Source: a virus
Length of the DNA: 32,830 nucleotides
IMG/VR virus record: IMGVR_UViG_3300030329_003869
Coordinates: 1-32,830 of that record
Strand: one strand, 5' to 3'
Shown piece by piece: positions 1 through 32,830 of the stretch. Within the stretch, counting starts at the first letter, position 1. The number at the start of each line of letters is the position of its first letter. The notes under the pieces are model-generated. The model was not told the origin of the DNA. It saw nothing but the letters and a program-made list of their open reading frames with translations, and did not search any database. A program made the position numbers and the translations under genes.

Positions 1-99
1 TTGAATGTGTTGAAGCTATTCTTGCGAAGATAGCCCGTGATGTTGACCGCAATGCGGCTGGCATAACAAGTTCAAGATCGCAGGCATACAATCATTACC
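1..99. repeat. Direct terminal repeat, left copy (genome closes here)
   Basis: Bases 1-99 are identical to 32732-32830. The repeat lies inside the head-tail connector gene, and joining the two copies restores one uninterrupted reading frame. This points to a circular or circularly permuted genome of 32,731 bp. A real packaged terminal repeat cannot be excluded, but the length of 99 bp is typical of an assembler k-mer overlap. Confidence 0.95.
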
Positions 100-284
100 T
101 CGAACTTAGAAACAAGTTAGCCAGAGAGATGCTAACAGAAAGCGAGATGTTTGTTGGCGGCTTGAGTAAAGCAGCCAAGCAGAGCTTTGAGGATGACTCT
201 GACTTTGTGCAGCCATCATTTAAGATCGGTCAATTCGACAATCCGCAAGCCGGCCCAGAAGACGCCACAAAGGACGATTGCTGA
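3..284 (+). CDS. Head-tail connector protein, C-terminal part (gene starts at 32584)
   Basis: This is the 3' part of the gene that begins at 32584; the two parts give one 143-residue protein when the circle is closed. The product is inferred to be a small head-tail connector or head-completion protein that binds below the portal. The inference rests on size, position between the major capsid gene and the neck gene, and the mostly helical, charged sequence (ECVEAILAKIARDVDRNA, then HYLELRNKLAREMLTES). The tail after about residue 115 is acidic and probably flexible. The stop TGA at 282-284 shares one base with the ATG of the next gene, which suggests translational coupling. No catalytic motif is visible. 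The family assignment is by position and overall character only. Confidence 0.72.
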   Translation, partial: ECVEAILAKIARDVDRNAAGITSSRSQAYNHYLELRNKLAREMLTESEMFVGGLSKAAKQSFEDDSDFVQPSFKIGQFDNPQAGPEDATKDDC

Positions 285-904
285 TGATAGGTCTTGAGGT
301 CAATGGCGAAAAGAAAATGGCTGACCTGCTCTATGAGCTAGGGGCAAATGCAAACAAGGCAATCTCCATTGCATTGTTCAGATGTGCTCAACACGCAGAG
401 GGCGAAATAAAAAGAACTGTTGGTAAGACATTTAAGCCAGGCACGGGTGACCTTAGAAGGTCATTCACGGCTCAGATGATTCAAGAGACGGGTGATGAAT
501 TATCGGCCGGTGCTGTTTCAGACCTGATATATGCTAGAGTTCAAAACGAGGGCTCTGGATTCTTGCCGGGTGGCGTGATTAGGTCAAGCAGGGGTCCAGG
601 CAAGAATCTCGCAATCCCTGTTGAAGGTGAGTTTTCAAAGCCTGCTCCATGGCCCAGCACTTCCGGCAAAGATGCGTTTGAGTTTTTCCCTTCAAAAAAA
701 CCGGGGGTTACTGGCGTATTGGTTGAAAAGCTTTCCAAAGGAAACTTTGGCAAGGTGAAATACGTTCTAAAACCAGAAGTGAAAATAAAGCCCACTTATT
801 ACATTGAAGAGGCACAAGAGAAATCCAGTAAGGAATGGCCTAGAATATTCAATGAGAGACTTGCAGAGCTAGCAGATGCCTCTGCTAAGAAGGCAGACAA
901 GTAA
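284..904 (+). CDS. HK97 gp10-like neck / head-tail joining protein
   Basis: A 206-residue protein resembling the HK97 gp10 family of neck or minor tail proteins, which sit between the connector and the tail tube. The N-terminal half (MIGLEVNGEKKMADLLYELG, then a helix with AQHAEGEIKRTVG) is followed by the family-typical YARVQNEG stretch near residue 88 and a C-terminal helix. Residues 100-165 form a long loop-rich insertion with Pro and Gly. A TTG at 278 would add two residues, but ATG 284 is preferred because it overlaps the upstream stop by one base, the arrangement used repeatedly in this genome. The stop again shares one base with the next ATG (904). Function is inferred from synteny plus the weak motif match. 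Confidence 0.7.
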   Translation: MIGLEVNGEKKMADLLYELGANANKAISIALFRCAQHAEGEIKRTVGKTFKPGTGDLRRSFTAQMIQETGDELSAGAVSDLIYARVQNEGSGFLPGGVIRSSRGPGKNLAIPVEGEFSKPAPWPSTSGKDAFEFFPSKKPGVTGVLVEKLSKGNFGKVKYVLKPEVKIKPTYYIEEAQEKSSKEWPRIFNERLAELADASAKKADK

Positions 905-1374
905 TGGCCACGCCAGTTCGAGAGTTAATACTGGACAACATAAACACAGTATTAAACACAATTTCGATTGCTAACGGCTATAAGACCGATGTCACAACCG
1001 TCGAAAGGGCGCTTGTTTCTTGGGGTGATATTGGGTCGGCGCAAATGCCTTGGGTTGGCTTTGCTCCGATCGGTCAATCATCTGTTGAATACAAGCCGAA
1101 TCATTTATTGCATGTACGGTTGCCTGTGACTGTTGTTGGGCATGTAAGTGTTAGATCAGGCGCTGCAAAGACGGAAGCATTAGCAGCTCTTGAAGATGAT
1201 GTGATTGCTGTGATCAATGCAGACACAACCCGAGGCGGAAACGCAATAAGAACAAACTGGCAAGGCACGCAAACCGACGAAGGCAATACAAGCAGTGATG
1301 ACCATAGAGGGGGCTCAGGAACTCTTGTAATGGCTTTCGAAATACTCTATCAAAGAACGGTAAACAAAACTTAG
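904..1374 (+). CDS. Tail terminator / tail completion protein
   Basis: A 156-residue protein between the gp10-like neck gene and the tail tube gene, the usual place for the tail terminator (lambda gpU-like) that caps the tube and joins it to the head. The sequence fits the fold loosely: an N-terminal helix (VRELILDNINTVLNTI), a central beta-rich part (LLHVRLPVTVVGHVSV), a helix (TEALAALEDDVIAVINAD) and a C-terminal strand (GTLVMAFEILYQRT). This pattern of basal strand, helix and final strand carrying a Y-R end is common in such proteins. Its start shares one base with the upstream stop. The assignment comes mainly from gene order. Confidence 0.65.
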   Translation: MATPVRELILDNINTVLNTISIANGYKTDVTTVERALVSWGDIGSAQMPWVGFAPIGQSSVEYKPNHLLHVRLPVTVVGHVSVRSGAAKTEALAALEDDVIAVINADTTRGGNAIRTNWQGTQTDEGNTSSDDHRGGSGTLVMAFEILYQRTVNKT

Positions 1375-1384
1375 GAGAAAGAAA

Positions 1385-2599
1385 ATGGGACTTAATCAAA
1401 CGCACGCCTTAGGCAGAAACCAGAGATTCATCATTCAGCCAATGGGAGCAGCGCAAACCTATCCAGCGTTTACGATTCCAGACAGCACGGAGACAACAAG
1501 AGCACCGCAGCAGTTAACTGTTATTACTAGCTCAATGAGCTATGAGCAAGAGCGGAAGAATCGAGCTGACGCAAGTCAAACCCGTGATTATTTTGAACGC
1601 ATTACGGGCAACAAAACTGTGACTTGGGGATGTGAATGCCACTTGCTAATTCCTGATCAAACATCAGGAGCAGTCAACCCGGACTGGCACTGGTTAATGT
1701 CTTCATCGATGGGCACATCCGCCAGCTCTGGATCTGGACCCTACACCGTAACCTACTCGCTTAATCATTTGCAAACAAATGAGTATCCAATGACCTTGAT
1801 TAGGGAACTAAATGAGGTAATGTCGGAATCTGTCTGGGGCGCTGTAGCGGAGGAAATGACCTTGTCGGTTGCCCAAGGGGATGAGCCAAAACTATCTTTT
1901 ACGGGTACCGCTAGCGACTATGCAGCAACGGCAACCACTACCGTCAATGATGCCTCTCCGAACAACAATCCTATAACTGTAACCAATGCAGGAGCGTTAT
2001 CAGTTAACTCTATAATCAAGATTGGCGGTGATGACGGGTCTGACAACACCGGGTTTCGAATCCTTAGTATTAGCGGCAACGATATCACCCTGAATGAGGC
2101 ACCAACATCAGTAAGTGATGGAGACGCAATCATCCCTTACTTTGACCCAGACATCGCAACGACTTCATCTAGTCTTGTCAACGGCATAAGCGGTCAGCTT
2201 AATTGGGGCGGAACATCAGACTTTGAAATCAACAGTTTTACGTTGACGGTAAAGAACAACTTCAAGCCAGTACAGGAAGCATTCAAGGCAGCGGTTCAAG
2301 ATTACATTCCAGGCAGGCGTGATATTACGGGTGAGATTGTTATTACTGGTGCCAAAGACAAAATAATGACTCTGATTTACCGATACAATTTCGACTCATC
2401 AAACAACATCGTAGCGCGTTTTGGGTCTTCCTCTAGCGGCGAAGAAAAAATGACGGTAACCATTGCTAAGCCTGAATTTGACTTTAGTGAGGTTACGGTT
2501 CCAGAAGCGGAAGAAGTCACGATCACTTTGCCCTTTACGGCTCTTGCAACCACAGACACCGCAACGGATGCAGTCAGCATTGCAATCACAACAAACTAG
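1385..2599 (+). CDS. Major tail tube protein
   Basis: A 404-residue protein that should build the tail tube. It follows the tail terminator gene and precedes the frameshifted chaperone genes, the standard place for the tube gene. The start at 1385 has a good ribosome site (AGGAGAAAG just upstream). The N-terminal part is beta-rich with a YEQERKNRADAS segment. Around residues 190-255 there is a small inserted beta domain (ITVTNAGALSVNSIIKIGG, then ITLNEAP and DGDAIIPYFDP), as often seen in tail tube proteins of this type. The C-terminal half resumes the tube fold (FEINSFTLTVKNNFKPVQEA, GRRDITGEIVITGAKD). The extreme C-terminus is Thr/Ala rich. Confidence in the class is good; the precise family is not certain. 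Confidence 0.82.
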   Translation: MGLNQTHALGRNQRFIIQPMGAAQTYPAFTIPDSTETTRAPQQLTVITSSMSYEQERKNRADASQTRDYFERITGNKTVTWGCECHLLIPDQTSGAVNPDWHWLMSSSMGTSASSGSGPYTVTYSLNHLQTNEYPMTLIRELNEVMSESVWGAVAEEMTLSVAQGDEPKLSFTGTASDYAATATTTVNDASPNNNPITVTNAGALSVNSIIKIGGDDGSDNTGFRILSISGNDITLNEAPTSVSDGDAIIPYFDPDIATTSSSLVNGISGQLNWGGTSDFEINSFTLTVKNNFKPVQEAFKAAVQDYIPGRRDITGEIVITGAKDKIMTLIYRYNFDSSNNIVARFGSSSSGEEKMTVTIAKPEFDFSEVTVPEAEEVTITLPFTALATTDTATDAVSIAITTN

Positions 2600-2613
2600 G
2601 GATAGAGTGAAGC

Positions 2614-3207
2614 ATGGCGAGAAAAATAAAAGTAATCGATGCATCATTGAGGACCTGGTACACCCCAGATATTGATGGAAACCTAGAAGACCCTGACCCG
2701 TTTCAGGTTCTTATTTCGCCCCTGAGCGGGAAGGACATGAGGCAATTAAGGTCATCTTTGAAGCTGAAGGCCACAAGCCTAGAAAGCGAGGACCTTATGC
2801 AGGCAGCAGAGCGAAGAGAGGAAGAATTGAAAGCGCTCATTGTTGAAAAGCATGTTCATGATGTCCGCGGGTTTATTGCTCAACATGCAACCAGCGGTGA
2901 AGTGATAGAGCCTAAGACAGGAGAAGAGCTAGTCAAGTGCATCTTAGAAGCGCACCCTGATGAACTTGTGGTGCTCCATGATGTCTGCGAAGCCATCGTT
3001 AGAAATAGCACGCTAAACGAGGAGACTAAAAAAAAATTGAACTTGCAATCAGGTTTGCCGTCAGCGGTGATTCCAGACGACAGGCCTGGGGCTGTTCCAA
3101 ATGCAGGGGCTCAGATTTTGCAGACCAAGACCACCTCAGGAAACAACGGAATTGCAACAACAGCTCCGACGTCAGGAGTCTCGGTATCAACTGGGCTCCA
3201 GAGTTAA
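2614..3207 (+). CDS. Tail assembly chaperone (G-like, zero-frame product)
   Basis: A 197-residue zero-frame product lying between the tube and tape measure genes, where lambda-like phages encode the chaperone pair G and GT that coats the tape measure during tail assembly. The first 141 residues are helical and charged (LSGKDMRQLRSSLKLKATSL; QAAERREEELKALIVEK). They end in TKKK, encoded by the A9 run at 3028-3036. After that the zero frame becomes Ser/Thr/Gly/Ala-rich and looks like low-value sequence, whereas the -1 frame carries a folded-looking extension to 3425. The zero-frame product is therefore the short form and the -1 fusion the long form. Confidence 0.78.
   Translation: MARKIKVIDASLRTWYTPDIDGNLEDPDPFQVLISPLSGKDMRQLRSSLKLKATSLESEDLMQAAERREEELKALIVEKHVHDVRGFIAQHATSGEVIEPKTGEELVKCILEAHPDELVVLHDVCEAIVRNSTLNEETKKKLNLQSGLPSAVIPDDRPGAVPNAGAQILQTKTTSGNNGIATTAPTSGVSVSTGLQS
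3028..3036 (+). promoter_or_regulatory. Programmed -1 ribosomal frameshift site (A9 run)
   Basis: Nine consecutive A residues are read in zero frame as AAA AAA AAA. They contain the perfect slippery heptamer A AAA AAA (3030-3036). The -1 frame has a stop at 3027-3029 immediately upstream and is then open for 131 codons. This is the expected position for the G/GT frameshift. The ratio of products cannot be judged from sequence. Confidence 0.78.
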
Positions 3208-3425
3208 GTCAGTGTCCATGGGCAGCAATTGGTGAGATAGGTTTTGAAATGCTCAATACGTGGTCAGATTACAAATCGCTGAACGTCTTGCCCTATGGGG
3301 GCTCTGACCTAATGGAGCAACCTGCATTTATCCTTGAGGCATTCAAAGCCATCGAAGAAGAAAAGACTTCAACTGAGTTGAAACAAAACCAAGAAGCGCT
3401 TAAGCGAGCACAAAGAAGGCAATAA
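3036..3425 (+). CDS. T-like extension of tail chaperone, made by -1 frameshift
   Basis: The -1 frame is open from 3030 to the TAA at 3423-3425 and fills what would otherwise be a 220-bp gap before the tape measure gene. Read after a -1 slip on the A run, it adds 129 residues to the first 141 residues of the G-like protein, giving a 270-residue fusion. The extension starts IELAIRFAVSGDSRRQAW, has a Cys-rich stretch (CSKC and a further Cys 19 residues on) and then a typical T-like end: WAAIGEIGFEMLNTWSDY, LPYGGSDLMEQPAFILEAFK, and a charged helix. It has no convincing start of its own apart from an internal ATG at 3249. The stop lies two bases before the tape measure ATG. Confidence 0.78.
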   Translation: MELAIRFAVSGDSRRQAWGCSKCRGSDFADQDHLRKQRNCNNSSDVRSLGINWAPELSQCPWAAIGEIGFEMLNTWSDYKSLNVLPYGGSDLMEQPAFILEAFKAIEEEKTSTELKQNQEALKRAQRRQ

Positions 3426-3427
3426 GC

Positions 3428-5113
3428 ATGGCTCGTGAAATTACAACCGGCATCATTCTGAGCGCGAATATAAAGTCTCTGAAGAAAGGGGTTAGTGGTG
3501 CAAAGCAAACATTAGGTGGGCTTAGAAAGTCTCTAAAGTTAGCCGGCCAGGGTGCAAGCGCTTTTGGATCATCATACAAGTCTTCCATTGATACAGTGTT
3601 TAAAGGTGTTGAGGTCTTCAAGTCTGTCCAGGGATTGATTACTGATGTGTTTGGATCGTTTGTTGCTGCCTCGATGGACCTAAGAAAAGAAACCGATCAA
3701 CAAAAGAAGGACATCAAAGCATTACAGAATTCATTTAAAGAACTTCAAGCAATGCTGGGTGACTTTATTCTTCCTTTGATTCTCGGTGTAGCTGATGCAG
3801 TCAAGCCAGTAATTGCGTCATTCAAAACGTGGCTAAAAGTAAATAAAGACTTAGTTGGTGGCCAGCTAGTTGAATACTTAACAACCGTTGCGACAACTTT
3901 AACCAAGGGAATCGCAGGCGCAGTTATCGCTGTAATGAGAATCTGGAACGGATGGTCAATGCTTATTGATAGCACGCAAGCTATGTTTCAGGGGTTTTTT
4001 GCGATGGTCCTTGATGGGCTGGCCTATATGCGTGAGGGTGTTGCAAAGTTCTATGAAGCAATTGGACAAGACAGGGTTGCGAAACAACTAAGAGATGGCG
4101 CAAAACAATTCAGGGAATACGCAAAAGGATTTCAAGATGCTAGCGACAAGAATATTGCAGAAGCAGCAAGAACAACAAAAGAACTTGAGAAGCTAGAAAA
4201 ACAAGTAAAAAAGGTTGAGACAGCCATTCAGTTTGGTATCGGCCAGGCTGGAACCAGCGCAATGAAGAGATTTAAGCAGAACGTCAAAAAGCGTGCTGCT
4301 AACTGGGAAGAACTAGAAAAGAAAAAGAAAGCCCTAGAGGATAAAACAAAGAAAGAAAAAGAAGCTCGTGACAAAATACTAGAAGAAGCAAGCAAGCGAG
4401 CACTACAGAGGAAGGAAGCAGCAGCGCAAAAAGCTGCTGACGCAGAAAAAGCTAGAATAGATGAGCAAAAAGCACTCGTGACTTCCTTGGGTCAATCAAT
4501 GCTGGGCAACCTAGAAACAGCGCTGACTTCTATCGCTGATGGCTCTAAAAAAGCTGGCGCTGCATTTTCCGATATGGGCAAGACGATAATCACGGAGCTG
4601 CTTAAGATAGCAGCGCAGAAGGCCTTACTGGCAATAGTAGACACCCTGTTTACTGGGGGAATGGGCGGTATGTTTGGCGGGTTTGGTGGCGCTGCTGGTG
4701 GCGGTGTGATGTCTATAGCAAATGCTGCCACCGGGTTTATGGGTCCTCCTGCACCTGGCGGTGGCGGTGGTCCTGTTTATGGCCCAAACACGGGCAGAAC
4801 CCCGTTTCATTCTGGTGGATACGTCAAAGGCTTTGCATCAGGCGGTGGCGTGGACTCCGTGAGGGCCCTTCTCACGCCTGGAGAATTTGTTCTACCTAAG
4901 GGCCTAGTTGACTCGATTAGACTCGGCAAAGCGCCACCCAGAGCCGCATACGCCAACGGTGGGACGGTAGACGCAGGAGCCAGGCAAGCACCCGCTGCTA
5001 TCAACGTCTCGATGAATACTTTTGCGGTTCCTTCGAAGGGAGAATTCAGAAGATGGTACAAATCCAGCGTTGCCCCTAATACGAGGAAGATGGGCAAGAG
5101 GGGTCAGCTATGA
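3428..5113 (+). CDS. Tail tape measure protein
   Basis: A 561-residue protein that would span the tail lumen and set tail length; at roughly 1.5 angstrom per residue this predicts a short tail, somewhat under 100 nm. The start ATG is two bases after the chaperone stop. Residues 1-110 are basic and helical, 110-200 contain hydrophobic segments (FILPLILGVADAV; AGAVIAVMRIWNGW), and about 240-345 is a long Lys/Glu/Ala coiled coil. The C-terminal region has the tell-tale Gly-rich hydrophobic stretch (GGMGGMFGGFGGAAGGG, about 415-430), followed by GGYVKGFASGGGVDSVRALL and TPGEFVLPKGLVDSIR, a motif recurrent at the end of lambda-type tape measures. The stop overlaps the next start as ATGA. Confidence 0.88.
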   Translation: MAREITTGIILSANIKSLKKGVSGAKQTLGGLRKSLKLAGQGASAFGSSYKSSIDTVFKGVEVFKSVQGLITDVFGSFVAASMDLRKETDQQKKDIKALQNSFKELQAMLGDFILPLILGVADAVKPVIASFKTWLKVNKDLVGGQLVEYLTTVATTLTKGIAGAVIAVMRIWNGWSMLIDSTQAMFQGFFAMVLDGLAYMREGVAKFYEAIGQDRVAKQLRDGAKQFREYAKGFQDASDKNIAEAARTTKELEKLEKQVKKVETAIQFGIGQAGTSAMKRFKQNVKKRAANWEELEKKKKALEDKTKKEKEARDKILEEASKRALQRKEAAAQKAADAEKARIDEQKALVTSLGQSMLGNLETALTSIADGSKKAGAAFSDMGKTIITELLKIAAQKALLAIVDTLFTGGMGGMFGGFGGAAGGGVMSIANAATGFMGPPAPGGGGGPVYGPNTGRTPFHSGGYVKGFASGGGVDSVRALLTPGEFVLPKGLVDSIRLGKAPPRAAYANGGTVDAGARQAPAAINVSMNTFAVPSKGEFRRWYKSSVAPNTRKMGKRGQL

Positions 5114-6201
5114 CAATCACCCAGGAAGCTATCGAGACCAAATTCACTAACGCTTTCAATGCAGACAAGCCTTGCTTCATAGTTAAGAACATCCTAACAG
5201 GCAACGGATATAGTGGTCAGACAAACAAGTGGTATCGTCAAGCCAGTGGTGCTGTAGTTGCTCCTGACTTTACTTCAGCTGGCTCTGCTACGCTTGCAGA
5301 CAACTCGGTTCTTCCTATTCGATATACCTACGACAACCGCACCAGTGTCTATTCTAGCCCTGATACTGGGTCTGCAAATAACACTGAGTTTTGGGCTTTG
5401 TATGCAGCTAAATGGGAGACACTGGCGGGTGCTTCCTATTCGGAATACACGCAAGACTGGTATGCTGATGCAGTAGTTATTAAGGCTCACGGCTATGGAC
5501 AAGGCAGCGCAGGAATGACAGCAGGGGTGCCGGCAAATACGGTAGATGTTGATTTAGTAATATCAGCCGCTACAAATTTTGCATCCACCTACGACCTTAT
5601 GGACAAAGGAGTCTATGCTGATGACACGGATTCAACCCGGCATCCGTCCAAAACAGGTATATCCAGAACAACCAGCGAGCTAATACCGGCAGAAGGCAGC
5701 TATCGTTATAAGATAAATGGCGATGCGTATTTCAGATTGTTCTTAGACCTAAAAGGTGGAGGTCATTGGGACACAGCTCCTAAGATTGGTGAAGTATTTG
5801 TGGGTGAAAGAATCCAGATGAGCAGGAATCAGAATCAGCCATATATGACAGAGCTTTCCTATGCGGATGGCTCTACTAACTTCGAGTCAAATAACGGAGA
5901 TATTGTGCGGTATGTTCGGCACAAGGGGCAGCGCAGATTTGAACTAACCTTCAGCCCCACTGGTGATGACTCCTACGGGATAGATGACGTGGAACAAATA
6001 AAGCTCCTGGCCAAAAAGACAAACCAATTCACTGAGCCATTTATGTATGTTCCAAAGCCTTCAAGTGAACCAAATAATGCATACTTTGTGATGACAGAAT
6101 CTGCTGATTTCAACCTTGAAGCAATAGGCCCATTTGAAAGGTCTGTCACCCTAACTCTCGTGGAGCTTCCTCCGTATGTTTCTTATGAGGTAGGATTCTA
6201 A
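5110..6201 (+). CDS. Probable distal tail protein / minor tail protein
   Basis: A 363-residue protein directly after the tape measure gene with a 4-bp ATGA overlap. By position it is the best candidate for the distal tail protein, the ring that joins the tail tube to the tip complex. It is beta-rich, with one recognisable stretch at about 225-245 (IGEVFVGERIQMSRNQNQPY). Stretches of that kind occur in the middle of distal tail proteins, between the N-terminal ring part and a C-terminal half. The first third (residues 35-150) is Ala/Ser/Thr/Tyr-rich and could be an inserted carbohydrate-binding or decoration domain, but I do not recognise it. The stop shares one base with the next ATG (6201). 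Confidence 0.6.
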   Translation: MTITQEAIETKFTNAFNADKPCFIVKNILTGNGYSGQTNKWYRQASGAVVAPDFTSAGSATLADNSVLPIRYTYDNRTSVYSSPDTGSANNTEFWALYAAKWETLAGASYSEYTQDWYADAVVIKAHGYGQGSAGMTAGVPANTVDVDLVISAATNFASTYDLMDKGVYADDTDSTRHPSKTGISRTTSELIPAEGSYRYKINGDAYFRLFLDLKGGGHWDTAPKIGEVFVGERIQMSRNQNQPYMTELSYADGSTNFESNNGDIVRYVRHKGQRRFELTFSPTGDDSYGIDDVEQIKLLAKKTNQFTEPFMYVPKPSSEPNNAYFVMTESADFNLEAIGPFERSVTLTLVELPPYVSYEVGF

Positions 6202-8741
6202 TGCTCAGCACATCGGCAGCATGGAAGGAGCAAATGGGCAAATCGGGCATTAGTCCGGTTTACATTGTGGAGCTTCATCTGTCGGATTCTGACGTGCGGT
6301 ATTTTAGCACGCAGTATGTAGATATAACTGGCCTAGGTGATATTCCGATTCTTCCTAACGTCTCTGACGTTGTGGGCGTATCTAGTTCGATAGATGTAGA
6401 ATCCAGGGGTGTATCGATAGGTGAATTGCACGTCCACTTTATTGATGATGGAACCATTAGAGAGATTGTCAAAGACAGCTATGTATATGGAAAGAAACTT
6501 GTAGTTAAACTTGGGTGCTCTGACTTCCTTCAGTATAGTGATTACTTGAATGTAGGCGTGGGGGTAGTCAGGGAGATAGCGCCTGATGAGGGTGAGATAT
6601 CGCTAGAATGCACAGACACAACAATCCTCCTAAGGAATAAAGATATTGGTCCAAGATATTGGCTGAATGGTCATCCACTAGAAATCATACTTGATATCCT
6701 AAAAGCAGCAGGGATGGACGCAAGCGTATATGACGCTACCACGCTAAACTGGGAAACAGACGCAACAAGGAGTCATTACTTAATCAGCCGCTATGACCTG
6801 AGAGTCAATCCGCATGAGGGCAACTTTATATCCAATGGAGTTAACGACACAGGGCAGTCAGCTGGTGAGCTCATCAACGAAGTTTGCGAATTAATGTGGG
6901 GGTCATTTTCTCCTGATGAAGACGGTATATTCAGATTCAAGATTTATGACGACACGAAAGCAGTAGATAGGAATCTACTCGAAGGAGATTGTGGCAGCAT
7001 AAACCAGACAACCGCTACAGATAATCTATACAACTCCATATCTATGAACGCTGGCGAATTAGCAAGGCAGGCTGGAAGAGCATCGTCTGATGACCCGTTA
7101 TCAAAGTGGGGTTCACATACGGAAAAGTCAGCAACTATCGGATTCACTAAAACAGATACAACAAGCCAAGCAAACCATAACTATCTAGGGAACAACTCAG
7201 GTGAGAATGACTTAGAGGTTACAACAAACTGGTCTATAGGCTGTTCAGGAATAGCGCAGGGGCTAAAAGTGGATTCCACAGATGGGAATCTAAAAGAGCA
7301 GACCATGATTCTTAATCGAGGCATTGACCCAGTAGAAGCAAGGACACAAATTCTAGCTGATGCTGATGCGCTAGTTTTGAATGATTGCGCATACAATGGG
7401 TTTTCTGGGAGCAAGTTTGACCTCGGTACGATTGCCTTGGCAAGCAGAACAGGCAAGCAGGCTGACTATCCTCATACGTTTCCAGTGAAGACCAACCGAG
7501 ATGTAACAGCTAGTAGACCTGCATATTTGCTTATCGAAGGAGCAGCAACAACTTGGGAAAATATGGCAACCGTAAAAACTCAGCCAACTATCGGGGACAC
7601 CACGATCGTAGTTGAGAATGTAAATAATGGATTCACGGTTAATCAATTTATTATCTTTGGGGCTGACTACGGCCCAACAGTGAGTGGTGTTCAAGTCGGT
7701 TATCGGGTAACATCGTGGAACTCTGGAACCGGGCAGCTGGGAATTAATACCGGGATATTGACAGCGGTAGCTGTAGGAACGCCTATAATGGAAATCTGTG
7801 GACCTACTGCGCCAGGTACGCAAATGGTACAATGGCACACCGAGATAGTGAAGTGTACCAGCGCATTTTCTTGGGGCTATGGAAGCAGACTAAGCAGCGG
7901 CATTCAAGGCAGCGGCACGCCTATTAGGGTACACAGGGAGTTGCGAGAATTCCCAGGAAATGATGGGTCACTTGGGCCGTTTGCAGCAGGTCAGCGCTTG
8001 GTAAAAAGTGGAGACATCGCCATCACCTCTATCGGAGATTGCCCCACCAGAGCAGTGGAAGGAGATACGTATGAATGGCCATATGGAACGCTATACAATA
8101 TGCGGTATCCAACCCAAATGGTTTACAGGTTCGAGGGGACATCTGGCGCGATAAACACGAATCACTTTGGGCAAAGAGGATTTGGCAGCCCTGCCTCTGG
8201 TCGTGCACAATTCGGTACAGAGACACCGTGGGGCTGGCGGTTCTTTACCTACGACCCAACACATGACGTGACAGTAGATGGCCCCGTAGTCCCAGAAGGA
8301 CCTGATTCCATGTATCACTGCCTGGCTTGGGACATCACTATACTGGTAGATGCGGTGGGCAGAAGACTTGACCGATTCGCAAACGGGTGTCCTAAGGTAA
8401 GCATTCAAACACCTCTTATTCATGCTGACCTTCAGCTGGGTGATTTTGTTACAATAACAACAGACATCTATAGCGCCCATGGTAAGGACGGTGCTGATGC
8501 TAATGTTGTATTTGAAATAGTATCCAAAACGGTTGATGCGCTGTCTGACACGCCTGGCTGTAGTTTCGAGCTAGCGTGGGTGAGAAACGTGGGAAGCTCT
8601 TACACGCCCACCTACACATACACACCATATGTAGCACAAAGAGTCTATGATGTGCATATTAGAGAAGAGGTGTTTGCAACAAATTCTAATAATGAGGATG
8701 AAGTGGTTTTGGATAATTTGGGATATCCGCTGACGAGGTAA
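6201..8741 (+). CDS. Tail tip / baseplate hub protein
   Basis: At 846 residues this is the largest protein in the genome, placed directly after the distal tail protein. The position and N-terminal character fit a tail-tip hub (gp27/Tal-like). The first 200 residues look like a hub domain (WKEQMGKSGISPVYIVELHL; LGCSDFLQYSDYLNVGVGVV; LNGHPLEIILDILKAAGM), including the usual helix before a long beta-rich region. Residues 380-450 and 740-800 again have hub-like features (RIDVQ-type strands such as VSIQTPLIHADLQLGDFVTI). The region in between (about 450-730) is Gly/Thr/Ser-rich and may be a receptor-contact or carbohydrate-binding insertion. No lysozyme or peptidase motif was found. Confidence 0.7.
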   Translation: MLSTSAAWKEQMGKSGISPVYIVELHLSDSDVRYFSTQYVDITGLGDIPILPNVSDVVGVSSSIDVESRGVSIGELHVHFIDDGTIREIVKDSYVYGKKLVVKLGCSDFLQYSDYLNVGVGVVREIAPDEGEISLECTDTTILLRNKDIGPRYWLNGHPLEIILDILKAAGMDASVYDATTLNWETDATRSHYLISRYDLRVNPHEGNFISNGVNDTGQSAGELINEVCELMWGSFSPDEDGIFRFKIYDDTKAVDRNLLEGDCGSINQTTATDNLYNSISMNAGELARQAGRASSDDPLSKWGSHTEKSATIGFTKTDTTSQANHNYLGNNSGENDLEVTTNWSIGCSGIAQGLKVDSTDGNLKEQTMILNRGIDPVEARTQILADADALVLNDCAYNGFSGSKFDLGTIALASRTGKQADYPHTFPVKTNRDVTASRPAYLLIEGAATTWENMATVKTQPTIGDTTIVVENVNNGFTVNQFIIFGADYGPTVSGVQVGYRVTSWNSGTGQLGINTGILTAVAVGTPIMEICGPTAPGTQMVQWHTEIVKCTSAFSWGYGSRLSSGIQGSGTPIRVHRELREFPGNDGSLGPFAAGQRLVKSGDIAITSIGDCPTRAVEGDTYEWPYGTLYNMRYPTQMVYRFEGTSGAINTNHFGQRGFGSPASGRAQFGTETPWGWRFFTYDPTHDVTVDGPVVPEGPDSMYHCLAWDITILVDAVGRRLDRFANGCPKVSIQTPLIHADLQLGDFVTITTDIYSAHGKDGADANVVFEIVSKTVDALSDTPGCSFELAWVRNVGSSYTPTYTYTPYVAQRVYDVHIREEVFATNSNNEDEVVLDNLGYPLTR

Positions 8742-8749
8742 GAAGAACT

Positions 8750-10102
8750 ATGAAGCATAAAAACTTAAGCGGTACTGCGCTGCATTATCCTCTGGGGAGG
8801 TCCTCTGAAGGAGCCCTGGACCTTGTTGATGATGTCCAGTATGCGTATCAAATAAAGCTGGGCTCCAGCAGTATGTTCAATATCTCGACTGCAAATGGTG
8901 CCGAGACAGTTAGCCTAGGGAATTCAACCGACAACCCAAAGATTCTATGCCCTGGAACGGGTAATATGGGAATAGGAACACTGTCACCTTCTAGTCCTAA
9001 CGGAAATCAGGTTGCAGTTCAATTAACCGGAACATCTGTAGGCTTAGTTTTGGATTCCACCAATGGCAGCGGTGTGCCCTGGGAGATGCAGCACAACTCA
9101 GGTGATATGAAGATTATTTATGATGGTGCTAATACCCTAGGAGGAGGAGCCAAGACAGCCATTGCATTAGACGCTGAAGGCAGGATGAGGTTAGGGTCAG
9201 AGGTATCCACGCCTTCTGACCCTGGCTCAGGTAATGGTGGTTTTGTCTACGTCAAGTCTGATGGCAAGCTGTACTTCAGGTCAAATTCTACGACGGAAAC
9301 AGACCTTACTGCTTCTGGTTCTGGCATTACGGCTGTAGTAGACGATACCAGCCCCCAGCTTGGTGGCAACTTAGATTGCAATGGCAACAATATTGCGTTC
9401 GATAATGACACGAGTATTTTAGACGAGCATGGCCAAGAACAGATTACCTTCCTCACTACTTCTAGCGCAGTAAATCAACTTACAGTGACTAATGCAGCAG
9501 CGGGTGGCAACGCTACAGCAGCTACTTCAACTGCTCCAATTATAACAGGTGGAGGAACAACCGCCAACTGTGACCTTGCTTTACAAGGTCAAGGCACAGG
9601 AACAGTTACAATTAGAAGCAGGGGCACAAACTCTGGAACACTTAGCCTGAATAATGAAGCCAACACGTTTGCTGTAAACATTACGGCTCCTTTGGCAGAT
9701 GATTTAACAGCAGACTATACGCTAACCCTTCCTGTTGACGATGGCGCGCCAAACCAGGTTTTAGAAACCAATGGCAGCGGTGTTCTTTCCTGGGCTACGC
9801 CGAGCAGCGGTGGAGGTTATACCGTACAAGCAAAGTCAGCAGGTTTCACTGCTGCGGTCGATTATTATTATGTAATTAATTCATCCGGTGGGACAATCAC
9901 AGTCACGCTTCCTAATGCCGCAGCAACAACGAGCGGTAAAACGATTGGCTTCAAAGCGAGGCATGGTGCTACAAACGCAGTGACACTGAATCGTTCAGCA
10001 GGTGGAAATATAGATGGCGCTGCTGCGAATCTAATTTTATCGACCGATATGGCAGCAGTTGAATTAATCTGTGATGGCACAGATTGGTGGATTAAGTCTT
10101 AG
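8750..10102 (+). CDS. Tail fibre protein with repeated beta segments
   Basis: A 450-residue Gly/Ser/Thr/Asn-rich protein with the composition of a trimeric tail fibre. Recognisable stretches are SDPGSGNGGFVYVKSDGKLY (about 153-172), a common fibre segment, and DDTSPQLGGNLDCNGNNI (about 200-217), which recurs in fibres of environmental phages. ADYTLTLPVDDGAPNQVLET (about 323-342) is a typical pre-C-terminal linker. The last 95 residues form a compact beta module (GGTITVTLPNAAATTSGKTI, ending DGTDWWIKS). A matching module ends the 10472 gene. It lies eight bases after the tail-tip stop. It is probably a side or central fibre contacting the host surface. No chaperone gene is evident nearby. Confidence 0.72.
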   Translation: MKHKNLSGTALHYPLGRSSEGALDLVDDVQYAYQIKLGSSSMFNISTANGAETVSLGNSTDNPKILCPGTGNMGIGTLSPSSPNGNQVAVQLTGTSVGLVLDSTNGSGVPWEMQHNSGDMKIIYDGANTLGGGAKTAIALDAEGRMRLGSEVSTPSDPGSGNGGFVYVKSDGKLYFRSNSTTETDLTASGSGITAVVDDTSPQLGGNLDCNGNNIAFDNDTSILDEHGQEQITFLTTSSAVNQLTVTNAAAGGNATAATSTAPIITGGGTTANCDLALQGQGTGTVTIRSRGTNSGTLSLNNEANTFAVNITAPLADDLTADYTLTLPVDDGAPNQVLETNGSGVLSWATPSSGGGYTVQAKSAGFTAAVDYYYVINSSGGTITVTLPNAAATTSGKTIGFKARHGATNAVTLNRSAGGNIDGAAANLILSTDMAAVELICDGTDWWIKS

Positions 10103-10118
10103 AGCTAAGGAGAAAAAA

Positions 10119-10472
10119 ATGACATTCGATTTCACAAAACCAAACGCCCCAAAAGGGGATTTTTACAAAGAGCTGACAATTGGTGACGGAACAGAGACAA
10201 CCTTGATTGATGATGCGTACATCCAAGGAAGATGCCGCGGGCAAGTTAGTTATTTTGAGTCAGACAAAAGCGGAGAATTGAAAATTTACTTTATCAACAG
10301 AAACAACCAGGCGCGCCTAATGCAAACTGTAACACACACAGCAGGACAAGAAACGGTTGTGGATTTTGATTACCTTCTTTTGAGATATAAAATTACTTTC
10401 ACCCGAACAGACTCACCGTACACAGGAGACGCAACTGCAAGCTGTGAATGTGTGCATTACGGAGCAGCGTAA
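10119..10472 (+). CDS. Small protein in the tail-fibre cluster, unknown
   Basis: A 117-residue protein not recognised by family. The ATG at 10119 is chosen over a longer in-frame start (10071) because it follows a good ribosome site (AAGGAG at 10107-10112), and the longer start would overlap the fibre gene. The sequence is beta-rich and neutral (YKELTIGDGTETTLIDDAYI; GELKIYFINRNNQARLMQTV) with two Cys near the end (ASCECVHYG). Its position between two fibre genes suggests a virion or fibre-associated role. The stop shares one base with the next ATG. Confidence 0.72.
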   Translation: MTFDFTKPNAPKGDFYKELTIGDGTETTLIDDAYIQGRCRGQVSYFESDKSGELKIYFINRNNQARLMQTVTHTAGQETVVDFDYLLLRYKITFTRTDSPYTGDATASCECVHYGAA

Positions 10473-11020
10473 TGAGCGACGCAAACGAAGTAGAGTTTGG
10501 GAATCAAGCAAGCAAGGTAAGATTTCAAGACGACATAGGCCAAATAAAAAATAAAGACGGTGAGGCAGTCTTGGAGGTCAACAACGACCAGCAAATATTT
10601 TTAGCAAAATCCTCACCGCAGGTCTACATTGATAAGTTCATTGATGACGATTCCATGGGAACAGCTAGCGCAACAAGTCTTGCAACTTCTGAATCCATCA
10701 AGGCTTATGTAGATGCATCTTCAGGTGGAGGCACTACTACAACAGGTAACACACTTGTTACGGCAGACCCCGCACCGGCGGTCGTAGGTACGATGTATTT
10801 ATGTGACGCAACGTCGGCTTTCAACGTAACGCTTCCAACTGCATCAGCAGCAGGAAATGGTGGGACTATAGACGTATGCAAAGCATCGGGCGCAAATAAT
10901 ATAACCGTCCTCCGTGCTGGGTCTGACACTATAAACGGAGCAACGTCAATCGTGGTATCGACGCTCTATTCAAACGTCACGCTCATCAGCGATGGCACAA
11001 GTAAGTGGTACATCAAATGA
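10472..11020 (+). CDS. Fibre-like protein with C-terminal beta module
   Basis: A 182-residue protein with three parts. Residues 1-50 are charged (SKVRFQDDIGQIKNKDGEAV). Residues 50-80 carry DDDSMGTASATSLATSESIK followed by AYVD, a segment common as a fibre spacer in environmental phages. The last 90 residues form a beta module (FNVTLPTASAAGNGGTIDVC, ending DGTSKWYIK) that parallels the end of the 8750 gene. ATG 10472 is preferred over ATG 10448 because it shares a base with the upstream stop and has GGAG 11 bases upstream. The stop overlaps the next start (ATGA at 11017). It is likely a fibre or fibre tip subunit; receptor binding is inferred, not shown. Confidence 0.68.
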   Translation: MSDANEVEFGNQASKVRFQDDIGQIKNKDGEAVLEVNNDQQIFLAKSSPQVYIDKFIDDDSMGTASATSLATSESIKAYVDASSGGGTTTTGNTLVTADPAPAVVGTMYLCDATSAFNVTLPTASAAGNGGTIDVCKASGANNITVLRAGSDTINGATSIVVSTLYSNVTLISDGTSKWYIK

Positions 11021-12189
11021 CATATCTATATGAACCGTCCGTTATAAGCCGCTCCTCCCTTGTTGTGGAAGAAGCACACACGTATACGCCATCAAACGGC
11101 GATACGGTTACGCTCGACCTGAGTAATGGCAGCTATCAAAGAATTGTGCCTAACGGCGCGGTCAGTTCCATTAGTATTGCGAACACAATCACGGGCGCAA
11201 GCGACTATGCCGGTGCAGAACTAACCCTTGATGTTGAGCAGCCAACCTCGGGCAATATGACTGTAAGCTGGGGTCAGGGTGTTTTGTGGTCTGGGGTCGG
11301 CTCACCTCCAACCCTGTCAAATGGAGTGCGGCAGGTTGACCAGATAAAAATGAGAGTCATCGCTCGTAAAAATTACGACGGTAGTGTGACAAATATTCTT
11401 GCTGCGGATGTCGATATAAACAAATTTACCGCAAGCGCAGAATTCAACACATACGCAGTTAGTCTTGCTTCTGCATCAGAGCAGTACTTGGAGGTGAACT
11501 CAACCAGTGCACTCGATAAAGATGGTTCAAGCCCGTTTTCTATTTCGGCTTGGGTCAACCCGACGACACACACGGGGGGCGATAGTTCGCATGTGATTTT
11601 CGGTAAGCAGTCGGGCGCGGGGAATTACGAGGGCTATAGCTTGTACTTTACAAATTCCGGAACAGAGGTTGAGCTGTCTTTTGTGAATTCTTGGAGCAGC
11701 AACAAACTATTGCTTGAGGCGACACTTGCGACGGGCGGCCCTGGTGGGTCAGCTATTCTACCTACGGGCAGCTGGAGCCATGTTGTAGTTGTGTTCACAA
11801 ACAAAACAACCGCTAGCCTATACGTCAACGGTGCCGCTATTTCTATGAGTACGGTGTCATCAACGCTTACCGGCTCGATATCTAACACAAATAAATTTAC
11901 GGTCGGTTCCGGCTTTGGCACAAACCCAGGTTACGAGTACAACGGTAAAGTCGATGAGGTGTCTTTTTGGGATAAAGCCTTGTCGGGCAGTGACGTCTCC
12001 GACATCTACAACAGCGGCACTCCAGCCGACTTATCTGGGTCTTCGGATCTTGTAAGTTGGTGGAGGTTTGGTGATGATATGAGTGATGATCTGACCAGTG
12101 GCTCTGGACAAATTACAGACGTAGTCGGTTCGAATGACCTTATCCCGCACAACACTTCGAATGCTGACTTCACAACAGACATACCGTAG
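11017..12189 (+). CDS. LamG-domain receptor-binding candidate (first of two)
   Basis: A 390-residue protein whose C-terminal two thirds match the LamG / concanavalin A-like jelly-roll fold that binds glycans. Diagnostic pieces are SPFSISAWVNPTT, GSWSHVVVVFTNKTTASLYV plus NGAAI, YNGKVDEVSFWDKALSG and SDLVSWWRFGDD. The first 140 residues are a separate beta-rich part, perhaps a fibre-attachment domain. The start at 11017 is chosen because it overlaps the upstream TGA by ATGA; a GTG 12 bases earlier is also in frame. The next gene carries a second LamG domain with the same closing layout, so the pair looks like a duplication. A role in adsorption to surface polysaccharide is inferred from the fold and location. 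Confidence 0.78.
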   Translation: MTYLYEPSVISRSSLVVEEAHTYTPSNGDTVTLDLSNGSYQRIVPNGAVSSISIANTITGASDYAGAELTLDVEQPTSGNMTVSWGQGVLWSGVGSPPTLSNGVRQVDQIKMRVIARKNYDGSVTNILAADVDINKFTASAEFNTYAVSLASASEQYLEVNSTSALDKDGSSPFSISAWVNPTTHTGGDSSHVIFGKQSGAGNYEGYSLYFTNSGTEVELSFVNSWSSNKLLLEATLATGGPGGSAILPTGSWSHVVVVFTNKTTASLYVNGAAISMSTVSSTLTGSISNTNKFTVGSGFGTNPGYEYNGKVDEVSFWDKALSGSDVSDIYNSGTPADLSGSSDLVSWWRFGDDMSDDLTSGSGQITDVVGSNDLIPHNTSNADFTTDIP

Positions 12190-12198
12190 GAGGCTCCC

Positions 12199-12960
12199 AT
12201 GACACATAACTTTTACTATAACGCAGGCTCATCAATTCTTTTCGACGGCTCTAACGACTATCTTGAAATTGCAAACCAGGGAGACGGAGTTGCAAATCTA
12301 AATCCAGGGCACGATGAAGCGTGGAGTTTGAGCGCATGGATTAAGCCAAGCTCCACTTCGACGTGGAGAGCAATTTTTGCAAATCAGGAGAGCAGTTCAC
12401 CGTACACGGGCTGGTGTCTTACGTTTGCTGAAAGTGGCAAGTTGTCATTTACAGGCTATGACGATTCCGGTGCGGTAATCGGTATTGACGTAGATTACAA
12501 TGATGGAGGCGCTTACCCGCCTCACACGTGGATAAACGTGGTTGCAACGTATGACGGTTCCGGCAACAGGTCAGGTCTAAACGTCTACGTTGATGGCACG
12601 CTGCAAGAAAAAGCCAATCGTGCGGGCACTGTTGCGTCAATAACCGCGCTCGATTCCGGTGAGCCGATTTGGATAGGCCGAGTCAGCTGGGGCAGCTATT
12701 TCTCAGGCGATATTTGTCATGTGGGATTTTGGAGCAAGGAACTTACAGCGCCAGAAGCGCGAGAGATTTACAATGGGCGCAACGGCGCTCGTGGGCCGGG
12801 CGATTTAAATAGACACTCTGCGGCTTCAAATCTCGTGTCGTGGTGGATTGCTGACAACGCATCAGACACATACAATGGCACTATTTATGATGCAAAGGGT
12901 TCCTTCAACATGACACCGAATAACTTGGCATCTGATGCCATCACAGACAGAGCACCATAG
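12199..12960 (+). CDS. LamG-domain receptor-binding candidate (second of two)
   Basis: A 253-residue protein that is almost entirely one LamG/concanavalin A-like domain: SILFDGSNDYLEIANQGDGV, AWSLSAWIKPSSTSTWRAIF, HTWINVVATYDGSGNRSGLN, VYVDGTLQEKANRAG, and the closing WIGRVSWGSYFSGDICHVGF, WSKEL. The end (SNLVSWWIADNASD, then DAKGSFNMTPNNL) follows the same plan as the preceding gene's end, which supports a shared origin. It has a strong ribosome site (AGGAGG upstream of ATG 12199) and a 9-base gap to the previous stop. The two genes could supply alternative or complementary glycan specificities. This is inferred from fold and tandem arrangement; no substrate can be named. Confidence 0.78.
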   Translation: MTHNFYYNAGSSILFDGSNDYLEIANQGDGVANLNPGHDEAWSLSAWIKPSSTSTWRAIFANQESSSPYTGWCLTFAESGKLSFTGYDDSGAVIGIDVDYNDGGAYPPHTWINVVATYDGSGNRSGLNVYVDGTLQEKANRAGTVASITALDSGEPIWIGRVSWGSYFSGDICHVGFWSKELTAPEAREIYNGRNGARGPGDLNRHSAASNLVSWWIADNASDTYNGTIYDAKGSFNMTPNNLASDAITDRAP

Positions 12961-12969
12961 GGAGAAGAC

Positions 12970-13194
12970 ATGACAGGATACATCGTAAAAGAAGAAACAA
13001 CCGTCACGCACGACATGTGGGATGCCTGCTTATGCAGCAGTTCCACCGCAACACGCTCGAACGACGGCAGGGTGTTGCTCAAATTTGAAGCGCCAGAAGT
13101 GCCGGATGTTTTTGCGGGCGACGTCGTTATGACAGCAGCAGAAGCGTCTACGGTAGTGCAGGGCCCTGAGTGGTCAAACCCACCGGGAGCTTAA
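12970..13194 (+). CDS. Small unknown protein after the LamG genes
   Basis: A 74-residue protein with a clear ribosome site (GGGAGAAG before ATG 12970). I do not recognise it. It is mixed and slightly acidic, with Cys residues in DACLCSSS and a C-terminal half EAPEVPDVFAGDVVMTAAEA. No membrane segment or signal is visible. Its stop is directly followed by the GTG of the endolysin gene, so it is probably co-translated with late genes. It may be a virion accessory or the start of the lysis group. Confidence 0.65.
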   Translation: MTGYIVKEETTVTHDMWDACLCSSSTATRSNDGRVLLKFEAPEVPDVFAGDVVMTAAEASTVVQGPEWSNPPGA

Positions 13195-13593
13195 GTGGTG
13201 CCTAAATACTCAAACAGGTCTGCAATCAAACTTGCAGAATGTGATGAAAGACTTCAGTGGGTATTCAATGAAGTTATAGACACCTTTGACCACACCGTAT
13301 TGGTTGGGCACAGAAATCAATCAGACCAAGAAGAGATGTATGAGACCGGGCGGTCGCAGCTTCAGTGGCCCAATTCGAATCACAATAAAATTCCCAGCAG
13401 GGCAATCGACGTTATACCGTATCCAATCGACTGGAACGACCGCGAAAGAATCACGTTGTTTGCGGGCTTTGTTTTAGGGACAGCGCAAGCCATGGGGTTC
13501 AAACTTAGATGGGGTGGTGATTGGGACAGAGACTGGAAAACCGCTGACAATACATTTGATGACCTTGTGCACTTTGAGCTTGTGGAGGACTGA
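13195..13593 (+). CDS. M15-type peptidoglycan endopeptidase (endolysin)
   Basis: A 132-residue protein matching the M15C (L-alanyl-D-glutamate / VanY-like) peptidase family, zinc enzymes that cut peptide stems of peptidoglycan. Visible motifs are VGHRNQSDQEEMYETGRS (37-54), then His63 and Asp72 in NHNKIPSRAIDVIPYP, and WGGDW with DDLVHFEL (106-129), giving His126 as the third zinc ligand and Asp123 as the likely catalytic acid. Length fits single-domain phage enzymes such as T5-type endolysins. There is no signal sequence, so release through a holin is expected. Translation starts at GTG immediately after the upstream TAA, with GGGAG about seven bases before. It opens the lysis cassette. Confidence 0.87.
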   Translation: MVPKYSNRSAIKLAECDERLQWVFNEVIDTFDHTVLVGHRNQSDQEEMYETGRSQLQWPNSNHNKIPSRAIDVIPYPIDWNDRERITLFAGFVLGTAQAMGFKLRWGGDWDRDWKTADNTFDDLVHFELVED

Positions 13594-13597
13594 AAAA

Positions 13598-13825
13598 ATG
13601 GACGGCAATAAAAAGTTTTGGCATAGCAAAAAATGCATTGCATATCTTATTTTGATGACAGCGAGCACGGGGATTATTCTTGCGGCTATCGGGACAAGGC
13701 AAGCAACATCTGTGATAAGAGAGGTGATCTCTGCTTATGGGTTGGCCGTCACAGCGGCATCTGCTGCTTTGATTGGTGGGCAATCCTACGTTGACAGCAA
13801 GATTGCAAAGAGGCCAGACAAATGA
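13598..13825 (+). CDS. Holin-like protein with two membrane segments
   Basis: A 75-residue protein with two hydrophobic segments (about 14-33, AYLILMTASTGIILAAIG; and about 43-63, ISAYGLAVTAASAALIGG), a basic N-terminus and a charged C-terminus. This size and topology fit a class II holin, and it sits directly after the endolysin gene. ATG 13598 is chosen because GGAGG lies at 13584-13588 and the longer in-frame start would lie deep inside the endolysin gene. The stop overlaps the next gene as ATGA. The name holin is inferred from topology and location; such small proteins share little sequence. Confidence 0.68.
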   Translation: MDGNKKFWHSKKCIAYLILMTASTGIILAAIGTRQATSVIREVISAYGLAVTAASAALIGGQSYVDSKIAKRPDK

Positions 13826-14109
13826 AGTCAATTGTGTCCTGGTTGCTGGGGGTGTTTGGTGCAATCGCAGGACTTTTTGCAGTAAAGAAACACGTTGAAC
13901 GAATAGCCGTAGCCAAGGAAAGAAGGCAATTGAATGCAGCCGTCAAAGCTGTTGAACGGCAGCTTGCCAAAACCGACAGAAGAATAGATAAGCAGGCAGA
14001 AGAAAAAATAAAAACAATCAGGGCAGCAACAAACGACATCCTAAACAGCACCACATCAGGCTCAGATGCGAATGCCTTGATCGCAAAAGTAAAGGGCAGC
14101 AACAGATGA
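13822..14109 (+). CDS. Inner-membrane spanin-like protein (Rz type)
   Basis: A 95-residue protein with one N-terminal membrane segment (IVSWLLGVFGAIAGLFAV) followed by a long charged, Ala/Lys/Arg/Glu-rich helix (HVERIAVAKERRQLNAAVKA, VERQLAKTDRRIDKQAEEK) that should form a coiled coil. This layout, in this position after endolysin and holin, fits an Rz-like inner-membrane spanin that spans the periplasm in Gram-negative hosts. Both ends overlap neighbours as ATGA. No conserved spanin sequence motif is known to rely on, so the assignment rests on topology and context. Confidence 0.6.
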   Translation: MKSIVSWLLGVFGAIAGLFAVKKHVERIAVAKERRQLNAAVKAVERQLAKTDRRIDKQAEEKIKTIRAATNDILNSTTSGSDANALIAKVKGSNR

Positions 14110-14432
14110 AACGTTCAGCGGCATACCTTACAGCGGTTCTTTCTTCCCTACCTGCTGATGCGCTTGGCCAATGCCCTGAAGATGGTCAACTAAACGAGTG
14201 TGAGCTTGCTTTGTTTGAAACGGCAACCATTCTTGAGGGAAGAAATAAGGAATGCAATGTGCTCTTAAAGGCCTGCACAGATAAAATGCAGATAAGGACA
14301 AGCACAGTCATTAGAGAGATTGTGAAGCCATGCCCAGAAGATAAGCCAAAACTAAACGATTGGCAGCTTGTATTGACTACAGGCCTTGCGGGTTTTGTGA
14401 TTGGGGCGCTGGCTGCATTGCTTGCAGGTTAG
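14106..14432 (+). CDS. Secreted/membrane protein, possible spanin partner
   Basis: A 108-residue protein with a weak N-terminal signal (SAAYLTAVLSSLPADALGQ, Cys at 23) and a strong C-terminal membrane segment (LVLTTGLAGFVIGALAALLA). In between is a short soluble part with several Cys (CPEDGQLNECEL; ECNVLLKACTD; KPCPEDKP). A signal plus C-terminal anchor resembles the topology of unimolecular spanins, but the residues before Cys23 (LGQ) are not a good lipobox. The pairing with the preceding Rz-like gene suggests a lysis role. A redox or envelope-modifying function is an alternative because of the five conserved-looking Cys. Confidence 0.5.
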   Translation: MKRSAAYLTAVLSSLPADALGQCPEDGQLNECELALFETATILEGRNKECNVLLKACTDKMQIRTSTVIREIVKPCPEDKPKLNDWQLVLTTGLAGFVIGALAALLAG

Positions 14433-14435
14433 GCC

Positions 14436-14780
14436 ATGCCAGCAAGAAATGAATGGGAAAAAGAGTTTCGGCATATAACAAAAATATTCCCCGAGCGATT
14501 GCATGAGATGATGGGGAACATGACATACTCTCAATTGTCTCTTTTGTCTGGCGTTAGTCTGAGCACATTGGTCAATTGGAAAAACGGCAGAACGGTGCCA
14601 GACCTTTGTTGCCTTATTTCGGTATGCAATATCCTCGATGCATCCATTGACTGGATAGTGGGCCTTGATGAAATAGCAATGATTGAACTAGAAGAAAATG
14701 CTGATGATGTGCAAGATGCTGCATCCGACACGCAATCAAATGTGTACTACATACACCATCCTGAAGAAGAAGAGGATTAG
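14436..14780 (+). CDS. Cro/CI-type (XRE) helix-turn-helix regulator
   Basis: A 114-residue protein with an XRE-type helix-turn-helix at about residues 29-55 (MTYSQLSLLSGVSLSTLVNW, KNGRTVPDL) and the usual following helices (CLISVCNILDASIDWIVGL). The C-terminal 30 residues are acidic. It is co-directional with the lysis genes and three bases after their end, so it is probably transcribed late or constitutively rather than from a lysogeny switch. The dyad repeats at 16948-17068 are plausible targets, but this is inference. No peptidase domain of the CI or LexA type is present. Confidence 0.82.
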   Translation: MPARNEWEKEFRHITKIFPERLHEMMGNMTYSQLSLLSGVSLSTLVNWKNGRTVPDLCCLISVCNILDASIDWIVGLDEIAMIELEENADDVQDAASDTQSNVYYIHHPEEEED

Positions 14781-14797
14781 CTTGCTATTTTGATAAC

Positions 14798-15877
14798 GTG
14801 TCAAGCAGTTGGGCAAGCGACGATCTGATTGAGAAGCATGGGTCTTTGCTTCGCGAACTCAAAAGCATGGGCATGGGTCGCCGTAGAATTGCCCGGCATA
14901 TCACAGAAAAGACGGGGGTTGAATGTGGCGAGGGCGCTTGCGGGATCGCTCTTGGAAAGATTGGCTTGCACAGTCCTAGGAAAAGAAAGGCCGCGCCGAT
15001 AGAAATAAAAGAAGAGCCAGCGGAAAATCTTGAGCAATCAATTGAGGACCTGCTTGCATCTAGAATTGAAGCGAGCCAGCGCAAAATATCAAAATCCAAG
15101 CGCCACAGAAAAACCTTAGAGCTACCCGCTGAGCCTGTTGGAATCATGGTTTTTGGTGACCCTCATTTAGACAATGACGGTTGCGACATTGCCACACTGC
15201 ACGATCACGTAACGCTTGCAAGCCAAACCGAGGGAGTCTTAGCGGCTTGCGTGGGCGATCATCTTGATAACTGGATCGGTAGACTAGGAAGACTCTATGC
15301 GAACTCCAGCATAACCGCATCCGATGGTTGGAGGTTGAGTGAGTGGTTTCTGGAATCGATGCAATGGATAGCCATCGTAGGCGGCAATCATGACGCATGG
15401 GCAAACGGTCCAGGCGTTGACCCTCTTGCTTGGCTGTCAAAAAAGTGTGGCGTACTTGCTTATGCGCCAGATGAAATACGAATGACTTTGACTTGGAAGA
15501 ATCACCCAGAGCTTGAGCCTTTGGTGTGGGTTTGTCGTCATGACTTCAGTGGTCGGTCTTGGTATCACGCCACTCACGGACCCAATAAAGAAGCGATGCT
15601 TGACGGCAAGTGCCACATCTTAACCGCTGGCCATATCCACCAATGGGGCGAACTAACGACGGAGCAAAGGCACGGACGAGTCACGAATGCAATCAGAGTC
15701 CGAGGCTACAAGCGCGCAGATGCTTTTGCGATGCAGAAAGGCTTTAGCGAGCAAGAACACGGCGAGGCTGTCTTGCTTGTGATTGACCCATTTGCATCGG
15801 GTCCAGGCAGGGTGCAAGCCTTTTGGGATATCAAGATGGGTTGTGAGTTTTTGACAATGCTCAGGAGGTCAAAGTGA
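14798..15877 (+). CDS. Calcineurin-like metallophosphoesterase
   Basis: A 359-residue protein carrying the metallophosphoesterase motif series in order: GDPHLD (120-125), GDHLDN (153-158), GGNHD (195-199), His248 in VCRHDF, and GHIH (278-281). These supply the two-metal site that hydrolyses phosphoesters in nucleotides, nucleic acids or proteins. Residues 1-60 look like an added helix-turn-helix-like segment (LLRELKSMGMGRRRIARHIT), followed by a basic linker at 60-110. The start is a GTG without a clear ribosome site; no other start lies upstream before a stop. Substrate is unknown. In phages such enzymes may act on DNA ends or modified nucleotides; that is inference. Confidence 0.85.
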   Translation: MSSSWASDDLIEKHGSLLRELKSMGMGRRRIARHITEKTGVECGEGACGIALGKIGLHSPRKRKAAPIEIKEEPAENLEQSIEDLLASRIEASQRKISKSKRHRKTLELPAEPVGIMVFGDPHLDNDGCDIATLHDHVTLASQTEGVLAACVGDHLDNWIGRLGRLYANSSITASDGWRLSEWFLESMQWIAIVGGNHDAWANGPGVDPLAWLSKKCGVLAYAPDEIRMTLTWKNHPELEPLVWVCRHDFSGRSWYHATHGPNKEAMLDGKCHILTAGHIHQWGELTTEQRHGRVTNAIRVRGYKRADAFAMQKGFSEQEHGEAVLLVIDPFASGPGRVQAFWDIKMGCEFLTMLRRSK

Positions 15878-16167
15878 TTTCTTTTCCGAAATACATAAAG
15901 CTCGGTGGTCATAAAATAAAGATTGTACGAGTGCCTAATCTCATAAAAGACCACGATGCTTTTGGGACATGGGATGAGCCCACGCTTTCAATCGGCATTG
16001 ATTCCACGCTGTCAACCTCGCTTGCATGGGAGACGCTGATACATGAATGTATAGAAAGCATTAACAGTCATGCAGAACTAAATCTTGAGCACCACAAAAT
16101 ACAAACGCTTGGGTTGCTTCTCCATCAGGCACTTTGCTCGATGCTTGAACGAGGGCAAAAGGAGTGA
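15874..16167 (+). CDS. Small HExxE-motif protein
   Basis: A 97-residue protein starting at a GTG that overlaps the upstream stop (GTGA) and has a near-perfect ribosome site (AGGAGG at 15863-15868). It has a central LIHECIESINSHAEL helix: the HExxE spacing resembles small phage zinc-dependent hydrolase-like proteins but lacks the second His of a true HExxH protease. The N-terminus (FPKYIKLGGHKIKIVRVPNL) is beta-rich. A peptidase role is possible but not supported beyond this motif. Confidence 0.72.
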   Translation: MISFPKYIKLGGHKIKIVRVPNLIKDHDAFGTWDEPTLSIGIDSTLSTSLAWETLIHECIESINSHAELNLEHHKIQTLGLLLHQALCSMLERGQKE

Positions 16168-16430
16168 GGCATGTACTGGTTTATTGTTGTCTTATTGGTC
16201 TGGCTCTGGGTTGTGGCCCAGACAGAAAAGTGACCACTGATGAAAAAAACGGTCTTCATTTTGTACCATTCGTGTGTGATTATTTTGGACTCGCCATTCC
16301 CGAGTTATCCGAATGCGCGCTTGCTTGTCCTTCGTCTCTTCATGAAGCCCATGACCTTGAAAAATTTACCTCAAGCCTAGAGTGCACGCACCCCCGTTAT
16401 TCACTGCTTCAATGCAGGGCTGACTTATGA
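16164..16430 (+). CDS. Small Cys-rich exported or lipoprotein-like protein
   Basis: An 88-residue protein starting at a GTG that overlaps the upstream stop (GTGA), with GAGGG about eight bases before. A hydrophobic N-terminus (VLVYCCLIGLALGCG) ends in a Cys at position 17, suggesting an exported protein and possibly a lipoprotein, although the residues before the Cys (ALG) are not a standard lipobox. The rest contains six more Cys in spaced pairs (FVCDYFG; ECALACPS; LECTHPR; LQCRADL), which fits a small disulfide-bonded envelope protein. The stop overlaps the next ATG (ATGA), which supports this frame being translated. A second frame is open at the same place (16171-16233). Confidence 0.55.
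   Translation: MRHVLVYCCLIGLALGCGPDRKVTTDEKNGLHFVPFVCDYFGLAIPELSECALACPSSLHEAHDLEKFTSSLECTHPRYSLLQCRADL
16171..16233 (+). CDS. Nested 20-residue hydrophobic micro-ORF
   Basis: A 20-codon frame in the +1 register inside the lipoprotein-like gene. It starts at ATG 16171 with AGGAG at 16160-16164, six bases upstream, a better ribosome site than that of the surrounding gene. The product is nearly all membrane-compatible (YWFIVVLLVWLWVV) with a short polar end (AQTEK). It could be a single-span micropeptide, or the signal may simply reflect the hydrophobic coding of the other frame. No family is recognised. Confidence 0.35.
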   Translation: MYWFIVVLLVWLWVVAQTEK

Positions 16431-16669
16431 TCGTCTCGAAAAATATGCACGATCACATGGCCCTTAGAATCCTCAAAGATTTCACAGGTCAACCGGGGTT
16501 GCAAGACAGGCGGCATTTGTCTCTGGCTGCACTTTCGAAACTTGTAGGGGTACAGCAAATTCTTGACGCCAAAGATCGGCTCGAGGTCTCGCCAACTGTG
16601 CGCGGCGAGTTAGACAGGCTGATGACTGAGATCCTGACTTGTGTCGATATTGTCTTGAGCAACCGCTAA
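16427..16669 (+). CDS. Small helical unknown protein
   Basis: An 80-residue protein not recognised. It overlaps the upstream stop as ATGA, is helical and mixed in charge (MALRILKDFTGQPGLQDRRH; LSLAALSKLVGVQQILDAKD; GELDRLMTEILTCVDIVLSN), and has no membrane segment. Its TAA at 16667-16669 directly abuts the stop codon of the convergent - strand gene with no base between them, so there is no room for a terminator outside the coding sequences. Confidence 0.65.
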   Translation: MIVSKNMHDHMALRILKDFTGQPGLQDRRHLSLAALSKLVGVQQILDAKDRLEVSPTVRGELDRLMTEILTCVDIVLSNR

Positions 16670-16939
16670 TCAGTCACACCTGACATCAAGCTTTGCACAG
16701 ATCCGAGCCATGGAAAGCTGAACTTTGCCCAGGCCATTCCTAAGTTCTTCATTCATCCGTCTAAGCTCCTCATTTGTTTTCTGGGCTCGTAACTCATGCC
16801 GCTGGCTTTTGGCCGTCACATCCCCCTCCAGGCGGCCTAAACGATACCTAGCCTCACCTACCGCAGCAGCACCGCCCACCAGCAGCATAACGAGAGGCCA
16901 ATAGGTAATCAGGGATTTAAGAGGCGAAGGACTTGCCAT
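16670..16939 (-). CDS. Membrane-anchored coiled-coil protein, only - strand gene
   Basis: An 89-residue protein read leftward. An N-terminal membrane segment (LITYWPLVMLLVGGAAAVG, about 9-27) is followed by a charged heptad-like helix (RYRLGRLEGDVTAKSQRHEL; NEELRRMNEELRNGLGKVQL) that should form a coiled coil, and a C-terminal pair of Cys. The layout resembles small phage membrane proteins of the XhlA or spanin kind, but no family is certain. It is the only gene on the - strand. It converges with the late genes to its left and diverges from the early genes across 16940-17091. A weak ribosome site (AGG, eight bases before ATG) is visible. Confidence 0.68.
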   Translation of the reverse strand: MASPSPLKSLITYWPLVMLLVGGAAAVGEARYRLGRLEGDVTAKSQRHELRAQKTNEELRRMNEELRNGLGKVQLSMARICAKLDVRCD

Positions 16940-17091
16940 ACTATAAACCTAAGGCCATTTTGCTGGTTATGGCAACCCTAAGGTGTTTCACTAGGCAGAA
17001 CCCCTAGATAAAATAAAAATCACTTTTTTCGTCTTTTCCGATTTACTCTGCTCCTTACGTGCGTAAGGTATGTGTAGGAGAGGCAAGGACA
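16940..17091. promoter_or_regulatory. Divergent control region with clustered dyad repeats
   Basis: This 152-bp non-coding stretch separates the leftward gene at 16939 from the rightward early genes at 17092. It holds CCTAAGG twice (16948-16954 and 16977-16983), a dyad CTAGG-7-CCTAG (16991-17007), and a near-contiguous dyad CCTTACG-TG-CGTAAGG (17053-17068). An AT-rich TAGATAAAATAAAA stretch at 17005-17018 could hold a -10 element (TAAAAT 17009-17014), but I find no good -35, so the exact promoter is unclear. The arrangement fits operators of the XRE regulator or another repressor. Confidence 0.55.
17053..17068. promoter_or_regulatory. Operator-like 16-bp inverted repeat
   Basis: CCTTACGTGCGTAAGG is a perfect dyad with 7-bp arms around TG. 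It lies 24 bases before the ATG of the first early gene and just upstream of its ribosome site (AGGAGAGG). A repressor bound here, or a small hairpin in the leader, could control the early operon. The protein partner is unknown. Confidence 0.5.
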
Positions 17092-17613
17092 ATGAAGATC
17101 AAACAAGTAAATTCAAAACGAATCGTAGTCACCGAAATTTTCGATGCAAATCAAGACGGTAAAGGCTTCGCTGATAGATACGCATGGAACGCAATTCACG
17201 CACTTTTTGCGGATAACGTTGCGGGGTACGGTATGGTTTCCGGGTATCTTAACGCTTGGTCTGTCGAAGTTTCTGCGTGTAATACGCAGGTCGCCTTTAC
17301 GATGGAAAATTTTGAGCCATCCACTCAGACAGAAATGAAGTTTGCTTTAGACGGTGAATACGACATCAAGGAAACTCACAAGATGTTGGTAAAAAAATAC
17401 CGTGGTGCTGAGTACACGGTATCCGCTCCTTTGAAACGACTTGATAAAGACATCGCACATCTTGATGCGTTAGTCGCACGCGGTATTGATGTCAGCTTCC
17501 TTGAAGATATGAAAACGAACCGCGAGATCGTCACGAATCCAAGTTCTAAATTTGAGCGGTACGACTTTTACAAATTTGATTACGATCTTTCCGTTTGGGA
17601 AGTTGAGATCTAA
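17092..17613 (+). CDS. First early-region protein, unknown
   Basis: A 173-residue protein not recognised. The ATG at 17092 is preferred over an in-frame GTG at 17059, which lies inside the operator-like dyad; AGGAGAGG stands upstream of 17092. The sequence is mixed alpha/beta with Asp, Lys and Tyr (KRIVVTEIFDANQDGKGFAD; EYDIKETHKMLVKKYRGAEY; FERYDFYKFDYDLSVWEVEI), acidic at the end, with no Cys cluster or membrane segment. As the first gene after the control region, it may be an early host-takeover or regulatory protein; this is position-based inference. Confidence 0.7.
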   Translation: MKIKQVNSKRIVVTEIFDANQDGKGFADRYAWNAIHALFADNVAGYGMVSGYLNAWSVEVSACNTQVAFTMENFEPSTQTEMKFALDGEYDIKETHKMLVKKYRGAEYTVSAPLKRLDKDIAHLDALVARGIDVSFLEDMKTNREIVTNPSSKFERYDFYKFDYDLSVWEVEI

Positions 17614-17624
17614 AGGACAGAAAA

Positions 17625-17870
17625 ATGAACACACAAACAAACAACATTGAAACTGGTAAACTAAATAAAAATTGGATTGAGGAGTGTCGGTTGAATGAGG
17701 GACTCGACACAACCCTAGAGGGTTGGATCACGGCCGCGCTGAATGTTGAGTGTGTCGAGATTGACGAGAGCGGTAGTGTCTGGGCTGGCACTATCAATCT
17801 GGTTATGGGCCGATGGCTGACCCAGGCGGAATGTGACGATTTAATGTCACGGATTGACAGAGGAGTTTAA
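17625..17870 (+). CDS. Small acidic early protein, unknown
   Basis: An 81-residue acidic protein not recognised, with a ribosome site (AAAGGA) before ATG 17625. The sequence (NIETGKLNKNWIEECRLNEG; LTQAECDDLMSRIDRGV) shows no motif, signal or membrane segment. It lies between the first early gene and a second unknown acidic gene, with short gaps, so it probably belongs to the same transcript. Confidence 0.68.
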   Translation: MNTQTNNIETGKLNKNWIEECRLNEGLDTTLEGWITAALNVECVEIDESGSVWAGTINLVMGRWLTQAECDDLMSRIDRGV

Positions 17871-17874
17871 AAAA

Positions 17875-18468
17875 ATGGCAAGCACGATGGAAAAAATAGA
17901 GGGCAAATTGCCCACAGCAAAACTGATCGAGCCGCCGACGATCAAGGAGATTTCAGCGGCATTACTGGAGGACATTAAAGCTGTAGATGATGACGATCTG
18001 ATGGACTATACGGCCAACTGTGAAATAGACGGATTTAGATACTCGCTGCCTTGCAGTGACGCTATATGTTGGGACTCATCCCAATCCCATAGGCAGCAGG
18101 TTGAGGATAACCTGAAATTTTTGGTTAGGTCAGACTTGGATGTGGAACACCAGATCTTTTACATCTATGACGGAGCATTACTGAGGGAACAGCTAGAGTA
18201 TTTTTTTGATGATGGCACAGCTGTGCATCAGGATATGGTTGAGGACGCGATGGCAATCCATAGCCTGATTTTTGAGAGGCTGCAATTCTTGGGTGTCAAT
18301 GTTGACCGGGCAACTATCGGGATAGAGGCAAGCCACAGAATCACACTTGATGACGGCTGGATATTTGCCAAGGTTGAGAACCCCTCGGACACAAGTGACG
18401 CCTATTTTCTGGTGCTAGATGCCGTCAGCTTATTCGATAAATTGATTAAGGAGCTTGGAAATGAGTAA
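17875..18468 (+). CDS. Acidic early protein, unknown
   Basis: A 197-residue acidic protein not recognised. ATG 17875 is chosen over the TTG at 17854 because AGGAG at 17861-17865 precedes it and the TTG would overlap the previous gene. Notable stretches are IKEISAALLEDIKAVDDDDL, REQLEYFFDDGTAVHQDMVE and RITLDDGWIFAKVENPSDTS. No metal, nucleotide or DNA-binding motif is evident. The charge could suggest a DNA mimic, but that is speculation. It overlaps the next gene by eight bases. Confidence 0.68.
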   Translation: MASTMEKIEGKLPTAKLIEPPTIKEISAALLEDIKAVDDDDLMDYTANCEIDGFRYSLPCSDAICWDSSQSHRQQVEDNLKFLVRSDLDVEHQIFYIYDGALLREQLEYFFDDGTAVHQDMVEDAMAIHSLIFERLQFLGVNVDRATIGIEASHRITLDDGWIFAKVENPSDTSDAYFLVLDAVSLFDKLIKELGNE

Positions 18469-18847
18469 TCTAAAATGCCCTAAGTGTGGATCACCCGGGC
18501 TGCATCCGTGTCTGAAAATACCAGGCACGAATCAGCCGAGGGTGTTGATTTATCAAAATAAACGACCCGGGAAGCATATGTGCTTAGTTTGCAGCGGCTA
18601 TTATCGGTCGGTGACTTTCGAGTGTACATGGGAGCAGCACGACGAGGAAAAAGGTTGGTTTAATGCAGAAGAGCAAGAAGACGCAAGCGAGGGAATTCTG
18701 ACCGATATGCGGTCATTTATTTTTGAGTGGCTATCTCAATTCATTCCAGCAGAAGATGCTCAGGAGATGGCAACACAGGTGATGTTGCGTCCTAAAATTC
18801 TGAACGCAATGATTGCTTCAATCAGGGAAGAAAATGAAACACATTAG
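18461..18847 (+). CDS. Zinc-ribbon protein of the early region
   Basis: A 128-residue protein with a probable N-terminal zinc ribbon: Cys6/Cys9 (KCPKCGSPG) and Cys41/Cys44 (HMCLVCSGYYRS). The C-terminal half is helical and acidic (EEQEDASEGILTDMRSFIFE; LSQFIPAEDAQEMATQVMLR). ATG 18461 has AAGGAG at 18448-18453, seven bases upstream, and overlaps the previous gene. Zinc ribbons of this shape often bind DNA, RNA or protein; no specific partner is evident. Confidence 0.72.
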   Translation: MSNLKCPKCGSPGLHPCLKIPGTNQPRVLIYQNKRPGKHMCLVCSGYYRSVTFECTWEQHDEEKGWFNAEEQEDASEGILTDMRSFIFEWLSQFIPAEDAQEMATQVMLRPKILNAMIASIREENETH

Positions 18848-19283
18848 GGATACGAGTATCAGAGCATGGTCAAAGACGGCAACAAAAGCTAGCGTCATGA
18901 CGCTAGGTGAGAGGGTCTTCTGCTTGCTCCAAAACCAAGAGGCAACAGGAGCAGAGGTCAACCGGGCACTTGAGAACAATCATGCGCACAAGAGGCTGAG
19001 TGAGCTAAAGCGCGGGGGGTTGATTGAAGAAACCGGCAAGCGTGTTTGCTCTGTCTCAGGTAATGAGTCTTACTCATGGCGAGCAATCCCGGGAAGGATT
19101 TACACAGCAGAAAAAGCCAAACCAGCGGCTTACAAACGTGAAGACTTGGAGGTAGGATTCAGGCAGCTTGTTTACTTAGTGCAAAAAGCACGTCAGGAAA
19201 TGGGATACGAGTTGCCTTATGAGCTAGAGCAACTGGGGAGGATGTTAAGGGAGAAATACGGAAGAGAAAAAAAAGACGCATAA
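18834..19283 (+). CDS. Winged-helix-like protein of the early region
   Basis: A 149-residue basic protein. Residues 25-72 (LGERVFCLLQNQEATGAEVN; RALENNHAHKRLSELKRGGL; IEETGKRVC) read like a winged helix: helix, turn helix, and recognition helix followed by a short wing that carries the Gly/Lys/Arg residues. The rest is helical (YKREDLEVGFRQLVYLVQKA). ATG 18834 is preferred over a TTG at 18813. A DNA-binding role is inferred from the fold. The target is unknown. Confidence 0.62.
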   Translation: MKHIRDTSIRAWSKTATKASVMTLGERVFCLLQNQEATGAEVNRALENNHAHKRLSELKRGGLIEETGKRVCSVSGNESYSWRAIPGRIYTAEKAKPAAYKREDLEVGFRQLVYLVQKARQEMGYELPYELEQLGRMLREKYGREKKDA

Positions 19284-19295
19284 TCAAAAGACTAT

Positions 19296-19374
19296 GCGCC
19301 AGCTATTTGGTGGGCAAGCACCGGAACAGCAAGTTCATTTTGCTGCTATCCGGGGATCGATGTCAAGCTGGCGC
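19296..19374 (+). promoter_or_regulatory. Nested hairpin leader before the Sak4-like gene
   Basis: A perfect 9-bp inverted repeat (GCGCCAGCT at 19296-19304 with AGCTGGCGC at 19366-19374) encloses a second stem, CCGG/CCGG (19321-19324, 19350-19353) and CAGCAA/TTGCTG (19327-19332, 19340-19345) around a 7-base loop. It ends 19 bases before the ATG at 19394 and 7 bases before its AGGAG. In RNA it could fold as one large hairpin in the leader of the recombinase gene. A 27-codon frame (19294-19377) shares the same bases but lacks a ribosome site. Confidence 0.4.
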
Positions 19375-19393
19375 TGATAAAGGAGTAATAGAA

Positions 19394-20548
19394 ATGTCCA
19401 AATGGATAAGCAGCGGCAAGTCAGATTCGTGTGATGGCTTTGACGACTTCACGCCTGAGATGATTCTGGTGGAGGAAGATCTTAACGAACTAGAGGAAGA
19501 GAGAAGCATGAAACAGTACGGCCTAGAGGGCCTTTATGATACTGGGTTCATGTATCAAGACGACACTAAAACAAGGCAAGCACAGGAGAAAAAGAAAATG
19601 CAATTACCAACTAAAAAAACAACAGCAGCAATCGATGTTGCAAAATTACGTGTGACGATGCACGGACCACCGAAAATCGGCAAGACCACAACCCTGAGCA
19701 GGATTGACAACATGCTCATCATAGCAACCGAGGGAGGCCACGACCATATCAGCGGCTACATACAGCCAGTGGACTCATGGACTGGATTTTTAGAGGTTGC
19801 GAAAGCGATAAGTAAGAAGGACCACGACTTTAAGACGATCGCAATCGATACGATTGACAACCTAGTCCAGTTTTGTCGGGAGCATGTTTTAGCTGCGAAT
19901 AAGGCAACACATGAGGCTGACCTTCCATTCGGCAAAGGTTGGTCACTGGTGGACCAGGAATTTACACGGGTGTTTAGAAAATTAACAAACATGGGCTTAG
20001 GTGTTTGGTTTATCAGTCACACGATAGAAAAAGAGGTAGAGAATTATTTAGGTAAAAAGTACACCAAGAAGATTCCGACGCTACCAAACAAGCAACGCAA
20101 TTATATTTTAGGGTTGAGTGATGTGATCCTATTTGCCGACATTGCTCAAAATGATGACGGCAAATATGAGAGAATTCTTAGGTGCCAAAACTCGAACGAC
20201 TTCGAAGCAGGAGACAGAACAGGAAGATTACCTCCAACACTGCCCCTTGATTATGAGGCTTTTGCTGCCTGCTTTGAGACAGCAGAAGAAGGAGGCGGCC
20301 AATCTAGGTTGCAGCAGGCAAGAGGTTTAGTGGGCTCAGATGATATCACCCCAGCAATTGCTTTCGCCCATATTGAAGAGCTGAAACAAGCGGCGCAACA
20401 GATGTTTGATGACGTATCGGTGTATGAGGCCTTTGCTGGGTTTGATACGATTGAAATAAGTACAGATGCAGAAGCGGTTGACGCCTTGCTTCATGCTCAG
20501 GAGTTATTTGATACAATGGAAAAGGGGTTGCAAAATGAAAGAGGTTGA
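19394..20548 (+). CDS. Sak4-like RecA-fold ATPase (recombination)
   Basis: A 384-residue P-loop ATPase. Walker A is GPPKIGKTT (91-99), Walker B the hydrophobic strand FKTIAIDTIDNLVQF (146-160), and a later strand carries VWFISHTIEKE. This fits the phage Sak4/RecA-like family that anneals single strands or assists recombination, and neighbours agree: SSB and a resolvase follow. The ATG at 19394 has AGGAG 8 bases upstream. Residues 1-68 are extra for this family, acidic (FDDFTPEMILVEEDLNELEE), with further in-frame ATGs at 19508 and 19598. The last has AGGAG about 10 bases upstream and would give a usual-length enzyme. The long form is reported, with a short form likely or possible. Confidence 0.75.
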   Translation: MSKWISSGKSDSCDGFDDFTPEMILVEEDLNELEEERSMKQYGLEGLYDTGFMYQDDTKTRQAQEKKKMQLPTKKTTAAIDVAKLRVTMHGPPKIGKTTTLSRIDNMLIIATEGGHDHISGYIQPVDSWTGFLEVAKAISKKDHDFKTIAIDTIDNLVQFCREHVLAANKATHEADLPFGKGWSLVDQEFTRVFRKLTNMGLGVWFISHTIEKEVENYLGKKYTKKIPTLPNKQRNYILGLSDVILFADIAQNDDGKYERILRCQNSNDFEAGDRTGRLPPTLPLDYEAFAACFETAEEGGGQSRLQQARGLVGSDDITPAIAFAHIEELKQAAQQMFDDVSVYEAFAGFDTIEISTDAEAVDALLHAQELFDTMEKGLQNERG

Positions 20549-20639
20549 ACCCGATGAAGGGAGTGACGGGAATGACCTGGACAACATAATGGAAGGCGAA
20601 GAAATGATGCCGATTGAAGACGGTAACAAGGAGGCATGA
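20535..20639 (+). CDS. Acidic 34-residue protein between ATPase and SSB
   Basis: A small frame from ATG 20535 to TGA 20637-20639 that fills the gap between the ATPase gene (14-bp overlap) and ssb (one base apart). AAGGGG stands about seven bases upstream. The product is strongly acidic ([32 protein letters not shown]) and Met-rich. It is not recognised. Acidic peptides of this size can bind SSB-coated or DNA-bound proteins, but this is only a possibility. Confidence 0.5.
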
Positions 20640-20640
20640 A

Positions 20641-21087
20641 ATGGCAAGCATTAACAAAGTATTCCTCATAGGGAATTTGGGTGCAGACCCAGAGCTAAGG
20701 CAAGCGGGCTCTTCTTCGGTTTGTAATTTTCGCATTGCAACCACCGAGGTTTGGAACAGCAAGCAGACAGGCGAGAGGCAAGAAAAAACAGAATGGCACC
20801 GTATTGTAGTTTGGGGCAAGTCAGCCGAGCACTGTGGCGAGTACCTCAAAAAAGGCAGATCTTGTCATGTCGAGGGAAAACTGCAAACACGCGATTGGGA
20901 AGACAAAGACGGCAACAAAAGATACACCACAGAAATCATCGCTGATCGGGTGACCTTCTTGGGTGGCCGGGATGACGTTGATTATCAATCAGCCGTTCAT
21001 GCCGATAAGTACTCAACACCCGGAAGGGCTCCGAGTTTATTTGAGTCAAAAGGTAAGCAACTGGCTGACGATGATATACCATTCTAA
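20641..21087 (+). CDS. ssb: Single-stranded DNA-binding protein
   Basis: A 148-residue protein with the classic SSB OB-fold: [80 protein letters not shown] and [20 protein letters not shown]. The last residues, LADDDIPF, form the acidic tip that docks partner proteins in bacterial SSBs. ATG 20641 has AAGGAGG at 20628-20634, a very strong ribosome site. It coats single-stranded phage DNA during replication and recombination. Its place between the Sak4-like ATPase and the RusA-type resolvase makes a coherent recombination cassette. Confidence 0.93.
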
Positions 21088-21089
21088 GC

Positions 21090-21686
21090 ATGGATTATGT
21101 GTTGCACGTCAAAGCTCTGCTTGTGAGCGAGTCCAATAAAAGAGAACATTGGGCCAGCAAGACAAGAAGGAAGAAGACACAAAGGCAGGCAACGCGCAAT
21201 GCGTGGTTGGTTTCAGGTCGGCCGGCAATCACTGGACCTATCAGTCTGAAGCTAACCCGCATTGTTCCTAAAAGGAGACTCATTCGGGACTATGATAATT
21301 TAGTTGGATGTTTCAAGGCGGTCATTGATGAGGTAGCAGATATCTGTGGAGTCAATGACAAGGATATTATTTGGCAGCAAGATTCGTTTTCTCAAGAGGT
21401 GGGCGAGATAGGTTGCAAGGTGGAAATTATGGCAAGAATAGGGCAGGACCTAACGGAGATGCAAAGAGGGTTTTTTAAAACAATGGTCGAGTTATGGGAT
21501 GCGGTTGGCATCCCTCCAACATTGCAAGAGATGAAAGACGCAGAGAATGCAGTGGGCACAAGCCCACAGTGTTTTGTGCAGTATCTGGAGAAAAAAGGGT
21601 ACATAAGAAAAGTCCCGGGTGCATCCCGCGGCATCGTACTAACAAAAAGGGGCCATGCTTTGAAGGGTGTGGTCACTAAAAAATAA
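21090..21686 (+). CDS. RusA-type Holliday junction resolvase fused to LexA-like winged helix
   Basis: A 198-residue protein with two parts. Residues 1-115 match RusA, which cuts four-way junctions: RDYDNLVGCFKAVIDEVADI contains the Asp67/Asp69 and Lys76 pattern, and VNDKDIIW holds a further Asp pair near 90-92. Residues 120-190 read like the LexA DNA-binding domain: QRGFFKTMVELWDAVGIPPT, LQEMKDAENAVGTSPQCFVQ, YLEKKGYIRKVPGASRGIVL. The LexA protease half is absent. RusA alone is about 120 residues, so the second domain is an addition that could tether the nuclease or repress its own operon. The gene lies two bases after ssb. Confidence 0.82.
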   Translation: MDYVLHVKALLVSESNKREHWASKTRRKKTQRQATRNAWLVSGRPAITGPISLKLTRIVPKRRLIRDYDNLVGCFKAVIDEVADICGVNDKDIIWQQDSFSQEVGEIGCKVEIMARIGQDLTEMQRGFFKTMVELWDAVGIPPTLQEMKDAENAVGTSPQCFVQYLEKKGYIRKVPGASRGIVLTKRGHALKGVVTKK

Positions 21687-21716
21687 AACGCTGGGCAAGC
21701 ACACAAGGGGAAGAGA

Positions 21717-22607
21717 ATGGCAAAAGAAGATCTAAGATTCCATCGAGGCTTTTTTGACAACATTAAAATAAAACGGTTCAGGGCAGAGTTTGACAAGGCA
21801 GCCTGCCCACTATGCAGCCTAATGAAAATATGGGTTTATGCGGCAATGCATAAGTCAGAGGGAGAATTTACTGGCGATCACAGCAAGGAAGACTTTGAGC
21901 TAATGGGTGACTGGAATGGAACACCCGGCAAATTTTCCGAGATGCTAATCAAGCACAGGCTGATAGTTGAAACTGCTGACGGATACGCAATCAATGACTG
22001 GGATGAGTGGCAGCCATGGGTAGCCAAAAGTAAACAACGCAGTGCGTCAGCAAGGGCCAATGCTCAAAACAGATGGAGCAAGCGCAATGCGAAATCTGAA
22101 ATTGGCAATGCGGAATCTGAAATTGGCAATGCGGAATCTGAAATTGGCAATGCGGAATCTGAAATTGGCAATGCGGTTTCTAAAATTCGCAATGCTCCTA
22201 CTCCAAATCCAATACCAACTCCAAATCCAAAACCAATACCAATACCAGACGCGCAGGGAGATGATTACCCTAGGGACATCATCAAGTGGTTCAATCGTTC
22301 CGTGGCTCCTCCTTTTTCCTCTTGTTCAGCTATAACCAAAAATGTCAGGTGGAACATCATGCGGGCGATTGACACGCTTAGGGAGATTCATGGGTCGGAT
22401 GCGGTTGATGGTCGAGAGGTACAGGCGTTTCAGGATTATTTGCTGATGGCTAAAGAGCAATATGAGCATGGGCAAGTGCCGTGCAAATGGGGAATCTCGA
22501 ATCTGTGTAAAGAGGACAATATCACCAAAATCCATGACGGGGTATTTTCACCCAAGGAGGCACCCGCAGATTGGGCAGCCGAGGCAAAGGGCAAGGTGTC
22601 GGAATGA
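21717..22607 (+). CDS. Replication initiator (lambda O-like layout) with embedded iterons
   Basis: A 296-residue protein. Residues 1-100 look like the winged-helix DNA-binding domain of phage replication initiators or replisome organisers (LMKIWVYAAMHKSEGEFTGD; KFSEMLIKHRLIVETADGYA; INDWDEWQPW). Residues 122-160 consist of tandem seven-residue repeats (ESEIGNA), encoded by 21-bp iterons, then a Pro/Asn/Thr-rich linker (about 160-176). The C-terminal part (IIKWFNRSVAPPFSSCSAIT onward) resembles the partner-binding end that recruits host helicase or loader. This order, domain-iterons-linker-domain, parallels lambda O, where the origin lies inside the gene. Start ATG 21717 has GGGGAAGAG upstream. 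It overlaps the next gene by four bases. Confidence 0.76.
   Translation: MAKEDLRFHRGFFDNIKIKRFRAEFDKAACPLCSLMKIWVYAAMHKSEGEFTGDHSKEDFELMGDWNGTPGKFSEMLIKHRLIVETADGYAINDWDEWQPWVAKSKQRSASARANAQNRWSKRNAKSEIGNAESEIGNAESEIGNAESEIGNAVSKIRNAPTPNPIPTPNPKPIPIPDAQGDDYPRDIIKWFNRSVAPPFSSCSAITKNVRWNIMRAIDTLREIHGSDAVDGREVQAFQDYLLMAKEQYEHGQVPCKWGISNLCKEDNITKIHDGVFSPKEAPADWAAEAKGKVSE
22084..22195. repeat. Five 21-bp iterons, probable replication origin
   Basis: Units start at 22084, 22105, 22126, 22147 and 22168, with a partial sixth at 22189. Units 2 to 4 are identical; units 1 and 5 differ slightly. Each unit junction carries ATTGGCAAT (last one ATTCGCAAT), a short dyad with ATTG and CAAT arms, so five dyads are spaced exactly two DNA turns apart. 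The array lies within the initiator gene and keeps frame. Tandem array plus dyads fits an initiator-binding origin. Spacers are absent, so it is not a CRISPR array. Confidence 0.75.
22195..22247 (+). other. G-free A/C tract beside the iterons (possible unwinding element)
   Basis: These 53 bases contain no G on the + strand, only A, C and T (CTCCAAATCC, AATACCAACT and similar). They follow the iterons directly. In lambda the AT-rich unwinding region also follows the iterons. Here AT richness is moderate, but strand asymmetry is extreme. The tract encodes the Pro/Asn/Thr linker of the initiator, so coding may also explain it. Confidence 0.45.
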
Positions 22608-23116
22608 TTACAAGAAACCAGGCAATTGATGCCATTCAGGAATATTGCGAGTTCTTTTCAGGTAACGTCCCGAACCACACCAAAGACCGCTGGGTCAAAC
22701 GATTGTGCGAACTCAATATTAGTCGGCCAATCCTAGCAGCCGCAGTCAAGCGGTGTGCTGACAACGACCTAGGAGCCAACTGGAGCAGGCTCAGAGCCTC
22801 GATAGCGGTGGAGAGGAGCATAGAGGCCTCAAAGCGGTTTGACCGCAGCACAGGCGATTCTCAAGCGTTTGAGGACTGGGTGCAGGCCTATAGGGCTGAA
22901 GGGTTAAGCAGCGGGCATCCACCACCACCAGGAGAGGCAAGGGGCAGGACAACAGAGCCTGAGGTGGCCCAAGTTTGTCTTGGGGTGATCAGCGACATCC
23001 TAGCCGGCCGGACTAGGTGCCCGAGGGAGTTTGCACACCATGACATACATGCAACGGGTGACAAAGAGGAAGAATGGTTTTGGGGTAGGGTGAGCGATAA
23101 ATGCAAAGAATCATAA
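22604..23116 (+). CDS. Replication-module protein, possibly loader-like
   Basis: A 170-residue protein not recognised by family. It starts at ATG 22604, overlapping the initiator stop as ATGA; a longer in-frame start at 22571 is less likely. The N-terminal half is helical (TRNQAIDAIQEYCEFFSGNV; KDRWVKRLCELNISRPILAA; RCADNDLGANWSRLRASIAV), the middle Pro-rich (SSGHPPPPGEARG). It sits where lambda-like phages carry the helicase loader P, and the overlap suggests co-synthesis, but no Walker motif is visible. A loader or replisome adaptor role is therefore position-based. Confidence 0.55.
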   Translation: MITRNQAIDAIQEYCEFFSGNVPNHTKDRWVKRLCELNISRPILAAAVKRCADNDLGANWSRLRASIAVERSIEASKRFDRSTGDSQAFEDWVQAYRAEGLSSGHPPPPGEARGRTTEPEVAQVCLGVISDILAGRTRCPREFAHHDIHATGDKEEEWFWGRVSDKCKES

Positions 23117-23466
23117 AAAACCAGGAAACAATTGAGGACCTGCTCAGGCTCAAAAAAAGAATCATGAAATACTGGGCAGCGAATCGGGACCTGCCCAAGT
23201 TTGCGATTGCTCGAAAGTTTGGCGTGGGAGACCACAAGCTACAGTATTTGTTGACAGCCAATCCACCCTACCCAGCGAGGTATAAGCAGGCGGCCAAGAG
23301 GCTAAAAATCCCGGTTGAGGAAGTGGCTAAAAACTACGAGGCAGGAAAGAGATGGTGCAGCATTTGTTGCACATGGGACAAGGTTGAAAATTTTGGAAAT
23401 TATAGCGCACCGAGTATACGGCATCGGTCAGTGTTTTGTGGAGGCAAGAAAAATGGGAATAAGTAG
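23101..23466 (+). CDS. Putative DNA-binding protein with C-terminal zinc finger
   Basis: A 121-residue protein. Residues 25-52 (YWAANRDLPKFAIARKFGVG; DHKLQYLL) look like a helix-turn-helix. The C-terminal part holds Cys86, Cys89 and Cys90 in KRWCSICCTWDK, and a further Cys in SVFCGGKK, consistent with a small zinc finger with some His (RHRSVF). The start overlaps the previous gene by 16 bp. It is likely a phage transcription or replication accessory protein; no specific family can be named. Confidence 0.6.
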   Translation: MQRIIKNQETIEDLLRLKKRIMKYWAANRDLPKFAIARKFGVGDHKLQYLLTANPPYPARYKQAAKRLKIPVEEVAKNYEAGKRWCSICCTWDKVENFGNYSAPSIRHRSVFCGGKKNGNK

Positions 23467-23800
23467 AGACTGGGCAGAGAGCTGGAAACATCCGCACGAG
23501 GACTACAGCAATGTGATTGACTATGATGGGATAAGACCAGGAGCGGTGACCCTAAAGACACGGCATCGAAGTCCCGATGATGACTTTTTAGCCAAGCATC
23601 AGGACAAGCTCCTGCTGAGGCGATTGGGCGAAGAGGTCAAGAGAGCAACCCGGATTGCAGGGTTAGAAACAGTGGAGGAACTGATGTTTCTATTGTCCAC
23701 CGTTGTCTATGGCGTTTCACGTGAAACATGGGTGATTCATAGAAGCGAGGGACTCAAGAGACCTGGGCAGATATGCAAGCGAGGCAGATGCCAGGAATAA
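23453..23800 (+). CDS. Small early-region protein carrying the parS-like site
   Basis: A 115-residue protein not recognised. ATG 23453 has GGAGG at 23440-23444, eight bases upstream, and is preferred to the long ORF starting at 23315, which would overlap the previous gene by 150 bp. The sequence is charged and helical (DDDFLAKHQDKLLLRRLGEE; VKRATRIAGLETVEELMFLL). Near its end the codons for GVSRETW include the perfect palindrome GTTTCACGTGAAAC. The end is basic (RPGQICKRGRCQE). Function unknown. Confidence 0.65.
   Translation: MGISRDWAESWKHPHEDYSNVIDYDGIRPGAVTLKTRHRSPDDDFLAKHQDKLLLRRLGEEVKRATRIAGLETVEELMFLLSTVVYGVSRETWVIHRSEGLKRPGQICKRGRCQE
23713..23728. promoter_or_regulatory. parS-like ParB-binding site
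   Basis: The 16 bases CGTTTCACGTGAAACA match the widely conserved bacterial parS centromere TGTTTCACGTGAAACA at all positions but the first. The inner 14 bases are a perfect palindrome. The site lies within coding sequence for GVSRETW. It stands 233 bp upstream of a gene with a ParB-type domain. Whether host ParB or the phage protein binds it is unknown. Confidence 0.6.
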
Positions 23801-23866
23801 CCATGCAGTTGTTGGATTGAGTTTGCACCATCAAGTTTTTTGCGTTACAAAACAGAATAAGGAACA

Positions 23867-23998
23867 ATGCAGCATAAGCACGCGGAATGCCTGAGGGCGA
23901 TTCGGTACAATAAGGTACAAGCGGGGTTTATGCGGTGTGGTTTCATGTGGCGCATAAAAAATGGAATTAGAGCAGCAGTTCGAAGAAGTAGAAATTGA
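23867..23998 (+). CDS. Possible small basic ORF before the methyltransferase
   Basis: A 43-codon frame filling part of the 160-bp gap 23801-23960, starting at ATG 23867 with AAGGA five to nine bases upstream and overlapping the methyltransferase start. The product is basic (HKHAECLRAIRYNKVQAGFM; RIKNGIRAAVRRSRN). The same gap has GGTACAA twice (23904-23910 and 23914-23920), spaced ten bases, which might be a regulatory repeat. The gap could equally be an untranslated leader for the next gene, which itself has no good ribosome site. Confidence 0.3.
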   Translation: MQHKHAECLRAIRYNKVQAGFMRCGFMWRIKNGIRAAVRRSRN

Positions 23999-25613
23999 TA
24001 AGTTAAAAACCCATCCTGGCAACCCTAGAAATGGGGATATTGACCTGATTGGCGAGAGCATAAACGTCAACGGGTTCTTCGGTGCTATCGTAGCCCAGAG
24101 GTCAACAGGCCGTATTTTAGCGGGCAATCACAGATGGAAGGCTGCAAAGGCAGAAGGCAAGGATAAGGTCCCAGTTGCTTGGGTAGACGTTGATGACGAC
24201 CATGCGCTTAGGATTCTGCTTGCTGACAATCGGACCAATGATGTGGCCAGCTATGATGAAAGCCAGCTTGCAAGCCTACTTGCAGAGTTGAATGAGTCTT
24301 GCGGTCTCGAGGGAACAGGCTACAAGCCTGAAGACCTTGAGCAGCTGCTAACTGAGGTATCACCGGAGCCAGAGCCAAGTCAGAGCCAGGACGAGAGGGA
24401 TGCAGAGAATGAAGCCCTTGACGTAATCCCTGAACGTATAGAGGCAAGGACTAAGCAAGGCGAGGTCGTGAAGCTAGGTCAACATAGGTTGCACTGCGTT
24501 GATTGCCTTGAGCTGATGAGAAGCCTTGAACCCAATAGCATTGATGCTGTTGTGACTGATCCTCCTTATGGCATTGGCTTCATGGGAAAGGGCTGGGATG
24601 TAGCCGTACCCGGTGAGGACTGGGCCCGGGAGTGTCTTCGAGTCCTGAAGCCCGGTGGGCACTTGATAGCGTTCGCAGCTACTCGGACGGTCCACCGGTT
24701 GACCGTCGCAGTAGAGGACGCAGGGTTTGAGATACGCGACCAGATAGGCTGGCTCCAATGGCAAGGTTTCCCGAAGTCGATGGACGTATCCAAGGCGATC
24801 GACAAGGCGGCAGGATTAACTAGGGAAGTGATTGGGGAAAAAATTACTGCCGATGGAAAAAAAGCCTCTGCGCGTCTTGCCAAAAGGGCGCGCGGTGGTA
24901 AAGGAGGTTTACAAGGGGATAAGTATGGCACCTATAAAAATGATCCTGTAAAAACAACAATGGTCACTGCCCCCGCCTCCCCAGAATCTCGCCGCTGGTC
25001 AGGATGGGGTACCGCCCTGAAGCCTGCACAGGAGCCGGCTGTGCTCGCACGCAAACCGCTCGACGGCACCGTTGCGGAGAACGTTTTGAAATGGGGCACG
25101 GGTGGACTCAACATTGATGCAACCCGGATTGCGTATGGTGATGAGTCTTGGCCCGGCCCTAGTGAGGAGTTGAAAACACAAATAAGTGGTATCCCAGGCG
25201 CAAACGGAACCATGGGGGATTTTCAAGGAGCGGTCGAGTGCATCCCTAGTGATCTCGGCAGATGGCCAGCAAACATTTACTATTGCCCCAAGCCATCAAG
25301 AGGCGAAAAAGAGGAAGGATGCGAAGATCTTCAAGAAACTGAATCAGCTTCACCAGCAGAACCAGGAGGCTGGAAAGAGAAAGCAGTCAAGAACTATCAT
25401 CCAACGGTCAAGCCCACTAAGCTGATGCGATGGCTGCTTAGATTAGTCACTCCACAGAATGCAGTTGTGCTTGAGCCATTCGCAGGAAGTGGGACAACTC
25501 TGGTTGCAGCAGAGCGTGAAGGGTTCAAGGTCATAGCGGCTGAGATATCACCTGAATACTGTGACATCATCAGGGCAAGAGTTGAGAAGGCGATGAATCC
25601 AGATGACATATAG
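23961..25613 (+). CDS. ParB-domain / DNA methyltransferase fusion
   Basis: A 550-residue protein. Residues 1-115 are a ParB/sulfiredoxin-fold domain (VEIDKLKTHPGNPRNGD; GFFGAIVAQ; GRILAGNHRWKAAKAEG in the ParB box position). No ParB helix-turn-helix follows. Residues 165-550 are a DNA amino-methyltransferase of beta order: motif IV DPPY (200-203), a target-recognition insert (about 285-430), the HPTVKP box (480-485) and the AdoMet-binding FAGSGTT (507-513). It methylates adenine N6 or cytosine N4 in a sequence that cannot be read from the protein. Such proteins can protect phage DNA from host restriction. ATG 23961 is the first start after a stop. It overlaps terS by 11 bp. Confidence 0.88.
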   Translation: MELEQQFEEVEIDKLKTHPGNPRNGDIDLIGESINVNGFFGAIVAQRSTGRILAGNHRWKAAKAEGKDKVPVAWVDVDDDHALRILLADNRTNDVASYDESQLASLLAELNESCGLEGTGYKPEDLEQLLTEVSPEPEPSQSQDERDAENEALDVIPERIEARTKQGEVVKLGQHRLHCVDCLELMRSLEPNSIDAVVTDPPYGIGFMGKGWDVAVPGEDWARECLRVLKPGGHLIAFAATRTVHRLTVAVEDAGFEIRDQIGWLQWQGFPKSMDVSKAIDKAAGLTREVIGEKITADGKKASARLAKRARGGKGGLQGDKYGTYKNDPVKTTMVTAPASPESRRWSGWGTALKPAQEPAVLARKPLDGTVAENVLKWGTGGLNIDATRIAYGDESWPGPSEELKTQISGIPGANGTMGDFQGAVECIPSDLGRWPANIYYCPKPSRGEKEEGCEDLQETESASPAEPGGWKEKAVKNYHPTVKPTKLMRWLLRLVTPQNAVVLEPFAGSGTTLVAAEREGFKVIAAEISPEYCDIIRARVEKAMNPDDI

Positions 25614-26082
25614 AGGAAAACTAAACCCCAAAACCCAGCGCAAGATTTATCAAGCAATCAGGGCAGGCAACTACAAAGAGGTTGCTTGTCAGTTTGCAGG
25701 GATTAGTCACACAACGCTTAGAAACTGGGTGAAGCGAGGCGAGGAGTCGGAAGCCAAGGGCAATGAAAACTGCATCTACTATCATTTCCTGAAGGGCCTA
25801 CAAGAGGCAGAAGCTGAAGCCGAGGTTAGGAACGTAGCCATAGTGCAGAAGGCAGCAGAGAAGCAGTGGCAAGCCTCTGCATGGATGTTGGAAAGAAGGC
25901 ACCCAGACAGATGGTCAAGGAATGACAAGCAACGGTTAGAAGTCAAGGCAGAGGTTGAGGTTGATGACAACAGCGCAAGAGACAGACTCCAAGGCATATT
26001 GGATGGCATCGCTAAACGACTCGGAGAGGAAGAAGGCAATTCAAAACCTGACGGAACAGGAGGCGAGCCTGATTCTGTATGA
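25603..26082 (+). CDS. terS: Terminase small subunit
   Basis: A 159-residue protein directly before the large terminase. Residues 15-50 (IYQAIRAGNYKEVACQFAGI; SHTTLRNWVKRGEE) form a helix-turn-helix used to recognise the packaging site. A central helical segment (LQEAEAEAEVRNVAIVQKAA) suits ring assembly and ASAWMLERRHPDRWSR is a typical end of the oligomerisation core in this family. The C-terminus is acidic. It starts inside the methyltransferase gene and ends 119 bp inside the large terminase frame, so both ends are coupled. It selects phage DNA for packaging. Confidence 0.85.
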   Translation: MTYRGKLNPKTQRKIYQAIRAGNYKEVACQFAGISHTTLRNWVKRGEESEAKGNENCIYYHFLKGLQEAEAEAEVRNVAIVQKAAEKQWQASAWMLERRHPDRWSRNDKQRLEVKAEVEVDDNSARDRLQGILDGIAKRLGEEEGNSKPDGTGGEPDSV

Positions 26083-27301
26083 GTGGTCTTTTTGGGCTCG
26101 CAAGAATCAGCTACCCCCTAATGGCCACTGGCGCTACTGGTTGGTCAAAGCGGGAAGAGGCTGGGGCAAGACTAGAACAGGCGCTGAATGGGTGCGTAAT
26201 AGAGTGGAAGAAGGAGCAAAAAGAATTGCCATCGTTGGAAGGACAGCGGCCGATGTGCGTGATGTAATGGTTGAGGGTCGCAGCGGAATCCTTAGTGTGT
26301 TCCCACCTGCGCAGCGTCCGGTTTATGAGCCAAGCAAAAGAAGGATAACCTTCCATAACAAGGCAGTGGCCACAACCTACTCAGCAGATGAACCCGAGAT
26401 GCTTCGTGGTCCTGAGCACGACACTGCATGGGCAGATGAATTATGCGCTTGGCGCTTCCCTGATGCCTGGGACCAACTGCAATTTGGATTGCGTGTGGGC
26501 AATGACCCAAGAGCGATCGTCACGACAACGCCAAAACCTTCGAGGCTAATCAGAGACCTTATGAGGCACCCTCACTGTGTAGTAACGCACGGGTCAACAT
26601 TTGAAAATAGAGCAAACGTAGCCCAGGCTTGGCTTGATAACATCCTACAGAAATACGAGGGCACCACACTAGGCAGGCAAGAATTACACGCCGAACTATT
26701 AGATGAGATGCCGGGTGCATTATGGACAAGGATGGCCCTTGATAATACAAGGTGTTTTGATGTCCCTAAAGGCCTGCAAAGAATCGTTGTGGCGATAGAC
26801 CCAGCAACCACGAGTAAGAAGACTTCAGATGATACAGGAATCGTTGTTGCTGCAATTGATGGGTCAGGCGATGGATATCTACTTGAGGACCTGACCTGTC
26901 ATGTAAGCCCTTCTCAGTGGGCACAGGTGGCGGTTGATGCGTATCACCGATGGAAGGCAGACAGGATTGTAGCTGAGACAAATCAGGGCGGTGATATGGT
27001 TGAGGCCACGATTAGAACAATAGACCGCAGCGTTCCATACCTAGGCATCCACGCATCAAGAAACAAGCAAGCAAGAGCAGAACCCGTCAGCGCATTGTAT
27101 GAGCAAAAGAGGATAAGCCATGTGGGCCTATTCAAGGACCTAGAAGATGAGCTTTGCTCGTGGGTGCCTAACTCGAACATGCCTAGCCCTAATCGATTAG
27201 ATGCTCTTGTATGGGCCTTCACTGAGCTTATGCTAAAGAACAGGTCAAGCATGATTCACATCGACCCAAGCGTGAATTATCGAGGGGATGTATGGCTGTG
27301 A
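25964..27301 (+). CDS. terL: Terminase large subunit (ATPase and nuclease)
   Basis: A 445-residue packaging motor and nuclease. Walker A is AGRGWGKTRTG (63-73), Walker B TAWADEL (154-160) with Asp158/Glu159, and the coupling motif TTTPKP (187-192). The C-terminal RNase H-like nuclease has Asp in IVVAIDPATTS, Glu in RIVAETNQGGDM and Asp in PNRLDALVWAF. ATG 25964 is chosen over an upstream TTG; ATG 26003 (AAGG eight bases upstream) would also leave the motor complete, with MASLNDSERKKAIQNLTEQE as a normal-looking N-terminus. It reads in a different frame from terS over the overlap. It translocates DNA through the portal and cuts it. Confidence 0.93.
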   Translation: MTTAQETDSKAYWMASLNDSERKKAIQNLTEQEASLILYEWSFWARKNQLPPNGHWRYWLVKAGRGWGKTRTGAEWVRNRVEEGAKRIAIVGRTAADVRDVMVEGRSGILSVFPPAQRPVYEPSKRRITFHNKAVATTYSADEPEMLRGPEHDTAWADELCAWRFPDAWDQLQFGLRVGNDPRAIVTTTPKPSRLIRDLMRHPHCVVTHGSTFENRANVAQAWLDNILQKYEGTTLGRQELHAELLDEMPGALWTRMALDNTRCFDVPKGLQRIVVAIDPATTSKKTSDDTGIVVAAIDGSGDGYLLEDLTCHVSPSQWAQVAVDAYHRWKADRIVAETNQGGDMVEATIRTIDRSVPYLGIHASRNKQARAEPVSALYEQKRISHVGLFKDLEDELCSWVPNSNMPSPNRLDALVWAFTELMLKNRSSMIHIDPSVNYRGDVWL

Positions 27302-27504
27302 TGAATTTCGTGTGCAAGCATGACAACATCTGCCGAGACTGTAACGACTGTTATGATGATGCTCGTGCCGAGTCGGAAGTTTATGAGGGAGGCATTTTTG
27401 TGCCTGATGATTTGATATGTGAGAGGCACCCGGTTGTGCCTTTGACGGAGCATTACGACTGCATCATTTGCTGTTATGCATCGGGGGATGATGCGGATGA
27501 CTAA
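27292..27504 (+). CDS. Cys-rich 70-residue protein between terminase and head genes
   Basis: A 70-residue acidic protein with eight Cys: 8, 14, 17, 20, 43, 57, 60 and 61, the first group in KHDNICRDCNDCYDD and the last in YDCIICCYASG. This suggests one or two zinc sites. The ATG overlaps the end of terL, with GAGGGG four bases upstream. No family is recognised. Similar small zinc-binding proteins accompany packaging genes in other phages; a specific role is not evident. Confidence 0.65.
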   Translation: MAVMNFVCKHDNICRDCNDCYDDARAESEVYEGGIFVPDDLICERHPVVPLTEHYDCIICCYASGDDADD

Positions 27505-28285
27505 CCCAAGGCTATTAGGCCAGCGCAGAAAACAAAGAGAGGCTAGGGCCAAGGCTTATGAAAAGGCCTTGATGAAATGGCTCAATAGTTATCGGAGATA
27601 CAGGCAGAGGGTAGCCATTGAAGCAGCCAAGGGTCAGTTCAAAAAGCAGCAGACAAAGGATGAGTTTTTCGAAGAGCAGCTTGCTGCTATCATGAGAATC
27701 TACGGAGCAAGGGAGGCTGCTGAGTCTGCCAACATGGCAGCGGGAAATGTCATCGTTCCGGGTCAAGCAGTAGCAGAAGCCACAGAGGCAAAAGGAACGC
27801 GTATCAAATGGTTTTGGCGAGAATACGAAGACGGCATAATCAGAAGGGCGCACGACATCCTTGTAGATACTCAGTTGAAGGTGAATCAGCAAGTTAACGC
27901 AGTGGTGCTTGAAGCGTTGAAGGAGATTCCAAGGCCAAGCGCAGGAGAGCTAGCGAGAAGAATCGCCACCCAGGCCTTTGAAGATGAATATGTGTTTAGC
28001 CCTAAAAGAGCAGCGGTAATTGCAAGAACTGAACTTGCTCAAGCTCAAAACAGCGGGACCTACGAAGGCTACAAAGCAACGGGGGTTAAGATGATCGAAT
28101 GGTTGGCCTTCAATGACGGTAAAAGTGGAGCCAGAAAGCACAACAATATGGACAGCCAGAAGGTCAAGGTCGGTGAGAAGTTTTACAATAAAGCCACAAA
28201 GGAGAGTCTGAGATTCCCAGGTGACCCGACGGCACCAATTAGCGAGACGATAAATTGCAGATGCACGGTTGCGCCGGTCATCTAA
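27497..28285 (+). CDS. Minor head protein (SPP1 gp7 / Mu F-like)
   Basis: A 262-residue protein of the head-morphogenesis family that binds the portal and enters the head with the DNA. The N-terminal half is basic and helical (RRKQREARAKAYEKALMKWL). The diagnostic C-terminal part is RAAVIARTELAQAQNSGTYE, MIEWLAFNDGKSGARKHNNM and the close TAPISETINCRCTVAPV, which carries the CRC motif of Mu F-like proteins. ATG 27497 is chosen because GGGGG at 27483-27487 precedes it by nine bases; 27476 and 27488 are in frame. Unusually it comes before the portal gene. It overlaps the Cys-rich gene by eight bases. Confidence 0.82.
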   Translation: MTNPRLLGQRRKQREARAKAYEKALMKWLNSYRRYRQRVAIEAAKGQFKKQQTKDEFFEEQLAAIMRIYGAREAAESANMAAGNVIVPGQAVAEATEAKGTRIKWFWREYEDGIIRRAHDILVDTQLKVNQQVNAVVLEALKEIPRPSAGELARRIATQAFEDEYVFSPKRAAVIARTELAQAQNSGTYEGYKATGVKMIEWLAFNDGKSGARKHNNMDSQKVKVGEKFYNKATKESLRFPGDPTAPISETINCRCTVAPVI

Positions 28286-28298
28286 GGAGAAGAAGAAA

Positions 28299-29687
28299 AT
28301 GCCAAGGAGAAAACAACCCGCATTAGCAGAGGCGGGTGCAACAGGACTAAACACGAGTAGAGACGGGAGGGTCCTTGAGGAATGGTTGCCGCAGCTATCA
28401 GGTAAGAAGGCGGTGCAGGTCTATAGAGAAATGGCTGACAATGATGCAAGCATCAGCGCGGCTATGTATTTGCTCGAGATGTTGGTGCGTCAGGTGGATT
28501 GGTCAATGGCATCATCGCAGCCAACAGAGTCAGCGGAGCAAGCAGCGGAATTCATAGAGAGTTGCATGGGCGACATGACCAACACTTGGGCAGACTTCAT
28601 TTCTGAGGTTATGACTATGTGTGTATTTGGTTGGTCCTTTTTTGAGATCAATTATAAATACCGAAGAGGCGACAGCGATAACCGCTATTTTAATAGCAAG
28701 TATAGCGATGGAAAGGTCGGCTGGAGGTCTTTAGCTGTGAGAGGCCAGGACAGTCTTGACCGCTGGGACCTAGATGAGGACGGGACAATCTTGGGGATGT
28801 GGCAGAGGCCAGCGCCCTCTTATCTGCTCAAATACATACCGATTGAAAAAGCATTGTTGTTTCGTATGCGCAGTCACAAGAACAACCCAGAAGGGAGGAG
28901 CCTTCTAAGGGGTGCATACAAAAGCTATTACTATTTAAAGAGAATCCAAAGCATTGAGGCTATCGGGGTTGAAAGGGACCTTGCAGGATTGCCTGTGATG
29001 CAGGTGCCTCCTGAGATAATGCACCCAAATGCCTCAAGTGCGCAGAAGGCTATCAGGACCAATATGGAAAATATGGTCCAGAAGATTAAGCGGGATGCCT
29101 ATGAGGGTGTCGTGCTTCCTTCTGAGACATCCCTAGACGGAACACCTACAGGTTATAAACTGTCTTTACTCGCAAGCGGGGGAAGGCGTCCGATCGATGT
29201 AGATGCAATTGTGAAGCGTTACGAGTCAAGAATCATGATGAGCTTCTTAAGTGAGATGCTCTTGCTTGGTCAAGACTCGGTTGGCTCCTGGGCTCTGGCT
29301 GACTCCAAGACCAACATTCTAGCGATGTCTATTGGTGCAATGCTTGATTCGGTTGTTGATGTAATAAACAGAAACGCAATCCCCAAGCTTTGCGCTTACA
29401 ATGGCATATCTGAGGAAGATTACCCGGTGCTTACACATGGGGATATGGAATCACCGGACCTTGCGCAGCTAGGCAGCTTTATTGCTCAGGCTACATCGTC
29501 AGGGGTGCTCGTACCTGATGAGAGTTTAGAACAGCATGTCAGGGAGATGGCAGGATTGCCCACAAAGGATGCCGGTGCTCCTAGTGTTCTGAGTTTAGGC
29601 GAAGGTGAGGGTGAATTTTTGCCCTTTGATATTCCGAATGTTGATGCGGTTGATGTTGATGTTGTCGATGGTGATTCTGGCGAGTAA
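28299..29687 (+). CDS. Portal protein (Mu gp29 / DUF935 type)
   Basis: A 462-residue protein matching the DUF935/Mu gp29 portal family. Clear stretches are MYLLEMLVRQVDWSM (about 60), VMTMCVFGWSFFEINYKYRR (about 105-125), WDLDEDGTILGMWQRPAP, KALLFRMRSHKNNPEGRSLL, RGAYKSYYYLKRIQSIEAIG and VERDLAGLPVMQVPPE. Twelve copies form the DNA gate at the head vertex. ATG 28299 has AAGGAG upstream and is preferred over the longer in-frame start at 28269. The C-terminus is acidic and Val/Asp-rich (DVDVVDGDSGE). The stop is followed by an 81-bp gap holding a promoter candidate. Confidence 0.9.
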   Translation: MPRRKQPALAEAGATGLNTSRDGRVLEEWLPQLSGKKAVQVYREMADNDASISAAMYLLEMLVRQVDWSMASSQPTESAEQAAEFIESCMGDMTNTWADFISEVMTMCVFGWSFFEINYKYRRGDSDNRYFNSKYSDGKVGWRSLAVRGQDSLDRWDLDEDGTILGMWQRPAPSYLLKYIPIEKALLFRMRSHKNNPEGRSLLRGAYKSYYYLKRIQSIEAIGVERDLAGLPVMQVPPEIMHPNASSAQKAIRTNMENMVQKIKRDAYEGVVLPSETSLDGTPTGYKLSLLASGGRRPIDVDAIVKRYESRIMMSFLSEMLLLGQDSVGSWALADSKTNILAMSIGAMLDSVVDVINRNAIPKLCAYNGISEEDYPVLTHGDMESPDLAQLGSFIAQATSSGVLVPDESLEQHVREMAGLPTKDAGAPSVLSLGEGEGEFLPFDIPNVDAVDVDVVDGDSGE

Positions 29688-29731
29688 AGACAGGTTGCAG
29701 ATCCAGATTACAGGTACTTGCAAAATTGCAC

Positions 29732-29761
29732 TTGAAAAAAAATATTGTTTCTGTGCATAAC
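29732..29761 (+). promoter_or_regulatory. Candidate sigma70-like promoter for head genes
   Basis: TTGAAA (29732-29737) and CATAAC (29756-29761), spaced 18 bases and with TG two bases before the -10, resemble a sigma70 promoter. The expected transcript start falls near 29768, almost at the ATG at 29769. It would drive protease, scaffold, decoration and capsid genes, which are needed in large amounts. Sequence match is moderate, so this is tentative. Confidence 0.4.
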
Positions 29762-29768
29762 GTAGACA

Positions 29769-30410
29769 ATGCCTTTTCCAGGTGAGCACTCTGCAAGACA
29801 GAAAAATCCTGACTTGTTTTTGGACGATACTTTTCAGAGGATGACAGAAGGGATGCCTGAGGGAGTTGCTTTAATTATGGGTCGGCTAAAATCCCGCGAT
29901 CAATTAGACGTTCAAAGCGTGCGCTTTCAATCTTCTTTGTGGACGCCTGCCAAGGCCAGAAAGTGGCTAGAGGGCGAAGATTACTCAATCGCCAACTTTG
30001 AAGAGGCAACGGAAAAGCGCTGGTCAATGTCAGTCCCAATCAGCAAACTGGCCAGCGAAGAAAAACTTGCTTTTGGATGGGCCTCTGTAGTTGCAGATGA
30101 ATCAGGGAATGCGGTTATTGATCATCAGGAAGACCGCATATCTATTCCTGAGCTTGAGAAGGCGGCGTATGAATATGTTCAAAGCAGCCGACAATCTACA
30201 GAGATGCACGACAAATTAGGGGTTGCAGAGCTTGTTGAGTCGTGCATGATTACGCCTGAGAAACGGAAAGCGATGGGGATGCCTGAGGGGATAACTGGCT
30301 GGTGGGTGGGTTTTCGTGTTGTTGACCCCAGCGTATGGAACAAGGTTAAGGATGGAACCTACAGCGAGTTTTCAATTGGTGGTTCCGCCAAGCGTAAGAA
30401 ATATGAATGA
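29769..30410 (+). CDS. XkdF-like head maturation protease
   Basis: A 213-residue protein resembling the XkdF serine protease family that cuts scaffold and capsid proteins in procapsids. Visible features are RFQSSLWTPAKARKWLEGED (53-72), LAFGWASVVADESGNAVIDH (100-119), His147 in TEMHDKLG, and Ser202 in TYSEFSIGGSAK, matching the usual His and Ser positions. ATG 29769 lacks a ribosome site; ATGs at 29841 and 29853 are in frame, each preceded by a purine-rich stretch but with almost no spacing. If the promoter above is right, the first ATG would make a leaderless transcript. The stop lies after the ATG of the scaffold gene (8-bp overlap). Confidence 0.82.
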   Translation: MPFPGEHSARQKNPDLFLDDTFQRMTEGMPEGVALIMGRLKSRDQLDVQSVRFQSSLWTPAKARKWLEGEDYSIANFEEATEKRWSMSVPISKLASEEKLAFGWASVVADESGNAVIDHQEDRISIPELEKAAYEYVQSSRQSTEMHDKLGVAELVESCMITPEKRKAMGMPEGITGWWVGFRVVDPSVWNKVKDGTYSEFSIGGSAKRKKYE

Positions 30411-31128
30411 TTTAGAAGATCTTAAAGTAAACGAGGTTGCCTTTGTGGACAAGGGTGCAGGGAAGGGAGTGAAGATCGCTCTCTTCAAACGTTTTGAAAA
30501 AGAGGAAACAAAAAAAATGAAAACACTTGAGGAGATTCTTGCAGCCTTGTCAGAGGACGATGCTGCAATTGTGTTACAAGCCCTAGAGGCAGCGGCGCAA
30601 AAAGAAGAAGCATCTGAAGAAGAAAAAGCTGAAGAAGAAAAACCGGAAGAAGAGGCGGCAAAGGCTGAAGAAGAAGACGAAGAAATGGAAAAGAGATTTT
30701 GCGTTTTGAAGTCTGAGAATGAAGCCATGCGTCAACGCATTGCCAAGATGGAAGAAGACCGTGAACGGGAATCATTCATCAAGCGTGCGGAATGCTTCCC
30801 AAATGTGCCAACCTTTAACACTGAAGAACTTGGTAATTTCTTGATGCAGATCAATAAAAACCTACCTGCTGAACTGGCAGAAAAGACGGAGCAAATGATT
30901 AAGTCGGTTAATGAGATCGTCTCTGACTCTGCTCTGTTGTCTGAGTTTGGCAAGTCAGGAGCAGGCACAACCGGAAACGGAAGTGCAATGCGGGTTGCGG
31001 AGTCAATGGCCGACGATATGATTGCTGGCGATTCTTCGCTTACAAAGGCTACGGCACTAAACAAGGTCTGGGAACAAAATCCCAAACTTCGAAACCAATA
31101 CAGAACAGAACGAAGAGGTAACAAATAA
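30403..31128 (+). CDS. Scaffold protein with XkdF-like N-terminal motif
   Basis: A 241-residue protein. The first 25 residues (LKVNEVAFVDKGAGKGVKIA) resemble a segment often found next to or fused with XkdF proteases. Residues 40-125 are a very acidic Glu/Ala coiled coil (EEILAALSEDDAAIVLQALE; EASEEEKAEEEKPEEEAAKA; SENEAMRQRIAKMEEDRERE), and the C-terminus is charged and helical. This composition fits a capsid scaffold that shapes the procapsid and is removed by the upstream protease. ATG 30403 overlaps the protease gene; the longer start at 30316 would run out of frame through it. The stop shares one base with the next ATG. Confidence 0.76.
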   Translation: MNDLEDLKVNEVAFVDKGAGKGVKIALFKRFEKEETKKMKTLEEILAALSEDDAAIVLQALEAAAQKEEASEEEKAEEEKPEEEAAKAEEEDEEMEKRFCVLKSENEAMRQRIAKMEEDRERESFIKRAECFPNVPTFNTEELGNFLMQINKNLPAELAEKTEQMIKSVNEIVSDSALLSEFGKSGAGTTGNGSAMRVAESMADDMIAGDSSLTKATALNKVWEQNPKLRNQYRTERRGNK

Positions 31129-31502
31129 TGGCATACTCAGAAAATAAAACAAGCATAACGCTGCCTGCGTCAACAGACTTATCCGGGAGTCAGTATTGTT
31201 TTGTTTCAATCAATACCGATGGACAGGTTGAATTAGCGGGCGATGACGGAAACGCAATTGGTATTTTACAAAACGCGCCCTCTGCCCAGGGGCAGTCGGC
31301 CGAGGTTTTGATTGCAGGCGTTAGCCGAATAAAGTCAGGGGTAACTGATTTTGACGCAGGCTATAACGCTGCCAGTGGAGCAAGCGGAAAAGGCAAGCGT
31401 AGCGATACCGCTGCATTTCGTCTTGGAATTATTATTGAGACAGCCAGTGCCGATGGCGAGTTAGGGACGATGGTGTTTAGCCCTAACGGTAAAGTAGCAT
31501 AG
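31128..31502 (+). CDS. Capsid decoration protein
   Basis: A 124-residue beta-rich protein just before the major capsid gene, in the place of head decoration proteins of lambda-like phages. Stretches such as SQYCFVSINTDGQVELAGDD, AIGILQNAPSAQGQSAEVLI and AGVSRIKSGVTDFDAGYN resemble the DUF2190-like decoration family, with its alternating short strands and Gly turns. Such proteins bind the capsid exterior at threefold or hexon sites and stabilise it. It has no signal or coiled coil. It is followed after 18 bases by the capsid gene with a strong ribosome site (GGAAGAGAGG upstream). Confidence 0.75.
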   Translation: MAYSENKTSITLPASTDLSGSQYCFVSINTDGQVELAGDDGNAIGILQNAPSAQGQSAEVLIAGVSRIKSGVTDFDAGYNAASGASGKGKRSDTAAFRLGIIIETASADGELGTMVFSPNGKVA

Positions 31503-31520
31503 GAAGAGAGGTAAGGAATA

Positions 31521-32492
31521 ATGAGTAACCCACTAGTTAATCAGGTGCATGTTGATGCTGCTTTATCGCAGATGTCTGTTGCCTATATTCAGAACGCAAA
31601 TAATTTTGTTGCACGTCGCATGATGCCGGTCTTGCCTGTTCAGTACCGTAGCGATAAATATTTTGTTTATGATCAAGGTGATTTTTTACGAGATGAAGCG
31701 CGAATGCGGGCAGCGGGCACAGAGTCAGCCGGTTCAGAATATGCGCTAACCACTGCGACCTATACTGCACAACGCTATGCGCTTCACAAGGATATTGCGG
31801 ACGAAATTCGCTTCAATGCAGATCCAGCGATCGACCCTGAACGGGATGCGGTTGAGTTTCTTGCGCAAAAGATGTTGATCCATGAAGACCGCAAATTTGC
31901 GCAGGACTTTATGAAGACTGGCGTTTGGGGCAGCGATAAACAGGGCGCGGGAAATGACTTTGCAAACTGGACTGTCAACACGACAGACATCATTGCTCAA
32001 GTCGATGCCTGGGGTGATATCATCCAAAAGGCCACCGGCAATCGTCCGAACAAGCTGCTTCTTAGCCGTGAGGTTTATGCGGTTGTGAAGAACAACAGCA
32101 CGATCTTAGAGTCTATCAAGTACACCCAAACAGGCGTGCTTACTCCTGACCTTCTTGCTGGCTTGCTTGGTGTCGATGAAGTTATTGTTGCCGATGGAAT
32201 CTACAATTCATCAGCAGCAGGAGCAGCAGCTTCTTACAAGTTTGCAGTAGGGGAAGATGCAGGCGTTACCAAGTCAGGTCTTTTGGCTTATGTAAACCCA
32301 AGCCCAAGCCTTTTGCAGCCGTCAGCCGGTTACACATTCTCTTGGAATCCTTATGCTGATGCTGCTGGTGGTGCTATCATTAAGTCTTTCTACATGGATC
32401 AGCTTGCTTCTGACCGTGTGGAGGCTGAAATGTACTGGGATCAAAAACTCGTAAGTTCAAGCTGCGGCTTGTTCTTTTACGACGCAGTATAA
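31521..32492 (+). CDS. Major capsid protein
   Basis: A 323-residue protein of the HK97 fold, the main shell subunit. Typical pieces are the N-terminal arm with FVARRMMPVLPVQYRSDKYF, the E-loop region GTESAGSEYALTTATYTAQR with HKDIADEIR, NRPNKLLLSREVYAVVKNNS in the P domain, and the C-terminal AYVNPSPSLLQPSAGYTFSW, with MYWDQKLVSSSCGLFFYDAV as the closing strand. The length is normal for capsids of roughly this genome size. AAGGA lies before the ATG (31521). It ends just before a strong terminator, which fits high-level expression of the head operon. Confidence 0.9.
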   Translation: MSNPLVNQVHVDAALSQMSVAYIQNANNFVARRMMPVLPVQYRSDKYFVYDQGDFLRDEARMRAAGTESAGSEYALTTATYTAQRYALHKDIADEIRFNADPAIDPERDAVEFLAQKMLIHEDRKFAQDFMKTGVWGSDKQGAGNDFANWTVNTTDIIAQVDAWGDIIQKATGNRPNKLLLSREVYAVVKNNSTILESIKYTQTGVLTPDLLAGLLGVDEVIVADGIYNSSAAGAAASYKFAVGEDAGVTKSGLLAYVNPSPSLLQPSAGYTFSWNPYADAAGGAIIKSFYMDQLASDRVEAEMYWDQKLVSSSCGLFFYDAV

Positions 32493-32498
32493 TTGATC

Positions 32499-32564
32499 TG
32501 TGCAGGCTCATCTTTTTTCCTCGCTTTCGTGAGGTTCTTTCGCCTGATGGGCCTGCACATTTTT
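32499..32564 (+). terminator. Rho-independent terminator with nested hairpin
   Basis: TGTGCAGGCTCATC (32499-32512) pairs with GATGGGCCTGCACA (32546-32559) over 14 positions with one G-T pair, and is followed at once by TTTTT (32560-32564). An inner stem CCTCGC-TTTC-GTGAGG (32519-32534) forms within the loop. This is a strong terminator after the major capsid gene. Read-through would still be needed for the tail genes unless another promoter serves them. Confidence 0.82.
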
Positions 32565-32583
32565 ATTCTTTCAGGGGTCTAAG

Positions 32584-32830
32584 ATGTCTTTTGCTTATTC
32601 TACAAGCCTAACCACAACCAAGGACAAGGTGCGGTTTAGGATAGGCGACACAGATTCAAACAGGCCTCTTCTTAGTGACGAAGAAATAAATGCGGTCATT
32701 GCCTCTAAGCCTTCCGTGCTTCCTGCAAGCATTGAATGTGTTGAAGCTATTCTTGCGAAGATAGCCCGTGATGTTGACCGCAATGCGGCTGGCATAACAA
32801 GTTCAAGATCGCAGGCATACAATCATTACC
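32584..32830 (+). CDS. Head-tail connector protein, N-terminal part (continues at base 3)
   Basis: The 5' part of the connector gene, with AGGGG seven bases before ATG 32584, running off the right edge in frame. It continues at base 3 of the window and ends at 284, giving 143 residues: MSFAYSTSLTTTKDKVRFRI, GDTDSNRPLLSDEEINAVIA and the helical rest. The opening (KDKVRFRIGDTDSNRPLLSD, then DEEI) is a typical start of phage head-tail connector proteins of the gp6 kind. It follows the terminator by 19 bases, so tail genes may depend on read-through or an undetected promoter. Confidence 0.8.
   Translation, partial: MSFAYSTSLTTTKDKVRFRIGDTDSNRPLLSDEEINAVIASKPSVLPASIECVEAILAKIARDVDRNAAGITSSRSQAYNHY
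32732..32830. repeat. Direct terminal repeat, right copy
   Basis: This is an exact copy of bases 1-99. The connector gene that starts at 32584 runs into this copy in frame and continues from base 3 at the left edge. No inverted repeats or cohesive-end signals are visible next to it. Confidence 0.95.

Follow-up and report, generated by a model that had tools for sequence, protein, structure and literature searches.

A phage RusA-family resolvase joined to a protease-less LexA-type winged helix within a recombination and replication operon

What would a Holliday junction resolvase do with the DNA-binding domain of a repressor? The question is raised by one gene of the IMG/VR virus record IMGVR_UViG_3300030329_003869, whose 32,830 bases were analysed over their full length and are here called the window. 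A first-pass annotation, made from the letters alone, had described its product as a complete RusA domain followed by a LexA-like DNA-binding domain. A natural RusA with a second domain derived from a repressor offers a way to ask whether junction resolution can be steered within a genome. The record carries a 99-base direct repeat at its two ends and is thus probably a complete genome, circular or permuted; no integrase was recognised among the open reading frames searched in it. The coordinates of all features are collected in Table 1.

The N-terminal part of the protein (residues 16-94) matches PHROG 34, the RusA-like resolvases, in a profile search (E 1e-6). The protein was not picked up by the Pfam RusA model, even with the threshold at E 10, so the completeness of this domain rests on PHROG 34, on an alignment of 42 sequences and on a structure model. 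Residues R57, D67, D69, N70, L71, G73, K76, D80 and D90 are invariant in the RusA subfamily concerned and are all kept in the fusion; K76, the conserved lysine, is counted with D67, D69 and D90 among the candidate catalytic residues. The 42 sequences gave a full-length model with a mean pLDDT of 72, the RusA part reaching about 70-89 and the winged helix about 60. In Foldseek its seven top-ranking PDB matches are all E. coli RusA (2h8c, 2h8e, 1q8r; E 5e-5 to 2e-4), and no other PDB match has E below 0.001. The fold, by profile and by structure model, together with the catalytic carboxylates and the conserved lysine, identifies a member of the RusA family, and the domain is complete, as first annotated.

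The C-terminal part proved to be of the LexA DNA-binding family, and not of an unrelated one, in the profile search that the first-pass annotation had proposed. Residues 119-181 match the Pfam model LexA_DNA_bind (PF01726) with 31.9 bits (E 1.1e-7), the curated cut-off being 23.7 bits; phrog_3502 and phrog_362, phage families of small LexA-like proteins, were matched as well, and a direct comparison with LexA of solved structure showed weak similarity. Mixed alignments of RusA and LexA sequences were misaligned, and the two folds were therefore predicted from separate alignments. Modelled separately, residues 117-198 (pLDDT 75) have LexA as all of their 10 best PDB matches in Foldseek, including the LexA-DNA complexes 3jsp and 3jso and also 3k2z. 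Both structures are predicted from alignments of relatives; the folds that they indicate are those given by the profiles. The S24 autoprotease and dimerisation domain is absent: the protein stops 11 residues past the winged helix, and the NCBIfam lexA model (TIGR00498) matches only over its positions 2-70 of 203, far under the model cut-off. As this match is restricted to the DNA-binding end, it indicates that there is no protease domain, again as first annotated.

In its overall fold the domain is of the LexA type, and its wing retains the GASRGI motif. LexA contacts DNA through S39, N41, A42, E44 and E45 (PMC3091678); in the fusion, V, T, S, Q and C take these places, so that all five are replaced if this stretch is correctly aligned; the helix-turn-helix has one residue fewer than that of LexA. 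From the recognition helix onward (residues 154-198) the protein is strongly basic, with 10 K/R against 1 D/E. LexA-type boxes were looked for in the phage, as the first-pass annotation had advised: neither CTGT-N8-ACAG (E. coli type) nor GAAC-N4-GTTC (Bacillus type) occurs in exact form, the host's own box possibly being different; one-mismatch SOS-type sites lie at or under chance, and no multi-copy LexA-type box was found. Lacking an autoprotease domain, the LexA contacts and exact SOS boxes of these two common types in its genome, the protein does not have the features of a LexA SOS regulator.

Table 1. Features of the phage genome and of compared loci. Positions refer to the window unless a locus handle precedes them.
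Feature	Position	Strand	Basis or remark
RusA-LexA DNA-binding domain fusion gene	21090..21686	+	single 198-aa frame, ATG to stop
RusA-type resolvase domain, residues 1-118	21090..21443	+	PHROG 34, 42-sequence alignment, Foldseek vs PDB
LexA-type winged helix-turn-helix without protease domain, residues 119-187	21444..21650	+	PF01726, phrog_3502, phrog_362, Foldseek
Basic C-terminal tail, residues 188-198	21651..21683	+	least conserved part of fusion
Candidate catalytic D67	21288-21290	+	invariant in 42-sequence alignment
Candidate catalytic D69	21294-21296	+	invariant in 42-sequence alignment
Candidate catalytic D90	21357-21359	+	invariant in 42-sequence alignment
Direct terminal repeat, 99 bases	1-99 and 32732-32830		
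HTH_3 (Cro/CI-type) regulator, separate	14436..14780	+	PF01381 E 4.5e-5, barely over cut-off
Exonuclease/phosphoesterase-like gene	14798-15877		early operon
Palindrome CTTACGT[G/A]CGTAAG, early operon leader, candidate operator	17054..17067	.	alignment with L017/L004
Sak4-like annealing/recombination ATPase	19307..20548	+	phrog_124 E 2e-51
Single-strand DNA-binding protein (SSB)	20644..21087	+	phrog_44 E 5e-51
Replication initiation protein, directly downstream of fusion	21717..22607	+	phrog_3926 E 4e-11
Tandem 21-nt iterons within initiator gene, candidate replication origin	22084..22195	+	repeat search, family D1
ParB-N domain joined to N6/N4 DNA methylase	23961-25613		2.3 kb downstream of fusion
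GCAA-N6-TTGC copies	359, 3045, 9366, 10670, 13222, 19036, 19628, 23645, 24270, 25119, 26216, 26479, 30985		coding sequence
ParB-N/methylase region of L002, with second ParB-N-like ORF directly after	L002:4804-6940		
LexA-like/rusA overlapping pair, mEp390	L006:3995-4698		
LexA-like/rusA overlapping pair, SfV	L118:3001-3713		
LexA-like/rusA overlapping pair, Ayreon	L129:3001-3713		
LexA-type domain joined to HNH endonuclease, Enterobacter phage ENT1	L124:2998-3729		

Could the two domains be separate genes joined by a missed frameshift? This reading was ruled out by the relatives and by dN/dS. Three other metagenome contigs carry the same fusion as a single intact gene, with 91-92% identity (full length and 91% identical in L001 and L002; 92% in L003, from residue 41 on), and a fourth (L004) stops within the RusA part. 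Against these relatives dN/dS is 0.05 overall, 0.04 in the RusA part, 0.044 in the LexA part and 0.02 at the domain junction, with synonymous sites close to saturation (dS about 1); the tail is the least conserved part (0.39, from a small sample). These values indicate that both domains and their junction are under strong purifying selection, and such low ratios at this dS would not be expected of a sequencing error, of a fusion formed recently by accident or of an appendage in decay. On comparative sequence grounds, the RusA resolvase with a LexA-type DNA-binding arm is thus a real and conserved fusion, and a rare one.

Its rarity emerged from several searches, which reach only relatives near enough to carry the searched motifs. 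No match to the fusion was found among 50,697 phage records. When 84,980 species genomes were scanned with the fusion protein, 27 LexA-type DNA-binding domains came up, of which almost all belong to full LexA-type proteins, together with a single RusA standing alone (L025), but no second fusion. Degenerate-motif scans of IMG/VR gave known contigs and false matches only, plasmids yielded just LexA-like pieces or weak chance matches, and in 395 genomes of one phylum every match was to the LexA part. When the LexA profile was run over all loci, the domain occurred in RusA genes solely in this fusion group; it lies neither in nor beside (flanks up to 3 kb) about 50 other RusA relatives, and among 30 records with RusA relatives any LexA-type match was seen in two and one over the cut-off in one. 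The long tail of Mx8 p24 was considered as a second fusion and rejected, the LexA profile giving no match there. According to the first-pass annotation the fusion is not known to have been characterised, and we likewise found no description of it in the literature searched; as far as these sources show, the architecture appears to be new.

The fusion gene lies in an early operon that runs from the exonuclease/phosphoesterase-like gene through small genes to the Sak4-like gene, the SSB gene, the fusion, the initiator gene and the ParB-N/methylase gene. Only 2 nt separate the SSB stop from the ATG of the fusion, and five iterons follow 0.4 kb downstream. Their position inside the initiator gene is a lambda-O-like origin layout. 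In one relative (L002) a second ParB-N-like ORF directly follows the ParB-N/methylase gene.

With modest confidence, we favour the view that the protein is a phage RusA-family Holliday junction resolvase to which the winged helix adds a duplex-DNA-binding arm with a specificity of its own. Its operon also supplies a Sak4-type annealing protein, an SSB and a replication initiator, and the enzyme would resolve the branched DNA that arises as the phage recombines and replicates. RusA cuts branched and not linear DNA, and RusA enzymes are thought to read DNA shape and the dinucleotide at the cut. In LexA, dimerisation comes from the interface of the protease domain; here RusA, dimeric by homology, would present two winged helices. 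The arm would most likely raise the affinity for phage duplex DNA beside the junction, or the preference for it, through a private specificity other than the SOS box. To our knowledge, every winged helix of the LexA family that has been studied recognises a specific dyad. One of them, the protease-less LexA homologue gp6 of phage GIL01, has been shown experimentally to bind site-specifically to a palindrome of its own, GaCACAnnTGTGaC, and switches on late genes (PMC6182141), so for the fusion, too, one would naturally expect a specificity peculiar to it. The profiles, the structure models and the invariant residues, the equal purifying selection on both domains and at their junction, the operon neighbours, the basic stretch from the recognition helix onward and the neighbouring LexA-like and rusA genes of other phages all support this view of a resolvase with an added arm. 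Against it count the moderate confidence of the winged-helix model (pLDDT about 60 in the full-length protein, 75 alone), the shortened helix-turn-helix with its altered LexA contacts, and the RusA relatives (about 50) that do without the arm.

A stronger version, in which the resolvase would also be a sequence-specific binder directed to sites of its own genome, or regulating them, seems possible to us but rather doubtful. Direction to the nearby origin and regulation of its own operon had both been proposed in the first-pass annotation. The candidate sites are the palindrome CTTACGTNCGTAAG, the iterons and GCAA-N6-TTGC. The palindrome, unique within the window (where it reads CTTACGTGCGTAAG), lies between divergent genes just upstream of a ribosome-binding site, and is perfect (CTTACGTACGTAAG) in the relatives L131 and L017.

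In a related reading, which we regard as unlikely, the protein would be both enzyme and regulator: the winged helix would bind CTTACGTNCGTAAG as an operator in the early-operon leader, the RusA dimer would supply the dimerisation, and the protein would regulate its own recombination-replication operon besides resolving junctions. It is tempting to see such an operator in a palindrome that is conserved inside an otherwise diverged leader, yet the adjoining ribosome-binding region is conserved too, the site is present in a single copy, and other palindromes of about this length are no rarity there (eight with arms of at least 7, against about five by chance in our own estimate). The site shares its 6-2-6 layout with that of GIL01 gp6, GaCACAnnTGTGaC (PMC6182141); moreover, stand-alone phage LexA-like proteins can be regulators, and LexA-like and rusA genes share operons elsewhere. 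However, these phages also encode and conserve a distinct HTH_3 regulator (75% identical in L131), which is a more ordinary binder and could be an equally good candidate for this palindrome.

A further pattern was noticed. GCAA-N6-TTGC occurs 13 times in the window, against about 2 copies expected at that or any other spacing and 2.6 (maximum 10) in 300 synonymous shuffles, and four of the six sites covered by relatives are kept. The copies lie in coding sequence, mostly in one reading frame, and the pattern was picked out after many had been inspected; they may serve a phage regulator in the manner of operators, or reflect a coding effect.

It is improbable, in our opinion, that the winged helix has no sequence preference and acts as a non-specific or structure-specific grip on duplex DNA, or as a protein-protein contact. 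The replacement of all five LexA base contacts, the residue missing from the helix-turn-helix, the strongly basic surface and tail, and the lack of a multi-copy LexA-type box in the phage would fit such a role, but the strong purifying selection on the domain core speaks against it, as does the specific dyad bound by GIL01 gp6, in keeping with the family (PMC6182141).

The winged helix might instead sense DNA modification, in the manner of N6-methyladenine readers, and be paired with the N6/N4 DNA methylase of the phage, encoded 2.3 kb downstream. We hold this to be very improbable, partly because a RusA enzyme acts on branched rather than linear DNA. Winged helix-nuclease fusions that read N6-methyladenine do exist, but they carry a DpnI-like motif whereas the winged helix of the fusion is of the LexA family, and neither LexA nor RusA is mentioned in the text that describes them (PMC11037411). 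Competition with host LexA at SOS boxes, which the first-pass annotation had suggested, is the least credible reading: the LexA-type fold and the GASRGI motif would agree with it, but the contact residues (after PMC3091678) are replaced, one-mismatch sites are no commoner than chance, and exact boxes of the two common types are absent from the phage, even if the host's type may differ.

The resolvase with an added arm can be compared with several known systems. The closest in sequence is the REHW...DxDNLxGxxK RusA subfamily (BcepMigl gp66, Mx8 p24 and dozens of IMG/VR phages), which shares the domain and its invariant residues at about 30-45% identity; these relatives stop after the RusA fold or carry tails that do not match LexA, and a LexA-type domain was absent from all that were examined. 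The closest in operon logic are SfV orf42 and mEp390 gp43 (PHROG 362), protease-less LexA-type proteins encoded, like the domain of the fusion, with RusA in one operon. There, however, the genes are separate and in reverse order, and the RusA is of the E. coli type, with its lysine 4 residues past the second Asp; in the subfamily of the fusion the distance is 7, so that its RusA is not the type adjoining LexA-like genes in lambdoid phages. Unlike the fusion, mEp390 gp43 keeps four of the five LexA contacts (S39, N41, A42, E45) and may, judging from these, bind SOS boxes. The end of a small LexA-like gene overlaps the following rusA by 4 nt in mEp390, SfV and Ayreon. The frames of such a pair also abut or overlap in Kp4866-6, and EPP-1 and ENT1 have both genes within about 1 kb of each other; Mx9 and HTVC103P have a LexA-like gene near replication genes, with no RusA recognised close by. 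This recurring link, which here takes the form of one polypeptide, suggests a shared pathway, and with it a function for many small LexA-like phage proteins.

The tectivirus protein GIL01 gp6 resembles the fusion in its protease-less LexA DNA-binding domain, with a non-SOS specificity of its own, but is a stand-alone transcription activator without a nuclease. Junction nucleases with an added DNA-binding module are known from eukaryotes, namely Ydc2/Cce1 with a SAP motif and GEN1 with a chromodomain, both nucleases and modules being unrelated to those of the fusion. DpnI, HhiV4I and other winged-helix fusion endonucleases likewise combine a nuclease with a winged-helix DNA reader, although their nuclease families differ from RusA. 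The nuclease family also differs in the protein of Enterobacter phage ENT1, whose reader is of the same LexA type. This LexA-HNH protein, identical in BHUENT3 and BHUENT6 and full length solely in ENT1 and these two records, represents a second, independent fusion of a LexA-type domain with a nuclease.
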